Source: Mangrovibacterium lignilyticum (GTDB lineage Bacteria > Bacteroidota > Bacteroidia > Bacteroidales > Prolixibacteraceae). Taken from it: a DNA stretch of 64,000 nt. Below are positions 1 to 64,000 of this stretch, in pieces (position 1 is the first letter of the stretch; each line of letters begins with the position of its first letter). The notes beneath the pieces were generated by a model. It was given only the letters and a program-made list of their open reading frames with translations, was not told the DNA's origin and ran no database searches. The stretch spans positions 1 to 64,000 of the forward strand of contig NZ_WKLH01000002.1 of the NCBI RefSeq assembly GCF_010882175.1, written 5' to 3'. Both the position numbers and the translations under genes were made by a program.

Positions 1-1472
1 GAATAGCGATGCAATGTACTGGGACGGACTGAGCCGTAGTAGTGATGAAGCTCTTGTAATGGGAGTGGAGCGAAGGGTTCAGGTTATACAGTCACATAAC
101 ATTTAACAACTCAGGCATGAGGATGACTTTATGGGATGAGACAAAATCAGTACCTGTAAGCCGCGAAATGGTTTGGCTTGCTTACAAGAAGGTAAAAGCC
201 AATGGCGGCAGTTCCGGCGTCGACCAATTGAGCATGGATATGTTCGATTTGGAGCGTTCGCCACAGCTCTATAAGCTATGGAACCGCCTGGCGTCGGGCA
301 GTTATTTCCCGCCACCGGTTAAAGAAGTTGAGATTCCGAAGAAAGATGGCAAAGTTCGTCAATTAGGTATTCCAACCATTGCCGACCGTGTGGCACAGGA
401 AGTGGTCAAAGCATATCTGGAACCAAGGTTCGAGAAGATCTTCCACGTCAATTCGTACGGTTACCGACCGGGCAAAAGTGCTCATCAGGCACTTGCAACG
501 GTACGGGAGAACTGTAAGATGTACGACTGGGTAATCGACTTGGACATCAAAGGATTCTTTGACAACATCGACCATCAGAAATTGCTGTTAGCATTGAAGA
601 AACATGTGCCGGAGAAATGGTGTTTAATGTACCTTGAACGCTGGCTAAACGCACCTGTTCTGAATAAGAAAGGTGAGTTGATCCTGAAGCAAGGGAAAGG
701 AACACCGCAAGGAGGTGTAGTTAGTCCGCTTCTGGCCAATTTGTTTCTGCATTATGCTTTCGATGTTTGGCTAACCGGACTGAGCAATACAGTGCGATTT
801 GTAAGATATGCCGATGATGCAATCGTACACTGTAAAAGCCAGCGACAAGCGCAATGGATCATGGCCCGATTAGAAGAGCGAATGCAAAGCTGTGGGTTAG
901 AGCTGCATCCGGAGAAAACGAAAATTGTTTACTGTCGGGATTATCGCCGTAAGGAGAACTATCGCACCGTGAAATTCGATTTTCTGGGTTACAGTTTTCA
1001 GCCCCGCACATGTAAATCGAAGAAAGACGGAAAGTTATTCCTCGGTTATGATTGTGCAATCAGCACGAGCTCTAAGAAACGAATTGCTGATAAGATGGAG
1101 GAATTGAATATCATCGGGCTCACCCACAAAAGTATTGTAGGTGTAGCCCAATTCCTGAATCCGTTCATCCGTGGTTGGATAAATTACTACGGAAAGTTTA
1201 GGAAAGGCGAAATGAATCCGGTCTTTCATCTTTTGAGCAAGCGTCTGGTCCGTTGGGCACGTAAAAGGTACAAACGCTATAAAACCAATCCGCGCCGGGC
1301 TTGGCTGTGGTTTAACCGGGTTCGGGAACAATTCCCCGGCTTATTTTACCATTGGCAAGTGGGCATAACTGGTTGAAACGTTTAGATTTGTATAACAAGA
1401 GCCGGATGACGGGAGACTGTCAAGTCCGGTTCTGTGAGAGGCTTAGGGTGAAACTCCCTTTGCCTACTCGAC
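1..1472 (+). mobile_element. Group II intron, 5' end outside window
   Basis: The left 116 bases show the G-rich, AGTAGTGATGAAGC-type segment that precedes the reverse transcriptase gene in many bacterial group II introns. The RT gene follows at 117-1376. Domain V (34 nt) lies at 1399-1432: it starts GAGCCGG, ends CCGGTTC and its arms pair. Domain VI follows and ends CTACTCGAC at about 1472. Directly downstream is the R' core of an integron attC site (GTTACC at 1481), so the intron sits inside an attC. The 5' splice site is not in the window. Intron class is not assigned; a stem-loop 5' exon and an endonuclease-free RT would suit a IIC-like targeting mode, but that is inference. Confidence 0.85.
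117..1376 (+). CDS. Group II intron reverse transcriptase/maturase
   Basis: This 419-residue intron-encoded protein would reverse transcribe and help splice the surrounding intron RNA. Visible RT motifs are RQLGIPTIADR near residue 82, YGYRPGKSAHQAL, the DIKGFFDNIDH acidic motif, GTPQGGVVSPLLANLF, and the catalytic YADD at residues 231-234. A C-terminal maturase segment (FLNPFIRGWINYYGKF) follows. There is no HNH endonuclease domain after the maturase region; the protein ends at YHWQVGITG, so it belongs to an endonuclease-lacking class. The ORF is intact, whereas the other intron copies in this window keep only about 60 bases of the RT 3' end or none. ATG 117 was used; ATG 123 is an alternative. 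This protein could act in trans on the relics. Confidence 0.93.
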   Translation: MRMTLWDETKSVPVSREMVWLAYKKVKANGGSSGVDQLSMDMFDLERSPQLYKLWNRLASGSYFPPPVKEVEIPKKDGKVRQLGIPTIADRVAQEVVKAYLEPRFEKIFHVNSYGYRPGKSAHQALATVRENCKMYDWVIDLDIKGFFDNIDHQKLLLALKKHVPEKWCLMYLERWLNAPVLNKKGELILKQGKGTPQGGVVSPLLANLFLHYAFDVWLTGLSNTVRFVRYADDAIVHCKSQRQAQWIMARLEERMQSCGLELHPEKTKIVYCRDYRRKENYRTVKFDFLGYSFQPRTCKSKKDGKLFLGYDCAISTSSKKRIADKMEELNIIGLTHKSIVGVAQFLNPFIRGWINYYGKFRKGEMNPVFHLLSKRLVRWARKRYKRYKTNPRRAWLWFNRVREQFPGLFYHWQVGITG

Positions 1473-1490
1473 CCGCCACCGTTACCGCAA
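1473..1490 (+). other. attC right end (R' core) and left end of cassette 1
   Basis: Just after the intron comes CCGCCACC and then GTTACCGCAA at 1481-1490. This decamer is the exact reverse complement of TTGCGGTAAC at 1971-1980, the end of cassette 1. In integrons the cassette start (after G^TT) pairs with its own 3' R'' end in the excised circle, so this fixes the left boundary of cassette 1. The left half of this attC lies outside the window. Confidence 0.8.
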
Positions 1491-1541
1491 ATTTTGAACG
1501 CAACCATTTCGCAAATGAAAACATCTTGATGAAAAACGGAA

Positions 1542-1946
1542 ATGAAAAAAGTTATAGTATTTATCTTTTCATTACTCATACTGAGTTGTCAGAAAGACGA
1601 TTCAGAAATTGAATTTTCCTTGCCGATACCAGATGGACTAACCCATTGGGATATACTAAAAGTAGGGGGAGAAAATTCGGTTAACGTGAATGACACATTG
1701 GTACTTGATGTTTATTGTCCACGAAGTAGTAGTTGTGATTACATATCGCAATTATTGTCAGATGACTATGGAAATAAGATTCTTATTGAAGCTTTTGGGC
1801 ATACGAATACAGAATCACCTTGTTTAATGTTCGCTCTTCCACAAGTGCTTGAATATGAATTTATCCCAAACAAAAAAGGTTTCTACAGCTTGGAATTTAT
1901 TAAAAGAGATGAGACTAAAATTATTTTCACAGTAGATGTGAAATGA
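1542..1946 (+). CDS. Cassette 1: small lipoprotein of unknown function
   Basis: This 134-residue protein has a lipoprotein signal: a basic, hydrophobic N-terminus followed by the lipobox LILSC (Cys at about residue 16). It should be anchored in the envelope. The rest (FSLPIPDGLTHWDILKV and later CPRSSSCDYISQLL) matches no family I recognise. It is the only gene of cassette 1; the cassette starts 61 bases upstream at the attC core and ends 34 bases after the stop. ATG 1542 is chosen because it gives an intact signal peptide. A longer frame at 1352-1612 crosses the intron end and is a shadow. Confidence 0.75.
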   Translation: MKKVIVFIFSLLILSCQKDDSEIEFSLPIPDGLTHWDILKVGGENSVNVNDTLVLDVYCPRSSSCDYISQLLSDDYGNKILIEAFGHTNTESPCLMFALPQVLEYEFIPNKKGFYSLEFIKRDETKIIFTVDVK

Positions 1947-2020
1947 CAAGAATTGACCAAGACAAAAAACTTGCGGTAACAATTAAGCGTTCGAGCCGCG
2001 CGCAGCGCAGCGCTTGAACG

Positions 2021-2038
2021 TCCCGATAGCTATCGGGA
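2021..2038. repeat. Perfect palindrome TCCCGATAGCTATCGGGA
   Basis: An 18-bp perfect palindrome follows the L' arm of attC1. The same palindrome is at the equivalent place in attC5 (8613-8630) but absent from attC3 and attC4, where GGTGTTGACG stands instead. Short palindromes of this kind are frequent in Bacteroidota genomes; no role is claimed. Confidence 0.85.
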
Positions 2039-2127
2039 TGGACCTGAACCTTGTCCGGCCACTGACGGAACCGGGATTAATAGCCAAACAAGTATTATGG
2101 GTTTTTCGCTTTGGAATAAGATATCGG

Positions 2128-2156
2128 GCTCGACCTCAGCGGTCGGGCTTTTTTGT
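2128..2156 (+). terminator. Rho-independent terminator in attC1 block
   Basis: An 8-bp stem, GCTCGACC / GGTCGGGC with one G-T pair and a 5-nt loop, is followed by TTTTTTG. Equivalent terminators occur in the blocks after cassettes 3, 4 and 5, so most cassettes here carry their own transcription stop. Confidence 0.65.
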
Positions 2157-2276
2157 TTTTGGCGGTTCTTACGCTTTTGTTTTGCTGTTTGAGGGATGGA
2201 TTTGCTTTCGGTTGCGTGGTTCTCTGAACTGACTTTTATCCATTCGCTGAACTCCATAGAATTAACTATATTAGAA

Positions 2277-2350
2277 GAGCCGGATGACGGGAGACTGTCA
2301 AGTCCGGTTCTGTGAGAGGCTTAGGGTGAAACTCCCTTTGCCTACTCGAC
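2277..2350 (+). mobile_element. Group II intron relic: domains V and VI only
   Basis: Domain V (2277-2310) and domain VI (to 2350) match the intron at 1399-1472 essentially base for base. The sequence upstream of domain V is unrelated to the intron, so everything 5' of domain V has been lost. The relic ends with CTACTCGAC, 8 bases before the R' core. Confidence 0.85.
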
Positions 2351-2382
2351 TACCAACCGTTACCATCAATTAACCTAAAGAA

Positions 2383-3501
2383 ATGAATATAAAATCAAAG
2401 CTATTTGTAGTTGTTATTTCGATATTTTTATCGAACTGCAATAGTGTAGTTCAAAAATCAGATTCCTCCCTTGTCCAGTCAATTGACAATATTGTTGCGC
2501 CTTATATCAATTCTAATGGCCCAGGCTTATCGCTATTGGTGATTGAAAAAGGAAGTGAGTTGATTCGGAAAGGATACGGTTTGGCAAGTCTGGAACTAAA
2601 TGTCGAAAATGATCCGGAGATGATCTATAAAATTGGCTCTTTGACAAAGCAATTTACAGCTACGGCTATTCTAAAATTGGAAGAAGATGGTAAACTGAGT
2701 ATTAAAGATGACATTCGGAAATATTTGCCTGACTATCCCGATCATGGATATATAATAACCATAGAGAATCTTTTAAATCATACTTCTGGAATACCCAGTT
2801 TCACTAACCGTGCTGATATTTCGAATATTGAAAAGACAGAATTGACACCTGATCAGATCATTGCACTATTTAAGGAAGAACCATTAGAATTTCAAAGTGG
2901 TGAGAAATACTCCTATAGTGATTCTGGCTATATACTTCTTGGACTATTAATCGAAAGACTAAGTGGTGTTACCTATGAAGAATTCATAACTCAAAATCTA
3001 TTCAGTATCGCAGAGCTCAACAACACATTTTGTGACAATCCGGAAAAACTTATTTTGAATCGAGCTTCTGGTTACACATTAGATTCTTTAGAATATAAAC
3101 CAGCGCAGTATATGACAATGAAAGTTCCATATGCGGCCGGCAATTTAATATCAAATGTAAATGATCTATACAGCTGGACTAAAACATTACACAATGGAGG
3201 AATCATTTCAAAAGAACAGCTTTCAAAAATGTTCACATCGGCAAAATTATCCTCAGGAGAAAATACAGGTTACGGATTGGGAACATTTGTAAAAACATTT
3301 ACTAACCAACCTGTTTACTTTCATGATGGTTGGATTTACGGTTTTATTAGTAGTCAATTTTATTTTCCTGAATCTGATATATTTGTTGTGGTGATGTCGA
3401 ATAGTACATCAATAGATTCGCACGAAATTGCATCAAAAATCGTAGCAAAACTTTTTAACATTGAGACGTCATTGGCTGTTGATCAACTCAAATGGTACTA
3501 A
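2383..3501 (+). CDS. Cassette 2: serine hydrolase of the class C beta-lactamase/esterase fold, lipoprotein
   Basis: This 372-residue protein begins with a lipoprotein signal (IFLSNC, Cys about 19) and has the beta-lactamase-fold catalytic motifs. SLTK at residues 86-89 carries the nucleophile Ser86 and Lys89, YSD at 178-180 takes the YxN position, and HDG at 314-316 takes the place of KTG. This motif set is typical of the Beta-lactamase (PF00144) family of esterases and peptidases, so beta-lactam resistance should not be assumed. The N-to-D change at position 180 is unusual but seen among relatives. Cassette boundaries are GTTACCATC (2359-2367) and GATGGTAAC (3512-3520). The gene starts 24 bases inside the cassette. 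Confidence 0.88.
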   Translation: MNIKSKLFVVVISIFLSNCNSVVQKSDSSLVQSIDNIVAPYINSNGPGLSLLVIEKGSELIRKGYGLASLELNVENDPEMIYKIGSLTKQFTATAILKLEEDGKLSIKDDIRKYLPDYPDHGYIITIENLLNHTSGIPSFTNRADISNIEKTELTPDQIIALFKEEPLEFQSGEKYSYSDSGYILLGLLIERLSGVTYEEFITQNLFSIAELNNTFCDNPEKLILNRASGYTLDSLEYKPAQYMTMKVPYAAGNLISNVNDLYSWTKTLHNGGIISKEQLSKMFTSAKLSSGENTGYGLGTFVKTFTNQPVYFHDGWIYGFISSQFYFPESDIFVVVMSNSTSIDSHEIASKIVAKLFNIETSLAVDQLKWY

Positions 3502-3511
3502 AAATGACACA

Positions 3512-3594
3512 GATGGTAACAATATGTATGAAATTATAGCCGCACAACACCAACGCAAAATCCAAAGCTACGATTCATACACGAGCCGTTGGCG
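3512..3594 (+). other. attC site of cassette 2, uninterrupted
   Basis: R'' is GATGGTAAC (3512-3520), complementary to the start of cassette 2. An 8-bp perfect stem, TGTATGAA (3525-3532) with TTCATACA (3574-3581), forms the L''/L' arms around a 41-nt terminal loop. R' is GTTGGCG (3588-3594). The total is about 83 bp, within the normal attC range. This is the only attC here without an intron-derived block, and it serves as an internal reference. Confidence 0.8.
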
Positions 3595-3694
3595 GTAATG
3601 CTGACAGACCAAAACACCTATGTTCGTTTAAAATCATACTAAACACAGGGAAGCCAAAAACTGAATAGAGTAGGCAATTCTAAATAGTCGAAAA

Positions 3695-4189
3695 ATGAAA
3701 AAAATAATGAAGTCCTTTTATCTATTTGCTGTATTGCTACTGTTTCATAACAGTCATCTCTTTGCCCAAACGCAAAATGACTCTTTACAAATAAGAGAAA
3801 CCGTACTCAATTATATAGAAGGCATGGAAACCAATGACCCCAAAAGAATTGAAAAAGCCATGCATCCCGATTTGGCTAAACGGACCATCGCCAAAAACAA
3901 AGAAGGGATAGAATATCCAGCAAATATGACCGCAGCAAGTTTAATAGGATACGCCAAAGATTTTGATTACACCCTCTTCTATAAAGGTGACGTTGACCCC
4001 AAAGAACCTTTAAGATCGGATGTGACCATTTATGATATATCCAATGGTATTGCCTCGGTAAAAGCGGCAACAAACAAGTTTGAATTTGTCGATTACATTC
4101 ATCTGGGGAAATTAGATGGAGAGTGGAAAATTATAAACATCCTTTGGGCTTGGACAGGTAGTACCAATAAATGGATGAATAGAAAGTAA
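3695..4189 (+). CDS. Cassette 3: secreted lumazine-binding-like (NTF2-fold) protein
   Basis: This 164-residue protein has a Sec signal peptide (hydrophobic stretch about residues 6-22, cleavage after FAQ). The mature part (IRETVLNYIEGMETND, NGIASVKAATNKFEFVDYIH, GEWKIINILWAW) resembles the putative lumazine-binding family in the SnoaL/NTF2 superfamily. Such domains form cone-shaped pockets; their ligands are mostly unknown, so no reaction is assigned. Cassette boundaries are perfect 10-mers: GTTGGCGGTA at 3588-3597 and TACCGCCAAC at 4203-4212. The 97-bp leader between the attC and the ATG could hold a promoter, but no clean TAnnTTTG motif was found. Confidence 0.8.
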   Translation: MKKIMKSFYLFAVLLLFHNSHLFAQTQNDSLQIRETVLNYIEGMETNDPKRIEKAMHPDLAKRTIAKNKEGIEYPANMTAASLIGYAKDFDYTLFYKGDVDPKEPLRSDVTIYDISNGIASVKAATNKFEFVDYIHLGKLDGEWKIINILWAWTGSTNKWMNRK

Positions 4190-4347
4190 AGATAATAAAC
4201 ACTACCGCCAACAATTAAGCGTTCGGCCAGTGCGCAGCACAGTGGCTGAACCGGGTGTTGACGTGAACCTTGTCCGGCCACTGACGGACCCGGGATTGAT
4301 GACCGAAACAAGTATTATGGGTTTTCCGATGGAAAGTAAGATATGTA

Positions 4348-4374
4348 GCCTGACCACGATGGTCGGGCATTTTT
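4348..4374 (+). terminator. Rho-independent terminator in attC3 block
   Basis: GCCTGACC (4348-4355) pairs with GGTCGGGC (4361-4368) around a 5-nt loop. A T-rich tail follows (ATTTTTGTTTTT). Confidence 0.7.
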
Positions 4375-4503
4375 GTTTTTGGCAGATACTGCTCCTGTTT
4401 TTAACTGTTTGAGCGAAGGAACCAGCTTTCCGAATTTGTGTTTAGGAAACCGGTTTACGGGTTTTACTTCGCTACCGGGCATAGCTCCGCCAGGCCCCGC
4501 CAG

Positions 4504-4632
4504 TCAGGGCTTTTTTACAAGATTTATCAAATAGTTTAGGATGTCCGTATTCGGAGGTGGCCCGCGTGAGTTAAAGCGCCAGATGGTGACCAGCTTTCCT
4601 TTGCGGCAGGCCGGACACAGCAGATGCACATC
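4504..4632 (-). pseudogene. Transposase C-terminal fragment (zinc-ribbon, possibly IS91-like), copy 1
   Basis: Read on the minus strand, 42 codons are open and end in TGA. They give a CPACRKGK zinc-ribbon half, then LVTIWRF and SRGPPPNTDILNYL. A C-x2-C knuckle followed by a GPP motif at the very C-terminus resembles the tails of IS91-type HUH transposases of Bacteroidota. That match is from memory and tentative. Upstream, on the minus strand, the frame runs straight into intron sequence, so the fragment is truncated at a junction near 4633. The fragment is duplicated at 6632-6760. Confidence 0.45.
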
Positions 4633-4635
4633 GGG

Positions 4636-4791
4636 GCGTTCGGGAACAATTCCCCGGCTTGTTTTATCATTGGCAAGTGGGTATCACTGGTTGAAAATGT
4701 TTAGATTTGTATAACAAGAGCCGGATGACGGGAGACTGTCAAGTCCGGTTCCGTGAGAGGCTTAGGGTGAAACTCCCTTTGCCTACTCGAC
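4636..4791 (+). mobile_element. Group II intron relic: RT 3' tail plus domains V/VI, copy 1
   Basis: Homology to the complete intron starts in the last codons of the RT gene (GTTCGGGAACAATTCCCCGG, compare about 1320) and continues through the interval before domain V, then domains V and VI, ending CTACTCGAC. More than a kilobase of RT has been lost and the junction is to a transposase fragment. Domain V is identical to the other copies. Confidence 0.85.
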
Positions 4792-4813
4792 CAAGTGACC
4801 GTTATAGCACATA

Positions 4814-6325
4814 ATGAAAAAAGAATTAAAGCACATGAAGATTATAAAAAACATTTTATTACTAACCATCTTTTTTATTTCTATATCCTGTAATCACAAG
4901 GATAAATTCACTGAGAAAAAACAAATTGTCGTTACAGGGAAAATACATCAGTATAACGGAGAAAATGCCAAGTTGTATTTTATTTATTCACAGCCAGGAG
5001 GAAAAGACTCAAAAGAATTGATTAATATTGATAGTGTCGGTAATTTTCAATACGCAATTGAAGGCTACATTCCCTTAGATGCAATGCTTTTAGAACAAAC
5101 AACATTTGCAAACATCAATTTCATTTACCACCCCGGAGATAGTATTCATTTGGAATTTAAAACAAATGAAAAACAATTACCTCTATTAAAAACAGTTAAA
5201 TTCAGTGGAGACAGGGCTGAGACGAATAATCATCTGATTAATTTTCAAATTTTGAGAGAAGAAAACAATCTTGGGTACGGTGTAATAAATCCAAATGAGG
5301 CATACAAAAAAAATACTGATGATTTCATAACTCAAATGGATTCTGTTAAAGAAAAACAATTAAACATTTACAATCAATTTATTTCAAAATACACACCGAA
5401 CCAAGAAACAAAAAACTGGGCAATCTATTTTGCCAATGAAACCTATTTCTACTTTCTTGATGATTATAGTATTGGCAAAAACGACCTTCCCTTAAATTAT
5501 TTTGATTACAACAAGCAAATACTTCCTTTAACCATAGACAAGCTCGTTAGTTGGAGAGTTTTGACTTCAAGAATAAATAGCTATTGGAGGAACATCACAA
5601 AACCAGCAATTGTGCAACAGTTTTCTGACAAAATGGAAGAAATAAAAAGTGGGTCGATAAATACCGATTCACTTATAATAAATTTTATAAATACCGAATC
5701 TCCTGATAAATTACTTTCCGAATTATTATTGGCACATTATTATTCGGGACAGTTTGGAGCTAATATAATTAATGGTTATCAACAAAACCAAACACTATTA
5801 AATTCAAGTTTAGACAATTTTTTTATAAAAGAAGTCTTAACTGAAAATTATCAAGCAACTTATGACTTTATCAATAAACCAAATGAATTCACTAATGAAA
5901 TTTTAGGAAAAATAGATAATACCCCTATTGAGAAAACATTTGCTAAAATCCTAAATGATAACAGAGGGAAAATAATTTATCTAGATTGCTGGGCAACTTG
6001 GTGTGCCCCTTGCATAAAAGCAATGCCTGACTCTAAGAAATTAATGAAAAAATTTGAGGGAAAAGACATTGCTTTTGTTTATGTCTGCATCGAATCAGAG
6101 GAGGATTTGTGGAAAAGATTATTATCAGAATTTAATCTTGGTGGAGGACAGCATTATTTATTAAATAAAGAGCAAAGTGAATTTTTCAGAAACGCACTTG
6201 ATATACAAGGTATTCCAAAATATTTTTTAATTGACAAAAATGGAAATATAGTGGAACAGGGGTCACACCTTCATCCAAGTGAAAAATTGGCAGAAGAAAA
6301 AATAGATAAATTAATGAAAGAATAA
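4814..6325 (+). CDS. Cassette 4: TlpA-type thioredoxin-fold lipoprotein with N-terminal DUF4369-like domain
   Basis: The 503-residue protein is probably a membrane-anchored thiol-disulfide oxidoreductase on the periplasmic side. A lipobox (FFISISC, about residue 25) precedes a beta-rich DUF4369-like domain with repeated GxxYxYxxxG-style elements. A helical middle and a C-terminal thioredoxin domain with the redox motif WCAPC (C397, C400) follow, with cis-Pro in GIPKYF. This architecture is common in Bacteroidota, often reducing or isomerising envelope proteins. The ATG at 4814 lies only 13 bases from the R' core, so the leader is very short; ATG 4835 is an alternative that keeps the signal. 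Cassette ends are GTTATAGCAC (4801) and GTGCTATAAT (6332-6341), a 9/10 match. Confidence 0.88.
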   Translation: MKKELKHMKIIKNILLLTIFFISISCNHKDKFTEKKQIVVTGKIHQYNGENAKLYFIYSQPGGKDSKELINIDSVGNFQYAIEGYIPLDAMLLEQTTFANINFIYHPGDSIHLEFKTNEKQLPLLKTVKFSGDRAETNNHLINFQILREENNLGYGVINPNEAYKKNTDDFITQMDSVKEKQLNIYNQFISKYTPNQETKNWAIYFANETYFYFLDDYSIGKNDLPLNYFDYNKQILPLTIDKLVSWRVLTSRINSYWRNITKPAIVQQFSDKMEEIKSGSINTDSLIINFINTESPDKLLSELLLAHYYSGQFGANIINGYQQNQTLLNSSLDNFFIKEVLTENYQATYDFINKPNEFTNEILGKIDNTPIEKTFAKILNDNRGKIIYLDCWATWCAPCIKAMPDSKKLMKKFEGKDIAFVYVCIESEEDLWKRLLSEFNLGGGQHYLLNKEQSEFFRNALDIQGIPKYFLIDKNGNIVEQGSHLHPSEKLAEEKIDKLMKE

Positions 6326-6476
6326 AATTACGTGCTATAATAATTAAGTGTTCGAGCCGCGCGCAGCGCAGCGCTTGAACGCGGTGTTGACGTGAACCTT
6401 GTCCGGCCACTGACGGAACCGGGATTGATAGCCGAAACAAGTATTATGGGTTTTCCGATGGAAAGTAAGATATGTA

Positions 6477-6503
6477 GCCTGACCACGATGGTCGGGCATT
6501 TTT
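6477..6503 (+). terminator. Rho-independent terminator in attC4 block
   Basis: GCCTGACC (6477-6484) pairs with GGTCGGGC (6490-6497), followed by ATTTTTGTTTTT. It lies about 150 bases after the stop codon of the cassette 4 gene. Confidence 0.7.
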
Positions 6504-6631
6504 GTTTTTGGCAGATACTGCTCCTGTTTTTAACTGTTTGAGCGAAGGATTTGCTTTCCGAATTTGTGTTTAGGAAACCGGTTTCCGGGTTTTACTTCGC
6601 TACCGGGCAAAGCTCCGCCAGGCCCCGCCAG

Positions 6632-6760
6632 TCAGGGCTTTTTTACAAGATTTATCAAATAGTTTAGGATGTCCGTATTCGGAGGTGGCCCGCGTGAGTT
6701 AAAGCGCCAGATGGTGACCAGCTTTCCTTTGCGGCAGGCCGGACATTGTAGATGCATATC
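6632..6760 (-). pseudogene. Transposase C-terminal fragment (zinc-ribbon, possibly IS91-like), copy 2
   Basis: Same 42-codon open fragment as at 4504-4632. The CPACRKGK knuckle and SRGPPPNTD tail are unchanged, with substitutions just upstream (DMHLQC in place of DVHLLC). Family assignment is tentative. Confidence 0.45.
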
Positions 6761-6763
6761 GGG

Positions 6764-6919
6764 GCGTTCGGGAACAATTCCCCGGCTTGTTTTATCATTG
6801 GCAAGTGGGTATCACTGGTTGAAAATGTTTAGATTTGTATAACAAGAGCCGGATGACGGGAGACTGTCAAGTCCGGTTCTGTGAGAGGCTTAGGGTGAAA
6901 CTCCCTTTGCCTACTCGAC
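6764..6919 (+). mobile_element. Group II intron relic: RT 3' tail plus domains V/VI, copy 2
   Basis: Same extent as the relic at 4636-4791. Domain V lies at about 6846-6879, and the relic ends CTACTCGAC at 6919, nine bases before the R' core. Confidence 0.85.
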
Positions 6920-6973
6920 CAAGTGACCGTTATGCGCAATAAGGTGTGTAAACGGCATAAATATTATTAAAAA

Positions 6974-8566
6974 ATGAAGCGTAAAAAATTTTTGATTATA
7001 GCAGTTTCAAGCCTGTTAGTATTTTTTATTGCTTTTGGGATTTTTAGGGCTGTTCAAGTAAAAACACTAGTAAAAGAACTCTTTAAGCTGAATAAACAAT
7101 TGCAAAAAGAAGGCTATTACATGGCTGATTTTGAGTTCAGGGGGCTAGGATTCTCATACCTGTTGGATAAAGGGGAATATTTAAAATCTATAAATAATTT
7201 ATTGAAATATCATTCTAAACTAAAGAACAGAGAAGGATTGCTGAAAATTCCGGATTTCAATAATAAACAAGAAGAAATAGACTTTTTTCTTAATCTGCAA
7301 AATCCAAAAACGGGAGCATTTATTGATGAATCTGTTCCTTATTGCGTATACTGGGAGATTTCGCAAAATATAATAAATCACTTGGAATCATTAATGGATT
7401 CAACATCTGCCCCTTTACAACTTAAATATCCATTAAAATTTCTAGATGATATTAATACACCCGAGAAACTCTATGTTTTCCTGAACGACATTTCCTATGT
7501 TGGTTGGAAAGCTTCTAAATTTCCCCAAACTACCTTTCATTTTGCGCGTAACTTATTGGATTGTGCAAAACAAGGCAATATTTTAGAAAGAAATAATTTG
7601 TACAGTTTTTCGCCCGAATGGAAACATGCTATGTTAAAATGGATGTATGATTTTCAAGATAGTACAAGTGGCATGTGGGGACCCAAAAGCAAAAGTACAG
7701 GTGAAATAATCAAATATGACCTCAATAATACAGCCTCAATACTAAAAGCATATAGGGACAATGATGGGAATGACTTATATGAAGACTTTCCATTACGATA
7801 TACCGATAGATTATTTTTAAAATCTCTGCAAATTCTTTCAGAACCATATCCTGACGAAGATGAATTAGATGAAATCCATGAATGGAATCTAAAGAAAGTA
7901 AAAGGGTTTAAAATGATTTTACGATATCTGTGGAAAGATGCATCAAAACAAGATAGGCAAGCTACAGAGAATTTATTGGAAGATTTTGTAAAAATAAGCT
8001 TTGATAAATACTACGTAAAATCAGAAGGAGCATTTAGTTATTATCCCCAATCAAAACATGCATCAGTAGATGGATTTTCAAATATGATTTTTGATGATAT
8101 TGGAGCATTTTCATACACAAAACAAAAGAAACTGTTTGGTGAATCCATTGATTCCATTCAGAATCACGGAAGTATATCAATTGAAAATTTTAAGCCTTTT
8201 ATTCAGGAAATTTTGAAAGGTGATATGAAAATTAATTCACTCCGCTTTTATAAAACTAAACCTGACAGTTCGAAATTAACAGAAAATGTTTGGGCCTTAT
8301 ATTATCCAAATAATTCCGGTATTTTGGATGTTACAGAGTTAGTCCCCAATTTAGTTGCATGGGCTGATTCTACCACGCTTTCAGTAGGTAATTGGACATC
8401 GGTAGCAGAGAAAAAGAAAGAACTGGAAAAGTTACATATTAAAAAGCCCATAATTTTGTTGGAAAATAATATTGAAAATGTGCTTGAAGCTGAAGATAAT
8501 GTGTATTGTATTGGATTTAATGTTCTTCAGATACCGAAATTTATTATAAAATGCAATTCAAAGTAA
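6974..8566 (+). CDS. Cassette 5: large membrane-anchored protein of unknown function
   Basis: This 530-residue protein has one N-terminal transmembrane segment or uncleaved signal (about residues 5-25, no lipobox), so the rest should face the periplasm. I do not recognise the family. Helix-rich sequence with elements such as WMYDFQDSTSGMWGPKS and DFFLNLQNPKTGAF is reminiscent of alpha/alpha toroid (terpenoid-cyclase-like or glycosidase-like) repeats, but no catalytic motif is visible. Cassette ends GTTATGCGC (6929-6937) and GCGCATAAC (8569-8577) are perfect 9-mers. Codon use is AT-rich like the other cassettes and unlike the core genes that follow. Confidence 0.72.
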   Translation: MKRKKFLIIAVSSLLVFFIAFGIFRAVQVKTLVKELFKLNKQLQKEGYYMADFEFRGLGFSYLLDKGEYLKSINNLLKYHSKLKNREGLLKIPDFNNKQEEIDFFLNLQNPKTGAFIDESVPYCVYWEISQNIINHLESLMDSTSAPLQLKYPLKFLDDINTPEKLYVFLNDISYVGWKASKFPQTTFHFARNLLDCAKQGNILERNNLYSFSPEWKHAMLKWMYDFQDSTSGMWGPKSKSTGEIIKYDLNNTASILKAYRDNDGNDLYEDFPLRYTDRLFLKSLQILSEPYPDEDELDEIHEWNLKKVKGFKMILRYLWKDASKQDRQATENLLEDFVKISFDKYYVKSEGAFSYYPQSKHASVDGFSNMIFDDIGAFSYTKQKKLFGESIDSIQNHGSISIENFKPFIQEILKGDMKINSLRFYKTKPDSSKLTENVWALYYPNNSGILDVTELVPNLVAWADSTTLSVGNWTSVAEKKKELEKLHIKKPIILLENNIENVLEAEDNVYCIGFNVLQIPKFIIKCNSK

Positions 8567-8568
8567 AA

Positions 8569-8612
8569 GCGCATAACAATTAAGCGTTCGAGCCGCGCGC
8601 AGCGCTTGAACG
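8569..8612 (+). other. attC left half of cassette 5 (last in array)
   Basis: R'' GCGCATAAC (8569-8577) is followed by AATTAAG and a shortened hairpin GCGTTCGAGC..GCTTGAACG that lacks one GCAGC unit present in attC1 and attC4. No intron domain V/VI and no convincing R' core were found downstream, so the array appears to end here. Confidence 0.68.
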
Positions 8613-8895
8613 TCCCGATAGCTATCGGGATGGACCTGAACCTTGTCCGGCCACTGACGGAACCGGGATTGATAGCCGAAGCAAGTATTATGGGTTTTTC
8701 GATGGAAAGTAAGATACTTAGCCTGACCATGAAGGTCGGGCTTTTTCGTTTTTGGCAGATACTGCTCCTGTATTCTAAGCTTTGACCGCAAGATTTGTTT
8801 CCCGATTTCGTTTTCCGAAAGCCGGTTTTAGGTTTTTGCTTCGCTACCGGGCAAAGCTCCGCCAGGCCCCGTTGTCAGGGCTTTTTCACAAGTTG
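8613..8895 (+). repeat. Terminal attC block without intron relic
   Basis: Palindrome TCCCGATAGCTATCGGGA (8613-8630) is followed by the shared CCTTGTCCGGCCACTGACGG segment, a terminator and the ACTTCGCTACCGGGC to CAGGGCTTTTT segment, all as in the blocks at 4243 and 6382. Similarity stops near 8895. The remaining bases to 9011 show no gene or motif. Confidence 0.8.
8721..8746 (+). terminator. Rho-independent terminator after cassette 5
   Basis: GCCTGACC (8721-8728) pairs with GGTCGGGC (8734-8741), followed by TTTTTCG. Confidence 0.7.
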
Positions 8896-9011
8896 CATCA
8901 TAAGCTTTAGTGTCTGAATATGTTTTGGTAGGGACACTGATAAGCTTCACAATAGCTGTGTTTATTGGAATCGGAAGTCGTGCAATATTGAAGTTTTGAG
9001 CGTTTTATAAG

Positions 9012-9842
9012 CTATTTTTCAAAAGAACAAGCCACCCAATTATTTTTTTCCTTCAAGATCAGTTTACGAAGAAATAGCTCGGATGCTTTACCTATAATAT
9101 CTTCTAAATCGTCTTTGTAAAATCCGCTAACAATCAAAATGCCATCTTCATTCAGCACGTTAAAATACTTTTCCATATCCTGCATGATGATATTCTTCTG
9201 AATATTCGCTAAAATCAGATCGTATTTCTTGTTACCCAATAAGGAGGCGTCTCCAATAAAGGCTTCCATATTTTCAACTTGATTTAGACGACAATTCTCA
9301 ACAACACTTTCAAACGCCCAGCTGTCTATATCGATTGCAGTAACATTTTCACAGCCTTTCATTGATGCAAAAATTCCGAGGATACCGGTTCCACATCCCA
9401 TATCGAGCACAGTTTGTCCTTCGATATTTAAATCATTGAGATGCTCAATCATTAACGAAGTTGTCTCGTGATTACCGGTACCAAAAGCCATATTAGGCTC
9501 AATAACGATTTCATATTGCGACTGAGGATATTCGGTATGAAAAGGAGCACGAATCAAGCAGTTTGTTCCGATTAGAAGCGGCTTGAAATAGTTTTTCTCC
9601 CATTCTTCATTCCAGTTAATGTCGGGCATTTCTTCGGTTTGGAAAGAAACGGTAAACGGAATATCGTTAATCACTTGATTGATCAGTTCTGCGGAGACTT
9701 TTCCTATCGGAAAGAACGCATTGAGTGACTCTTCAGTTTCGTCGAAACTCTCGAAATCAAGCGCAGATAAATACGCGGTCAAAATTTCCCGATTAACTTC
9801 GTTGTCAGGATTTAGTGTGAAAATCGCTTTTGTGTATTGCAT
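9012..9842 (-). CDS. prmA: Ribosomal protein L11 methyltransferase
   Basis: A 276-residue SAM-dependent methyltransferase that should modify ribosomal protein L11. The SAM-binding motif I is VLDMGCGTGILGI at residues 145-157. AFGTGNHETT (about 119-128) upstream of it is highly characteristic of PrmA, and LILANIQ forms motif IV. Length is normal for Bacteroidota. It is the last gene of a minus-strand run (ybbR, coaE, J-domain gene, prmA) and ends 115 bases from the cassette array, so it marks the start of stable chromosome. Confidence 0.95.
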   Translation of the reverse strand: MQYTKAIFTLNPDNEVNREILTAYLSALDFESFDETEESLNAFFPIGKVSAELINQVINDIPFTVSFQTEEMPDINWNEEWEKNYFKPLLIGTNCLIRAPFHTEYPQSQYEIVIEPNMAFGTGNHETTSLMIEHLNDLNIEGQTVLDMGCGTGILGIFASMKGCENVTAIDIDSWAFESVVENCRLNQVENMEAFIGDASLLGNKKYDLILANIQKNIIMQDMEKYFNVLNEDGILIVSGFYKDDLEDIIGKASELFLRKLILKEKNNWVACSFEK

Positions 9843-9857
9843 ATAATGTAAGGGGGA

Positions 9858-10592
9858 CTAAACCAGGTTTCTTTCTTTTTTCAGTTGGTTGTACGCTTCA
9901 TTCACCTTTTGGAATTTCTCTTTTGCAGCATTTTGGAAATCTTCTCCCAGGTAGCTGACTTTATCGGGGTGATATTTCACGGCCATTTTGCGGTATGCTT
10001 TTTTAATTTCCTCGTCAGTTGCCGATGATTCAATTTCAAGAATTTTATAAGCAGCATCGGTGTTGGCGACAAACATTGATTTGATGGACTCAAAATCTTT
10101 GCTTGTAATACCCATATTTTGTGCGATATGGTCGATTAGCTCCAGCTCCGAAACATCAACTTTCCCGTCGGCCTGTGCAATTCCAAATAAGAAATGCAAT
10201 AATTGCAGGCGAGAAGAATAATCCATGTTCTTCTGGATTTGATGGCAAACATCGGTTACCGGAATATTTTGATTCAGCAGATCCCGAAGCAGTTTTATCG
10301 CTTCCTGAGCAGAATCAGCTCCAAAAGTCCGGACAAAAAAAGCTTTCACATAATCTAATTCCGATTTCAGTACTTTTCCGTCCGATTTCATGACGGCTGC
10401 AACCAGAACCAGCAGGCTCATCACGTATCCTCCTGTCGTAGTTGAAGGACCGTGTCCTGTTGTTGTTTTTGTTGTTGTAAGTTGGCTGTTATCTTCAAAC
10501 ATCGAACCGACCACAAATCCTAAAATCCCTCCAATCGGACCTAGAAAGGCCCAGCCTAACCCGCCGGCTATCCATTTTGTAAATTTACCCAT
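9858..10592 (-). CDS. TerB/DnaJ-domain protein (DjlA-like co-chaperone)
   Basis: This 244-residue protein has three parts. A Gly-rich hydrophobic N-terminus (about residues 9-31) could insert in or contact the membrane. A TerB-like helical domain spans about 55-175, with two acidic DGK-type turns. A C-terminal J domain (about 181-243) carries the HPD motif at 208-210 that stimulates Hsp70 ATPase. This matches DjlA architecture, but the membrane part differs from E. coli DjlA. It overlaps the coaE stop by 8 bases, so translation is probably coupled. Confidence 0.9.
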   Translation of the reverse strand: MGKFTKWIAGGLGWAFLGPIGGILGFVVGSMFEDNSQLTTTKTTTGHGPSTTTGGYVMSLLVLVAAVMKSDGKVLKSELDYVKAFFVRTFGADSAQEAIKLLRDLLNQNIPVTDVCHQIQKNMDYSSRLQLLHFLFGIAQADGKVDVSELELIDHIAQNMGITSKDFESIKSMFVANTDAAYKILEIESSATDEEIKKAYRKMAVKYHPDKVSYLGEDFQNAAKEKFQKVNEAYNQLKKERNLV

Positions 10593-11172
10593 GACTTCTA
10601 AATCGTTTATCTAATGCTATTAATTGTGGAATAATTAATTCCTTGTTATCGTTTTTAATAATAAAACCAGCCAGTTCTGCTTTCTGTTCATCTGTCCATT
10701 GTTTTGCCATCCTGGCCTTCACACCTTCTTCCGTTGTATTTTCGCGTTCCATGACACGTTTGATGCGGTCTTGTTCCGGAGCGGTGACCAAAATGGTGTA
10801 ATCCATCATTTTATAGAAACCACTTTCAAACATGATAGCGGCTTCGTGGACAACATAAGGCGATTTTTGCAGGGTGACCCATTTCTCAAAATATTCTCTT
10901 ACTTCCGGGTGAATAATCCGGTTTACTTTATCCAGTAAAGTTGGGGAATTAAAGATCAGTCCGGCTAACTTTTTTCGGTCAATGCGCTGATTGGGCAGGT
11001 AAATGTCGCTTCCGAACTCAGCGATCAATTGATTTTTTATAGCCTCCGAACTATTAATTAGGTTTTTTGCTTCAACATCGGCTTCAAATACGGGAATGCC
11101 GAGTGTTTTGAAGAATTGGCAAACAGTAGATTTACCACTGCCGATGCCACCAGTAATTCCAACTTTAATCAT
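10585..11172 (-). CDS. coaE: Dephospho-CoA kinase
   Basis: Catalyses the last step of coenzyme A synthesis, phosphorylating the 3' hydroxyl of dephospho-CoA. The P-loop GGIGSGKST is near the N-terminus, and the HPEVREYF and HEAAIMFES segments are family signatures. The start is placed at ATG 11172 (protein begins MIKVGITGG, 195 residues), which leaves an 8-base overlap with ybbR and removes a weak five-residue extension from ATG 11187. Confidence 0.95.
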   Translation of the reverse strand: MIKVGITGGIGSGKSTVCQFFKTLGIPVFEADVEAKNLINSSEAIKNQLIAEFGSDIYLPNQRIDRKKLAGLIFNSPTLLDKVNRIIHPEVREYFEKWVTLQKSPYVVHEAAIMFESGFYKMMDYTILVTAPEQDRIKRVMERENTTEEGVKARMAKQWTDEQKAELAGFIIKNDNKELIIPQLIALDKRFRSHG

Positions 11173-12172
11173 CAGATTTTTTTTCAATTAGGTATTCAAC
11201 GTTTTCAGGCGAAACTGAAATAGAGAGTATATTTAGCGGTTTAATTTTCAAAGTTACGTTCAATATTTCCTTCTTGGCAACAACATCAGAATAGGGGACC
11301 GTCAGATTGAAGTCTGCTTCCTTTATTTCAGAAAAATGACTCAGCCCAACAAGGAAACTCACTTTGGCTTTGTCTGGAAATAGTTTGATCGTCATATCAT
11401 CCGGAACATCGGTGATTTGAATCGGCACAAGAAGATTCTTTTCAGTATATTCTTCCAACGGGATTTTAAGAATGACCCGTTTGGGCTCAATATCGATTTT
11501 CTTGTACGTCTCCAATAGAACATTCCGTTGAATATTTTTATCCAAATCTTTATAATGTTGTTGTTTCGTGAGAACAGACTGAATTGTGTCGATTGTAGAC
11601 TCGGCTCCGGAAACAACAACAGAATCAGGATCGGTCGCTATATCGCCACTTAAGAAATACTGTTGTTTTAAGGTGTAAGTAATATTGGGCTTGACTTTTA
11701 CCTTGCGTTGAATAATACGGTCGAATTCGAAATAGAGCGAATCGGGCTGTATTTCGATAATTTGGAGCTCGTTGCTTACCTGGCCGGATATGCGATTAAT
11801 AAACTGTCGGGTTCCGATTCGAAATTTCGAGTTCTCGGAGGCCTCCATTTTTTTACCGGTAAAATCGTTCACATTGAAAACTAAAGGGGAGAATGCCATG
11901 CTTAGCTTATGGCGCAAAATAGTGAACCCAAAAGATTTGACCTTCAATGTAAAATGGTCGGGTGGGGAATTGGCTAGTATCTTATTTTTTGGCAGGTTGG
12001 TATATTTTACCGGGAAAGAAAGGTCGACAGTGTACTCCTTGTTTAAGGCATTTAAAAACCAAAAGACGGTAGCTATTGCAAGACAAATCAGAAAGACCAC
12101 AACCCGTCTGTCGTCTTTCATTCGCAATGCTTTGTAAAGCGCTTTAATCTTATTGAGCCATTTTTTTTCCAC
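11165..12172 (-). CDS. YbbR-like domain protein
   Basis: A 335-residue membrane-anchored protein: one transmembrane helix (about residues 26-44, VVFLICLAIATVFWFLN) precedes extracytoplasmic YbbR-type beta repeats (about 50-330, for example LSFPVKYTNLP and ILNVTLKIKPLNIL). In Firmicutes YbbR (CdaR) regulates the cyclic-di-AMP synthase; here the neighbours are coaE and yajC, so only a general envelope role is inferred. This gene opens the ybbR-coaE-J domain-prmA unit; a terminator for yajC lies just upstream of it. Confidence 0.85.
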   Translation of the reverse strand: MEKKWLNKIKALYKALRMKDDRRVVVFLICLAIATVFWFLNALNKEYTVDLSFPVKYTNLPKNKILANSPPDHFTLKVKSFGFTILRHKLSMAFSPLVFNVNDFTGKKMEASENSKFRIGTRQFINRISGQVSNELQIIEIQPDSLYFEFDRIIQRKVKVKPNITYTLKQQYFLSGDIATDPDSVVVSGAESTIDTIQSVLTKQQHYKDLDKNIQRNVLLETYKKIDIEPKRVILKIPLEEYTEKNLLVPIQITDVPDDMTIKLFPDKAKVSFLVGLSHFSEIKEADFNLTVPYSDVVAKKEILNVTLKIKPLNILSISVSPENVEYLIEKKSDD

Positions 12173-12182
12173 GAAACCAAAG

Positions 12183-12222
12183 ATAAAAAAAAGGGCAGAC
12201 TATTATGCCGGCCCTTTCGTAT
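12183..12222 (-). terminator. Terminator downstream of yajC
   Basis: Read on the minus strand, AAAGGGC pairs with GCCCTTT across a roughly 18-nt loop and is followed by a run of T. It separates the nusB-yajC transcript from ybbR. Confidence 0.65.
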
Positions 12223-12238
12223 TTCTGATAATGTCAAT

Positions 12239-12553
12239 TTATTTTTGCTGTGGAACGTCCGACATGTCTTTTACAACAGCCGACTTGTCAACGCGAAGTT
12301 TTACATTGTCATCAACTTGTAACAACACGTAGTTTTCTTTAATATCTGCTACTTTACCGTAAATACCTCCGGTTGTAACAACCTTGTCGCCTTTAGCCAG
12401 GCTTTCGCGAAACTTCTTCAGATCTTTCTGTCTTTTCATTTGCGGTCTGATCATAAAGAAATAGAACACCACGATAATTAAAATCATGGGCAGGAACGTC
12501 ATAATCGGATTCGCCTCGGTTCCCTGTTGGGGTGCCATTAATAAGTAGTTCAT
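12239..12553 (-). CDS. yajC: Preprotein translocase accessory subunit YajC
   Basis: A 104-residue inner-membrane protein with one transmembrane helix (about residues 18-40, [17 protein letters not shown]). The diagnostic [10 protein letters not shown] follows it and a short cytoplasmic beta domain ([14 protein letters not shown]) completes it. It associates with SecDF. It lies 10 bases downstream of the DUF1573 gene in the same transcript. Confidence 0.95.
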
Positions 12554-12563
12554 TGTCTTTTGT

Positions 12564-12989
12564 TTAATTATATATATTTATCAGCTCGTTATTTACCCTT
12601 GCTGTAATCATTAATTTTTCTGCTTCTTTGCCGGCATTTGAGAAAACCTGAATTTGCTTTACAACATTTCCAACTTCTCCCGATGAATTAAACAACACTT
12701 CAATAAAGTTGTAATCGCCAGCAGGTACTGGTTCTTGTGGGAATGTTATTTTCAGGCATCCGCACTCAACATCCACGCTGTCAATAATCAAATCTCCGTC
12801 GCCCTTATTTGTAAACTTGAAACTGTATGAAACCAGCTCTCCGGCTTGAACGGTTCCAAAATTATGGATTTCTTCTTGAATCGCAAATTTTGGATTCCCT
12901 TTTGCCTCTACCGCAGAATTGTTTGATTTTTTGGCGCTGTTGCACGATAGTAAACCCATTAAAAACAGTATGAAAGCGATTGGTCTCAT
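12564..12989 (-). CDS. DUF1573 lipoprotein
   Basis: A 141-residue lipoprotein (lipobox LMGLLSC, about residue 16) with one Ig-like DUF1573 domain. The characteristic [10 protein letters not shown] and the [16 protein letters not shown] segment are visible. The function of DUF1573 is unknown; it is very common in Bacteroidota next to nusB and yajC. It starts inside the nusB stop (ATGA overlap), so translation is likely coupled. Confidence 0.88.
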
Positions 12990-13948
12990 CCTTCCGAACT
13001 TTCTTCACCAATTAGCCCACGTCCTGCTTTTAAAACCAAGTTATCTTTCTTCAGTGCTTTCAATGCTTTGTCCAAAATACCATTAATGAAGTTGCGGCTT
13101 TTTTGAGTACTGTAGTATTTCGACAGCTCAATGTATTCATTTAGTGTTACTTTGGTTGGTATTGACGTGAAATGCAGGAACTCGGCAATCGCCATTTCCA
13201 TAATCAGCTTGTCAATAAAAGCAATTCTTTCCACATCCCAGTTCTCGGTGTGTTGCTCAACTACTTTTCCTAAATCGTCGTGATTTAGCACACATTTGCG
13301 GAAAAGGTTCTTGACAAAGTCACTGTCCTCCTCGTCTTTAAACATGGGCATCAGCGCTGAATTCTCGTTGGAATAATCTTTGAATTTTTTGATTGTCTTG
13401 ATAATCATGCTGACAACGAAGTCCAAATCATCGTTCCAATAAATACTTTCTTCTTCCAAAATAGAAGATAAGTCTTCCGATTGAAGGATAATCTCTGCCA
13501 TCAGCAGTTCAAGTACTTTTTTGTCGTCCTGGTAATTTCTTTCCGGTTTTGTCATATACTCGGCGTAGAAATCAGCATTGATAAGTTCAGTGTACAATTT
13601 CTTGACCAATTCAGGCTCGTTTGACCAACTTAATTTCGACTGTTCGAGTTGTTTCAAAAGTGCTTTGTTGTGCCGAATTTGGAAAATCACTTGATTATTT
13701 ACAAACCGTGTGTTTGGATTTAAATCTTCTGCAGTCGGGAAGTGTTTTTTCTTGCGGAGTTCGATGATCGAGTTGGCATGATCAGCAATTTCAACAACTA
13801 ACTGTAATAAATAGTGGTAAAGGTCGAACGTTTTCTGAATACTGAAAAATAGTTCTTTCTCGGTACCATTGATTGATTTTTCCGGTGACGTATAATGGGC
13901 GTACAGTACCTGTAATACTTTAATTCGGATAATTCTTCTGCTAATCAT
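12986..13948 (-). CDS. nusB: Transcription antitermination factor NusB, long Bacteroidota form
   Basis: RNA-binding antitermination factor for rRNA operons. The C-terminal half (from about residue 190) holds the NusB fold with the NEYIELSKYYSTQKSRNFINGILD signature. The 320 residues are over twice the E. coli length; the long N-terminal extension (beginning MISRRIIRIKVLQVLYA, itself NusB-like) is usual in Bacteroidota. It is the first gene of a three-gene unit with DUF1573 and yajC, and a good promoter lies directly upstream. Confidence 0.92.
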   Translation of the reverse strand: MISRRIIRIKVLQVLYAHYTSPEKSINGTEKELFFSIQKTFDLYHYLLQLVVEIADHANSIIELRKKKHFPTAEDLNPNTRFVNNQVIFQIRHNKALLKQLEQSKLSWSNEPELVKKLYTELINADFYAEYMTKPERNYQDDKKVLELLMAEIILQSEDLSSILEEESIYWNDDLDFVVSMIIKTIKKFKDYSNENSALMPMFKDEEDSDFVKNLFRKCVLNHDDLGKVVEQHTENWDVERIAFIDKLIMEMAIAEFLHFTSIPTKVTLNEYIELSKYYSTQKSRNFINGILDKALKALKKDNLVLKAGRGLIGEESSEG

Positions 13949-13979
13949 TTTATAGAACTTGTTATCTTTTTAGAGGGGG

Positions 13980-14007
13980 CAAAGTTAAAAAATTTATTTA
14001 CCGCCAA
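13980..14007 (-). promoter_or_regulatory. Promoter for nusB-DUF1573-yajC
   Basis: On the minus strand TTG (14007-14005) is followed after 17 bases by TAACTTTG (13987-13980). This is a full match to the Bacteroidota primary-sigma consensus, TTG-N17..20-TAnnTTTG. The expected start point near 13973 leaves a leader of about 25 bases to the nusB ATG. Confidence 0.7.
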
Positions 14008-14018
14008 TCATATGGGAG

Positions 14019-14759
14019 TCAGCTTTTTTTATTTTCTTCATCAGTGTCTGTTCTGTTCAGGTAATGAGACTCTTCCATGAATTCTTCATTTGTAGCAGGA
14101 ACATCACCACTGTCAAGGTCATCGTCTTCTTCAAATTCCCATTCAAACTGACTCCGTTGCGGCCCCTGCTTGCGATAAAAAATGCTGAGAATAAAACCAC
14201 TTGCGGCACCCCATAAATGACTTTCCCATGAAATGCCTTTTTCGATTGGGAACATTCCCCAAAACATACCTCCGTAAAGAAATACAACAATGATCGAGAT
14301 CGTCAGCAGTTTTACATCGTTTCGGAGGATGCCACTAAAAAAAAGAAATGAGCCAAGTCCATAAATCAGGCCACTGGCTCCAATGTGCCATGCTTCGCGG
14401 GCACCGACCCAAACACAAACACCTGAAAAAAGATAGATGAGCCAGAATATTCGCCAGGCCAGGTTTCGATAGAAGTAAAACAAAGCTACCGATAAGACAA
14501 AAAAGGGAACTGAATTGGCAAACAGGTGTTTAAGACTTCCATGAATGAAAGGTGAAAATAGAATGCCCCTGAGGCCTTCGATCGTTCGCGGAAAAATGCC
14601 AAACTTCGCAAACTGATTGTCAAGCACATTCTCAATGATGAATACCAACCAAAATCCCAGCAAGAAAATAGCAGGGAAGACCATACTGTACCGGAAAATC
14701 TTTTTTTCCGTTTGGTGGTCTTGTGGGCTTCTGTTGGGATAATAGTTAAATAATGGCAT
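14019..14759 (-). CDS. Rhomboid-family intramembrane serine protease
   Basis: A 246-residue polytopic inner-membrane protein with about six transmembrane helices. The catalytic dyad is visible: Ser129 in HIGASG and His181 in ESHLWGAASG, and the N-terminal HGSLKHLFAN motif is present at 73-82. It should cleave transmembrane substrates within the bilayer; no substrate can be inferred. The acidic C-terminal tail (about 205-246) is cytoplasmic. It starts directly after the ltaE stop with no gap, so the two are co-transcribed. Confidence 0.93.
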   Translation of the reverse strand: MPLFNYYPNRSPQDHQTEKKIFRYSMVFPAIFLLGFWLVFIIENVLDNQFAKFGIFPRTIEGLRGILFSPFIHGSLKHLFANSVPFFVLSVALFYFYRNLAWRIFWLIYLFSGVCVWVGAREAWHIGASGLIYGLGSFLFFSGILRNDVKLLTISIIVVFLYGGMFWGMFPIEKGISWESHLWGAASGFILSIFYRKQGPQRSQFEWEFEEDDDLDSGDVPATNEEFMEESHYLNRTDTDEENKKS

Positions 14760-15785
14760 CTATAATAGTTCTTTCAAAGCTTTTGCAAAGCCGTAAATAT
14801 CTTCTTCAGTTGTGTCAAATGCAGTCATCCAGCGGACCTCTGAACGCGATTCATCCCAAGTATAAAAGAAATATTGTTCCTGCAGTTTGGGGATAATTTC
14901 GGCTGGGATAATAGCGAAGACCCCGTTCGCCTGCGTTTTTTGTGTTAGTGTTACGCCTTCAATTTTTGCTACTTCACTTTCCAGCAGCAGCGCCATTTTA
15001 TTGGCATGAAGGGCATTTTGTTTCCATAGTTCATTTTCAAAATAGGCCAGGAACTGGGCACTCACAAAACGCATTTTCGAAAACAGTTGCATGCTTTGTT
15101 TCCGAATGTACTTAGTAAAACGGGCATGTTTTGTGTTGAAGAAAACAACGGCTTCACCCATCATCATGCCGTTCTTCGTTCCACCGAAAGACAATACATC
15201 AATGCCGGCGTCACGCGTAAATGATCGAAACGGTAAATCCTGAGCAGCCGCGGCATTCGCAATACGAGCGCCATCCATGTGTACAAATAATCCGTATTGG
15301 TGGGCAAGTTCAGTAATGGCTTTAATTTCGTCTACTGTGTATAACGTTCCCAGTTCAGTAACCTGCGAAATGGATATGATGCCCGGTTGAGCATGATGTT
15401 CAAAATCGAATCCGTGAAGATGTTTTTTAATTTCTTCGGGAAAGATTTTTCCTTCGCTGGTTTTTATGGGAATCAATTTGCACCCGGTTAGTTTTTCGGG
15501 TGCTCCGCATTCGTCAACCTGAATGTGTGCCGTTTCAGCACATAACACGGAATTGAAGCTTTGTGTGAAACTAGCCAGTGAAAGTACATTGGCGCCAGTG
15601 CCGTTAAAAGCAAAAAAGACTTCGATATCCTCTCCAAATTCTTTTTTGAAACGAGCAACAGCTTTTTTGGTAATCGGGTCGTCACCATAACCAACCATGT
15701 GTCCATCATTTGCTTTGCTTATTGCTTCCAGAATCGCTGGATGCACACCTGCATTATTGTCGCTGGCAAAACCACGTTTATTCAT
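14760..15785 (-). CDS. ltaE: Low-specificity L-threonine aldolase
   Basis: This PLP enzyme splits threonine or allo-threonine into glycine and acetaldehyde. The 341 residues follow the family pattern: the N-terminal NNAGVHPAI and GYGDDP elements, HMDGARIANA (D171 stacks on PLP), and the PLP lysine K204 in SFGGTKNG. Length is normal. Divergent from the photolyase gene across a 224-bp gap. Confidence 0.93.
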   Translation of the reverse strand: MNKRGFASDNNAGVHPAILEAISKANDGHMVGYGDDPITKKAVARFKKEFGEDIEVFFAFNGTGANVLSLASFTQSFNSVLCAETAHIQVDECGAPEKLTGCKLIPIKTSEGKIFPEEIKKHLHGFDFEHHAQPGIISISQVTELGTLYTVDEIKAITELAHQYGLFVHMDGARIANAAAAQDLPFRSFTRDAGIDVLSFGGTKNGMMMGEAVVFFNTKHARFTKYIRKQSMQLFSKMRFVSAQFLAYFENELWKQNALHANKMALLLESEVAKIEGVTLTQKTQANGVFAIIPAEIIPKLQEQYFFYTWDESRSEVRWMTAFDTTEEDIYGFAKALKELL

Positions 15786-15828
15786 TTCAGGGTGTATTAT
15801 CGGATTAATTGTATCATCATTGAAAGAT

Positions 15829-15836
15829 CAAACTTA
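15829..15836 (-). promoter_or_regulatory. Candidate -7 element for ltaE
   Basis: TAAGTTTG on the minus strand matches TAnnTTTG. The expected start point lies about 37 bases before the ltaE ATG. No clear -33 TTG at the ideal spacing was found. Confidence 0.45.
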
Positions 15837-16009
15837 TAAAAATTGCCCGCAATTTCATCTTTGATTACGGTTTGTTTTAGTGAAAAAAAGTGGGAGGGAA
15901 GAAGATCTTCCGGCATATTCATGTTGAAGTTTGCTTGTGCGATTTGCCTTTCTGCTCAACTTTTCAGGATTGGTAAATGTTTACAAATTACCCTAATTGA
16001 AATCAACTA

Positions 16010-17317
16010 ATGGATAGACAGGAAATAGCGGTTTTTTGGTTCCGGCGCGACTTGCGCATCATTGACAATCACGGTCTGTATCAAGCCTTGACTTCCGGCA
16101 GACCGGTTTTGCCAATCTTTATTTTCGATTCTCAAATTTTGAATGATCTGGAACAAACCGATTCACGGGTCACTTTTATTCTGCATGAAATACAAAAGCT
16201 TCATGATATTTTTGAGCAACACGGGAGTACCTTTTGGATTTTTTATGGAAAACCCATCGAAGCTTTCAAGCGTTTGTTGACAGAGTTTCGGGTTGCTGAA
16301 GTTTTCACGAATCAGGACTATGAACCCTATGCTCGCGAGCGGGACAAAGAAATTTATGAGTTTTTGGCAACCGGGAATATTCGACTACGGGCATTTAAAG
16401 ACCAAGTAATCTTTCACAAAAACGAGGTTGCGAAGGCGGATGGAAAGCCTTATACCGTTTTCACGCCTTATAGCAAGAAATGGCTGTCTTTATTCAGCGA
16501 ACAAGATTATAAACCATTCCCGTCTGAACAGCATCTCGACAAGTTACATCAAACAGAACCTTTGCGGAAATATCATCATCCTGATCTCGGATTTAAGCAT
16601 GGACCGTACGTCGTTCCGCCAAACGAATTAGATGCTTCGCTATTGGAATCGTATGCTCAAAATCGAGATTTTCCGGCAGTGTCGGGCACTTCGCGAATTG
16701 GTGTTCATTTGCGATTTGGAACAGTTAGCATTCGAAAAGTGACAGCCGAGGCTGCGATACATTCTACAACTTTTTTGAATGAATTGATTTGGCGCAACTT
16801 CTACATGGATATTTTGTGGCACTTTCCGCATGTTGCTCAATCATCGTTTAAACCGGCTTATGATTTTATTTTTTGGCAAAACTCGGAAAAAGATTTTGCC
16901 AGGTGGTGCGAGGGAACTACCGGTTATCCGTTGGTTGATGCCGGTATGCGCGAATTGAGCGCGACGGGTTATATGCACAATCGGGTACGCATGGTAACGG
17001 CCAGCTTTTTATGCAAACATTTATTGATCGATTGGCATTGGGGCGAAGCTTGGTTTGCCGAGAAGTTACTCGACTATGAGTTAGCTTCGAACAATGGCGG
17101 ATGGCAGTGGGCAGCCGGCTCTGGTTGCGATGCGGCGCCGTATTTCCGGGTTTTTAATCCGTCGCTTCAGCAACAGAAGTTCGATCCGGAGTTTGAGTAC
17201 ATCAAAAAGTGGGTGCCTGAGTACGGAACAAGTGCTTATCCGCCACCGATGGTCGATCACAAAATGGCAAGAGAACGTGCTATTCGCGTGTACAAAGCAG
17301 CATTAAGCGAACGGTAA
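16010..17317 (+). CDS. phrB: Deoxyribodipyrimidine photolyase (cryptochrome/photolyase family)
   Basis: A 435-residue light-dependent DNA repair enzyme that uses FAD to split pyrimidine dimers. The N-terminal Rossmann domain (VFWFRRDLRIIDNHGL, residues 8-23) would bind an antenna chromophore. The C-terminal helical FAD domain shows WCEGTTGYPLVDAGMREL, GYMHNRVRMVTASFL and NNGGWQWAAGSGCDAAPYFR, all diagnostic of class I CPD photolyases. The conserved tryptophan chain region is present. Whether it is a photolyase rather than a cryptochrome is inferred from length and motifs. Confidence 0.93.
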   Translation: MDRQEIAVFWFRRDLRIIDNHGLYQALTSGRPVLPIFIFDSQILNDLEQTDSRVTFILHEIQKLHDIFEQHGSTFWIFYGKPIEAFKRLLTEFRVAEVFTNQDYEPYARERDKEIYEFLATGNIRLRAFKDQVIFHKNEVAKADGKPYTVFTPYSKKWLSLFSEQDYKPFPSEQHLDKLHQTEPLRKYHHPDLGFKHGPYVVPPNELDASLLESYAQNRDFPAVSGTSRIGVHLRFGTVSIRKVTAEAAIHSTTFLNELIWRNFYMDILWHFPHVAQSSFKPAYDFIFWQNSEKDFARWCEGTTGYPLVDAGMRELSATGYMHNRVRMVTASFLCKHLLIDWHWGEAWFAEKLLDYELASNNGGWQWAAGSGCDAAPYFRVFNPSLQQQKFDPEFEYIKKWVPEYGTSAYPPPMVDHKMARERAIRVYKAALSER

Positions 17318-17340
17318 GTTGGAATGGTTTTCCCGCCTAA

Positions 17341-17377
17341 ATAAAAAAAGGATGTTACTCATACGAATAACATCCTT
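17341..17377 (-). terminator. Terminator of ygiQ
   Basis: Perfect 10-bp stem AAGGATGTTA / TAACATCCTT (17348-17357 and 17368-17377), followed on the minus strand by TTTTTTTATTT. Confidence 0.85.
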
Positions 17378-17407
17378 CAACGAATTGTATTTTTTAATCG
17401 ATAACGA

Positions 17408-19249
17408 TTAATTCAAGATCTTTTTCAACAAATCTTTGCGGTTCAATCGTGTCAGTTCCTCGCGAATTTCTTTTTGGTATTCGCGCTTGTACCAGAAGAA
17501 GAACTTCCGCTGACTCAACTTCTCTTTCTTCGATTTGGCGGTGAATACCGGCTCCATCGTGTAGGGGTGAAATCCGGTGTAAAAGATTACAGTTGCCAAA
17601 GTCATCGGAGTTGGCGTGAAATCCTGTACTTGTTCCAGTTTGAAATCGAGTTTTTTGGTTTCTGCAGCCAAATTCGCCATGTCCTGGCTCTGACATCCCG
17701 GATGGCTCGAAATAAAGTAGGGAACCAATTGCTGATTCAAACCTTCCTGTTTGTTGACTTCGTTAAACACTTTATTCAATTTGAAGAAAAGGCTAAACGA
17801 TGGTTTTCGCATAATGCGTAACACATCGTCGGAAGTGTGTTCTGGAGCAACTTTCAATCGACCGGAAACATGGTGTTTCACCACTTCTCGCAGGTAGTCC
17901 ATGTTATTTTTGTTCACCTGCTTATCTTTGGTCTCGTGCAGAATCATATCATAGCGAATCCCGCTACCGATAAAGGCTTTCTTCACTTTTGGGTGTTTGC
18001 GAACTTCCTGATACAGGTCGAGCATCGGCTTATGGTCCACATTCAGGTTTTTACACACATCGGGCCAAATACACGAGGGCCGCTTGCACTTGTTACAAAT
18101 TTCCTGGTGAATACCTTTCATTTGGTACATGTTAGCCGATGGGCCTCCCAAGTCTGAAATGTAGCCTTTGAAATCGGGCATTTCAGTTACCTGCTCCAAC
18201 TCCCGCATAACCGACTGCTGCGAGCGGCTGGCAATAAATTTACCCTGGTGAGCAGAGATGGTACAAAAAGTACAACCGCCAAAACATCCGCGATGGATGT
18301 TGATGGAGTGACGGATCATTTCGTAAGCCGGAATGGTCCCCTTGTTTTTATATTTTGGATGTGGTAAACGGGTGTAAGGCAATTCATAAACCCGGTCAAT
18401 CTCTTTTTCCTCCATTGGAGGCCATGGCGGGTTCACCACTACCATCTTATTTCCTGTAGGCTGAACTAATTTGTTGGCTTCAACTTTATTCGACTCTTCT
18501 TCGATGTGCATAAAGTTGTGCGCAAATTTTTTCTTGTCTTGCAGACATTCTTCATAAGAATACAAATCGAAGGTGTTCCACTTTTTCTGAGTGGCGTAAT
18601 GCTCGTCTTTGTCCGTCAGAAAAACCGTTTGTGGTAAATTGGTCAGACTTTCCGGGTTTACTCCTTTTTGAACCAAACGGGCATAATCAACAATCGATTT
18701 TTCGCCCATCCCGTAAAAGAGCAAATCTGCTTTTGATTCCGTTAAAATCGAAGGTTTAAGCTTGTTTTGCCAATAGTCGTAATGGGTCACACGGCGCAAC
18801 GAAGCCTCAATCCCACCAATAACCAACGGTGTGTCGGGGTAGAGTTTCTTTAGGATATTGCTGTAAACAATGGTTGCATAGTCCGGACGCTTGTCCGACT
18901 GGCCACCAGGTGTATACGCATCGTTTGAACGTTTGCGTTTGTTGGCTGTGTAATGGTTGACCATCGAGTCCATGTTGCCCGAGGTAACCGCAAAGAACAG
19001 ACGTGGCTCACCCAGCTTCTTAAAGTCGCGCAAGTCGTCTTGCCAGTTTGGTTGTGGTACGATAGCCACACGAAGACCTTCAGCTTCAAGCACACGCCCA
19101 ATCACCGCCGCACCAAACGATGGGTGGTCGACATAGGCATCACCTGTGAAAAGAATGACATCCAGTTGATCCCAACCTCTCTCTTCAACTTCTTTCTTGG
19201 TTGTTGGTAACCAATCGGTTGTTTTGTATTTCTGATAAAGTAAATTCAC
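17408..19249 (-). CDS. YgiQ-family radical SAM protein
   Basis: A 613-residue radical SAM enzyme of the YgiQ family, whose substrate is unknown. The [4Fe-4S] motif is C322-x3-C326-x2-C329 in HRGCFGGCTFC. An N-terminal domain (about 30-200, GGIEASLRR) and a second cysteine cluster downstream (CNKCKRPSCIWPDVC) are family features. It is a single-gene transcript with a candidate -7 box upstream and a strong terminator downstream. Confidence 0.93.
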   Translation of the reverse strand: MNLLYQKYKTTDWLPTTKKEVEERGWDQLDVILFTGDAYVDHPSFGAAVIGRVLEAEGLRVAIVPQPNWQDDLRDFKKLGEPRLFFAVTSGNMDSMVNHYTANKRKRSNDAYTPGGQSDKRPDYATIVYSNILKKLYPDTPLVIGGIEASLRRVTHYDYWQNKLKPSILTESKADLLFYGMGEKSIVDYARLVQKGVNPESLTNLPQTVFLTDKDEHYATQKKWNTFDLYSYEECLQDKKKFAHNFMHIEEESNKVEANKLVQPTGNKMVVVNPPWPPMEEKEIDRVYELPYTRLPHPKYKNKGTIPAYEMIRHSINIHRGCFGGCTFCTISAHQGKFIASRSQQSVMRELEQVTEMPDFKGYISDLGGPSANMYQMKGIHQEICNKCKRPSCIWPDVCKNLNVDHKPMLDLYQEVRKHPKVKKAFIGSGIRYDMILHETKDKQVNKNNMDYLREVVKHHVSGRLKVAPEHTSDDVLRIMRKPSFSLFFKLNKVFNEVNKQEGLNQQLVPYFISSHPGCQSQDMANLAAETKKLDFKLEQVQDFTPTPMTLATVIFYTGFHPYTMEPVFTAKSKKEKLSQRKFFFWYKREYQKEIREELTRLNRKDLLKKILN

Positions 19250-19276
19250 TCGTAATAGTCATTATATAATGTCGTG

Positions 19277-19284
19277 CAAAGGTA
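19277..19284 (-). promoter_or_regulatory. Candidate -7 element for ygiQ
   Basis: TACCTTTG on the minus strand fits TAnnTTTG. It is placed about 28 bases before the ygiQ ATG. Confidence 0.5.
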
Positions 19285-19430
19285 ATTGGCTTTTAGTCAT
19301 TTTAAAAGACTTTCGGGTCTTATTTTTGCGAAGTCTTCTGCTTTACGGCTGTTTTATCAAAAATTAAGTGGCGTTTGCGGTGAAATAGAAATATGATTTT
19401 TACATTTAGCACCATATTTTAACAATCTCA

Positions 19431-21221
19431 ATGGAACTAGTAAATCCGAAGGATATTCTTAAAGCCAGTCCCTATCTCGCATATCTTGGGGGAGAAAATC
19501 TGGCTAAGTTTATTATGTATGTGCTGCGCTTCAGTAAACTGAACAAGATCTACCAACAAATTGCAGATAAAGAAGGTGTTGAATTTATTGATGCTTTGCT
19601 TGAGTTGTTAGAAGTAAATTATGAGTTCGACGAACGAGATCTTGAAAAAATACCCAAGGAAGGACCTTTTATTGTTGTGGCCAATCACCCCTTCGGTGGC
19701 TTAGACGGAATTTTGCTGATCAAATTACTAAGCATGGTTCGGCCGGATGTGAAAGTTTTAGCCAATTTTCTGTTGAAGCGGATTGAGCCCATCAGTGATT
19801 TCTTTTTAGCGGTCAATCCGTTTGAAAACCGGAAGGAAGCCGGATCGAGTATCGGTGGAATTAAAAATGCATACGAACATTTGAAAAATGGTGGGGTGCT
19901 GTGTATTTTTCCTGCCGGCGAAGTTTCAAGTTTCGATGCCGATAACAAAATTACCGATCGTCAGTGGCAATACCCGGTTTTAAAATTCATTAAAAAAGCA
20001 AATGTTCCCATTGTTCCTATCTATTTTGATGGTAAAAACAGTCGACTGTTTCATCTGATCGGGAAAATTCACCCTAATCTACGGACTGCTAAGTTGCCAT
20101 CGGAACTGTTGAATAAGAAAAATAAGCTGTTTAAAATTCGCATTGGAAAGCCTGTTTCGGTGAAAGAGCAAGCCAATTTTCCGGAAGTGTACCAATTTGG
20201 CCGTTTTTTGAGGGCAAAAACGTATAGTTTATGCAGCAAGATCGAGGTCAGACGTTTTTTTAACTATTCACTGAAGCGTCTGCATAAAGTTGAAGAGATT
20301 GTGCCTCCGATCAATCCTGAATTGATTAAAGCTGAAATTGAAAAGCTGGGGACTGATTTTTTCCTTTTTAAGTTGAAGAGTTTTTCGGTGTACTGTACAC
20401 CTTCCGAAAAGATTCCGAATTTGCTGAATGAAATCGGTCGTTTGCGTGAAATTACTTTCCGCGAGGTGGGTGAGGGTACCAACCAAAGCATCGATTTGGA
20501 TGAGTTCGACTTGTACTACAATCAGTTGTTTATTTGGGACGATGATGCACAAAAGCTCGTGGGTGCATACCGTATTGGTAAAGGAGCCGATATTTTGCAC
20601 GATTACGGAACGTCGGGCTTTTATTTGCAGAGTTTATTCCGCATGAAAGAAAGCTTTAAACCCATTTTACAGCAGTCGCTGGAGTTGGGGCGTTCGTTCG
20701 TGGTGAAAGAATACCAGCGCCAGCCCATGTCGCTTTTCCTGCTGTGGAAAGGAATTCTGTATTTCTTGCTAAAGAATCCGGAATACCGTTACCTGATTGG
20801 ACCAGTAAGCATCAGCAATAACTATTCGAAAATATCGAAAGAGCTGATCATTAAATTCATCATGACGCATCATTTCGACTGGAATATGGCCAAATATATT
20901 ACGCCGCGAAAAGCTTTCAAGTTTAAAAGCGAGGATTCCAATATTAATGTCATCATGGAAAATTTGGGTGACATCAATATGCTGGATAAATTTATCGGCG
21001 ATGTTGATGGAATGAACACCGGATTACCGGTGCTTTTAAAGAAATATATCAAGTTGAATGCAAAGATTGTCGGCTTCAATGTGGACCCGAAATTCAACAA
21101 TTGTTTGGATGGCTTGATTTTGCTGGATGCTATGGATGTGCCGAAAAATACCATTGAATCGCTATCGAAGGAAGTTAACGATGGATCTATTTTGAATCGC
21201 TTTTATACGCATCGTGAATAA
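19431..21221 (+). CDS. Bifunctional acyltransferase, OlsF-like (ornithine/amino-acid lipid synthesis)
   Basis: A 596-residue fusion. The N-terminal half (about 70-290) is a PlsC-type O-acyltransferase with NHPFGGLDG (H86, D92) and FPAGEVSSF. The C-terminal half (about 325-590) is a GNAT-like N-acyltransferase related to OlsB and hemolysin-type proteins (LREITFREVGEGTNQS, DDDAQKLVGAYRIG). This order is that described for OlsF, which acylates ornithine twice to make ornithine lipids; in Bacteroidota related enzymes also make glycine lipids, so the amino-acid substrate is open. It lies 81 bases upstream of the cytochrome operon and may or may not belong to it. Confidence 0.85.
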   Translation: MELVNPKDILKASPYLAYLGGENLAKFIMYVLRFSKLNKIYQQIADKEGVEFIDALLELLEVNYEFDERDLEKIPKEGPFIVVANHPFGGLDGILLIKLLSMVRPDVKVLANFLLKRIEPISDFFLAVNPFENRKEAGSSIGGIKNAYEHLKNGGVLCIFPAGEVSSFDADNKITDRQWQYPVLKFIKKANVPIVPIYFDGKNSRLFHLIGKIHPNLRTAKLPSELLNKKNKLFKIRIGKPVSVKEQANFPEVYQFGRFLRAKTYSLCSKIEVRRFFNYSLKRLHKVEEIVPPINPELIKAEIEKLGTDFFLFKLKSFSVYCTPSEKIPNLLNEIGRLREITFREVGEGTNQSIDLDEFDLYYNQLFIWDDDAQKLVGAYRIGKGADILHDYGTSGFYLQSLFRMKESFKPILQQSLELGRSFVVKEYQRQPMSLFLLWKGILYFLLKNPEYRYLIGPVSISNNYSKISKELIIKFIMTHHFDWNMAKYITPRKAFKFKSEDSNINVIMENLGDINMLDKFIGDVDGMNTGLPVLLKKYIKLNAKIVGFNVDPKFNNCLDGLILLDAMDVPKNTIESLSKEVNDGSILNRFYTHRE

Positions 21222-21302
21222 GCTGGCATTTAAAGCTCTTCAATAGGTTTTAAGGTAGCCGACAGGCAATAAATAGATCGTTTTTCGTTTTATAAATAAA
21301 AA

Positions 21303-22172
21303 ATGAGTCGAACCATGCGCACGGTATACCGGTCAATCATGGTTTTTATGGTTTTCTTCTGTTTGTTCTACTTATTGGCTAAAGGCTATTCGTATTACCG
21401 ACTGGGAATTGAAGACCGTTTTTATCACGCCAGTCATCAACTGTTGAAGCCAAGTGGACTGGTTGGGCACGGTTTGGGGATCATTGGTTCTCTGATGATG
21501 CTTGTTGGCGTCAGCTTGTACATGGTTCGCAAACGAATTCGACGGTTTTCACGCGTCGGCATTCTCAAATACTGGCTCGAATTTCACATCTTCCTTTGTT
21601 CCTTTGGGCCTCTGTTGGTCCTTTTTCACACTGCATTCAAATTCGGAGGAATCGTATCTGTAAGCTTCTGGTGCATGGTGGCAGTGGTCATTAGTGGGAT
21701 TATTGGCCGGTACATCTATTTACAAATTCCCCGCTCGTTGGAAGGGCGCGAGTATAGTTTGGCCGAGTTGGAGCATAAAAAAGAAGACTTTAACCGCATA
21801 CTAATTGAAAAATACCAACTCAATCCGGAGTTTGCCGGGCGGATTCTGGCGGTCGTAAAAGCCCGACCAAACAGAGCCAAAGGCAACAGTATGCTGCGCT
21901 TCGTTCAAAAGTTCAGGTTCGAACTAAAATTGGTCGCGGAACTTAAACAACAACTGAAAAAGCAACAGCTCACGGGTGGAACACGCCATGAACTTATGCG
22001 TTTAATTCGGTATGAAATAAGTCTCAACAGGAAAATCGATCGGTTGATGACCATGCAGAACTTGTTTCGCTACTGGCATGTGGCCCATCTCCCTTTTGCT
22101 TTGATTATGCTTTTGATTATGCTGATTCATATTGGCGTGGCTTTAGCCTTTGGTTACCAGTGGATATTTTAA
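21303..22172 (+). CDS. Cytochrome b-like integral membrane protein
   Basis: A 289-residue inner-membrane protein with about five transmembrane segments (near residues 10-30, 52-75, 95-115, 118-140 and 255-280). Histidines lie inside membrane spans as expected for b-type heme ligands (LEFHIFLCSFGPLLVLFHTAF and RYWHVAHLPFALIML). No family name can be given with certainty. It is the first gene of a tight operon with a ferredoxin/FAD oxidoreductase and two multiheme cytochromes, so a role as membrane electron carrier is inferred. A charged cytoplasmic stretch (about 150-240) could dock the oxidoreductase. Confidence 0.72.
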   Translation: MSRTMRTVYRSIMVFMVFFCLFYLLAKGYSYYRLGIEDRFYHASHQLLKPSGLVGHGLGIIGSLMMLVGVSLYMVRKRIRRFSRVGILKYWLEFHIFLCSFGPLLVLFHTAFKFGGIVSVSFWCMVAVVISGIIGRYIYLQIPRSLEGREYSLAELEHKKEDFNRILIEKYQLNPEFAGRILAVVKARPNRAKGNSMLRFVQKFRFELKLVAELKQQLKKQQLTGGTRHELMRLIRYEISLNRKIDRLMTMQNLFRYWHVAHLPFALIMLLIMLIHIGVALAFGYQWIF

Positions 22173-22176
22173 GTGA

Positions 22177-23514
22177 ATGGAAGTCATTGTTGAAAATATT
22201 ATCATCTACGGAATTGTTGTTCTAATCTTCGGATTGGTCGTGTGGTTTTATTTGCATCGGATGAACACGCAAAACCGTTCAGTTGAAGCTAAAATTGAAA
22301 AGGCAAAGTCAGAGGGTTTGTATGAGCCTGTTTCCCTGCATCCTGTTGTCGATCCAAATTCGTGCATTCAAAGCGGAGCCTGCATTGTTGCTTGTCCTGA
22401 AAAGGATATACTTGGTATTGTTAACGGCCGTGCAACTACGATTAATGCATCGCGCTGTATTGGACACGGAGCTTGTTTTCATGCATGTCCAACCCATGCT
22501 ATAAGCTTGTGTATCGGTACCGAAAAGCGTGGTGTTGATCTGCCGCATGTCGATCAAAATTTTGAAACCAACGTGTCCGGTATATTTATAGCCGGCGAAA
22601 TTGGAGGGATGGGCCTGATCCGCAACGCTGTTGAACAAGGGCGTCAAGCAGTTGAAAATTTGGCAAAAGGGATTAATCGAAAAGTTGAAGCCGATTACGA
22701 TCTCATTATTGTGGGTAGCGGTCCGGCTGGAATATCGGCTTCGTTGGCAGCTAAAAAGCTTGGCCTTTCAGCTTTAACGCTCGAGCAGGATTCGCTGGGA
22801 GGCACAGTATTTTCTTTTCCCCGGAGTAAAATTGTTATGACTTCTCCAATGGATCTTCCGCTATACGGAAAGGTTCGTTTGTTTGAAACGAGTAAACAGG
22901 AATTGCTTGACCTGTGGCTTAAGTTGATTAATGTCCACGATATAGCTATCAGGGAGCAAACAAAGGTTGAAGCAATTAACCGGATAAATGAACATTTTGA
23001 ACTGTCAACGCAGAGTGGGGATATTTTTCGTGCGAGGAAGGTATTATTGGCAATAGGCCGTCGCGGTACTCCTCGTAGGCTGAATGTTCCGGGGGAGGAT
23101 TGTCCTAAAGTAGCCTACCGTTTGCTGGATCCGGAACGTATCCGGGAGCAAAAGGTAATGGTTGTTGGCGGTGGCGATTCGGCTGTTGAATCAGCCTTAC
23201 TACTTGCTGAACAAAACCAGGTAATTTTGTCGTATCGGGGTGAGGCATTTAATCGGATAAAGCCGGCAAATAAACTGAAGATAGAAAATGCAGCAGCGCA
23301 GGGAAAAGTGAGGGTTTTATTTCGGTCAACTATTAAGCGAATAGAAACAAAGACGGTCACAGTTGAGCTTGGGCGAGATTTAGATATCGAGGAGGTGGAG
23401 AATGACTTAGTTTTCATCTTTGCCGGTGGAGAGCTGCCTACGGAGTTTTTAGCGAAAGCAGGTATAACTATTACGCGGAAGTTTGGCGATGCTATTTTGA
23501 AGCACGGTAAATAA
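22177..23514 (+). CDS. Membrane-anchored ferredoxin-FAD/NAD(P) oxidoreductase
   Basis: A 445-residue protein in three parts. An N-terminal transmembrane helix covers about 5-25. A ferredoxin-like domain at about 62-110 has C-x5-C-x3-CP (CIQSGACIVACP) and a second C-x5-C-x3-CP (CIGHGACFHACP). A thioredoxin-reductase-like FAD/NAD(P) domain follows, with VGSGPAGISAS near 184 and VVGGGDSAVESA near 330. In both iron-sulfur motifs the usual second Cys is replaced (Ser, His), so each cluster would have an atypical ligand or be incomplete. No CxxC redox disulfide is present in the flavin part. The likely job is passing electrons between NAD(P)H and the cytochromes; it sits 4 bases after the membrane protein gene. 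Confidence 0.85.
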   Translation: MEVIVENIIIYGIVVLIFGLVVWFYLHRMNTQNRSVEAKIEKAKSEGLYEPVSLHPVVDPNSCIQSGACIVACPEKDILGIVNGRATTINASRCIGHGACFHACPTHAISLCIGTEKRGVDLPHVDQNFETNVSGIFIAGEIGGMGLIRNAVEQGRQAVENLAKGINRKVEADYDLIIVGSGPAGISASLAAKKLGLSALTLEQDSLGGTVFSFPRSKIVMTSPMDLPLYGKVRLFETSKQELLDLWLKLINVHDIAIREQTKVEAINRINEHFELSTQSGDIFRARKVLLAIGRRGTPRRLNVPGEDCPKVAYRLLDPERIREQKVMVVGGGDSAVESALLLAEQNQVILSYRGEAFNRIKPANKLKIENAAAQGKVRVLFRSTIKRIETKTVTVELGRDLDIEEVENDLVFIFAGGELPTEFLAKAGITITRKFGDAILKHGK

Positions 23515-23572
23515 GAGGCTTTGCTTCCTAATTTTATACGGGATTAATTGAAATTATTTCGAACAGAATGAA

Positions 23573-25156
23573 TTGAAAAGACTAATCTGCATATTGTTGT
23601 TCTTTGTTATTCAAGGAGGTCTGTTTGCTCAGATTTCGCCGGGAGAATTAACAGTCGCCCATCAGAAACTGGAAGGGCTGAGTAACTGTACCCAGTGCCA
23701 TGTGTTGGGTGAGAAAGTGACGAACGAAAAATGCATGAGCTGTCACAAGGAAATTCAAAGTTTAATCCGCAAGGGAGCAGGTTACCATGCATCCGAAGAA
23801 GTTGAAAACAAGGATTGTTTTACTTGTCACAGTGAACACCACGGGCGCAATTTTCAGCTCATCCGTTTGGATGAAAATAGCTTTAACCACGATCTTACGG
23901 GCTACAAGTTGGAAGGTAAGCACAGGACGACTGCGTGTGCCGAATGTCACCAGACTAAAAATATTCAGGAGGATGATCTGAAACACCGGAAAAACAGTTT
24001 TCTGGGGTTGACGCAAAATTGCCTTTCCTGCCACGAAGATTACCATCAGGAAACCTTATCATCTGATTGTGCTTCCTGTCATGGATTTAATTCCTTTAAA
24101 CCGGCCGAAAAGTTTGACCACAACAAGGCGGATTTCATTTTAAAAGGAAAGCATCAGCAGGTGGAATGTTCAAAATGCCATCGGAACATCGAACGGGACG
24201 GCAAGCCCTTTCAACAATTTGCCGGTGTCGCGTTTGATAGATGCACAGCCTGCCATACCGATGTACATCAAAATAAATTTGGGCAGAATTGTACTTCCTG
24301 CCATAGCGAAGCTTCTTTCCACGAGGTTTCCGGAATGGGTGATTTTGATCATCGAAGGACGAGTTTCCCATTGGAAGGTAAGCATCAGCAGGTAAGTTGC
24401 CGTTCATGTCATCAACAATCATTAACGGCACCTCTGACTCACAATAAATGTATCGATTGCCACAGTGATTATCACAAAGGACAGTTTGCTTCGGAAACGG
24501 TCAGGAAGGACTGTTCCGAATGCCACGATGTAAAAGGGTTTAGCGTTTCCTCTTTCACGATTGAAGCGCATAATCAAACAACGTTCAAATTAGAAGGGGC
24601 ACACCTGGCAACACCTTGTTTTGCTTGTCACCAAAAGGAAAAACGATGGGAGTTCAGACAGATCGGGAAGCAGTGTGTTGATTGTCATGAGAACATTCAT
24701 CGCGGGAAAATTGCTGAAAAATATATGCCCCAACAAAATTGCGAGCTGTGTCATAACGTTACTCTTTGGCAGGAAGTGACTTTCGCACACGAAAAAACAG
24801 ACTTTCTGCTGAGTGGTAAGCATCGTGATGTGAGTTGCCGATTATGCCATTTTAAACAGGAAAATGGCGTATCTCAACAGCACTTTACGGATTTGAAAAC
24901 GGATTGTGAGTCTTGCCACAAGGATGTGCATCGGGGGCAGTTTCGAGTACAAGATAAAACCAACTGTGCCGACTGTCATGATCCGGAAGGATGGATTCCG
25001 AGTCGGTTCGATCATAACCTTAGTCTATTTAAGCTGGAAGGGCAACATGCTCAAACAGCCTGCGTAAAATGTCATCGGTTGGAAAAGGACGAGGCGGGAA
25101 CATTCACTAAATTCAAACTTAAACCTGAAATAAAATGCGCCGACTGTCATTACTGA
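23573..25156 (+). CDS. 20-heme cytochrome c
   Basis: A 527-residue secreted protein with a Sec signal peptide (cleavage after about LFAQ, residue 20) and 20 CxxCH heme sites, counted directly from CTQCH to the terminal CADCH three residues from the end... Repeats of roughly 50-60 residues end in a GKH or GxH element before each CxxCH (LEGKHRTTA, LKGKHQQVE, LSGKHRDVS), as in cytochrome c3/c7-type modules. The start is TTG at 23573; the nearby ATG at 23568 is out of frame and stops at once. Its end overlaps the next cytochrome by 22 bases. Inferred role: periplasmic heme wire. Confidence 0.92.
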   Translation: MKRLICILLFFVIQGGLFAQISPGELTVAHQKLEGLSNCTQCHVLGEKVTNEKCMSCHKEIQSLIRKGAGYHASEEVENKDCFTCHSEHHGRNFQLIRLDENSFNHDLTGYKLEGKHRTTACAECHQTKNIQEDDLKHRKNSFLGLTQNCLSCHEDYHQETLSSDCASCHGFNSFKPAEKFDHNKADFILKGKHQQVECSKCHRNIERDGKPFQQFAGVAFDRCTACHTDVHQNKFGQNCTSCHSEASFHEVSGMGDFDHRRTSFPLEGKHQQVSCRSCHQQSLTAPLTHNKCIDCHSDYHKGQFASETVRKDCSECHDVKGFSVSSFTIEAHNQTTFKLEGAHLATPCFACHQKEKRWEFRQIGKQCVDCHENIHRGKIAEKYMPQQNCELCHNVTLWQEVTFAHEKTDFLLSGKHRDVSCRLCHFKQENGVSQQHFTDLKTDCESCHKDVHRGQFRVQDKTNCADCHDPEGWIPSRFDHNLSLFKLEGQHAQTACVKCHRLEKDEAGTFTKFKLKPEIKCADCHY

Positions 25157-26376
25157 TTTTGTTCTTAGGGAGTGTTTTAAACGCCGTTTCGCAATCACCC
25201 CACGGATCAGACTTTGAAATTGATTGTGCCGTTTGCCATTCTCCTGAAAGTTGGGACCTGTTGCAGCTGGATAAAACGTTTGATCATAGTCAGACCGCAT
25301 TCCAATTGAAGGGGGCGCATACCGCTGTTGATTGCAAAAGTTGTCATCGCAGCCTGGTTTTTTCAGCGGTTGAAACTGAATGTGTATCCTGTCATCTGGA
25401 TATGCACAATAATACTTTGGGGCAAGATTGTAGCCATTGTCACAATCCGCAAAACTGGATCATAACAAGTGTTACGCAAATGCACCGGCAAAGCCGTTTC
25501 CCATTGACAGGTGCTCATACCACAGCCGATTGCTTTGAATGCCATCAATCAGCAAGTAATTTGCAATTTGAAACGTTAGGGATTGATTGCTTCAACTGTC
25601 ATCAAAGCGACTACCTGGCAACAACTGCTCCCAATCATCAGGAAGCCGGCTACTCGACCTATTGTGTCGATTGCCACAGCGCGCAGGCCGTTTCGTGGAA
25701 TGCCGCGAATTTTGAGCACAATTTCTTTCCTCTCCGGGGAGGGCACGCCATTAGTTGTTTTGAATGCCATACAAGCGGTACTTTCGACAAGTTGTCAACC
25801 GATTGTATTTCTTGTCATCAGGCAGCTTATAATGCAACAACTGACCCGGATCACCTGCAAGTTGGTTTTTCGACCAATTGCATTGAGTGCCATCAGACCA
25901 CCGATCAAAGCTGGGATGCCGCGAATTTCGATCACAGTACGTTCCCGCTTACGGGAGGGCACGCTCCGGTTAGTTGTGTTGAATGCCATTCGGATGGTTC
26001 CGGCGTTAAACCATCGGCCGATTGTATTTCCTGTCACCAGGCAGAGTACAATGCAACAACTAATCCGAACCATCAACAAGCTGGTTTTTCAACCCTTTGT
26101 ACACAATGCCACACGATTGATCCGGGCTGGGAGGCTTCGGATTTTAAAGAACACGATAGCCAGTATTTCCCGATTTATTCGGGAAGCCATAACGGGCGAT
26201 GGAGCTCCTGCATCGAATGTCACAGTAATAATTCGAGTTATGCGGACTTCACCTGCTTTAGTTGTCATGAGCACAATCAAACTGAAACTGATGGTCGCCA
26301 TAGTGAGGTATCGAACTACAGCTATCAAAGTCAGGCTTGCTATTCCTGCCACCCAACAGGCAGAGCTGAAAATTAA
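25135..26376 (+). CDS. 16-heme cytochrome c
   Basis: A 413-residue secreted protein (signal peptide, cleavage near VSQ, residue 20) with 16 CxxCH sites. Residues about 190-330 are near-perfect repeats of about 50 residues, with NFEHNFFPLRGGH / NFDHSTFPLTGGH and TDCISCHQAAYNATTDP / ADCISCHQAEYNATTNP, so it has grown by internal duplication. It overlaps the preceding cytochrome gene by 22 bases, implying coupled translation. A 269-codon plus-strand frame inside it (25583-26392) is a shadow. Confidence 0.92.
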   Translation: MRRLSLLILFLGSVLNAVSQSPHGSDFEIDCAVCHSPESWDLLQLDKTFDHSQTAFQLKGAHTAVDCKSCHRSLVFSAVETECVSCHLDMHNNTLGQDCSHCHNPQNWIITSVTQMHRQSRFPLTGAHTTADCFECHQSASNLQFETLGIDCFNCHQSDYLATTAPNHQEAGYSTYCVDCHSAQAVSWNAANFEHNFFPLRGGHAISCFECHTSGTFDKLSTDCISCHQAAYNATTDPDHLQVGFSTNCIECHQTTDQSWDAANFDHSTFPLTGGHAPVSCVECHSDGSGVKPSADCISCHQAEYNATTNPNHQQAGFSTLCTQCHTIDPGWEASDFKEHDSQYFPIYSGSHNGRWSSCIECHSNNSSYADFTCFSCHEHNQTETDGRHSEVSNYSYQSQACYSCHPTGRAEN

Positions 26377-26393
26377 TAACTTAAAAAGCTGAC

Positions 26394-28052
26394 ATGTGTT
26401 TTAAAGGGCCAAGGAAAACAGGATTGAGAAAAAATACCTTCAGTCGATTGATGCTGATGACAATAATCCTGTGTTTGACGATTGCACCACAGGCTTGGGC
26501 TCAGGAAAGTCCGAAAGAGTACCATGGGAAAATTAGTTACATCACCAGCCAAAATATTTATGTTCGCTTCGACGGCACGAATGACTTATTGGCTGGCGAT
26601 ACGATTTTTATCCGGATTGATGGAAGCTTAAAACCATTGATGTTAATTGAATCGAAATCTTCGTACTCGGCAATTGGTAAACCATTTCCCACTGTAACAG
26701 TATCGCTGGGGCAGGATGTTGTTGGCCGTTCACACCGGATGAAAACCGCACAGGCAAAAGGTGAAACTCACGTGAGCGAATCCGGGCTGAAAGCGGTTGA
26801 AGCGGTCTCTGACAGCACGGGCCGGGAGCCTGAGGAGAGCATATACAAACAACGCATTCGAGGGCGAATGTCTCTTTCATCTCATTCGTCATTTTCCAAT
26901 GCCACATCCTCCGACAGTCACCGGGTACGCTACAGCTTGTCCTTACAGGCCCAAAATATCAATGACAGTCGCTTATCGCTGGAAACCTATGCGAATTTCA
27001 GCTATCTAAGCTCCAACTGGGCTGCTGTTCAGGACAACGTGTTTAATGCGTTGAAAATATACAGTTTGGCCCTTCTGTACCAGGCCGGAGATCGATCGGA
27101 CATTTGGCTGGGGCGAAAGATTAACCCCAACTTATCGAACATTGGAGCGATTGACGGGCTGCAATTCGAAACCGGGGTGAAGAATTTTCGCTTTGGTGCG
27201 GTGGTCGGCTTCCGACCCGATTATCTCGATTACAGCTTTAATGCGGATTTGCTCGAGTATGGATTGTACGCGGCACACCAGGTTAACACCGGGAATGGTT
27301 CGGTACGCAGCTCGCTGGCTATTTTCGAGCAAACCAATTCGGGTGAAACCGATCGTCGTTTCCTCTACATTCAACATAGCAATTCCCTGCTCGAAAATTT
27401 GTTCTTTTTCCTTTCCAGTGAAATTGATTTGTATAAAACCAACGATGGAACCGGACAAAATACCTTCAGCTTAACCAGCTTTTATACCGCTGTTCGTTAC
27501 CGCATGACCCGTCGGCTTTGGGCTGATTTATCGTATGACAACCGGAAAAATGTAATTTACTACGAAACGTTTAAGAACCTGGTGGATCAGTTGACCGACG
27601 AGGCAACCCGGCAAGGCGTGCAATTCCGGGTGAATTACCGGCCAGCGGATTTGATTACGCTGGGAGCAAATACGAGCTACAGAAAGCGCGAGTCAGATTC
27701 CCGCGCGTCAACGTCATATTATGGCTTTGTGTCATTAAATCAGCTTTCGAAACTGGAGGCAACAGTCACCTTATCGGCTAATGTATTGAAGACTGTTTAC
27801 CTTGACGGATCGGTTTTTGGGGCGCGGGTTTACACTGATCTTATTCCGGGAAAACTCTCCTCATCATTGGGATACCGCCATGTTGACTATCAGTTTGTAG
27901 GAGCAGAAAAATCGCTGATACAGCATTTGTCCGAATGGGATGTCAATTGGCAGATTGCCCGAAAATTGTCCTTTTCGGTGAGCGGTGAGACGACTTTCGA
28001 GAAATCGGACCATTATAACCGGATATATATCAACCTGACGAAACGCTTTTGA
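26394..28052 (+). CDS. Outer-membrane beta-barrel, putative porin partner of the cytochromes
   Basis: A 552-residue protein with a signal peptide (hydrophobic about 20-38, then AWAQ). A short N-terminal beta domain (about 40-110, YHGKISYITSQNIYVRF) is followed by alternating amphipathic strands to a terminal aromatic residue (LTKRF), a typical outer-membrane signal. It has no recognised family. Placement directly after two multiheme cytochromes suggests a porin-cytochrome complex similar in logic to MtrB or PioB systems, but sequence similarity to these cannot be judged here. Confidence 0.72.
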   Translation: MCFKGPRKTGLRKNTFSRLMLMTIILCLTIAPQAWAQESPKEYHGKISYITSQNIYVRFDGTNDLLAGDTIFIRIDGSLKPLMLIESKSSYSAIGKPFPTVTVSLGQDVVGRSHRMKTAQAKGETHVSESGLKAVEAVSDSTGREPEESIYKQRIRGRMSLSSHSSFSNATSSDSHRVRYSLSLQAQNINDSRLSLETYANFSYLSSNWAAVQDNVFNALKIYSLALLYQAGDRSDIWLGRKINPNLSNIGAIDGLQFETGVKNFRFGAVVGFRPDYLDYSFNADLLEYGLYAAHQVNTGNGSVRSSLAIFEQTNSGETDRRFLYIQHSNSLLENLFFFLSSEIDLYKTNDGTGQNTFSLTSFYTAVRYRMTRRLWADLSYDNRKNVIYYETFKNLVDQLTDEATRQGVQFRVNYRPADLITLGANTSYRKRESDSRASTSYYGFVSLNQLSKLEATVTLSANVLKTVYLDGSVFGARVYTDLIPGKLSSSLGYRHVDYQFVGAEKSLIQHLSEWDVNWQIARKLSFSVSGETTFEKSDHYNRIYINLTKRF

Positions 28053-28135
28053 TATACTGAATTATTCAAAGCTTTGACTAACTTTCCGGAGTTGTTTTTT
28101 GTTACTTCAAAAAATGAATCTAGATTTTGAATAAA

Positions 28136-28870
28136 ATGATTAAAGAATTTACCATGAGACTTTTTGTAGTGATGATGTTGGGAGCCGTATTAATGACTTC
28201 CTGTATTAAGAAGAAGAAAGAAACTGTGCAACCGCTTGACACGAGTGTTGGCAGCGAATCAGTTCATGAGGTGACCGTTAGTAAATCGCTTCAGGCAAGT
28301 GCCTATACCTACCTTTTAGTTGCCGAAAACGACCAGGAATACTGGATTGCTGTTGAGAAGATGGATCCGGAAATTGGAGGAACCTATTTCTTCGCCAATT
28401 CGATGGAAATGAAGGAATTTAAAAGTAACGATCTGGATACGGTTTTTGCAAGCGTATTCTTTGTTCAAAAACTCACAACCTCGAAAGAAACAAGTACGCT
28501 GAGCATGTCAAATCCTCACGGAACTGCTCCCGGCCGTAAGTCTGTCGATTTAGACGAATCGATTGCTATTGAGCCGGCTGAGGGGGGAATTACAATCGCT
28601 TCGTTATTCGAAAACAAAGCAACTTACTCGGGCAAGGAAGTATTGGTTAGCGGAAAAGTCGTGAAAGTGAACAACGGCATCATGGGACGCAATTGGGTAC
28701 ACATTCAGGATGGAACCAATGCTGACGGTGCTTACGATTTAACCTTGACAACAGACGCCGAAGTTGCTGTTGGCGATGTGGTGACCATGCAGGGAACCGT
28801 GGCGTTGGACAAAGACTTTGGTGCAGGCTATTTCTACGATTTGATTGTAGAAGGTGCAGCTGTGAAATAA
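28136..28870 (+). CDS. Lipoprotein with C-terminal OB-fold-like domain
   Basis: About 244 residues. The lipobox is LMTSC near residue 20, followed by a lysine-rich spacer. Two similar beta-rich parts follow; the C-terminal one (about 165-244, YSGKEVLVSGKVVKVN then NWVHIQDGT) resembles OB-fold DNA-binding-like domains seen beside multiheme cytochromes. ATG 28136 is preferred over TTG 28127. This is the last gene of the operon, 83 bases after the barrel gene and just before a strong terminator. Function unknown; an envelope or surface role is inferred. Confidence 0.75.
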   Translation: MIKEFTMRLFVVMMLGAVLMTSCIKKKKETVQPLDTSVGSESVHEVTVSKSLQASAYTYLLVAENDQEYWIAVEKMDPEIGGTYFFANSMEMKEFKSNDLDTVFASVFFVQKLTTSKETSTLSMSNPHGTAPGRKSVDLDESIAIEPAEGGITIASLFENKATYSGKEVLVSGKVVKVNNGIMGRNWVHIQDGTNADGAYDLTLTTDAEVAVGDVVTMQGTVALDKDFGAGYFYDLIVEGAAVK

Positions 28871-28895
28871 GAAGTGCATCTGCATTTTCGAGGCT

Positions 28896-28950
28896 AAAAG
28901 CCCGGCATCCCGGTACTGATTGCAATCAGTCGGGATGCCGGGCTTTTTTT
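28896..28950. terminator. Strong terminator closing the cytochrome operon
   Basis: A 13-bp stem, GCCCGGCATCCCG / CGGGATGCCGGGC, encloses an inner ACTGAT / ATCAGT hairpin and is followed by TTTTTTT. The upstream AAAAG makes it potentially bidirectional. Confidence 0.92.
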
Positions 28951-28972
28951 AGCTGTTTACGTGGACTCATGT

Positions 28973-29259
28973 TGCGGATTGAGTGAACGTGAACCGTCGG
29001 CTTTCCGTCAATCTGCGGATTGAGTGAAAGTGAACCGTCAGCTTTTCTTTAATCTATGGATTGGGTGAAAGTGAATCGTCAGCTTTTCGTCAATCTGTGG
29101 AATGAGTGAAAATGAATCGTCAGCTTTTCGTCAATCTGCGGAATGAGTGAAAGTGAACCGTCAGCTTTTCGTCAATCTGTGGGTTGAATGAAAGTGAGCC
29201 GTCAGCTTTTCGTCAATCTGTGGATTGAGCGGGCGTGAGCCGTCCGTTTTGCCCGCACG
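28973..29259. repeat. Tandem array of 41-bp repeats (six units plus a degenerate seventh)
   Basis: Units start at 28973, 29014, 29055, 29096, 29137 and 29178, each exactly 41 bp, with a diverged seventh from 29219. Each unit begins TGYGGATTGAGTGAAAGTGA and ends TCGTCAATC, so GATTGA and TCAATC can pair and, with GAAAG/CTTTT, form one hairpin per unit. The array lies between the cytochrome-operon terminator and the 3' end of queA. There is no coding potential and there are no spacers, so it is not CRISPR. Confidence 0.9.
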
Positions 29260-29308
29260 CCGAAATGAGCCCGGGGTGGCGAGCACTTTTAACCCCAGCC
29301 AGCGTGGT

Positions 29309-30547
29309 CTATTTTTTCAGGTAGAGGTTGCTGTCGCCGTAGCTCAGGAAACGGTAATCGTTCGCCAGCGCATGTTCGTACACGCGTTTCCAGTCGTCGC
29401 CAATAAAAGCCGAAATCAACAACAGCAAGGTACTTTGCGGCTGGTGGAAATTGGTGATCATCCCTTCGACAATGCGGAACCGGTAGCCCGGAACAATAAT
29501 AATTTTGGTATGTGCCCCAATGGTTTGCGATTGATGTTTTTCCATGTAGTTAAGGATAGCCTGCAACGATTCTTCTTTCGAAACCTGTTGTTCGTTTTCG
29601 TACGGAAGCCATTGCTCAATATCGAGTTCATTCAGCGCACTGTCGGGCTTATGAACCAGTTTGACACCCAGCCAGTACAAACTCTCCAGTGTCCGGATCG
29701 AAGTTGTCCCAACAGCAATCAACCGTCCCTGGTGCGACAACAGCTTTTCAACCAAATCGCGACGAACAACCAGCTGCTCGGCATGCATTTCGTGTTCGCC
29801 AATGGTATCGGCCTTCACTGGCTTAAACGTTCCGGCGCCAACGTGAAGCGTTACTTCAGCACAATCAATCTGCTTTTCGTTTAAGCTTGAAAACACCGCA
29901 TCGGTAAAATGTAAGCCTGCAGTTGGTGCGGCTACCGATCCTTTTATTTTCGAATAAATGGTTTGATAGCGTTCCAGGTCACTTTCCTCGGTCTCGCGAT
30001 GCAAGTAGGGAGGAATGGGCAGGATTCCGGCCGCTTCAATTAAACTCGAAAAATCAACTTCCCGGCAATCCCAGCTGAATTTTACCTGTACCGATCCATC
30101 GATCCGCGCAATTTTTTCAGCCTTGAAATCAATTTGTTTGCCGGCTACATTCAACGGCATAACAAGTACTTCATCTTTCCATTTCTTCAAATTACCGACC
30201 ATACAATTCCAGCTGCAGCTTTCGGTTTGCTGAAACGCAATTTGGTAGTCGGCCGGGTGCAAGGGATCGAGGCAAAAAATTTCGATGTTGGCTCCGGTCG
30301 CTTTCTGAAACAACAAACGCGCCCTGATTACCTTGGTGTTGTTGAAAACCAACAGGCTTCCTTCTGGCAGATAATCAGGCAAAACGTGAAATTGAGAATC
30401 GGCAATCTGGCCATTTCGCCAAACCAGTAGTTTCGACCGGTCGCGCTTTGCCAGCGGGTATTTGGCAATGCGCTCGTCGGGCAGTTCGTAATTCAGTGCC
30501 TGTGCACTGAGGTTGAAAATTGTTGTTTCAGAATTAGTCGTACTCAT
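29309..30547 (-). CDS. queA: S-adenosylmethionine:tRNA ribosyltransferase-isomerase
   Basis: Transfers the ribosyl part of SAM to 7-aminomethyl-7-deazaguanine in tRNA to make epoxyqueuosine. Signatures visible are YELPDERIAKYPLAKRDRSKLL at the N-terminus, VAAPTAGLHFT, VTLHVGAGTFKPV, and the C-terminal GMITNFHQPQSTLLLLISAF. ATG 30547 (about 412 residues) is preferred over the upstream TTG, because a promoter-like TATTTTTG ends at 30554. The length, above the usual 350, is normal for Bacteroidota. Confidence 0.95.
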   Translation of the reverse strand: MSTTNSETTIFNLSAQALNYELPDERIAKYPLAKRDRSKLLVWRNGQIADSQFHVLPDYLPEGSLLVFNNTKVIRARLLFQKATGANIEIFCLDPLHPADYQIAFQQTESCSWNCMVGNLKKWKDEVLVMPLNVAGKQIDFKAEKIARIDGSVQVKFSWDCREVDFSSLIEAAGILPIPPYLHRETEESDLERYQTIYSKIKGSVAAPTAGLHFTDAVFSSLNEKQIDCAEVTLHVGAGTFKPVKADTIGEHEMHAEQLVVRRDLVEKLLSHQGRLIAVGTTSIRTLESLYWLGVKLVHKPDSALNELDIEQWLPYENEQQVSKEESLQAILNYMEKHQSQTIGAHTKIIIVPGYRFRIVEGMITNFHQPQSTLLLLISAFIGDDWKRVYEHALANDYRFLSYGDSNLYLKK

Positions 30548-30553
30548 GGGCGG

Positions 30554-30585
30554 CAAAAATACAAAAAAATGAATTAGGGATTCAA
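30554..30585 (-). promoter_or_regulatory. Candidate queA promoter
   Basis: On the minus strand TTG (30585-30583) is followed after 21 bases by TATTTTTG (30561-30554). The start point would lie at or very near the queA ATG, implying a leaderless or very short leader. Confidence 0.45.
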
Positions 30586-30637
30586 GGAATGAAAGATTGA
30601 AGGACAGACAGATTGTTTGGAACTTGGAAGCCGAAAC

Positions 30638-30669
30638 TTGGAATTTGGAACTTGCTTTTGTTACTTTTG
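30638..30669 (+). promoter_or_regulatory. Candidate promoter for the DUF2027/Smr gene
   Basis: TTG (30638) is followed after 21 bases by TACTTTTG (30662-30669). ATG 30688 lies 18 bases downstream, which supports that start over the longer frame from 30613. Confidence 0.5.
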
Positions 30670-30687
30670 TGTCAAAATAGAAAAGCT

Positions 30688-31749
30688 ATGTATCAAGTTG
30701 GAGATCGGGTTAAATTTATGAATTCAGTTGGTGGTGGTATCATCACTAAAATTGTCGGTAAAAATATGGTTCATGTGGAAAATGAGGATGGTTTCGAAAT
30801 TCCGGTCATGACTACTGAAATTATAATGGACGAAATCGATCAGGAAGGAATCGCAAACAGCGATAAAAAACCGGATGTGAGCGATTTTATTCGTCGGGGC
30901 ACGGCACAGCCAAAACCTGCTGAACGAAAAGTTAAGGTTGAAGAACCGATCACAATTATTCGGGGAAATGATGAGCCTGAGTTTTACCTGGCCTTTTTAC
31001 CCGAGGATAGCCGAAATCCGCTGGATGGACAAACCAAGGTTTACCTGGTTAACGACAGTAACTTTTTCATTCTGTATCATTACAGCCATTTCGAAAACGA
31101 GCAATATGTAACCCAGGAAGCCGGTAAACTGGAGCCCAATACCAAATTGTTGCTGGGAACGCTTTCGCAAGCTGATATTGCAAGCTTGCCGGCATTTGCG
31201 TTTCAGCTCTTGTTTTACAAAGACCAGTCGCCGCGGCTGGAAAAACCGCTTCGCAAAAAGATTGCCATCAACCCGGTGAAATTCTACAAGTCGGGAAGCT
31301 TTAAGCAATCAGATTTTTTCAGCGAAAAGGTGATGCTTTATAAGCTGAATGAATCGGAAATGGAAAAGGCCCTGAAAGAATTGAGCTCAAAGGATGTGAA
31401 GAAAGCAGCTCGAGAAAAGGAACCAGCGCGCGAACCACAAAAAGCAAAAGTTGAGTTGCCCGAATTGTTGGAAGTTGATTTGCACATCCACGAATTGATT
31501 GATAGTACTGCCGGCCTTTCGAACAAAGATATGCTGGATTTGCAGATGAATACGTTCCGGGAGAAAATGCAGGAAGCCATCTCCGGCAATAAAGTGAAGA
31601 AAGTTGTTTTTATTCATGGTTTGGGGAATGGCGTGTTGAAGCAGGAACTGCGCCGCGAACTGTCAACCAAATTCAAGAAATATGCCCACCAGGATGCCAG
31701 TTTCCAGGAATATGGCTACGGGGCAACCATGGTAATTATTCGTAAGTAA
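30688..31749 (+). CDS. DUF2027 and Smr domain protein
   Basis: A 353-residue cytoplasmic protein. The N-terminal DUF2027/KOW-like part starts MYQVGDRVKFMNSVGGG. A central beta domain (about 95-215) follows, then a charged linker rich in Lys and Glu. The C-terminal Smr domain (about 275-353) has DLHIHE and HGLGNGVLKQELRREL, the motif set of MutS2-type Smr nucleases. A nucleic-acid nicking or ribosome-rescue role is known for some Smr proteins; the role here is not established. The start at ATG 30688 is fixed by the promoter upstream. Confidence 0.88.
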   Translation: MYQVGDRVKFMNSVGGGIITKIVGKNMVHVENEDGFEIPVMTTEIIMDEIDQEGIANSDKKPDVSDFIRRGTAQPKPAERKVKVEEPITIIRGNDEPEFYLAFLPEDSRNPLDGQTKVYLVNDSNFFILYHYSHFENEQYVTQEAGKLEPNTKLLLGTLSQADIASLPAFAFQLLFYKDQSPRLEKPLRKKIAINPVKFYKSGSFKQSDFFSEKVMLYKLNESEMEKALKELSSKDVKKAAREKEPAREPQKAKVELPELLEVDLHIHELIDSTAGLSNKDMLDLQMNTFREKMQEAISGNKVKKVVFIHGLGNGVLKQELRRELSTKFKKYAHQDASFQEYGYGATMVIIRK

Positions 31750-31760
31750 TCATCAATGGC

Positions 31761-31803
31761 AAAAGGGAACGGGGATGAAAAATAGTCATCCCCGTTCCCT
31801 TTA
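31761..31803. terminator. Bidirectional terminator between Smr gene and GH5
   Basis: Perfect 17-bp stem AAAGGGAACGGGGATGA / TCATCCCCGTTCCCTTT with a 7-nt loop. It serves two convergent genes. Confidence 0.92.
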
Positions 31804-31815
31804 TCTCAAACGTTC

Positions 31816-32790
31816 TTATTCGTTCAGTTTGCGCAGGAGCTCACGAAGGTATTTCCCGTTTGGCGTTAACTCCTCATCCGTCCAGTTGCCATCAATGTTG
31901 GCTCCCGGTTTCAAAAAGGCTGTCGTCTCTTCTTTGTCGGTAATGTTCCAGCAGGCCCAACTCAGTTTGTGGTCTTCCATCCATTTCAGCCAGATGCGGT
32001 TCCGAGCCATGTCAAATTTGCCGTCGCCATTTGCTTCGCCAACTCCCCATTCGGTCACAAATAGCGGTAATCCTTTTTCCAGGGCATAATCGGCTTTTTT
32101 GCGCAACGATTCCTGGTGATTATTATCGGATGCGTAAAAGTGAAACGAGTAGCAAATGTTATCGTACCCGGTAATTGGATCATTGGCAGCCTCGTCAACA
32201 TTCTGATCCCAGCGCGGGCTTCCAACAACAATCAGGTTTTTGCTGTCGTATTTTCGAATGACCGGAATAATCTGCAAGGCATAATCTTTCACAACATCCC
32301 AACTTTGGTAATCGGGTTCATTGAATATTTCATAGATCACCTGTGGGTTGCCCGCATACTTTTGTGCCATCTCTGCAAAAAATGCTTTGGATTCCTCCAC
32401 GTGTTTTTCTGCATGGTGGTCGTGCCAGTCGATGAGCACGTAAACGCCGTTGTCTAAAGCCTTGTCGATGACAGTCGTTACCAATTCCTTTTGAAATTCG
32501 GGTTTGTCCAGGTAGCCGCCTTCAGGTTCGATACCCATCGACACCCGAATCAGGCTGACTTTAAAATCGGAGCAAATCCAATCAACAACAGCAGGATTAT
32601 AGTATTTCTGTCCGTTCCAAATGCTCCACGAGAAACTGAGTCCCCGCAATTGTGGTGCTTTGTTGTGCTCGTCGACAATTTGCCCATTCGCGATTTTTAG
32701 TTGTCCGTGGTTCTCGACCGGTGTTTGTGCTTTTGCAGTATAAATTCCGGCGAAGAGCATCAACACCAATGCAATGCTTATAATTTTCAT
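31816..32790 (-). CDS. Glycoside hydrolase family 5 endoglucanase or mannanase
   Basis: A 324-residue secreted retaining glycosidase. Signal peptide with cleavage near AKAQ (residue 21), then the GH5 (beta/alpha)8 barrel. Acid/base E158 lies in YEIFNEP and nucleophile E247 in FVTEWGVGE; also visible are RVSMGIEP and YVLIDWHDHHAE. GH5 members cut beta-1,4-glucans or mannans; the GH26 neighbour favours beta-mannan or glucomannan. It is the last gene of the locus, 31 bases after GH26. Confidence 0.92.
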   Translation of the reverse strand: MKIISIALVLMLFAGIYTAKAQTPVENHGQLKIANGQIVDEHNKAPQLRGLSFSWSIWNGQKYYNPAVVDWICSDFKVSLIRVSMGIEPEGGYLDKPEFQKELVTTVIDKALDNGVYVLIDWHDHHAEKHVEESKAFFAEMAQKYAGNPQVIYEIFNEPDYQSWDVVKDYALQIIPVIRKYDSKNLIVVGSPRWDQNVDEAANDPITGYDNICYSFHFYASDNNHQESLRKKADYALEKGLPLFVTEWGVGEANGDGKFDMARNRIWLKWMEDHKLSWACWNITDKEETTAFLKPGANIDGNWTDEELTPNGKYLRELLRKLNE

Positions 32791-32821
32791 AGTTCGCTAG
32801 GTTAAATAATTGAAATAGAAT

Positions 32822-33940
32822 TTAGTTATAAAGTTTAGCAGCCGTTGCTTCCTGCTGAAAAATTGTTTCCGGATCGTTGTAAAACTGGATAAAATCGGCT
32901 TCGCTTGGATGACCGGGATAGGGGGCAAAAGCTTCCCATATTTTATTCGTTGGGTTCCGCCAAACCAATACGTAGGATAGGCCGTAAGGTTTAAGCGTCT
33001 TCAGGATGGTTACTGTCCACCATTCGGTATCCGTTTCTATTGGTCCTCCGGCTTCAGTCATCGCTGCTATTTTCCCTTTCTCCTTGGCTAATCTTGACAC
33101 TGTTGCCGCGCATTTATCCAGTAGATCCCTGTAGCCCGGAGAGCGGTCGTACATATCGAAACCAAGCAAGTCAATAACATCATCGCCGGGGTAGCGCTCC
33201 AGGTATTTTTCCTGAGACTTAAAACGATCGGTAGAGTAGGAGTAAAGCAGGTGATGAATGTTTTTCGTGTCGCGCAAATAAGTTTGGGTGAACCGCCAAA
33301 GAGCTTTATATTCTTCGGGGGTACATAAATCTTTCCCCCACCAAAACCAACTTCCGGTATGCTCGTGAAAGGGACGGAACAGAATAGGTACATAAGTACC
33401 ATTATCAGTTTTTAAACTCAAAAGGAAGTCTGCCAGATGGTCGAGATACTGAGTGTACAATTCGTGTTTTTCTCCTCCGGGCAGAACTGAAGCGACTACA
33501 CCGGGCGTAGAAACGTCCCAAGCCGTTCCGCCGGTTAATGGGTTGCGCAAATGCCAGCTGATGGTATTGACTCCACCGCGTTCATAAGCTTCTAGGATCC
33601 AATCACGGATTCGATCAAAGTATACCGAATCCAGGCTGTAAGCGTTGCCCAGTTCCAGATGTCCCAATTCCCATCCGTACACAGCGGGATAATCACCGCA
33701 AACTTCTTTCACATCCGATCGCCCCGGTTCATCAATCCAGCCTTTACCATAAGCCAGATCATCCTGATGGCCAAACATCATTCCTTGTTGTTGCTGCTTT
33801 AAAAGATGGTTATACAGGTGAACGGTTTCCTCAGTAGCCTGTTTGTCGGTTGGAAGGAGCAGCTCTTTTGCTGGGGTGATTGTACAAGCGGAAGTCGCGG
33901 CAAGTGCAAACAAAACCGCGATGTAGATTTTCGATTTCAT
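32822..33940 (-). CDS. Glycoside hydrolase family 26 beta-mannanase, lipoprotein
   Basis: A 372-residue lipoprotein (lipobox ATSAC, Cys19), so probably cell-surface or periplasmic. GH26 signatures are clear: FRPFHEHTGSWFWWG with acid/base E193, and MTEAGGP with nucleophile E296. Also visible are GHQDDLAYGKGW near residue 57 and NPLTGGTAWD. GH26 enzymes mostly cut beta-1,4-mannan; some cut beta-1,3-xylan. With GH5 downstream and SusCD upstream it defines this as a mannan-type locus. Confidence 0.94.
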   Translation of the reverse strand: MKSKIYIAVLFALAATSACTITPAKELLLPTDKQATEETVHLYNHLLKQQQQGMMFGHQDDLAYGKGWIDEPGRSDVKEVCGDYPAVYGWELGHLELGNAYSLDSVYFDRIRDWILEAYERGGVNTISWHLRNPLTGGTAWDVSTPGVVASVLPGGEKHELYTQYLDHLADFLLSLKTDNGTYVPILFRPFHEHTGSWFWWGKDLCTPEEYKALWRFTQTYLRDTKNIHHLLYSYSTDRFKSQEKYLERYPGDDVIDLLGFDMYDRSPGYRDLLDKCAATVSRLAKEKGKIAAMTEAGGPIETDTEWWTVTILKTLKPYGLSYVLVWRNPTNKIWEAFAPYPGHPSEADFIQFYNDPETIFQQEATAAKLYN

Positions 33941-33979
33941 TTAGTTGGTTTTTTATTGAAGCAGAAAAATGAGGTTGTT

Positions 33980-34552
33980 TTACTCCGTGTCAGACGGTGA
34001 TTGTTGAAGCATTTTACGGAGCATTTTCCCCAGGGCATTATCTTGATTTAATTCGGCTGTACGGAAATGGAAGTTTTGACCGATTGCAATCAAAGAATCA
34101 AGCTTTGCCTGTGCGGTTTCCTGCAGGCTGTCGGGTGAATTCCTTCGTTTAAGCTGAAGTTCATAAACTTGTTGATCCAATTTGATTTTCTGCTCTTTCC
34201 AAGCCTGAATCGAATCGTTGGTGGCAGTTCCCGTAACAAAGCTGTTTTGATTCATTTCAACCCAAATTATCCCCTGTTCTTTAATCACCAATTGATCCTG
34301 AGCTTTTAATCGAAGCATTGGTTTCGTGCGAAGAATAAAAACTTCGTTGGGAGTAGGCGTTCCTTCAAATTTAAACTTTCCTTGCTCAATGGTGCATGAG
34401 TCAACGTTTTCGACAGTTGCTCCGAACACAGGAACCAAATAAACTTGTTCCCCATCAAAGGTGGTATCGGGCATTTGTCCTTGAATCGAAAAATGAGAAT
34501 TGGGTTGGCAAGCAACGATCAGAATGATGAATAAAACAACGAAGTGACGCAT
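33980..34552 (-). CDS. DUF4369-like lipoprotein
   Basis: A 190-residue lipoprotein (lipobox LIVAC, Cys15). The N-terminal part (FSIQGQMPDTTFDGEQVYLVPVFG then DSCTIEQGKFKFEG) is a DUF4369-type beta domain like the one in the TlpA cassette protein at 4814, but here no thioredoxin domain follows; instead there is a charged helix and the protein stops. It could be a stand-alone DUF4369 protein or one that lost its thioredoxin half. It opens the DUF4369-GH26-GH5 unit, 39 bases upstream of GH26. Confidence 0.78.
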   Translation of the reverse strand: MRHFVVLFIILIVACQPNSHFSIQGQMPDTTFDGEQVYLVPVFGATVENVDSCTIEQGKFKFEGTPTPNEVFILRTKPMLRLKAQDQLVIKEQGIIWVEMNQNSFVTGTATNDSIQAWKEQKIKLDQQVYELQLKRRNSPDSLQETAQAKLDSLIAIGQNFHFRTAELNQDNALGKMLRKMLQQSPSDTE

Positions 34553-34613
34553 GATTTTTCTGTTTTTTTGAGTTGGTCAGAAGAAAATGATACCGGTAGC
34601 GATATGCTTTCTT

Positions 34614-34621
34614 CAAAGTTA
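34614..34621 (-). promoter_or_regulatory. Candidate -7 element for the DUF4369-GH26-GH5 unit
   Basis: TAACTTTG on the minus strand lies about 62 bases before the DUF4369 gene ATG and just beyond the upstream terminator. It suggests the enzymes can be transcribed separately from susCD. Confidence 0.45.
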
Positions 34622-34625
34622 GTGG

Positions 34626-34660
34626 ATAAAAAGAAACCACCTGTTACAGTGGTTTCCTCT
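34626..34660 (-). terminator. Terminator after the susCD-lipoprotein unit
   Basis: On the minus strand GAAACCAC pairs with GTGGTTTC (8-nt loop), followed by TTTTT. Confidence 0.8.
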
Positions 34661-34686
34661 CAATGATTGAAAAAACACGGCAATGG

Positions 34687-35571
34687 CTAATAGGTATAGC
34701 CTTTACGTTTAAACATATAGAACCAAGCAGTTCCCCAAGCATAGTTAACACCCGGCTCGGGGAAAGCCAGTTGCAGTTCATCTTCGGTCAGTTTCAGAAT
34801 GTCGAATACATAGTGCAGTGGTTTACCTGAGCTGTTGGGTTCAAATCCCAGCGGAATTGTGTGGTTGGTAAATGTAATTTTACCATACGACCATACGGCC
34901 GAACCGTCAGAGTTCATCAGGTGGTTTGCTTCACCAAGATCCATGTTGAAGGTTCCTGTGCCATTTCCCGGAACAGCTGTGTTCTCGCCTTCATCAACGG
35001 AGTTAATGACTTGGAAATTTAATCCTCCGTTCAGGTCGAAAATGATTTCATCTGTGGCAGTTCCACCTTGGCTGAGAATGTCAGCGACTCCCAGTGCCCA
35101 CCATTCTGGCTTCACACTGGCCAGATAGCCACCGTTACCCCAAATTTTTCCTCCGGGAATATCGGTTGCCCAAACCCATGATTTACCAGCTACATCGTTG
35201 GTTAGTAAGTTCCAGAACGGGTCACTAAAATATTCCGGATCATTTTGCTCAATAACGAACTCTTTGCTCACGGTTACCGGTCCGCCGGCACAATAAGCGG
35301 TTAGCGTTGCTGTGTATGTATTTTGTAGTGGGATGTAAAAATCCACGGCGTTATTATTGGATTGTTGCCCAAAATCGGTTTTCCAGAATGAAACTACCCC
35401 GGGAGCCGTATTGGTGCAAGTTGCTACGTTGCCGGTAATTGTGACATCCATATAGCTCATCAGCTCTGCTTCAGTGAGCACTTCCCCCGCGTCATGGCGC
35501 TCTTCAATGGGGTCGCATGCTACAAACAGCAACATTGCGGCAACCATCAGATATAATATATTATTTTTCAT
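34687..35571 (-). CDS. Surface glycan-binding-type lipoprotein of the locus
   Basis: A 294-residue lipoprotein (lipobox LLFVAC, Cys19). The N-terminal part (about 45-110) looks like a PKD/Ig-type domain (YTATLTAYCAGGPVTVSKEF). The C-terminal part (about 115-294) is a beta-sandwich-like region rich in Trp and Gly (SWVWATDIPGGKIWGNGGY, VKPEWWALG), typical of carbohydrate contact surfaces. Position right after susD is that of SusE-type glycan-binding proteins. No named family is assigned; binding is inferred from context and composition. Confidence 0.75.
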   Translation of the reverse strand: MKNNILYLMVAAMLLFVACDPIEERHDAGEVLTEAELMSYMDVTITGNVATCTNTAPGVVSFWKTDFGQQSNNNAVDFYIPLQNTYTATLTAYCAGGPVTVSKEFVIEQNDPEYFSDPFWNLLTNDVAGKSWVWATDIPGGKIWGNGGYLASVKPEWWALGVADILSQGGTATDEIIFDLNGGLNFQVINSVDEGENTAVPGNGTGTFNMDLGEANHLMNSDGSAVWSYGKITFTNHTIPLGFEPNSSGKPLHYVFDILKLTEDELQLAFPEPGVNYAWGTAWFYMFKRKGYTY

Positions 35572-35611
35572 TGTTGATGTAATTTAAAATTTAACATTCA
35601 GGTGAAATTGC

Positions 35612-37270
35612 TTATTCCCAACCCGGACTTTGCTCCAGATTGCCATTTGACAGACGAATTTCAGTATCCGGAAACGGCAGGAACACCCGGCCAGCATTGA
35701 ATGTGATTTTATAGGTTGTGTCTACATTGTCGGTTTTTACAGGAACACCGTTACAACCAGTAATCGCAGCTTCTGCATCTCCCCAACGCAATAAGTCGAA
35801 CCAGCGAATACCTTCCAGTGCGAATTCATGGCGGCGTTCTGCTTTCAGAGCGGCTAAAGAATAGGTTACTGATGGCAGACCGGAACGGTCGCGAATATCA
35901 TCCAGATAATCCTGAGAATGGCTTCCCAATTCAGCAGCCATCAGCTTGACATCAGCAAATCGGATCAGGATGTCATCCTGCATGTTCCACAATTGCATGT
36001 TGTTGGTACCTCCAAATAAATCGTAGTACATACCGGTATAAGTTCCGTCACCATCAACATCGCGAATGATGGCCGAGTATTTCTTATTCCACAAACCGGT
36101 TTCATCGCGGCAGTTCCATCCGGCCCAATTATAATTGTCGCCATAGGTTGGTTCATTCTCGTCGGTGTTGTCGATTATTGTTGATGTTTTACGAGGATCG
36201 CCAGATTCAAAACTGTCTCGCAACTGTGGGTTAACAGCTCCAATTCCCCAGCCATAACCAAACGGAGGGTAGTCGTATGCTCGAGGACTAGTGTATAAAA
36301 CATGTTCGTTAGCGTATGCTAAGCGGCCGGTATTGCCCCAGTCTCCACTGTTGGTGTATTTTACCGCAAATACCGTTTCAGCACATCCATCGCCAGCCCA
36401 GGTGACGTCTTGAGCATATAAATATCCGTCGTCGTGCCCATCATCACTCAGTGAAGAGAAGGGCCAAATGCTGGCGTAATTGGGGATCAACGAATGGCCG
36501 CTGTTGGCAATACAATCTTCCAACCAGGCAACAGCCTGATCTTTTGTGATGGCTGCGCCATCAACTGTAGGCAGCTCAGTTTTATTGTAAAAACCGGTGT
36601 AGAACAGGAAAACACGGCCCATTAAAGCTTCGGCAGCCCATTTTGTTGCACGCCCTGACTCGAAATTCAGGTACGACTTGCTACTCATACTGTCAATCGC
36701 CATTTTTAAGTCGCTGGCAATTTGAGCATAGATTTCATCACTGCTGGCCCTGGGAAGGACATCCATCGCAGAATTCAAATCCAATGGAACCTCACCGAAA
36801 AATTTGGTTAAGCGAAAATAGAACATCGCTCTTAAGAAGCATGCTTCGCCGCGGTTTTGCTTGCGCAGTTCTACATCTTCGTAAGTCGCTTGATCGAAGT
36901 GTTCGAGTAAACTGTTCAGAATTAATATTCCTTCATAATTACGCTTGTAAAACGGGTAATAAAGGTCTTCAAGTGGTTTTTCAAATTTATCGGTACCACC
37001 AACTTCGATATCGTTTGTACCTCCACCACTGAAACAATCATCACTCAATAGGTTCGCCATTAATACCGGATGGTTCCCACCTCCGTCAATAGCCAGACAG
37101 GAGTAAGCTCCAATTAATGATTCGTCAACATCATTGGGATTACTATAGTAGTTTTCCGTGTTTTTTTCGTACAGGTTCTTTTGATCCAGAAAGGTATCGC
37201 CGCAACCTGAAAATACAGCAAGGATCGCAATCAATGCGGGTAATAATATTTTTTTCATTTCAACTTTCAT
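35612..37270 (-). CDS. SusD/RagB-family surface glycan-binding protein
   Basis: A 552-residue lipoprotein (lipobox LAVFSGC, Cys22) that forms the lid on its SusC partner and captures oligosaccharide. Family features are CFLRAMFYFRLTKFFGEVPL near residue 145, the TPR-like helices around it, and the C-terminal RRHEFALEGIRWFDLLRWGD signature. It ends with EQSPGWE, as most RagB proteins do. It starts 6 bases after susC and is certainly co-transcribed. Confidence 0.96.
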   Translation of the reverse strand: MKVEMKKILLPALIAILAVFSGCGDTFLDQKNLYEKNTENYYSNPNDVDESLIGAYSCLAIDGGGNHPVLMANLLSDDCFSGGGTNDIEVGGTDKFEKPLEDLYYPFYKRNYEGILILNSLLEHFDQATYEDVELRKQNRGEACFLRAMFYFRLTKFFGEVPLDLNSAMDVLPRASSDEIYAQIASDLKMAIDSMSSKSYLNFESGRATKWAAEALMGRVFLFYTGFYNKTELPTVDGAAITKDQAVAWLEDCIANSGHSLIPNYASIWPFSSLSDDGHDDGYLYAQDVTWAGDGCAETVFAVKYTNSGDWGNTGRLAYANEHVLYTSPRAYDYPPFGYGWGIGAVNPQLRDSFESGDPRKTSTIIDNTDENEPTYGDNYNWAGWNCRDETGLWNKKYSAIIRDVDGDGTYTGMYYDLFGGTNNMQLWNMQDDILIRFADVKLMAAELGSHSQDYLDDIRDRSGLPSVTYSLAALKAERRHEFALEGIRWFDLLRWGDAEAAITGCNGVPVKTDNVDTTYKITFNAGRVFLPFPDTEIRLSNGNLEQSPGWE

Positions 37271-37276
37271 TTAGGA

Positions 37277-40200
37277 TTAAAACTTCAGGTTTACACCAAT
37301 TAAATAGGTTCTTGCAGCAGGATACAACCCCAAATCGATACCCGATGCCCAGCTGGTATCGGATCCATATCCAACTTCAGGATCCATACCGTCATAACCG
37401 GTAAAGGTGTACAGGTTTTTTGCAGTCAGGTATATTTTGGCTTCACTAAGGAAGAGCTTCTTAACGATTTTCTTCAGATCATAACCAATTGTTAAGTTGC
37501 TGATGCGCAGGTAGTCGCCATCCTGAATGTAAAGATCGGAGAGGTTTTGTGTATTCCGGTGAGGAGAGGACAATAGCCGTGGGTGGGTGTTTGAAGTTCC
37601 CTCACCATGCCAGCGTTGAAAAACATCTGTTGTGTAGTTGTTCTTATAACTGTCGGCAAATGAACGATAAGACTTGGCAATTTGCTGACCAAAGGCTCCG
37701 TTCGCAGTTGCATTCATAAAGAATCCTTTATAGTCGGCACTCAACTGAACACCCAAGATGTAGTCAGGATTTGGATTACCGATCGATACTTTATCGAGTT
37801 CGTTAATTGCGCCATCGTTGTTTTGATCTACCCAACGTAAGTCACCCGGTTGTTGATCTTCAAAATATTTTGATCCATCAGGACCAACCCATGCGTTTGC
37901 TTCTTCTTCATTTTGAATGACACCGTCGGTCTGGTAGCCCCAGAAATAACCTATAGGATGGCCAACCTGTGCCCGGAAGATTTCACCTGTACCTTGACTT
38001 AATACATTGGAAGCACCATGTATAATTCCTTCAGTATTGTTAATACCTGTAATTTCGTTTTTGTTGTGAGCGACTGAAACATTAATACCATAGTTAAATT
38101 CGCCGGCTCTGTCGTGCCAGCCCAAAGCAATTTCAACCCCTTTGTTGGTTACCTGACCACCATTAATGGTAACACCATCTTTCCCGTTGTGTGCTTCAAT
38201 CCCGGTCCAGACCAACCAGTCTTTGGTGTCTTTTTTATACCAATCGAAATTAATGCTTAAGCGTGATTTCAATAGATTGGCATCAAAACCGATGTTTAAC
38301 TGTTCTGAGGTTTCCCATCCAATGTTCGGATTGGGGATTCGGGCAGGGCTCGACCCAATTGAGCGTGTCGTTTTATCTGCACCAAAACCATAGGCCCAGT
38401 TGTAAAAGTTGTTTCCGTCATCTAAATAAGCCAGCGTTGAAGCGTGAAGGAAGCTACTCACACGTTCGTTACCCACTTGGCCCCAGCTGGCTCTGATTTT
38501 CATGAAATCAAGAAAGTTATTGGTTGAATTCATGAAAGGTGCATTCGTGAGCACATAACCTGCCGAAACTGAAGGGAAGTAACCCCATCTGTTGCCTTTT
38601 GTAAATCGGGAAGATGCATCACCGCGAAGCATAGCAGAGAACAAGACGGTTTCTTTGAAGTTGTAAGAAACCCGTCCGAAGTAAGACATCATTGCCCAAC
38701 CGTAATCATCTCGACCACCGATTGATGTTGTGCTGGATGCACTTGGTGTATTGTCAATATAAGCATGTTCAAAATCCTGGAACAGACTACTTTTGTTCGT
38801 GATGCCTAAGCTGACACTTTGTACAGACTTTTCAATGCTGTTACCGATCAGTGCTTCAAAGTTATGATCATTATTGATATTGAATGTGTAGCTCAGTGTG
38901 TTATCCTGAATGATGCTCCGATTTGTCCAAAGGTTTTGCGATACTTGGTCTGCATCGGTTGTGTACCGAGGTCCAAGATTATATTGTGGAGTCCATTGGC
39001 GGCTATTTCCCCAACCCATATTAAAACCAAAGCTTGAGCGTAATTTTAGATTTTTGATCGGTTGAACGACCAGATAAAATGACCCAACCAGTTGATTGTT
39101 GTCGTTTTCACCATTTTTGGTCGAATAATCCATCATTGCAACCGGGTTTGGGTCCGATGAATTCCATCCAATGGTTTTGTGGTAGTCACCGTTCTCGTCG
39201 TATACCGGCATAAAAGGGGCGGCTACCAAGGCATTGTGTACATCGTTCCAATAGATGTTACCTTGACGAATAGAATTGTTTTGGCTATTGGTGTAAGTTA
39301 AGTTTTCACCGAATGTTAAAGCATCAAAACCAGAATTTGAAATCAGGATGTGTTCTGTATTCAAACGAAAATTAAGACGTTTGTAGAAAGAGTTGGATTG
39401 TTTACCAACGATACCTTCCTGGTCGAGATAAGAAACACCGAAAGAATAGATTGATTTTTCAGAACCTCCCTGAATGCCAATTGCATGACTCTGTACCGGC
39501 GCGTCGTTAACCATCATTTCCTTAAACCAATTGGTTCCTTCCCATTCGCCACTTTGAATTTTATCCCAATCGGGTACCATTCCTGCAAAATCATGAGGTG
39601 CATTCCCAGCATTAACCACAGCTTCGTCCATAATATTGGCGTACTCTTTTGCCGTTAGCAAGTCGGGCAACTTGTATACATTTTGTACACCATAATAACC
39701 ATCGTAAGTAATAACCGGACGCATATTTTTGCGACCTTTCTTGGTGGTTACCAAAATAACCCCGTTAGCACCACGCGAACCATAGATGGCTGCAGAAGCG
39801 GCGTCTTTTAAAACATCGATGTTCTCAATATCGCTTGGACTTAAGTAGTCAATATTTCCCTGGATCACACCGTCCACAATATAAAGAGGGCTTGAATCAC
39901 CTGTCGTACCGATACCGCGAATATTAATCTTGTTCGAAGCACCCGGTTGGCCGTTGTTTTGAGTAATGGTGACCCCTGGGGTAATCCCTTTCAGGGCGTC
40001 CATGGCCGTAGTTGTATTTAAGGATTGAATGTCTTCACCTTTGACGTTAGTATTTGCACCAGTTAACAATTTTTTCTTCTGTACACCATAGCCGATGGCT
40101 ACAACTTCCTCCAACCCAATCGATTCTTCGTCCAATGCCACATTGAAAATACTTTGGTTTGCAACAGGCATTTCAATGGTTTTCATTCCAACAAAAGAAA

Positions 40201-40744
40201 AGATTAAAACGGCATCTCCGGGAACATTAGTAAGCACGAAATTACCGTCCATATCGGTAACTGCACCCGTGGAAGTTCCTTTAACAATAACGGTTGCTCC
40301 GGGAATAGGCTCCCCCCCTGAAGAGGTAATTGTACCAGTCACCTTCTTTGTTTGTTGCATTTGGTTGGCAGCTGCTGTTTCGCTTAAGGCAATCTGCCGG
40401 TCATCGATCCGGTAGGTAATCCCAGTATTCTCAAAAAGGTCATTTAAAACCTCTGTGATTACCTTGTCCTCTGCATTGATGCTGACGACACGTTCGACAT
40501 TGACAAATTTGCCATTGTACATGAAGTAATATTCTGTTTTGTCTTCAATATCCTGAAGGACTTTTCGAATCGTTGAATTCGAATGGTTTATCGATAGTCG
40601 GTTGCTTTGGGAGTAGGTATTTACAGCAAATACCTGAGACACCAATAACAAGCATAAGGCTATTGTTATCCTCATAGTTTTCAATAGTTTGGATTTCCAG
40701 AGCGTATTTAGTCCGGAAACCATCGTTAAATAGTTTTTTTTCAT
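37277..40744 (-). CDS. SusC/RagA TonB-dependent transporter with STN domain
   Basis: A 1155-residue outer-membrane importer. Order: signal region (about 20-42), STN domain (about 60-120, NSTIRKVLQDIEDKTEYYFMY) that lets an anti-sigma factor sense transport, CarboxypepD-like domain (about 133-205, VTGTITSSGGEPIPGATVIVKG), TonB-box region, plug (about 215-345, YIVDGVIQG) and a 22-strand barrel ending LIGVNLKF. The STN domain fits regulation by the FecR/ECF sigma pair directly upstream. No sign of truncation. Confidence 0.96.
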   Translation of the reverse strand: MKKNYLTMVSGLNTLWKSKLLKTMRITIALCLLLVSQVFAVNTYSQSNRLSINHSNSTIRKVLQDIEDKTEYYFMYNGKFVNVERVVSINAEDKVITEVLNDLFENTGITYRIDDRQIALSETAAANQMQQTKKVTGTITSSGGEPIPGATVIVKGTSTGAVTDMDGNFVLTNVPGDAVLIFSFVGMKTIEMPVANQSIFNVALDEESIGLEEVVAIGYGVQKKKLLTGANTNVKGEDIQSLNTTTAMDALKGITPGVTITQNNGQPGASNKINIRGIGTTGDSSPLYIVDGVIQGNIDYLSPSDIENIDVLKDAASAAIYGSRGANGVILVTTKKGRKNMRPVITYDGYYGVQNVYKLPDLLTAKEYANIMDEAVVNAGNAPHDFAGMVPDWDKIQSGEWEGTNWFKEMMVNDAPVQSHAIGIQGGSEKSIYSFGVSYLDQEGIVGKQSNSFYKRLNFRLNTEHILISNSGFDALTFGENLTYTNSQNNSIRQGNIYWNDVHNALVAAPFMPVYDENGDYHKTIGWNSSDPNPVAMMDYSTKNGENDNNQLVGSFYLVVQPIKNLKLRSSFGFNMGWGNSRQWTPQYNLGPRYTTDADQVSQNLWTNRSIIQDNTLSYTFNINNDHNFEALIGNSIEKSVQSVSLGITNKSSLFQDFEHAYIDNTPSASSTTSIGGRDDYGWAMMSYFGRVSYNFKETVLFSAMLRGDASSRFTKGNRWGYFPSVSAGYVLTNAPFMNSTNNFLDFMKIRASWGQVGNERVSSFLHASTLAYLDDGNNFYNWAYGFGADKTTRSIGSSPARIPNPNIGWETSEQLNIGFDANLLKSRLSINFDWYKKDTKDWLVWTGIEAHNGKDGVTINGGQVTNKGVEIALGWHDRAGEFNYGINVSVAHNKNEITGINNTEGIIHGASNVLSQGTGEIFRAQVGHPIGYFWGYQTDGVIQNEEEANAWVGPDGSKYFEDQQPGDLRWVDQNNDGAINELDKVSIGNPNPDYILGVQLSADYKGFFMNATANGAFGQQIAKSYRSFADSYKNNYTTDVFQRWHGEGTSNTHPRLLSSPHRNTQNLSDLYIQDGDYLRISNLTIGYDLKKIVKKLFLSEAKIYLTAKNLYTFTGYDGMDPEVGYGSDTSWASGIDLGLYPAARTYLIGVNLKF

Positions 40745-40820
40745 AATTTCGTAATGATTTGAATTAGAAGTTCAAGTTAAATGGAGCCCAGGTGCTGGAA
40801 ACATGACAGGCTCATCGCGA

Positions 40821-40850
40821 AAGGAGATGTTGGAGCATCTCCTTTTTTTC
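40821..40850. terminator. Hairpin between fecR and susC
   Basis: A 9-bp stem, AAGGAGATG / CATCTCCTT, has a T7 tail on the plus strand but only a short T run on the minus strand, the direction of the flanking genes. It may attenuate read-through from fecR into susC rather than stop it. Confidence 0.55.
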
Positions 40851-40886
40851 ATCGAATTAGGTTAATTCATTGGCAAAAAGTTTTGA

Positions 40887-41930
40887 TCATTTCGTACTAT
40901 ATTTTATTAAAATTGTGGGTTTATAATTCTGATAGCCGTTGTCTTTAACGACTTCATATTCTAGTTGAGAGGTAAATTCCAGCAATTCCAGAATTTTCTT
41001 GAGACTTTCGGTTTTTATGGTTGCAGTGAAAAGGTAGTTGTTGATTTGCGGGTCACTCACTATAATTTTGACATTGTACCAGCGTTCGAGCTGCCGAAAC
41101 ACATCCGACATCAGTTCGTCTCTGAAAATGAGCTCGCCATTGATCCATGAGGTGATTCTTTGAACGTCGGCGGGCTGAATATTGAATCCCGGGTGTCCTT
41201 TGGTATACCGGGCACTTTGTCCCGGATTTAACTCAGAAAAACTGGTTGCATCTTCGTAGGGTCCCTGAAACAAACTGACTTTTCCTTCTTTTAACACAAC
41301 ATCGATGGTTGCATCTTCTTTGTAGTTGCTGGCGTTAAAAGAGGTTCCCAGAACTTTCAGCCCGATGTCTCCCATTTGGAGGATGAACGGCTTCCTGGCA
41401 TTTTTGGCGACCTTAAAATAAGCCTGTCCCCATAACCGAACATCGCGAATCTTTTCTTCGTTCATATCTTCCGGATAGATGATCGATGATCCCGGATTCA
41501 ACCAAACTCTAGTGCTATCGGGTAGTGTGACAATTTTAATTTTTCCGTTTGGTGCAGTAATTTCCGTTAAAAGGGTATGCGTGTCAGTCTTCCATCTAAC
41601 TTCCAGAAAATAAGAAGCAGAAATTAGAAAAGAAAGAAGAAGCGCGGCTGCAGCAGCAATGCTCCATTGGTATAACTTTCGTACTGCCTTTCTTTTGGGG
41701 GTGTTTTTTTGAATATTCTTTTGGATGGAAGACAATATCTTACGTGATGATTGGGGTCTGACGTCATCGAAATTATTGGTCTCCCATTGTTCGTCCATCA
41801 ATTGGTGCAGTTCTGTCAACTTCGATTGGCTGTTGAAGTTTGTATAGAGTTCTTTCAGTTCTTCGCTATTAAGTTCCGGTTTGTTAAACAGGCTTCGTAA
41901 CAGTTCGAACAGTTTAGTGTTGTTAGGCAT
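40887..41930 (-). CDS. FecR-family anti-sigma factor
   Basis: A 347-residue inner-membrane protein. A cytoplasmic N-terminal part (about 1-85) would hold the sigma factor. One transmembrane helix (about 88-108, WSIAAAAALLLSFLISAS) and a periplasmic FecR domain (about 120-220, TLPDSTRVWLNPGSSIIYPE) follow, then the C-terminal DUF4974-type domain (ELIFRDELMSDVFRQLERWYNVKI). It transduces the signal from the STN domain of the SusC transporter to the ECF sigma factor. Confidence 0.95.
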   Translation of the reverse strand: MPNNTKLFELLRSLFNKPELNSEELKELYTNFNSQSKLTELHQLMDEQWETNNFDDVRPQSSRKILSSIQKNIQKNTPKRKAVRKLYQWSIAAAAALLLSFLISASYFLEVRWKTDTHTLLTEITAPNGKIKIVTLPDSTRVWLNPGSSIIYPEDMNEEKIRDVRLWGQAYFKVAKNARKPFILQMGDIGLKVLGTSFNASNYKEDATIDVVLKEGKVSLFQGPYEDATSFSELNPGQSARYTKGHPGFNIQPADVQRITSWINGELIFRDELMSDVFRQLERWYNVKIIVSDPQINNYLFTATIKTESLKKILELLEFTSQLEYEVVKDNGYQNYKPTILIKYSTK

Positions 41931-42032
41931 TTTACTCCGTTTTATACAAGCAATACACTTCTGCTTGGAAAAACTATGAGTTGGATTGGCTTTTTTTTTG
42001 AAAAATAATTTCGAATTTAAGTAATGTGCAGT

Positions 42033-42608
42033 TTATGAGACAAATAGAGTGATGGCTAAAATGCTAAATTTCTTCAGTCCTTCGAGTAATTCCTTGTTGG
42101 CTTTCGACAAATGGCTGTCAATTGTAACTACGGAGATGTCGAGTTTTTCACTGATTTCTTTGCGACTCATGCCGTCGAATTTCTGCATCCGGAATATCTC
42201 TTGTCGTTTTGGAGGCATCGCTTTTACCAGCGCTTCGATTATTGTGCTTGTCTCCTGAAGCATCAAGTAATCATCAACATTATTTTCCAGTAATTCGGCA
42301 TAAAGCTCAAAATTATTTTCTACAATTCGTTGATTGATCTTTTTGCGACTGTGATTCAAAAAAGCATTCTTCCCGACTTTAAACAGAAAGGCATCAAAAG
42401 GGTAGGACTCATTAAAAAGCGCCCTTTTTTCCCAAATTCTGATGAATGTATTTTGAAGTATCTCTTCGCTATCGCTATGCGAGTGGGTTAAGCTAAATAA
42501 AAATGCATAGAGCCTCTTATGGTAAGTGTTAAAGAGATATTCGAAGGCGTGTGCATCACCTTTTTTGAAATCTCGAATAATGGCAATATTAGGCTTGCTG
42601 GTTGTCAA
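42033..42608 (-). CDS. ECF-type RNA polymerase sigma factor
   Basis: A 191-residue sigma-70 family factor of the Bacteroidota SusC/FecR-linked type. Region 2 covers about 10-85 (FEYLFNTYHKRLYAFLFSLT, ILQNTFIRIWEKR) and region 4 about 125-180 (MPPKRQEIFRMQKFDGMSRKEIS). The start is TTG at 42608; an in-frame stop lies 12 bases upstream and no ATG is well placed, so TTG seems real. It is expected to activate the susC operon when FecR releases it. A consensus housekeeping promoter precedes it. Confidence 0.94.
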   Translation of the reverse strand: MTTSKPNIAIIRDFKKGDAHAFEYLFNTYHKRLYAFLFSLTHSHSDSEEILQNTFIRIWEKRALFNESYPFDAFLFKVGKNAFLNHSRKKINQRIVENNFELYAELLENNVDDYLMLQETSTIIEALVKAMPPKRQEIFRMQKFDGMSRKEISEKLDISVVTIDSHLSKANKELLEGLKKFSILAITLFVS

Positions 42609-42637
42609 GAGCTCTCAGTTGGGTTTATAAGAAGGCT

Positions 42638-42665
42638 CAAATATAAACAAAGCTTTAAAATTCAA
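42638..42665 (-). promoter_or_regulatory. Promoter of the ECF sigma gene
   Basis: On the minus strand TTG (42665-42663) is followed by 17 bases and TATATTTG (42645-42638), a full match to the Bacteroidota consensus. The remaining intergenic sequence to the tRNA (42666-43007) is AT-rich and shows no ORF. Confidence 0.72.
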
Positions 42666-42919
42666 GATATTAATCAATTGAAATTTTATTGTTTCAGGAT
42701 TAATAAAAGATGTTTTGGATATGCACATTTTTTCACCGTGTTTATTCTCAGAATTTTAGCTTGCAATTTTCCTGAATTATTACCCAGAAACCGGCGTGAT
42801 ATTTTAAAACATAAAAATAATAAGAGAATTAAACGATTGTATGTCAATGCACAATTGTGCTTTTGTTCGCTACAGCGAATATTTTTTTAATGGAAGGAGC
42901 TGCGTTTTGATTATTTTTT

Positions 42920-42927
42920 TAGTTTTG
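42920..42927 (+). promoter_or_regulatory. Candidate -7 element for tRNA-Leu
   Basis: TAGTTTTG fits TAnnTTTG about 80 bases before the tRNA gene. No well-spaced -33 TTG is seen. Confidence 0.35.
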
Positions 42928-43007
42928 CACTCACATTTGAAGGGGATAGCCCAATCACAAGATGTTCTTTTGATTCGTTTCTAATCTTCAATGTTCCGAA
43001 AGGAAAT

Positions 43008-43092
43008 GCCCAGGTGGTGAAATTGGTAGACACGCCAGCTTGAGGGGCTGGTGCCCGTTTAGGGCGTGCAGGTTCGAGTCCCGTCCTGGGCA
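43008..43092 (+). tRNA. tRNA-Leu (anticodon GAG)
   Basis: An 85-nt class II tRNA. Acceptor arms GCCCAGG and CCTGGGC pair perfectly, with discriminator A. The anticodon stem CCAGC / GCTGG closes loop TTGAGGG, anticodon GAG. A long variable arm (TGCCCGTTTAGGGCG) and the T-arm GGTTCGAGTCC are present. CCA is not encoded. Confidence 0.97.
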
Positions 43093-43094
43093 CA

Positions 43095-43122
43095 AAAAGC
43101 CGCGGTTTCCGCGGCTTTTGTC
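43095..43122 (+). terminator. Terminator after tRNA-Leu
   Basis: AAAAGCCGCGG pairs with CCGCGGCTTTT around a 3-nt loop. The stretch from here to 43574 is AT-rich and holds no gene, repeat or attachment-site duplicate that I can see. Confidence 0.8.
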
Positions 43123-43574
43123 GTGTATGGGGGATGCAAGGGGGGATGGAAACGCACATTTCCTTCAACGCTTGTTCGTTTGATTCAACTTTTCAAAATA
43201 CCCAAAGCAATATTAAGAAGCTACTCTACTTCATTATTTGATACTGAATAATTACGTACATATTCGATTTATAATGATTTAGAAGTATGTTGAGATTATG
43301 AATTTATCCAATATGGAAGATTAATAACTTCAACAAAAATCAATAACAGAACATCTTGTTCGTACATCAATTCCTGAGAATACAATAAAAAAAGCTTTCC
43401 AGCTCAGAAGGTGGGGTGTTATTTAAAACTGTTCAAAATTAGCATGCGTTGCAATTTTAATTAAGTAAAATTCGTAAATTGTATTTCGCGAGAAAATCCC
43501 GAAAAGGGATAAGATTTAAAAGCGATAAAGACTGGATTCTAAAAGCCCCAAAATAACCTGACCTTATTTAAATT

Positions 43575-45488
43575 ATGAGAAAAATTCTAATTATTCCACT
43601 TTTGCTGGTGGTCTCCAGCTTTGATGTGTGCGCAAAAAAAGATGATGAAAACTACCAACTTGCAACAAGATTAGCCAAAGAGTATCCCAAAGAAGAAGCT
43701 GTTATTTTAAATTCGACAACCGAAATTTCGTTCAGCGCAAGCGTGAATGGAACCATTTATGCCATGGAAAAAAATTCGGAAGAAATAATGAGTCTGAGAA
43801 TGAACGCGCGGATCTCGCGTTTTGTTTTTTATGATTCGTACTCGGAAATTCAAGACAGCAGGTTGGCTGATGAAAAAGGAAAGCGGATTTCAGTTTCTCC
43901 GGTTTGTGGAAACTATGAGCAGGAAGACCTTTTCCACTCGGACGTGAAGGTATGCAGCTATGCGAGAAGCCTGGATTTGATCGGAGATATCTTATGCTTT
44001 GACCATACAAAAAAGTATTTGGACCTGAAATATCTTTCGCGGCAATATTTTAGTGACCCCATGCCGATCCGAAATAAAACCATTACGCTGTTGATCCCCG
44101 ACTGGCTTGAATCGGACATTCTGTTGGTGAATGCAGAAAACTACCAGATTGAAAAACATTCGGAAAGAATCGCCAATAAAGAATTGACAAAGGTTAGCTA
44201 CCATGCAGTAAACTTGAAGGGGTACGAACATGAAAATTTCAGCTTAGGTATGCAGAGATCTTATCCGCACATTTTGATTCTTAATAAGAAGGTTAAATTG
44301 GATAAATCGAACCAGGATTTATTGGCAGATTTGAACGACAAATATGCTTGGTGCAAAAAACTAATTGACGGGCTGGATACGGATTATTCTGAGATTGGGC
44401 CCCTGGTGAATAAATTAACCACAGATGCAAAAACCAATCTGCAGAAAATTGAGCGCATCTTTTATTGGGTTCAGGATAATATTAAATACCTGGCTTTCGA
44501 AAATGGGATAGCAGCTTATCAACCTGATGAAGCACACCAGGTTTTGGCAAAGCGCTATGGCGACTGTAAAGGAATGGCAAATCTTACCAAAGCGATGCTG
44601 AAAGAGGCCGGTTTAGATGCCCGTTTAAGTTGGTTGGGGACAAACTCGATTAATTACGATTATTCGCTACCGACGCTGGCGGTTGACAATCACCAAATTT
44701 GCACGGTTTTTCTGGATGGTAAAACTTACTTCCTGGATCCGACCGAGAAGTTTATTGGAATTTCGTCGGTGGCTGAAAGGATACAGGGGAAGCCTGTTAT
44801 GATAGAAAACGGAGAGCATTGTTTGCTGGATACCATACCGGTACTATCGAGCGAGCATAACCTCGAACAATATAAAATAGACTTCGCCGTCAACAAAGAC
44901 AGGCTGGAAGGAAACTATCACGCCGAGTATGACGGCAACAGCATGCTCGACTTGTTTCGTTTTTTAAATTCCAATGAAAAGAACAAGGAGGCAGAGCTTT
45001 TGGAAGACTATCTTGATCGTGGGCACAGGAACGTGGGATTTTCTTCGTTATCGTACGAGAATCTGTATAAACGTTCTGCTCCCTTCAGTATTGACGCCAA
45101 CCTTGATGTAGAAAACAGCGTCAATGCCTTTTCGGACGAGCTCTATATTGAAATTGATCCTTATAAAGAGTTCAATTTTTTTTCGATAGAGGAAGAGCGG
45201 GTCGATGATTTCTATATCGGTGAGAAAATTGACCTGACAGCCGAAATTAGCTTGCAAATTCCGGCCGGCTGCCAGGTTAAGCATCTACCGGACGAACTTT
45301 CATTATCCAATGATTACTATTCCATACAGTGCTCCTACGAGCTTGTCGGAAATAAAATCAAGTACCTAAAGGCATTTCGCTTCAATCAATCCATTATTCC
45401 GGTCGAAGAATTTGAAAACTGGAACGATGCCATAAAGCGATTGGATCAATTTTACGAAGATCAAATAGTACTAACACTTAACAAATAA
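43575..45488 (+). CDS. DUF3857/transglutaminase-like secreted protein with intact catalytic triad
   Basis: A 637-residue protein with a signal peptide (cleavage near residue 20, DVCAKK). The N-terminal DUF3857 beta domain (about 45-270) is followed by a transglutaminase-core domain, with Cys331 in RYGDCKG, His373 in DNHQI and Asp388 in FLDPTEK, so the papain-like triad is complete. A C-terminal beta domain (about 430-637) follows. Substrate unknown. The next gene, 5 bases downstream, encodes a sister protein that lacks the Cys. Confidence 0.85.
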   Translation: MRKILIIPLLLVVSSFDVCAKKDDENYQLATRLAKEYPKEEAVILNSTTEISFSASVNGTIYAMEKNSEEIMSLRMNARISRFVFYDSYSEIQDSRLADEKGKRISVSPVCGNYEQEDLFHSDVKVCSYARSLDLIGDILCFDHTKKYLDLKYLSRQYFSDPMPIRNKTITLLIPDWLESDILLVNAENYQIEKHSERIANKELTKVSYHAVNLKGYEHENFSLGMQRSYPHILILNKKVKLDKSNQDLLADLNDKYAWCKKLIDGLDTDYSEIGPLVNKLTTDAKTNLQKIERIFYWVQDNIKYLAFENGIAAYQPDEAHQVLAKRYGDCKGMANLTKAMLKEAGLDARLSWLGTNSINYDYSLPTLAVDNHQICTVFLDGKTYFLDPTEKFIGISSVAERIQGKPVMIENGEHCLLDTIPVLSSEHNLEQYKIDFAVNKDRLEGNYHAEYDGNSMLDLFRFLNSNEKNKEAELLEDYLDRGHRNVGFSSLSYENLYKRSAPFSIDANLDVENSVNAFSDELYIEIDPYKEFNFFSIEEERVDDFYIGEKIDLTAEISLQIPAGCQVKHLPDELSLSNDYYSIQCSYELVGNKIKYLKAFRFNQSIIPVEEFENWNDAIKRLDQFYEDQIVLTLNK

Positions 45489-45493
45489 ACGAT

Positions 45494-47683
45494 ATGAAAA
45501 AACGAATCTTGCTGAGCTTTGTTTTCCTGTTGTCAGCCGGCCAGATAATCTTCGCTCAAACTAAAGAGGAGCAGGAAGTCAAAGAGCGGATGTGGGGTGA
45601 TCAGTTCGAAGGGTTTCAACAGACAAAAGCCCCGGAAAAATGGAAGGACGAATCGGCCGTAATTCTGGGGCGGACTTTCGATTATGAAGTGAAAGCACTC
45701 CCGGTTGTTCCCAAATTATATGAGGGAACCTTTTTTCACGAAAGAGTGCTGTTGCAGGACAAAGCTGCCATCGAAAAATATTCAGAGTTCAACACGGGCG
45801 TTATTTTAGGGAAAAAAGGAATTTTTAAATATTCTAAGGACAAGGAAATTTATATCGGCATTAAGATTATTAAACCAGATGGAAAGGTTGAAGAGGTAGA
45901 TACAACCGAGGGCGTTGTAAAAGAAATGGAATCGGACAACAAAAAAGCGGAATACAAAAGTTTTGCAGTCCCAGGCATAGATGTGGGTGATATTTTGGAT
46001 TTCTACTATGTCGAAAAGAGGATAGTTCCAAGTGGGGTTATTGCGAAGTTAGAGACACAATACATCCCGGTTGCTTCTGAATATCCTGTAGTCATTCAAC
46101 GTATAGCCTTGAATCATAAGAAATGGTGCTTCTTGCTGGCGAAATCTGTAAATGGAGCTCCGGAACTTAAATTTGATCGAGAGTCTGAAGAAGGATATCG
46201 AACCTATTCACTTGTTGATCGGGATCGGGAAAAGATTGATTATGACGACTACCATTGGTTTTTTCCTCGCAGGGAAATCCCAATGATAAAGTTTGAAGCT
46301 TATTTTTCTACAGCTCGTGCAAGAAAGGTCTTTGGTAGTTATGGCTTTTTTCTAACTCAGAATCAAGAAATGAAGAGCACCTTAAAAGACGAAGAGATTC
46401 TAAACCTAATATCGTGGGCAAAAAGGGTTTCGAAGTCACAATACTCTGGATTGGATAAGTTTATATCTGAAAACTACAAAAAAGAAAAGGACATCAATGT
46501 GTTTTTGGAAGAAGCTTATTATTTCGCTCGACAAGAGTCTTATAGAAAGGGATTCGAGAATGCTTATTTGAATGATTTAAAACAGCCCAATGGCATTATC
46601 GATTTAGCCTTTGCTGCTAAAATGTCCAATTTCCTGGATAAGAAAAAAATCAGTTATGATTTTATCGTCACCCCTAAGCGCTGGGATACGGGCTTGGACG
46701 ACATGTTACTCTATGATGAACTTGCTTTCTTGCTGCGCATAAACACGCCTGACCCGATCTATCTGACAAACTTCAACCGGTTTTCCCTTTACAACGAAAT
46801 TGATCCGGGATTTCAAGGCAATGAAGCTTACAAGATCAGCTTCAAGAACAAGAGCCTAATAAAACTGAACAAGAACATTCCTGTGTGCCCGGATAACTTC
46901 TCGGTTAGTACAACCGAGTTGAATGTGCGCTTGTCGGATTCAAACCTCCAGCAAATGGTGGTTAATGAAAGCACATCAATGACCGGAGCTCTTCGGAATA
47001 AGTATATTTCCAGCTTTGTAACGCCTTACGAATACATCGATGCCTGTAAAAACGATAAATATGAAACGCCACTACTTGTCGATGTCTATAAATCTAAGGG
47101 TAAAATAGAGGAGTTAACAAAAATGCGGGAGACAAAAGTCAACGAAGATAATACAGATCGAAAGACAGAAGTCCAGGAGTTGATAAAGGGAGAGTTGGGC
47201 TTGAAAAATGATTTTGACATCGATTCTATTCGTATTGTTTCTCTGGGGATGTGGAGTGAAGCTTCTGAGTTGAAATACTCAGTTGATTACCGGATTAATG
47301 AGTTTGTGAATAAAGTTGGCCCCAATTACCTGCTCGAAATCGGGAAATTGATGGGAGGACAGATTGATATTGATGACAAAGAAGTAAAACAACGTAAGCT
47401 GGATGTATATTTTCCATACGCACGGGCTTATGAAAATGAAATCTGTTTCGAGATTCCGAATGGTTACACAGTTAACGGTATCGAAAATCTGGTTAGTGAT
47501 TTTTCAAACGGGTATTGCGAATTCCACTCGAGTGCCGAGATGGTTTCAAACAAACTGATCTTTAAAACCCGAAAAGCCTATAAAACCAATTTTATGAAGG
47601 CCGAAAACTGGAATGATTTGCTTGATATGCTAAATGCAGCGACAAAAATATCGGAACAAAAAGTTCTACTTAAAAAGATATGA
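45494..47683 (+). CDS. DUF3857 protein with degenerate transglutaminase region
   Basis: A 729-residue secreted protein (signal cleavage near IIFAQ, residue 22). It has the same DUF3857 layout as its upstream neighbour. In the region that corresponds to the transglutaminase core (about 310-430) the GDCKG motif is replaced by NGIIDLAFAAKMS and no catalytic Cys is seen, so it is probably a non-enzymatic partner. Both C-termini end in the same type of module (NFMKAENWNDLLDMLNAA here, EFENWNDAIKRLDQF in the neighbour). The 5-base gap indicates one transcript. Confidence 0.8.
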   Translation: MKKRILLSFVFLLSAGQIIFAQTKEEQEVKERMWGDQFEGFQQTKAPEKWKDESAVILGRTFDYEVKALPVVPKLYEGTFFHERVLLQDKAAIEKYSEFNTGVILGKKGIFKYSKDKEIYIGIKIIKPDGKVEEVDTTEGVVKEMESDNKKAEYKSFAVPGIDVGDILDFYYVEKRIVPSGVIAKLETQYIPVASEYPVVIQRIALNHKKWCFLLAKSVNGAPELKFDRESEEGYRTYSLVDRDREKIDYDDYHWFFPRREIPMIKFEAYFSTARARKVFGSYGFFLTQNQEMKSTLKDEEILNLISWAKRVSKSQYSGLDKFISENYKKEKDINVFLEEAYYFARQESYRKGFENAYLNDLKQPNGIIDLAFAAKMSNFLDKKKISYDFIVTPKRWDTGLDDMLLYDELAFLLRINTPDPIYLTNFNRFSLYNEIDPGFQGNEAYKISFKNKSLIKLNKNIPVCPDNFSVSTTELNVRLSDSNLQQMVVNESTSMTGALRNKYISSFVTPYEYIDACKNDKYETPLLVDVYKSKGKIEELTKMRETKVNEDNTDRKTEVQELIKGELGLKNDFDIDSIRIVSLGMWSEASELKYSVDYRINEFVNKVGPNYLLEIGKLMGGQIDIDDKEVKQRKLDVYFPYARAYENEICFEIPNGYTVNGIENLVSDFSNGYCEFHSSAEMVSNKLIFKTRKAYKTNFMKAENWNDLLDMLNAATKISEQKVLLKKI

Positions 47684-47907
47684 CAATACTACTTGGATGG
47701 AAGAGCCCTGTTTAACAAGGTTCTTTCTTTTTTGAAATTTTATCCATGTAGAATAAATATATGTAACTTGTAAATACGCATATTTTATCATAAATATTAG
47801 TGAATTGTACGATTAATTTCCAGCGAAAAAGGAATTCCGCAGAGAACTGGCAACGGTGGGGAAGAATTATAGATATCTTTGGATGTTGAATCCGGAACAA
47901 ATAGAAA

Positions 47908-48257
47908 ATCGCGAAAAAGAATGGAAACGGAGCTGAAGAAAAGCTCGAACAAAAATTGTGGAAAACCGCAGATATAGGCACAGTTGCCGATACCTTTCAT
48001 AACTGGCTCAATCAAACCTACGACTATGAGAATGTAACAGGCTTATGTAAATCGGCCAGCCTAGCCGATATTAAAAAACACAAGTTTGTTATGACACCTG
48101 GCCGTTATGTCGGTATTCAGGACGAGGAAGACGATTATATTCCTTTCGAGGAAAAAATTGAAAACCTAACAGGAAAACCGGGCGACAGATGCAACTAGTT
48201 GCGGAGCTGAATCAAGAAATAAAGATGCAATTGGCTAAAATCAGAATTGAATTATGA
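47908..48257 (+). pseudogene. hsdM remnant (type I restriction-modification methylase)
   Basis: Reading from an ATC where an ATG would be expected gives AKKNGNGAEEKLEQKLWKTAD, like the start of HsdM. The frame then jumps directly to HsdM C-terminal sequence (LCKSASLADIKKHKFVMTPGRYVG, FEEKIENLTG), so around 400 residues including the catalytic NPPF/Y region are deleted. A further frameshift near 48185 precedes a tail MQLVAELNQEIKMQLAKIR ending in TGA at 48255-48257. That stop overlaps the ATG of the next gene (ATGA), the normal operon arrangement. Non-functional. Confidence 0.82.
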
Positions 48258-49802
48258 CACTGGCCGAACAAATACAAAAAGGAGAAAGCAAGACGCTGGA
48301 GTTAAAGGAAACTTTACCATAGGGTGAGCAGATCGCCAAAACAGTGATTGCCTTTTCGAACACCAGTGGTGGTAAGCTGATTATTGGTGTGAACGATAAG
48401 CGCGAGGTGGTGGGTATTGACGACAATGCCCCCTGTTTGAGTTACAGGATCGGGTGGCTGCTATTATTTCCGATAGCTGTTCTCCCGGAATCATCCCCGA
48501 GATATACAGTGTAAATATTTCCGGCAAGGTGGTGCTGGTAATTGAGCTCGTTCGCGGGAATCTAAAGCCATATTTTCTGAAAAGTATGGGGAAAGCCGAT
48601 GGCACCTTCATTCGGATTGGTGCAACAAACCGACAGGCCGATCTGGAAACACTTACCGAGCTCGAACGGCAATAACGAAACATCAGTTTCGATGAGGAAA
48701 TTTGCTACGACGAAGAATTTAAGGACCTGGACATTGCTTCTTTGCTTAAAAATTTGAAGAGCATGGTAAGCCACTAAATAAAGAGCGACTGAAGAATCTC
48801 AAGCTCATCAAAGAAGAAAAGGGCAAGCTGTATCCGACCAATGCACTCATGATTATTCTCGGAAAATTTTGGCATTGCACCGTTAAATGTGCTCGTTTTA
48901 AAGGTACCACGATGTCTGTCTTTACTGATAAAAAAGAATATGGCGGAGATATATTCACGATGCTGGAAAGCACACAGAGTTTTGTGTTAAACCATATCAA
49001 TTTAAAAGGCGAAATTAAAGGGCCGTACCGGACCGATACTTGTGAAATACCGGTTCCGCCTATTCGCGAAGCCTTGATCAATGCAGTCATTCACCGCGAC
49101 TACGTGAATTGTGGCCGCGATATTAAGGTCGGAATTTACGACGACATTGTAAACATTGTGTCGCCGGGCGGTTTGCCCAATACGATTACTATTGAAGATG
49201 CACTGAACGGCCGGAGTGAAGCCCGCAACCGTGTTGTTGCCCATGTTTTTAAAGAGCTCGGACTGATAGAGCAATGGGGCAATGGAATTAACAGGATTGT
49301 TACCGCCTGTGTGGAGCACGGTTTACAAACGCCTACGATTGCCGAAAAGAATGATTTTTTTGATGTGGAACTGATTCGTCCGCGAACGATTACGACCGAT
49401 TCTCAGCCTGAGACAAAAGGCGAGCAGTCCGAGTTGCAGCTCGAGTCTAATTTAGTGCAGCCTGAGTTTAAAAACCTTTTGGAACAGGGGATTGAGCGGG
49501 AACAGCAGGAGTTGCAGCAAGAGTTTAAAGACCGACAGCCAGAGTTACGGCCCGAGTCATTATACGCAGCCATAGTGCTCAAGCTGGCCGAAAATAATCT
49601 CTCAAAACAAGGCTTAGCTGATGCGTTGGGTCACAAAAGCATTTCTGGACAGTTAAAATTGATACTTAGTAAATTACAGGAAGACTCATTGATTGAATGG
49701 ACAATTCCTGAAAAGCCAAATAGCTCGAAGCAAAAGTACAAGCTCACCAAAAGGGGATTAGCGTTCTATGTTTTGGTGAAAAGGAGGGGAAGGAATGAGT
49801 GA
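48254..49802 (+). pseudogene. Decayed AlbA_2/ATPase regulator gene between hsdM and hsdS
   Basis: The N-terminus (MTLAEQIQKGESKTLELKE) and SNTSGGKLIIGVND are those of an AlbA_2 (Schlafen-like) protein. The C-terminal two thirds (IPVPPIREALINAVIHRDY, GLIEQWGNGINRI) is the HATPase_c_4-type part, followed by a winged-helix tail near 49560-49790. Damage visible: TAG at codon 23 (48320-48322), a frameshift near 48435, TAA at 48673-48675 and a frameshift near 48757. The last 317 codons (48849-49802) remain open. Such genes are often found inside type I restriction operons. Confidence 0.85.
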
Positions 49803-50056
49803 GTGGACGGAATTTCAAATAGGGGAACTGTACAACGTTTCTTCAGGACTTTCTAAAGCAGCAGACCAATTGGCTTTGGAAATACATTTATCAGTTTCAA
49901 AGATGTTTTCAATAATTGCTTTTTACCTGAAAATCCAAATGGATTAGTTAATTCAAATGAGAAGGAACAAACAAGTTGTTCCGTTAGGGCTGGAGATATA
50001 CTTTTAACGCGAACAAGCGATGAAGTTGGAATGTCTTCAGTAGCCTTGACAGATTA
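49795..50056 (+). pseudogene. hsdS remnant (type I specificity subunit, 5' part only)
   Basis: MSEWTEFQIGELYNVSSGLSKAADQ is a typical HsdS start. A one-base deletion near 49872 (CAATTGGC where CAATTTGGC is expected) shifts the frame; the other frame continues FGFGNTFISFKDVFNN to AGDILLTRTSDEVGMSSVALTDY. Homology stops near 50056, where sequence of a truncated minus-strand gene begins. The ATG overlaps the stop of the upstream gene (ATGAGTGA). Confidence 0.82.
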
Positions 50057-50677
50057 CTGCTCGTTCGATTTTCCATAGCGTAACTGGCATAATGGAATCT
50101 GAAATTCGGCGGTCCATGCTGAATCCTCATAAGCCACCTTGGCGTACCACACGGCATTCCAATTGGTATCCCAACCATCATTGGCTACCCAAACGTCGAT
50201 TTTTTGACCGGCAGAGGTAATATCGAAAACGAAAGCTGTTCTGAGGTCGTGATAACTATCGAAATGGACACCTACCACATCGCCGTCGTAATTGTCTCTT
50301 CGGCCCAGTCGGCGAGTTATTTCACTGCGATTATCATAGGCGCGAATCGCGACAAACACATTCTTGTCGTCGTAAAGAATCTTCAAGTCGGTTGGGTGTG
50401 TGGCTTTGGCTTTATAAATAGGTGCATATTGTATGTAATCGTTTTGCCACTCGCCAAGCTTCCAGCAATCGTCATCCAGCTTCCCGTCAATTTTAGGAGG
50501 ATTGGAGATCCGTATTGTGGTGTACACTCTTTTTTTGTGCCTGGTTGAATCCTGAGCTGAACTTCCTCCGAAAGAATTTTCAGAGGAAGTTCTAACCCCG
50601 AGGGAATACGAGCTGTTTTGCAAACCTATTGCAAACCACCCCAGCAATAGAAGCCAGGCCAATGTGAATCGGTGCAT
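50054..50677 (-). pseudogene. DUF5916/CBM9-like protein, truncated after 207 residues
   Basis: Signal peptide (about 1-20), then a CBM9-like N-terminal domain (KIDGKLDDDCWKLGEWQND, DLKILYDDKNVFVAIRAYDN, AFVFDITSAGQKID, WTAEFQIPLCQLRYGK). Relatives are roughly 700-900 residues with a C-terminal barrel (DUF5916). Here the frame ends three codons after RYGKSN, at the junction with the hsdS remnant, so the 3' three quarters are missing. It lies 6 bases downstream of the acyltransferase gene, as the last member of the GH3 unit. Confidence 0.8.
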
Positions 50678-50683
50678 TGCCTT

Positions 50684-51850
50684 TTATTTAGCTGCCTTTG
50701 ACATGAATTTCTTCGACAGCCATTTCCGAACCGGGACATCATAGAATTTAAACAGTCCATGTGCCAGTGCAACTGTAACAACGAGCAAAGCTGCAGATAT
50801 CAAAACCAAGGTTGTTTTAGCATAAGGTGAAGTATTTATAAACTCCTGGTTCTTCGCAATCCATGTCATATACATGTATATGAAAGGGTAATGAATGATA
50901 TACAGTGGGTAGGAAATGTCGCCAAGGAAACGACTTAGTTTGGACGCCATTTTTGTTTTCAAGTCTCCGCTTGCGCCAATATACACGATAAGGGGAAAAA
51001 TCAAAATAATCGTTAATGAATCGTAAAGTCCATTCATCCAAACTGTTTCATGTGTCCCAACTCTTGGGATAGCCAAAAAGACAAACAGAATTAAGCTGGC
51101 CCATGTAAAGGCATTTTTAATTTGCCCGGGTTTCACAATGCGCGATAATAAAAGACCTGCAAGAAACGGATATAGCAGTCGGGTAAAGCCAATTCGCAAT
51201 TGAGCGGGGTCAATGGACCAACCTCCAATTACATCGCCATGAGGACTGGTAACGGCAAGATGAATAAGCGCTGCTCCGGCGATGAACACCAGGATAGCCA
51301 AAACAGTATTTGACAGTTTGCGAATGAACAGCGCATACAGGATGTTTCCGATGTACTCGAAAAACAGTGACCATGCGGGGCCATCTAAAGGGTGCATTTC
51401 AGTCCAGCCCCTGATATCCAATGAATTGCCAATAGGTATTAAGGTGAAACCAATTACCATCACCAACAACATTTTCCACACAGGCGTTTGCGCGATCGCA
51501 GGGAAAAAATAGGAATCTTGCAAATAGAACGTTGCCGCGCCAATGAGCATACCCACAATAATCATCGGGTGCAGGCGGACTAAACGTCTCTTGAAGAAAT
51601 CCTTCAAACTCATTTTCCCCCAACGGTCGTCATAGGCATAGCCGATTACAAAGCCGGAAAGAACAAAGAAAAAGTCAACGGCCAAGTAACCATGATTGAT
51701 AATTTGTTTGGCATGGTCGCCGTCGGTAAATGTTTCGAGAATGTGAAACAACACCACGATGATTGAAGCAACACCACGTAGTCCATCCAGAATCTGGTAG
51801 TGCTTTTTTGTATCGGTGAAGCCGATACCAGAGTTTTTTAGAAGTTGCAT
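50684..51850 (-). CDS. Acyltransferase family 3 (OafA/YrhL-like) membrane protein
   Basis: A 388-residue inner-membrane protein with about ten transmembrane helices. It has the family start LDGLRGVASIIVVLFHI (His in VLFH) and FFFVLSGFVIGYAYDDRW, then RRLVRLHPM. These enzymes acetylate or succinylate glycans and antibiotics. It starts 15 bases after GH3, so it may modify a sugar released by GH3; that is context inference only. Complete. Confidence 0.9.
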   Translation of the reverse strand: MQLLKNSGIGFTDTKKHYQILDGLRGVASIIVVLFHILETFTDGDHAKQIINHGYLAVDFFFVLSGFVIGYAYDDRWGKMSLKDFFKRRLVRLHPMIIVGMLIGAATFYLQDSYFFPAIAQTPVWKMLLVMVIGFTLIPIGNSLDIRGWTEMHPLDGPAWSLFFEYIGNILYALFIRKLSNTVLAILVFIAGAALIHLAVTSPHGDVIGGWSIDPAQLRIGFTRLLYPFLAGLLLSRIVKPGQIKNAFTWASLILFVFLAIPRVGTHETVWMNGLYDSLTIILIFPLIVYIGASGDLKTKMASKLSRFLGDISYPLYIIHYPFIYMYMTWIAKNQEFINTSPYAKTTLVLISAALLVVTVALAHGLFKFYDVPVRKWLSKKFMSKAAK

Positions 51851-51865
51851 ATTCAGAATTTGAGT

Positions 51866-54091
51866 TTATTGTTTTAGACTAAAATTTACCTTACCTTTTA
51901 CATCCAGCGAAGACGCTCCTACAATTGCTGCAAATTTGCCAGGCTCGGCTACCCACTGGTGCTTTTCCGGGTCGAAAAAACTTAAGGCAGATTTGTCGAC
52001 CGTAAAAGATACTGACTTTGTTTGGCCGGGCATTAGTTTAACTTTTTTAAACGCTTTTAATTCTTTCACCGGACGTGGAAGCGAGGACTCCAGATCGCTG
52101 ATATAAAGCTGTACTGTTTCTGAGCCACTACGGTTTCCGGAGTTGCTGACATCAACTGTAAATGTTATTTTATCGGAACTGGTTAGTTCTTTTTTATCGG
52201 CCTTCAGGGCTCCGTATTTGAATTGAGTGTAACTCAAACCGTGACCGAAACAAAATAGGGGGGCAATGTTTTGACTTTCATACCAGCGATAGCCAACGAA
52301 AATACCTTCATCATAATGCACCTGACCGTTTGCGCCCGGGAAGTCTCCTTTTGAATGGGCACTACAATCCTCTAGTTTCTTCGGAAAACTGAATGGTAAT
52401 TTGCCCGATGGATTGATATCTCCGACAAGAACTTCAGCCAAGGCATTGCCGGCTTCGGAGCCGAGATACCAACCCTGAAGAATTGCAGGGACCTTGTCAA
52501 CCCAAGGCATGGCTACCGCGTTACCAGAGATGTTGACAACAATAAGATTTGGATTTGCTTGGCATAGATACTCAAGTAGCCGATCCTGATTGTAAGGCAG
52601 TTCATACCATAGCCGGTCGTAGCTTTCAGCATCCTGCTGGTTGCTTTTATTCAATCCGCCAAAAAAAATGACACAATCAGATTTTTCGGCCAAGGCACAG
52701 GCCTCAGCAATTAACTCTTCCTCACTGCGGTTGTCAGATAAATCCTGACCGGTAACTACACCGTTATAGGCACTTCCGATATCACCAACATAACCACGGG
52801 CATAAGTGATTTCGGCCTGTGTTCCAATTCTGTTTTTCAATCCCTGGAGTGGTGAAATTTCGTATTTCACCTTAAGAGAAGAACTCCCGCCGCCAACAGT
52901 CATCATTTTGATGGCATTTTCACCAACAACTGCAATTCGCTTGACTTTATGCAGGTTGATAGGAAGTGTATTGTTCTTGTTTTTCAAAAGGACTATACCT
53001 TCTTCTGCTATTCCGAGTCCTGCCAGAACATGTTCGTCAGAGACAAGCGAGCCAAACGGCTTATTTCTGTTCATGGCCGTGAGAAAGGTCAGTCGCAGTA
53101 CGTGGCGTACTTTATCGTCAAGTTCTGTAGTGTCAACTTGTCCTAATTTAATCAAGTCCAGATATGGTTTTGCCAGGTAATAATTATCGTAGGCGTTTGT
53201 GACACCAGCTGCCAATCCGTCGGTCCAAGTGCCAAATTCCATATCAAGACCGTTTGTGATGGCCTGTCTCGTGTCGTGCGTTCCGCCCCAATCGGAAATC
53301 ACAGTTCCCTCGAATCCCCATTCTTTTCTAAGAATATCTTGAAGTAGGTATTGGTTATGGCAACCATGCTGTTTTTTATATTTGTTATAGGATCCCATAA
53401 TGGACCAGGTACCGCCCTCCTGAACCGCTGCTTTAAATGCTGGCAAGTAAATTTCATATAATGCACGATCGTCAACGTTCACATTCACCGTAAACCTGTC
53501 CGTTTCCTGGTTATTCAGCGCAAAATGTTTGACACAGGTAGCCACCCCGTTTTGCTGTACTCCTTTAATATAAGGAACCACCATTTTGGAGGCGAGAAAA
53601 GGGTCTTCACCCATGTATTCGAAATTTCGACCATTTAACGGTGAACGATAAATATTGACACCGGGGCCAAGTAAAACATCTTTTTCGCGATAGCGTGCTT
53701 CTTCCCCGATACTTATTCCATACAAAGATGCCATATCTTCATTCCAGGTTGCAGCCAGGCAGGTTAATGCCGGAAAAGCGAAGCAAGAGTCATTTGTCCA
53801 ACCGGCTTGCTCCCATTCATCCCAGAGTACCTCGGGGCGAATGCCATGTGGTCCATCGGTCATCCAAAGTTCAGGAATACCAAGACGGGGAACCCCAGGA
53901 GAACTAAATTTGGATTGGGCATGTAGGATCGCAATTTTTTCTTCTAAAGTCATACGAGATAAAGTATCTTCCACTCTGTCTTTCATTGGCATTGAATCAT
54001 CCTGATATACACGGATAGCTCTTTGGCCAAACACACTAATTGACAAGAAAGCAACTAGTATCGTTGCTATTGATCTTCTGTAGTTTTTCAT
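51866..54091 (-). CDS. Glycoside hydrolase family 3 beta-glucosidase-type enzyme
   Basis: A 741-residue secreted exo-glycosidase. Signal peptide with cleavage near SVFGQ (residue 23). The GH3 N-terminal barrel contains KHFALNNQETDR near 189 and the nucleophile D267 in GTVISDWGGTHD. The GH3 C-terminal alpha/beta domain covers about 370-600 (IAVVGENA). A fibronectin III-like domain forms the C-terminus (about 650-720). Substrates could be beta-glucosides or xylosides. Divergent from an AraC regulator across about 100 bases. Confidence 0.94.
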   Translation of the reverse strand: MKNYRRSIATILVAFLSISVFGQRAIRVYQDDSMPMKDRVEDTLSRMTLEEKIAILHAQSKFSSPGVPRLGIPELWMTDGPHGIRPEVLWDEWEQAGWTNDSCFAFPALTCLAATWNEDMASLYGISIGEEARYREKDVLLGPGVNIYRSPLNGRNFEYMGEDPFLASKMVVPYIKGVQQNGVATCVKHFALNNQETDRFTVNVNVDDRALYEIYLPAFKAAVQEGGTWSIMGSYNKYKKQHGCHNQYLLQDILRKEWGFEGTVISDWGGTHDTRQAITNGLDMEFGTWTDGLAAGVTNAYDNYYLAKPYLDLIKLGQVDTTELDDKVRHVLRLTFLTAMNRNKPFGSLVSDEHVLAGLGIAEEGIVLLKNKNNTLPINLHKVKRIAVVGENAIKMMTVGGGSSSLKVKYEISPLQGLKNRIGTQAEITYARGYVGDIGSAYNGVVTGQDLSDNRSEEELIAEACALAEKSDCVIFFGGLNKSNQQDAESYDRLWYELPYNQDRLLEYLCQANPNLIVVNISGNAVAMPWVDKVPAILQGWYLGSEAGNALAEVLVGDINPSGKLPFSFPKKLEDCSAHSKGDFPGANGQVHYDEGIFVGYRWYESQNIAPLFCFGHGLSYTQFKYGALKADKKELTSSDKITFTVDVSNSGNRSGSETVQLYISDLESSLPRPVKELKAFKKVKLMPGQTKSVSFTVDKSALSFFDPEKHQWVAEPGKFAAIVGASSLDVKGKVNFSLKQ

Positions 54092-54165
54092 ATCAATCTA
54101 ATTAGAATTACAAAGAAAGGTTACAGTGAATTTCTTCCTTGTCGTTTATTGAATATCAATTGTCT

Positions 54166-54173
54166 TATATTTG
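54166..54173 (+). promoter_or_regulatory. -7 element for the AraC regulator
   Basis: TATATTTG matches TAnnTTTG and overlaps the TTG at 54171 that opens the longest frame. Transcription would start after that codon, so ATG 54195 is the real start. Confidence 0.55.
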
Positions 54174-54194
54174 TATTTTTTAATAATATCATTT

Positions 54195-55067
54195 ATGGAA
54201 GCAATTGAAAATGTAAAATATTGTCATGTTGAAATTGATGATGATAAATCATTTTTCTTTGACCATGTTCATATCGTATGGAATGAGCAAATTTCATTTC
54301 ATCAAAGTGATGATTGGGAATTATCGTATGTTATAACCGGAAGTGGTACCCGTGTGGTAGGAGACAATATGGAGACATTTTCCAAAGGAGAAATTATTTT
54401 ACTTCCACCCAACCTGGCACACGGATGGTATTTCGATGAAAATGTACATGATAAACATGGTAAGATTGAAAACATAACCATAATTTTTCCTGATTCATTT
54501 CTTGATAAATGTGCCATTTCATTTCCTGAATTAAAACTTCAGGTTGGTAGGTTGAAAGAAATATCCAACGGCATGAGTATAAAAGGAGACATTTTGCCTT
54601 TGATGCAGAAGCTAATGCGCTCAATGACAAGCCAAAATAACATCGAGCAACTTTCGACTTTACTGCGAATAATACCACATATTTCTTCAGCAAACGAGAT
54701 GCAAGTTGTTGGTTTTGCAAAAAAACAAACTCGTATGTCAGGTAAACTGCAAGAAGTACATCGTTTCATGTTGACTCATTATCAGGAGAAAATTACACTG
54801 AATGATGCCGCCAAATATGTTGGCATGAACAGCTCTTCATTCTGTTCATTTTTTAAAAGAGAAAAAGGAATATCATTTTTTACAGCTTTGAATGAGTACA
54901 GAATAAAATGTTCATGCATCATGCTGCGCGAAACAGACATGTCTATTGCTGAAATATGTACGGCTGTTGGATTCAATGATATTCCTTATTTTAACCGGAC
55001 ATTTAAGCGAATTAAAGGTGAAACTCCCCAAAGTTACAGGTCGAGAATGCGCGCAGTTGAAGCTTAA
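54195..55067 (+). CDS. AraC-family transcriptional regulator
   Basis: A 290-residue regulator. An N-terminal cupin sensor domain (about 25-105, GSGTRVVGDNMETFSKGEIILLPPNLAHGW) precedes a C-terminal double helix-turn-helix (about 190-285; KITLNDAAKYVGMNSSSFC, ICTAVGFNDIPYFNRTFKRI). Divergent from the GH3 gene, so it probably responds to a sugar and controls GH3-acyltransferase-DUF5916. ATG 54195 is used for the reason given at the promoter. Confidence 0.9.
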   Translation: MEAIENVKYCHVEIDDDKSFFFDHVHIVWNEQISFHQSDDWELSYVITGSGTRVVGDNMETFSKGEIILLPPNLAHGWYFDENVHDKHGKIENITIIFPDSFLDKCAISFPELKLQVGRLKEISNGMSIKGDILPLMQKLMRSMTSQNNIEQLSTLLRIIPHISSANEMQVVGFAKKQTRMSGKLQEVHRFMLTHYQEKITLNDAAKYVGMNSSSFCSFFKREKGISFFTALNEYRIKCSCIMLRETDMSIAEICTAVGFNDIPYFNRTFKRIKGETPQSYRSRMRAVEA

Positions 55068-55337
55068 AGTTGACATTGTAGAGTCCATCAAATCCTTGCT
55101 GAAAGTCTTGCAGTTAAGCAGAGAGGATGACTAAAAGTTACTCCTCAAATTTACCGAAAAATATTGATCGCTTCCCGGAACAAGCAAGGGTATATGAATC
55201 CCGCTGCCGCGTTCCCCTTGCCTTAATCCGTGACAGCTCAATGGTGGAAACTCAAAATTTGAGTTTAACCGGCGAGCCAGATGCCAATAAAAATCCCCAG
55301 GGCAAGGGTATTTCACATGTCAAAAGAGTTTCAAATT

Positions 55338-55820
55338 CTACTTTTTCATCTTTTTTTTATACTCCGAAGGAGTCGTCCCAAATTGTTTCACAAAAGCCTC
55401 ACGGAAATATTTCAAGTCGTTAAAGCCAGCTTGGTATGCAGCTTCTGATATGGTAATATTCTTTTGGGCAATCAGTTCGGCAACCTTTTTTATTCTTACT
55501 GAACGAACAAATTCATTGATGGACAGGTCTGTGTGCATTTTGATCTTTCGATAAAGCGAAGAACGACTAAAATTGAGATCTTCGGCCAGCTGAAACACGG
55601 ATGAATCTGAGTCTAAGTATTTTTCGAGGATTAGATCCTCTATTTTTTGAAGAAACTCGTGTTCTTTATTTTCTTCATCTACCGGAGGGGGATTCAGCAC
55701 TTCTGTGTTGATGTTTTGACTATTAAAATAATTGTGAAGCTTAACCCTGTTCTGGAGGAGTGTATTTATTCGGGCTTCAAGTATTCGGAAATTGAATGGT
55801 TTTGAAATATAGTCGTCAGC
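55338..55820 (-). pseudogene. C-terminal remnant of a hybrid two-component regulator
   Basis: About 160 codons: the end of a receiver domain (GADDYISKPFNFRILEARI, the conserved Lys of the KPF motif), a linker, and a complete AraC-type helix-turn-helix (VFQLAEDLNFSRSSLYRKIK, AAYQAGFNDLKYFREAF). The sensor, kinase and most of the receiver are missing. The break near 55820 abuts a galE remnant on the other strand. The 270 bases between this and the AraC gene hold nothing recognisable. Confidence 0.85.
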
Positions 55821-56116
55821 ACCTGTTTGCGGCATTGAATTTTCTAATTTCTTCGAAAAATAAATCTTTATATGAAGTATTTAATATCGGAACAGGGAGT
55901 GGCAATTCCGTTTTAGAGCTTATTCAATGCTTTGAAGACGCAAATAGCGTGAAGCTCAACTATGAGTTTGGATACCGGAGAGAAGGAGATATCGAGAAGA
56001 TTTATGGTAGCGCAGATAAAGCTAGAGCCATTTTAGGTTGGCAGGCAAGCAAAACGTTGCAAGAAGCGCTCGTAGATCCTTACCGGTGGGAAAAACGATT
56101 GTTGAAGTCTAATTGA
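55812..56116 (+). pseudogene. galE remnant (UDP-glucose 4-epimerase C-terminus)
   Basis: About 100 codons match the end of GalE: HLFAALNFLISSKNKSLYEVFNIGTG then YRREGDIEKIYGSADKARAILGW and the terminal LQEALVDPYRWEK. The NAD-binding Rossmann half and catalytic YxxxK are missing. The open frame from ATG 55796 begins in antisense hybrid-regulator sequence, so its first residues are not GalE. Confidence 0.85.
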
Positions 56117-56173
56117 ATTGTTGCCGTTAGGGAGAGTTGAGATAATGATAGAAAAAATAAAAAGCTATTGGAT

Positions 56174-56305
56174 ATGGAAGAACATGTAATTGTTTTAGAT
56201 CAGGAAACAGGTGAAAGAAATGAAATGTCCAAAGTCGCTTTTGAAAGTTTGATTTATTATGATGACAAAGGCCGATATCTTGTATTAATGCCAATGTACG
56301 AATGA
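56174..56305 (+). CDS. Small hypothetical protein (43 residues)
   Basis: An acidic 43-residue frame (begins MEEHVIVLDQETGERNEMSK, contains SLIYYDDKGRYLVLMPMYE). Codon use looks coding, and the sequence VLDQETGE resembles short Bacteroidota hypotheticals. No family is recognised. It lies between the galE remnant and a terminator and could itself be a remnant. Confidence 0.4.
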   Translation: MEEHVIVLDQETGERNEMSKVAFESLIYYDDKGRYLVLMPMYE

Positions 56306-56506
56306 TAGATATGAGTATGGTATTTGGGTGGGGGACAAGGTATGGTTCGTAAATTTTGGATACAATTTGATTTAGTCTTATGTTTGATAACATCGAGGCG
56401 CATCCAATAGCGATATGACATTCAGTAACATTAGATTGAGGAAACCATTAGATAGTGTTTGTGAATAAATTTGAGTCTATTAAAATAAATAGAAGATAAA
56501 TATGAT

Positions 56507-56536
56507 GAGCCGACTTTTCATAGTCGGCTTTATTTA
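56507..56536 (+). terminator. Terminator downstream of the galE remnant
   Basis: GCCGAC (56509-56514) pairs with GTCGGC (56523-56528), tail TTTATTTATC. The rest of 56306-56793 shows no gene or repeat. Confidence 0.6.
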
Positions 56537-56793
56537 TCCATTGGGGACTACTTAAAATTCTTAATTATATTGTCCGTTTAAGTATGTTAAGGTATTTTTC
56601 AGTTAGAAATAGTCAAGCTTTTCAGTTCTGCACTTTCACTGATTGTTCATAATTTGAGTCCCTCGAGTCGACATGAAAAAGTTTCATTGCAAGCTATCTG
56701 TACCGTTTTTTGTTGCATATTCTCAAAGTTTGAATATTTGAGTTAATCCCAACAAAAAGCTTTTCTATCTTTACGGGAGCCAAACTAGACTGA

Positions 56794-59700
56794 ATGAAAA
56801 GTATTGTCCTCTTTTGTTTTTTGCTAATTATAAGTGGCGCTGTACGCGGGATCGGGACGGAAAAGCTCTTTTTGGAAAGTATCAATGAAAAACTGGGACT
56901 TCCTCTGACTTATTCTACATGTATCACCCAGGATGCCGAGGGCTTTATATGGTTCGATCATGAGGGACTTTCCCGGTTCGATGGCGAGGATATTCTTAGC
57001 TTCTCGATGATCTTGGGCGATTCGACTTCGATTGTTAGTAACGTTTTATGCAGCTTGACTCCCGATGAAAGCGGGAATATTTGGGTTGGGACTCAAAATG
57101 GTTTGTCTTTTTTTGATGCTTCCACATACGCATTTAGAAATTTCGTCGGTAAATATCCACAAACAATAGGGACACAATTTACCAATGATGTTTGCCTGAT
57201 GGATCATGACCGGATATTTATCGGGAGTAGCACGAACGGAGCATTTATTTTTGATCCGGTTGAAAATTCTCTGGTTCAGTTCTCGCATAAAAAGAATGAC
57301 GAAAACTCCATTAGTTCTGACTGCGTCTACCGCATATTGAAAAATAGGAACGGTCAGTTTTGGTTGGCTACAAGTTCCGGGCTTGATTTATTTTATCCCT
57401 CCGATCAGTCCTTTCGGCATTTTTTCGCGGGGCAGGACGTACGCGATATTCAAACAGATAACTCAGGGAGACTTTGGGTATCATTTTATTCTGATCCCGA
57501 CTTTGTTGTTCTGGATGCGATCACAGGAGATTTCATACAGAAAGTTGAGATGCCTGCAACGTTCAAGGAGAAGCAAAAACGATTGTTTTTTGATAGTACA
57601 AATTTGCTCTGGATAGCCGTTTTGGATCGAGGTGTATATACCTATGATCAAACAAAAAGCGGGGGGCTAAAAGAAATTCTGAATTTGAATGCCCCGACAG
57701 AAAAGACGATCTCTAGCGCCATGAAAATTTTTGAAGATAATTTTCAAAATATTTGGATAACGACTTTCAATAAGGGTATTTTTCTTTATGACCGAAGTAA
57801 CACTTCTTTTCCAATTGCAAGGGTTGATTTTCCATTGAATAATCAAAGCACTTACGGAGTGCGTTCGCTATTTGAAGACCGGGACGGCGAAATTTGGGTT
57901 GGAGCGCGTGAGGGCGCGATTTTTTCAAGATACAATAATAAGACAGGTAAATCCTATAGTTTTGCTTTACCGGTTATGGCCGGGGGGACCAATATCGAAG
58001 ATGATTTGGTTTTTAGCATTGCTGACGCAGAGCCAGGCTGCTTGTGGATATCAACATTACACAGCGGTTTGATTCACTTTAATAAATTGAATCAACAATT
58101 TCGTTCGATTCACTATTCTGCTTTGCATCCCGAAAGGCTCAAATCGAATTCGATCTATTCATTGATGAATGACGGAGAGGGGAATTTGTGGATTGGATAC
58201 TCAGACAAAGGACTGGACATTTACAATGTCAAAAACGATTCGTTTGAAAATTACAGTGCAGCAAACAGCTCACATCGTATTTCTGATGATAAAATACGAT
58301 GTATTTACAAGGATAAGCATGGAGTGGTGTGGGTTGGTACCACGCATGGCTTAAATAAGTTCGGTCGAGAATCGCGTACATTTCAAAGCTATTATTCTAT
58401 TCCGAATGATTCCAATTCGTTGGTCAACAATCATGTCAATTGTGTCTATGAGGACTCACGATTTATCCTATGGGTTGGGACTTACCTTGGGCTAAACCGT
58501 TTCGACAGGGACAGCGGAAAGGTGAAACAATATGCAAAAGAATCGGGATTTGGTTTTAACAACCTGTTCAATATATTAGAGGACGGTGATGGTAAACTTT
58601 GGTTGAATGGAGAGAGAGGTTTATCGCGTTACAATGTCTTGTCTGAGGAGTTCGACAATTACACAGATGCGAATGGTCTTCACAATCCGGTCTTTTATCA
58701 TGCAGCCTGTAAATTAAATAGCGGTGAATTGCTTTTCGGAGGGATCAACGGGTTTAATAACTTTAAGGGAGAGGACGTGAAACATCAGGAAAAGGTACTG
58801 GATACCAAGATCACGGATATTAAACTTTTCAATAAATCGGTGGGATTAGGAGAGGATTCACCGCTTCAAAAGCATATTTTGCAAACCGATACAATAACGC
58901 TTTCATACAAGAATACGGTTGTAAGCTTTGATTACTGTGCCTTAAATTATGGTAGCGATGCCAATACGGTTTATGCCTACCGGATGGCTGGTTTTGAAAA
59001 GGAGTGGAACTATGTGAACAACCGGCGTTCGGCAAGTTATACTAACCTCCCTGCCGGGGAATATACATTCGAAGTTAAAGCATCGAATAATGATCGTGTT
59101 TGGGACAGTCCCCCCAAAAACCTGCGCATTACCATTTTGCCGCCACCTTGGAGGACCTGGTGGGCCTATTCCCTGTACTTTTTGCTGGCAGTTGGATCAT
59201 TGCTAAAGTACCGTAGTTTTCTGGTAAAACGGCACGAACAAAAACGGAAAAAAGAACTTGATGAGGAAAAAATGAAATTCTTCATTAATATATCGCATGA
59301 ATTTCGCACTCCGCTAACCTTAATGGTTAACCCGTTGATGGATATTCAATCGGATGAGGGAGTTTCTGAACAAATAAAAAGACGCCTCTCCGTTGTTTCC
59401 CGAAGTGCACAAAAATTACTTCAGTTAGTAAGTCAGTTGCACGAATTCAGGCGGCTGGATTTTTCAGGCGTACGACTAACCGTTCAGCAGGTCGATGTGA
59501 TTAATTTGACTCAAAAGTTGCTCGACCAGTTTCGGGAATTGGCAGAAAACAGAAAGATGGATGTTCGTGTTGAAACTGCACAAGAGCATTTGGATGCCTA
59601 TTTGGATGTGGACAAATATGAGAAGATCCTGAATAATTTGATATCGAATGCGTTTAAGTACACCGGCGAAAACGGAAAAATAACCATTCGGCTAGAAATA

Positions 59701-60894
59701 GAGGAAATTCGAAGCTTACAAAATCAACGCGGAAAATCAACTGTGGTGAAGTACCTCGTAGTTGAAGTACGGGATACGGGAATCGGCATGTCTAAGCAAC
59801 ATCTGGATCATATTTTTGAACGTTTCTTCCAGGTGAATTCGAATAGTGTGGGAGCTGGGATCGGGTTGAATTACGTAAACAGCCTGGTGAGACTACACCG
59901 TGGATTGCTCGATGTTAAAAGCGAGGAAAAAGTGGGGACAAGTTTTTTTGTGAAATTACCAATCGAGGGTAAGCAATATACCGAAGATGAGTTGTCGTTA
60001 GTTGCAGAGGATAGAGAAAATCTCTCTTCTCGTCATTCCATGATCAATGCACTGGAATACGACTTAATGTCGATGGCTGAAGACGAGGAAGGACTTCTGG
60101 AAGACGAGCAAGTAGACAAAAAACAAACGATCTTAATCGTTGAGGACAATAAAGCGTTGCAGGAACAAATAAAAAGCTATCTCAGCACCACTTACCATGT
60201 TTATACGGCAAAGAACGGTGAAGAGGGAATGCGCAGAACCATGAAATTAATTCCAGACCTGGTTATTTCTGACATTATGATGCCTGTCATGGATGGCATT
60301 GAAATGCTAAAACAACTCAAGGAAAAAGAAGAAACCTGTCATATTCCTATTATTCTGTTAACAGCAAAAAGCTTGGTTGAAGATAAAATTAGGGGGTTTG
60401 AGACCGGGGCTGATGCCTATATTTCGAAGCCTTTCTACATGGATTACCTGAAAGTAAGGGTAAAGAATATTCTGGCGAGTCGGGCTTTATTGAAGGAGCG
60501 CTTTAAGTCAAAAGACCTGTTAGTCGACTTGGTTGAAGAGCAGGTTGAGAACAAAGATGAATTGTTCCTCGATAAAGTTACCTCCATCGTACTTCAAAAT
60601 TTGGATAAAACAGACTTCTCGGTTAAAGATATTTGCTCCGGGATGAGTATTGGGAGCAGTCACCTGTTTAATAAACTCACCAAACTAACCGGGCAAAATC
60701 CAAGCGGATTTATCCGTACCATCCGTTTGAAAAGGAGCGTTGAATTGTTGCTCAAAGATGGCGCATCGATTAAAGAAGTCGGCTATCAGGTTGGCTTTAA
60801 TTCGCACGCCTACTTTTCCAAATCATTCAGCGATTTTTACGGTTGTTCTCCCAGCGAGTACCTGAAAAAGCTCAAAAACGAAAATCGGGTATAA
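56794..60894 (+). CDS. Hybrid two-component system (HTCS) sensor-regulator
   Basis: A 1366-residue one-protein signalling system. Order: signal peptide (about 1-20); periplasmic two-blade-set beta-propeller of repeated regulator-propeller motifs (about 25-690; GNIWVGTQNGLSFF, GEIWVGAREG, GVVWVGTTHGLNKFG); Y_Y_Y domain (about 715-785); transmembrane helix (about 790-810); HisKA with His835 in NISHEFRTPLTLM; HATPase (NLISNAFKYT, VRDTGIGMS); receiver with Asp1160 in VISDIMMPVMDG; C-terminal AraC helix-turn-helix (about 1265-1360). HTCS proteins bind an oligosaccharide and switch on the adjacent locus, here the susC gene 0.57 kb downstream. Complete. Confidence 0.97.
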   Translation: MKSIVLFCFLLIISGAVRGIGTEKLFLESINEKLGLPLTYSTCITQDAEGFIWFDHEGLSRFDGEDILSFSMILGDSTSIVSNVLCSLTPDESGNIWVGTQNGLSFFDASTYAFRNFVGKYPQTIGTQFTNDVCLMDHDRIFIGSSTNGAFIFDPVENSLVQFSHKKNDENSISSDCVYRILKNRNGQFWLATSSGLDLFYPSDQSFRHFFAGQDVRDIQTDNSGRLWVSFYSDPDFVVLDAITGDFIQKVEMPATFKEKQKRLFFDSTNLLWIAVLDRGVYTYDQTKSGGLKEILNLNAPTEKTISSAMKIFEDNFQNIWITTFNKGIFLYDRSNTSFPIARVDFPLNNQSTYGVRSLFEDRDGEIWVGAREGAIFSRYNNKTGKSYSFALPVMAGGTNIEDDLVFSIADAEPGCLWISTLHSGLIHFNKLNQQFRSIHYSALHPERLKSNSIYSLMNDGEGNLWIGYSDKGLDIYNVKNDSFENYSAANSSHRISDDKIRCIYKDKHGVVWVGTTHGLNKFGRESRTFQSYYSIPNDSNSLVNNHVNCVYEDSRFILWVGTYLGLNRFDRDSGKVKQYAKESGFGFNNLFNILEDGDGKLWLNGERGLSRYNVLSEEFDNYTDANGLHNPVFYHAACKLNSGELLFGGINGFNNFKGEDVKHQEKVLDTKITDIKLFNKSVGLGEDSPLQKHILQTDTITLSYKNTVVSFDYCALNYGSDANTVYAYRMAGFEKEWNYVNNRRSASYTNLPAGEYTFEVKASNNDRVWDSPPKNLRITILPPPWRTWWAYSLYFLLAVGSLLKYRSFLVKRHEQKRKKELDEEKMKFFINISHEFRTPLTLMVNPLMDIQSDEGVSEQIKRRLSVVSRSAQKLLQLVSQLHEFRRLDFSGVRLTVQQVDVINLTQKLLDQFRELAENRKMDVRVETAQEHLDAYLDVDKYEKILNNLISNAFKYTGENGKITIRLEIEEIRSLQNQRGKSTVVKYLVVEVRDTGIGMSKQHLDHIFERFFQVNSNSVGAGIGLNYVNSLVRLHRGLLDVKSEEKVGTSFFVKLPIEGKQYTEDELSLVAEDRENLSSRHSMINALEYDLMSMAEDEEGLLEDEQVDKKQTILIVEDNKALQEQIKSYLSTTYHVYTAKNGEEGMRRTMKLIPDLVISDIMMPVMDGIEMLKQLKEKEETCHIPIILLTAKSLVEDKIRGFETGADAYISKPFYMDYLKVRVKNILASRALLKERFKSKDLLVDLVEEQVENKDELFLDKVTSIVLQNLDKTDFSVKDICSGMSIGSSHLFNKLTKLTGQNPSGFIRTIRLKRSVELLLKDGASIKEVGYQVGFNSHAYFSKSFSDFYGCSPSEYLKKLKNENRV

Positions 60895-61000
60895 GTCGAT
60901 ATTACATACGCTATTTTTTTCTGTGTTTGTCCTCTGCATTTCTATCTGTAGGTTTTGGTTGAGGTCAAAAATACGATAACAATAAATGAAAGAAAACTGA

Positions 61001-61035
61001 TGAGGTTGGCCGGGTCGGTCAACCTCATTTTTTGT
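61001..61035 (+). terminator. Terminator after the HTCS gene
   Basis: TGAGGTTG pairs with CAACCTCA around an 11-nt loop and is followed by TTTTTTG. The remaining sequence to 61466 is the presumed regulatory region of the next susC; no consensus promoter was identified. Confidence 0.82.
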
Positions 61036-61466
61036 TTGAAATACCAATCCGATGCCGCTTTGTCTTCGGTCGTATGCCTTTCGCTTTTAAAATGATGTAA
61101 TTTAATTGATTGGTTAATAGTATCTTGTCTGGTTTGTGGCAATGGTTTAAAGCCATTTGATGATAATTGAAAGCCGATCTGAGCCCGATTGTCAACCTTT
61201 GATTTCGAAAATTAAACTAACAAAGATCAAACGGTAGACTTATGAAAAAAGAGACTTGACTTACCCATTCGTTTATCCGGAGACGAAGCTCTTATCCGGG
61301 TAATTCATTTGCATCAACATGCGCATTTTAAAGGATGACAATTCTGTCAGTCTATTAATTAGTAGAATGACTTTAAAATTTAAATGTTGTAATCGGTTCA
61401 AACCGATCCAGGGTGAAGTGAGAACCTGACACAGACCTCAGTTTTTATTAAAATCATCTTAATCTT

Positions 61467-64000
61467 ATGAAAAAAAAATGTATAACTTTTTTGAAAACGC
61501 GAACTGTTTTATTTAAAGCTTTTTTGCTTTTTGTTGCGTTTTGCTTAACCATTCAAGCGGATGTTTTTGCAGAACGATTTGTTGGTCAAGAAACTATTTC
61601 TGAACAACAAACTAAGACGTTCTCAGGCACTGTTAATGACGAATCAAACCTACCATTGCCAGGCGTAACCATTGTTGTTAAAGGAACTTCAAAGGGAACG
61701 ATTACTGATATTGATGGTAAGTTCACGTTTGCTGACTTGAAATCAACCGATGTTTTGCTCTTTTCATTTATAGGAATGGAACCGCAGGAAGTAACGGTTG
61801 GCAGTCAATCAGTATTTAACGTTGTGATGAGTTCCAGCTCTATTGGTCTTGAAGAAGTAGTTGCCGTTGGTTATGGTACGCAGAAGAAAGCGACCATGAC
61901 AGGATCTGTTGAACAGGTCAAATCTGATGTCCTTGAGAGTAGGGCAGTAACAAATGTCGCTCTTTCGTTGCAGGGGGAAACTCCCGGGCTGGTCGTGACC
62001 CGTAGTTCGCCACGTCCCGGTAACGAAGGGATTAAATTCCAAATCCGTGGTGCTACTTCGGTTAACGGTGGATCTCCCTTGTTAATCGTCGATGGTGTGC
62101 CAGTAATTAACAACGGTGGCGCGGGTTTCGATAACCTGAACCCGGATGATATCGAGTCCATATCTGTTTTGAAAGACGGTGCAGCTTCAATTTACGGAGC
62201 GAAGGCTGCCAACGGCGTAATTTTGGTTACCACTAAAAGAGGGAAAGGATCTTTAAAGGTCGATTATACCGGTAATATGCGCTTTACAACCAATGGTATT
62301 GTAAACTATTCGCCCGACATGACCCAATATGCTACCATGTGGATAGAAGCAAACAAAGAGGAAGAGGTTCCAAACTGGTGGGTATGGCAAAATGAAGAAA
62401 TCATGCAGAAAATGCAGCAGGGCGTGGAAGGTGCTTACCCCCTTTTTGGTACCGATTACTTCATTTTTAATGCTAACAGGTTGGACGAAATGTTTGGCAC
62501 CCGCTTTTCTTATCAGCATAATTTGAGCCTATCAAACAGTACTGATAAAATGGGATACCGGATATCGTTAGGATATGCAGATAACCAAGGTAACCTGCTA
62601 ACTGCCTACGATGGGCAGAAACAGTACAATTTCCGATTGAATTACGACTATAAGCTTTCTGAAAAGCTTAAACTGGAAACTGGTGTTAGTGTGATCAATA
62701 CAAATACAAGTGCTCCATCCGTTGGCCTTGATAATACACTCTACGGTTATGATATGCCTTTCTTTCCTGCAAAAAACCCGTATGGACAATGGTTTGCGTG
62801 TTTTAATGGGATTGATGCGGGAGCAAACCGGAATGCTGCTGCAATGACCAGTGATGGTGGTCGCGACGATCAAAAAGATCTTCTTGGAAGAGTGGATTTA
62901 AAAGGTACTTATCAGATTATTGACGGCCTGGATTTTGAAGCCATGGCTTCGTTGCAAACTCGGAGATATGACCAGGAGAGATACGTATTGGAGGTGCCGG
63001 TATATAACTGGTATGGTGAACAAACCGGGATAGGTAAAAATACCGGCGGAACGGCTAACAATTACTATGTAAAGAGTAGAACCGACAATTATCAATATTA
63101 TTCAGCCTTGTTGCGCTTCAATAAAACAATTAACGAAGTACATAATTTCTCAGCGTTGGCTGGTATTAATGCGGAAAAATATGAAAGCCGGTATATCGAT
63201 GCCAAACGTATTGGTGTTGACGATTATGGCGTACAGGATATTAGTTTAGCTTCAGCAGAGACTCAGACAAACGGAGGCGGTAAATCTGAAAACGGGACCT
63301 TCTCTTACCTGGCTAAGTTTAATTATAATTACAAAGAAAAGTACCTCGTTGAAGCGATGGTTCGAAGTGATGGTGATTCTCGTTTTGCATCAGATTATAA
63401 GTTTAAAACGTTTGCGTCAGCATCAGTGGGGTGGGTGTTTTCAAGTGAAGAATTTTTTAGCGGACTGAACTCAATTATCAGTTTTGGTAAATTACGGTTT
63501 AGTTATGGTAACGCAGGGAATAACGTAGGCATCGGCGAATTCGACTACCTCAGCCTTGTAAATACCGGAACGAGCGTTCTGGGAAATCCGGCAGCACCAC
63601 AAAACTCTGCATCTTTAGCGAATAATGGTTTGATCAGCTATCAAAGAACCTGGGAACGGGTTGAGCAAACAAATGGTGGTATTGATTTAAGATTTTTGGA
63701 CGGCCGTTTATCTGCGTCATTCGACTACTTTGAAAAGAATAACATTGGTATGTTGACCAATGTAACTTATCCTTCTGTATTGGGGGGCAGTGCACCAAAA
63801 ACCAACAGCGGGCGTTTCAACACCAAAGGATGGGAAGCGATAGTTAGCTGGAACGACAAGATCAAGGATTTCAGTTATAACCTGTCTCTAAATATTGGTA
63901 ATACCAATACAATGGTTACCGAGGTTGAAGGAGCTGACAATTACGGCGCTGGAAAAAACGGTATCGTCAATGGTCATCCTTACCAGAGTTGGTTCGTTTA
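61467..64000 (+). CDS. SusC/RagA TonB-dependent transporter, 3' end outside window
   Basis: 844 codons are open from ATG 61467 to the window edge. Signal peptide (about 12-32), CarboxypepD-like domain (about 48-120, GTVNDESNLPLPGVTIVVKG), TonB-box region (LEEVVAVGYGTQKK), plug (GETPGLVVTRSSPRPGNEG, LLIVDGVPVIN, IESISVLKDGAASIYGAKA) and part of the barrel. Unlike the transporter at 37277 it has no STN domain, which fits control by the HTCS upstream rather than by FecR/ECF sigma. A susD partner is expected just beyond the window. Confidence 0.95.
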   Translation, partial: MKKKCITFLKTRTVLFKAFLLFVAFCLTIQADVFAERFVGQETISEQQTKTFSGTVNDESNLPLPGVTIVVKGTSKGTITDIDGKFTFADLKSTDVLLFSFIGMEPQEVTVGSQSVFNVVMSSSSIGLEEVVAVGYGTQKKATMTGSVEQVKSDVLESRAVTNVALSLQGETPGLVVTRSSPRPGNEGIKFQIRGATSVNGGSPLLIVDGVPVINNGGAGFDNLNPDDIESISVLKDGAASIYGAKAANGVILVTTKRGKGSLKVDYTGNMRFTTNGIVNYSPDMTQYATMWIEANKEEEVPNWWVWQNEEIMQKMQQGVEGAYPLFGTDYFIFNANRLDEMFGTRFSYQHNLSLSNSTDKMGYRISLGYADNQGNLLTAYDGQKQYNFRLNYDYKLSEKLKLETGVSVINTNTSAPSVGLDNTLYGYDMPFFPAKNPYGQWFACFNGIDAGANRNAAAMTSDGGRDDQKDLLGRVDLKGTYQIIDGLDFEAMASLQTRRYDQERYVLEVPVYNWYGEQTGIGKNTGGTANNYYVKSRTDNYQYYSALLRFNKTINEVHNFSALAGINAEKYESRYIDAKRIGVDDYGVQDISLASAETQTNGGGKSENGTFSYLAKFNYNYKEKYLVEAMVRSDGDSRFASDYKFKTFASASVGWVFSSEEFFSGLNSIISFGKLRFSYGNAGNNVGIGEFDYLSLVNTGTSVLGNPAAPQNSASLANNGLISYQRTWERVEQTNGGIDLRFLDGRLSASFDYFEKNNIGMLTNVTYPSVLGGSAPKTNSGRFNTKGWEAIVSWNDKIKDFSYNLSLNIGNTNTMVTEVEGADNYGAGKNGIVNGHPYQSWFV

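Follow-up and report, generated by a model that had tools for sequence, protein, structure and literature searches.

IS1111-attC elements are insertion sequences specific for attC, some IS91 family transposons carry an associated tyrosine recombinase, and rAID recombinase arrays occur in gut Bacteroidales. The IS1111-attC transposase is of the DEDD type, according to the available part of PMC11187229. Group IIC-attC introns are also attC-specific, with an attC hairpin in the 5' exon, and insert at R'' (TTGT/T) in the bottom strand of attC, in the orientation opposed to that of the cassettes; they are found in arrays lacking IntI as well (PMC7923331, available sections). The same sections describe UHB.I2, a group IIB1 intron located just downstream of an attC in cassette orientation, and an intron of Enterobacter cloacae that sits in the top strand of an attC, again in cassette orientation. 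They also contain the proposal that introns help join genes to attC sites via homologous recombination. As for the recombinase, I2 is credited with the move to single-strand recombination (PMC7790495), and one complete integron, that of Salinibacter ruber, is reported for Bacteroidetes proper (PMC9024848), as far as the available portions of these two papers extend. A literature search by titles and abstract openings found no description of the attC-targeting elements reported below.

The window analyzed here comprises the initial 64 kb of contig C9 in a 5.6 Mb genome of 16 contigs, which named relatives place in the Prolixibacteraceae. The features described below make up the end of a cassette array, and the contig is chromosomal from ~8.9 kb onward. 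Five cassettes lie between 1481 and 8577 (Table 1). Each has its own matched ends: R' agrees with the reverse complement of R'' over 9–10 nt in all five (the first base differs in cassette 4), compared to only 3–6 nt in the 20 non-own pairings, in agreement with the cassette array proposed in a first-pass annotation. Five inter-cassette sites are complete. The site between cassettes 2 and 3 (3518-3588) is a plain attC, while the other four contain a large block (W1 to W4, starting at ~1981, 4213, 6342 and 8578). This count is as first given, but the last block (8578-8892) differs from the others in that it has no intron part, no D5/D6 and no R'.

Table 1. Features of the array end, with the closest match of each block part (left parts: unit of locus L024) and the 3' exon.
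Feature	Position	Strand	Content	Closest match; 3' exon
Group II intron 3' part with RT/maturase gene	1..1472	+	cut by contig start; in attC before cassette 1	
Edge intron ORF	117-1376	+	RVT_1 and GIIM; TIGR04416, 411.6 bits	
Edge intron D5/D6	1397-1472	+	RF00029	3' exon CCGCCACC, then GTTACCGC
Cassette 1 (R' to R'')	1481..1980	+	ORF 1542-1946; ends match over 10 nt	
W1 left part	1981..2209	+	attC-like hairpin H1 (to 2020), palindrome 2021-2038, IS91-like unit left end	97.7% over 43 nt and 78.4% over 153 nt
W1 right part	2248..2350	+	end of ORF-less group II intron; D5/D6 2275-2350, RF00029	ORF-less intron of L074, 94% over 102 nt; 3' exon TACCAACC, R' at 2359
Cassette 2	2359..3520	+	ORF 2383-3501, Pfam PF00144, beta-lactamase-fold family; matched ends	
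attC without block	3518..3590	+	sequence; R'' and R' matches	
Cassette 3	3588..4212	+	ORF 3695-4189; 10-nt match of ends	
W2 left part	4213..4646	+	hairpin H2 and IS91-like unit left end, into transposase 3' end	82% over 61 nt (4210-4269), 96.4% over 366 nt (4282-4646)
W2 right part	4638..4791	+	RT gene 3' end and D5/D6 (4716-4791, RF00029)	window intron 1320-1473, 95.5%; 3' exon CAAGTGACC, 4792-4800
Cassette 4	4801..6341	+	ORF 4814-6325, thioredoxin-like domain; matched ends	
W3 left part	6342..6774	+	hairpin H1 and IS91-like unit left end	96.7% over 60 nt, 98.6% over 365 nt
W3 right part	6766..6919	+	RT gene 3' end and D5/D6 (6844-6919, RF00029)	window intron, 96.1%; 3' exon CAAGTGACC, 6920-6928
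Cassette 5	6929..8577	+	ORF 6974-8566; 9-nt match of ends	
Terminal block W4	8578..8892	+	internally deleted hairpin, palindrome 8613-8630, IS91-like unit left end, then chromosome	96.8% over 31 nt, 86% over 242 nt

Rfam identifies group II D5/D6 in the edge intron and in the right halves of W1, W2 and W3 with E-values between 4e-10 and 2.6e-09, so that an intron origin of the three right halves is not a matter of chance. With thresholds up to E = 1, Rfam gives no D1-D4 anywhere in the window; two complete introns from relatives, tested in the same way, matched RF01999 at 103 and 96 bits. The left halves are 78–99% identical to the left end of a transposon-like unit of the same genome, described below. 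The blocks are genuine composites, the right halves being intron 3' ends (D5-D6) and the left halves ends of an IS91/tyrosine-recombinase unit, with sharp breakpoints between them. The blocks had been annotated as rearranged, intron-derived inserts in attC sites targeted by introns; the rearrangement and the targeting are borne out, the latter by D5/D6 and by junctions at the attC arm and spacer-GTT, while the intron derivation holds for the three right halves and not for the left ones. We also considered the left half as a diverged intron domain I. This was rejected, as complete introns, both in this genome and in relatives, start with GTGTGCCGAGAAGC behind the attC L' arm and D1-D4 matches are absent from the window.

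Complete introns of ~1.9 kb are located in attC sites of relatives, and in genome G070 copies that are 99.9% alike over 1905 nt occupy three consecutive sites, a repeated insertion into attC by one group II lineage. One full-length intron of G070 covers L114 7203-9107. The 5' end (GTGTGCCGAGAAGC) lies behind the attC L' arm, and the 3' end (CTCGAC) is followed by a spacer of 7–9 nt and GTT. Judged by eye in the loci searched, 15 of 18 5' junctions are located behind an attC arm, and 20 of 21 3' junctions, five of them in composites, precede such a spacer and GTT. The exceptions are L115, whose target is not an attC, and two ambiguous cases, L123 and a contig edge in L124. An empty target is present in this genome (L025, CCACATA/CAAGTGACC-GTT), and another in G070. 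A third, CCTCATA/CCACCACC-GTTACCGC, lies in front of a cassette 1 homologue (76%) in G107, where the window has CTCGAC/CCGCCACC-GTTACCGC. These junctions show the intron insertion point to lie between L' and R', with the intron in cassette sense. An intron copy without ORF in G127 (L074) contains D1-D4, D5/D6 and both junctions.

From the named genomes, 80 of 141 loci encoding a related RT were taken, of which 67 were scored (11 were unscorable and 2 too short). A 7–9 nt spacer and GTT follow all 11 scored RTs with more than 66% identity, compared to 6 of 56 below 60% identity under the identical loose rule. Inspection by eye gave a similar picture above 65% (13 of 15; a clear 3' end is lacking in L208 and L240). 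The 11 RTs and the window RT form one clade (support 100/99 in a tree of 68 rows) with members in Prolixibacteraceae, Marinilabiliaceae and Flavobacteriaceae. The lineage is a single clade of Bacteroidota introns with specificity for the top strand of attC. Its junctions, read with the cassette polarity in G040 (see below), do not show the insertion typical of group IIC-attC introns, which is at R'' (TTGT/T) of the bottom strand and opposed to the cassettes. The intron RNA matches RF01999, and its D5 starts with GAGC, with the triad AGC. The best-matching RTs of solved structure are GsI-IIC (152 bits), 7uim (149), 5hhj (142), LtrA (136) and 6me0 (134).

The second element is complete at locus L024 of this genome, where it lies between two H hairpins. 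It encodes an IS91-family transposase (NF033538, 401 bits), with the Y2_Tnp and zinc (Zn_Tnp_IS91) domains expected of that family, and a 298-aa tyrosine recombinase (Phage_integrase); both genes are on the minus strand. The best model for the recombinase is NF040815 (189 bits), followed by the integron-integrase model (180 bits), which exceeds XerC (149) and XerD (146), all of these scores being under the cut-offs. Related units in G114 are inserted in attC exactly at R'' (AA/C). This sample consists of 14 transposase matches, with one left end and one right end (L160) not resolved. All nine non-tandem left ends stop at ..AA/C, and four others lie behind a previous copy. On the right, GTTCAA/C is followed by native attC bodies, seven different ones, and otherwise by a further copy (four cases) or other sequence (two cases, L157 and L141). 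These flanks show the insertion point of the unit in G114 to be R'' itself.

A fixed attC-like hairpin, judged by eye, accompanies the G114 unit at its left end, and H is the counterpart of this hairpin in the present genome. We also considered that H could be the host attC, with the IS91-like unit following it as an ordinary cassette. This was rejected because, in G114, the fixed hairpin stands with the unit while different native attC bodies follow. H is itself attC-like, and the descriptions "unit hairpin" and "attC hairpin" are mutually compatible. In a relative (L072), an H hairpin is located behind sequence without evident R''. Matches to the unit left end were found in three of 393 genomes of the order, including this one. 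Bare left ends without an intron part are present at array ends and in relatives.

Eight composites are present in this genome: W1-W3, C10a-c, C8a and C9b. Six have a recognizable R'' on the left and lie between R'' and R'. The blocks are thus not the ordinary dispersed repeats outside attC that the first-pass annotation had named as refuting its proposal. In C10c R'' is altered, and C9b is located behind the right end of a complete unit. Five composites outside the window (C10a, C10b, C10c, C8a and C9b) share one junction, at which the unit breaks off near position 143 and the ORF-less intron continues from its position 564, although the BLAST piece of C8a stops before it. A second junction, between unit 414 and RT 1320 with a 9-nt overlap, is common to W2 and W3, while W1 has a junction of its own. 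The 3' exons to the right vary by site, except for the recurring CAAGTGACC. The left ends differ in hairpin type and in the presence of a palindrome (TCCCGATAGCTATCGGGA), and all four combinations appear: H1 with the palindrome (W1, C10d) and without it (W3, C8b), and H2 with it (C10b) and without it (W2, C10a, C8a). Copies must therefore have exchanged parts or changed repeatedly. With junctions recurring and left-end alleles reshuffled in the sequences compared, it is therefore probable that these scars spread by recombination.

Native attC sites of relatives and of this genome have both R''/R' and L''/L' complementarity; the composites have kept the former alone. We searched for the missing host arms with 25 native attC bodies from relatives and this genome (four from L026). 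There was no hit at E≤1e-4 in window positions 1-9100 or in those parts of C10, C8a and C9 that contain composites, and the same bodies do match L025, L128 and L026, which are ordinary arrays of the genome. The hairpin had first been taken for the cassette's own L''/L' and is instead the end of the unit; nor is the array "standardised" by blocks, other arrays of the genome having ordinary attC. Homologues of two cassettes in relatives are informative here. In G107, an R'' identical to that of cassette 1 and a native attC are found beyond ~300 nt of other sequence past the homologous gene. Cassette 5 has homologues in G111 (86%) and G072 (88%); a native attC follows the former, and none is evident behind the latter. 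The ordinary attC sites of cassettes 1 (G107) and 5 (G111), in the places where the window has blocks, represent the states before insertion.

We consider it likely that the complete blocks are collapsed double insertions into ordinary attC sites and that the composites then spread by recombination. According to this model, the unit, with its IS91 transposase, IntI/Xer-like recombinase and own hairpin H, would enter R'' (AA/C) in inverse orientation, and the group II intron would enter between L' and R' (..ATA/CAAGTGACC-GTT) in cassette sense. Deletions would take the unit body, the host L''/L' arms and the 5' part of the intron, leaving R''-H-unit end-D5/D6-spacer-R'. Gene conversion or homologous recombination would then have carried this remnant from one attC to another, with the common left end and the nearly identical D5-D6 as homology. 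Since no attC with both complete elements was found, we infer the stage at which both stood complete in one site, as well as the order of events. Spread by recombination, rather than by separate transposition, is likewise the reading that we favor. The H hairpin of L072, the altered R'' of C10c, the position of C9b behind a unit end and the non-attC target of L115 count against the model.

The identical internal junction at five places with different flanks could also indicate that the compact composite (H, unit end and D5/D6) is itself a non-autonomous mobile element inserting into attC. We regard this as unlikely, since the right flank is a site-specific 3' exon everywhere, the host L''/L' arms are missing instead of displaced, and the window blocks have no D1-D4 match.

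The first-pass annotation had proposed that each cassette retains its own attC hairpin and recombines through R'' and the far R', with a degenerate intron block as a giant bulge. The matching R'/R'' of each cassette, the position of D5/D6 directly ahead of the spacer and R', and a hairpin in G127 (L077) that lies in a perfect palindrome with no unit sequence behind it are all compatible with this idea. However, in bottom-strand DNA folds the pairing probability between R'' and the far R' is 0–0.02 in W1 and 0 in W2 and W3, and a "giant bulge" attC is therefore not supported. The hairpin and the sequence behind it also match the IS91-like unit, and in relatives different attC arms accompany two of the cassettes; we consider the proposal very improbable. 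In the W2 fold, R'' pairs with a nearby GTTGACG (0.95–0.97 at 7 of 8 R-box positions), and the short site R''-H-GTTGACG folds as a typical complete short attC. The corresponding short site of W3 has a pairing of 0 and did not form an attC in the bottom-strand fold, and in copies with the palindrome the near GTTGACG box is changed. If the composites recombine at all, these folds would make the near GTTGACG a likelier partner than the far R'. The large inserts are probably scars, not working giant recombination sites.

Both elements target attC and have several copies each, but an origin of the blocks by independent insertions and independent deletions, with no exchange between copies, can hardly be reconciled with breakpoints common to five and to two places or with all four combinations of hairpin type and palindrome.

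No protein of this genome matches TIGR02249 (IntI) above the cut-off; IntI proteins are present in 5 of 140 genomes of the family at E 1e-40, and an attC finder gave no clear array around IntI in three regions (G111, G113 and G076). An IntI with the additional domain beside an array, as in canonical integrons, was not found in this material. The arrays of relatives begin behind a tyrosine recombinase of ~390 aa (374–405 aa, open frame) that reads in cassette direction. Ten loci contain this gene with downstream sequence (L309 ends at a contig edge). In eight (L119, L302, L304, L306, L307, L311, L314 and L301, the last being contig C12 of this genome), a GTT 43–93 nt past the stop has a partner of at least 9 nt within 2.5 kb, compared to 128 of 2000 random 100-nt windows of those loci; L312 and L310 have no such GTT. 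An attC-like body, judged by eye, is located behind the partner in all eight. At the array head of L024, only a C-terminal remnant of the recombinase is left.

The L119 recombinase, encoded at 4321-5520, matches best NF040815, "site-specific tyrosine recombinase/integron integrase" (244.8 bits, cut-off 220), and TIGR02249 in two pieces (212 bits, under the cut-off). Aligned with four IntI of the family, nine of nine array-type recombinases, including that of L310, whose array is unclear, lack the ~30-residue IntI insertion. In a recombinase tree, calculated without the IntI row L085 (wrong ORF), the array-head proteins do not group together as a single clade, and there are several long branches. 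On a Parabacteroides plasmid, a relative stands at the head of a series of immunity genes, an arrangement reminiscent of rAID arrays. Relatives are widespread on plasmids of other phyla, and the recombinase family is therefore not confined to arrays.

The extra base in the attC arms is in the 3' arm in 15 of 23 cases, in the other arm in 4 and equal in 4, which led us to consider an inverted array polarity. This was set aside because of two cassettes that are shuffled in G040, a genome with no IntI at E 1e-40: at 99.9% and 94.8% identity, they recur there in a different order and each keeps its 3' attC body, such that the attC body travels 3' of the gene. From its position, the array-head recombinase would be a candidate for the movement of the cassettes. 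One possible reading, which we put forward tentatively and with somewhat less than even confidence, is that these are working integrons run by a ~390-aa XerA/IntI-like recombinase without I2, exploited by two unrelated parasites specialized on their attC sites, the top-strand intron and the IS91/recombinase unit, with the unit moving as an inverted cassette by means of its own related recombinase.

These results suggest that at least two different types of site-specific element compete for attC sites as a niche, and that recombination can replace the attC of several cassettes with shared element sequence. Such overwriting is one possible route to similar attC sites within arrays. The lead of greatest interest is the array-head recombinase that lacks I2. 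Arrays behind it would make the need for I2 in cassette recombination directly testable.

Compared to known systems, the platform shares with integrons and rAID arrays a recombinase gene followed by cassettes with matched ends, and by analogy it recalls the rAID arrays of gut Bacteroidales. It differs from integrons in that the array-head recombinase lacks the IntI insertion and reads in cassette direction. The unit resembles the IS91 family in its transposase with Y2_Tnp and zinc domains (NF033538, 401 bits), but the G114 units are located at R'' of attC, partly in tandem rows, and have an attC-like hairpin at one end. IS1111-attC elements are alike in attC specificity and differ in transposase type (DEDD, in the available part of PMC11187229). 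Like the group IIC-attC introns, those described here are attC-specific group II introns that are also present in arrays without IntI and have an attC hairpin in the 5' exon. In contrast to them, as portrayed in the available sections of PMC7923331, their insertion point lies between L' and R' on the top strand (ATA/CAAGTGACC-GTT), in cassette sense, and they have the D5 triad AGC where CGC is given for IIC. Orientation with the cassettes is shared with UHB.I2 and the E. cloacae intron, which appear in those sections as single cases, whereas here one RT clade spans several Bacteroidota families with repeated insertions. The composites fit, in spirit, the joining proposal of the same paper, with intron sequence acting as portable homology.

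Cassette arrays are headed by an XerA/IntI-like recombinase of ~390 residues, which lacks the ~30-residue insertion specific to integron integrases, on another contig of the same genome, in Maribellus sediminis and at further loci. In eight of ten loci, an attI-like junction lies 43–93 nt 3′ of the stop codon of this gene. The array region of genome G040 contains 21 attC-like sites in one row (score ≥12.5), and two of its cassettes occur twice in a changed order, with copies that are 99.9% and 94.8% identical.

In the genome of M. lignilyticum, ends of contigs C1 and C4, the end of C8 and the starts of C9 (which carries the window) and C10 fall within copies of the group II intron. Its arrays are thus interrupted by the assembly, and the genome is likely to contain several near-identical full introns.

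Five left ends of the IS91-family transposase unit carry a palindrome, TCCCGATAGCTATCGGGA, where the unit's GGTGTTGACG stretch would otherwise begin. In genome G013, a hairpin similar to that of the left end immediately precedes a gene for a putative REP-associated (RAYT-type) transposase. The start of cassette 3 matches the Rfam DUF805b RNA at 32.1 bits, below the gathering score of 35.6.

Coordinates of the features described
Feature	Location	Position
Array-head recombinase	C12 (L301)	7958–9133
Array-head recombinase	M. sediminis (L119)	4321–5520
Array region	G040 (L302, L303, L120)	about 3.506–3.559 Mb
Palindrome	window	2021–2038, 8613–8630
Palindrome	locus L021	10485–10502, 11652–11669, 12384–12401
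Hairpin and gene	G013 (L079)	7560–8160, minus strand
DUF805b match	window	3644–3676

A related recombinase is found on a Chryseobacterium plasmid (NZ_CP041688.1; L318), where the stretch behind it holds small genes, mostly co-directional, together with attC-like repeats and the gene of a group II intron.
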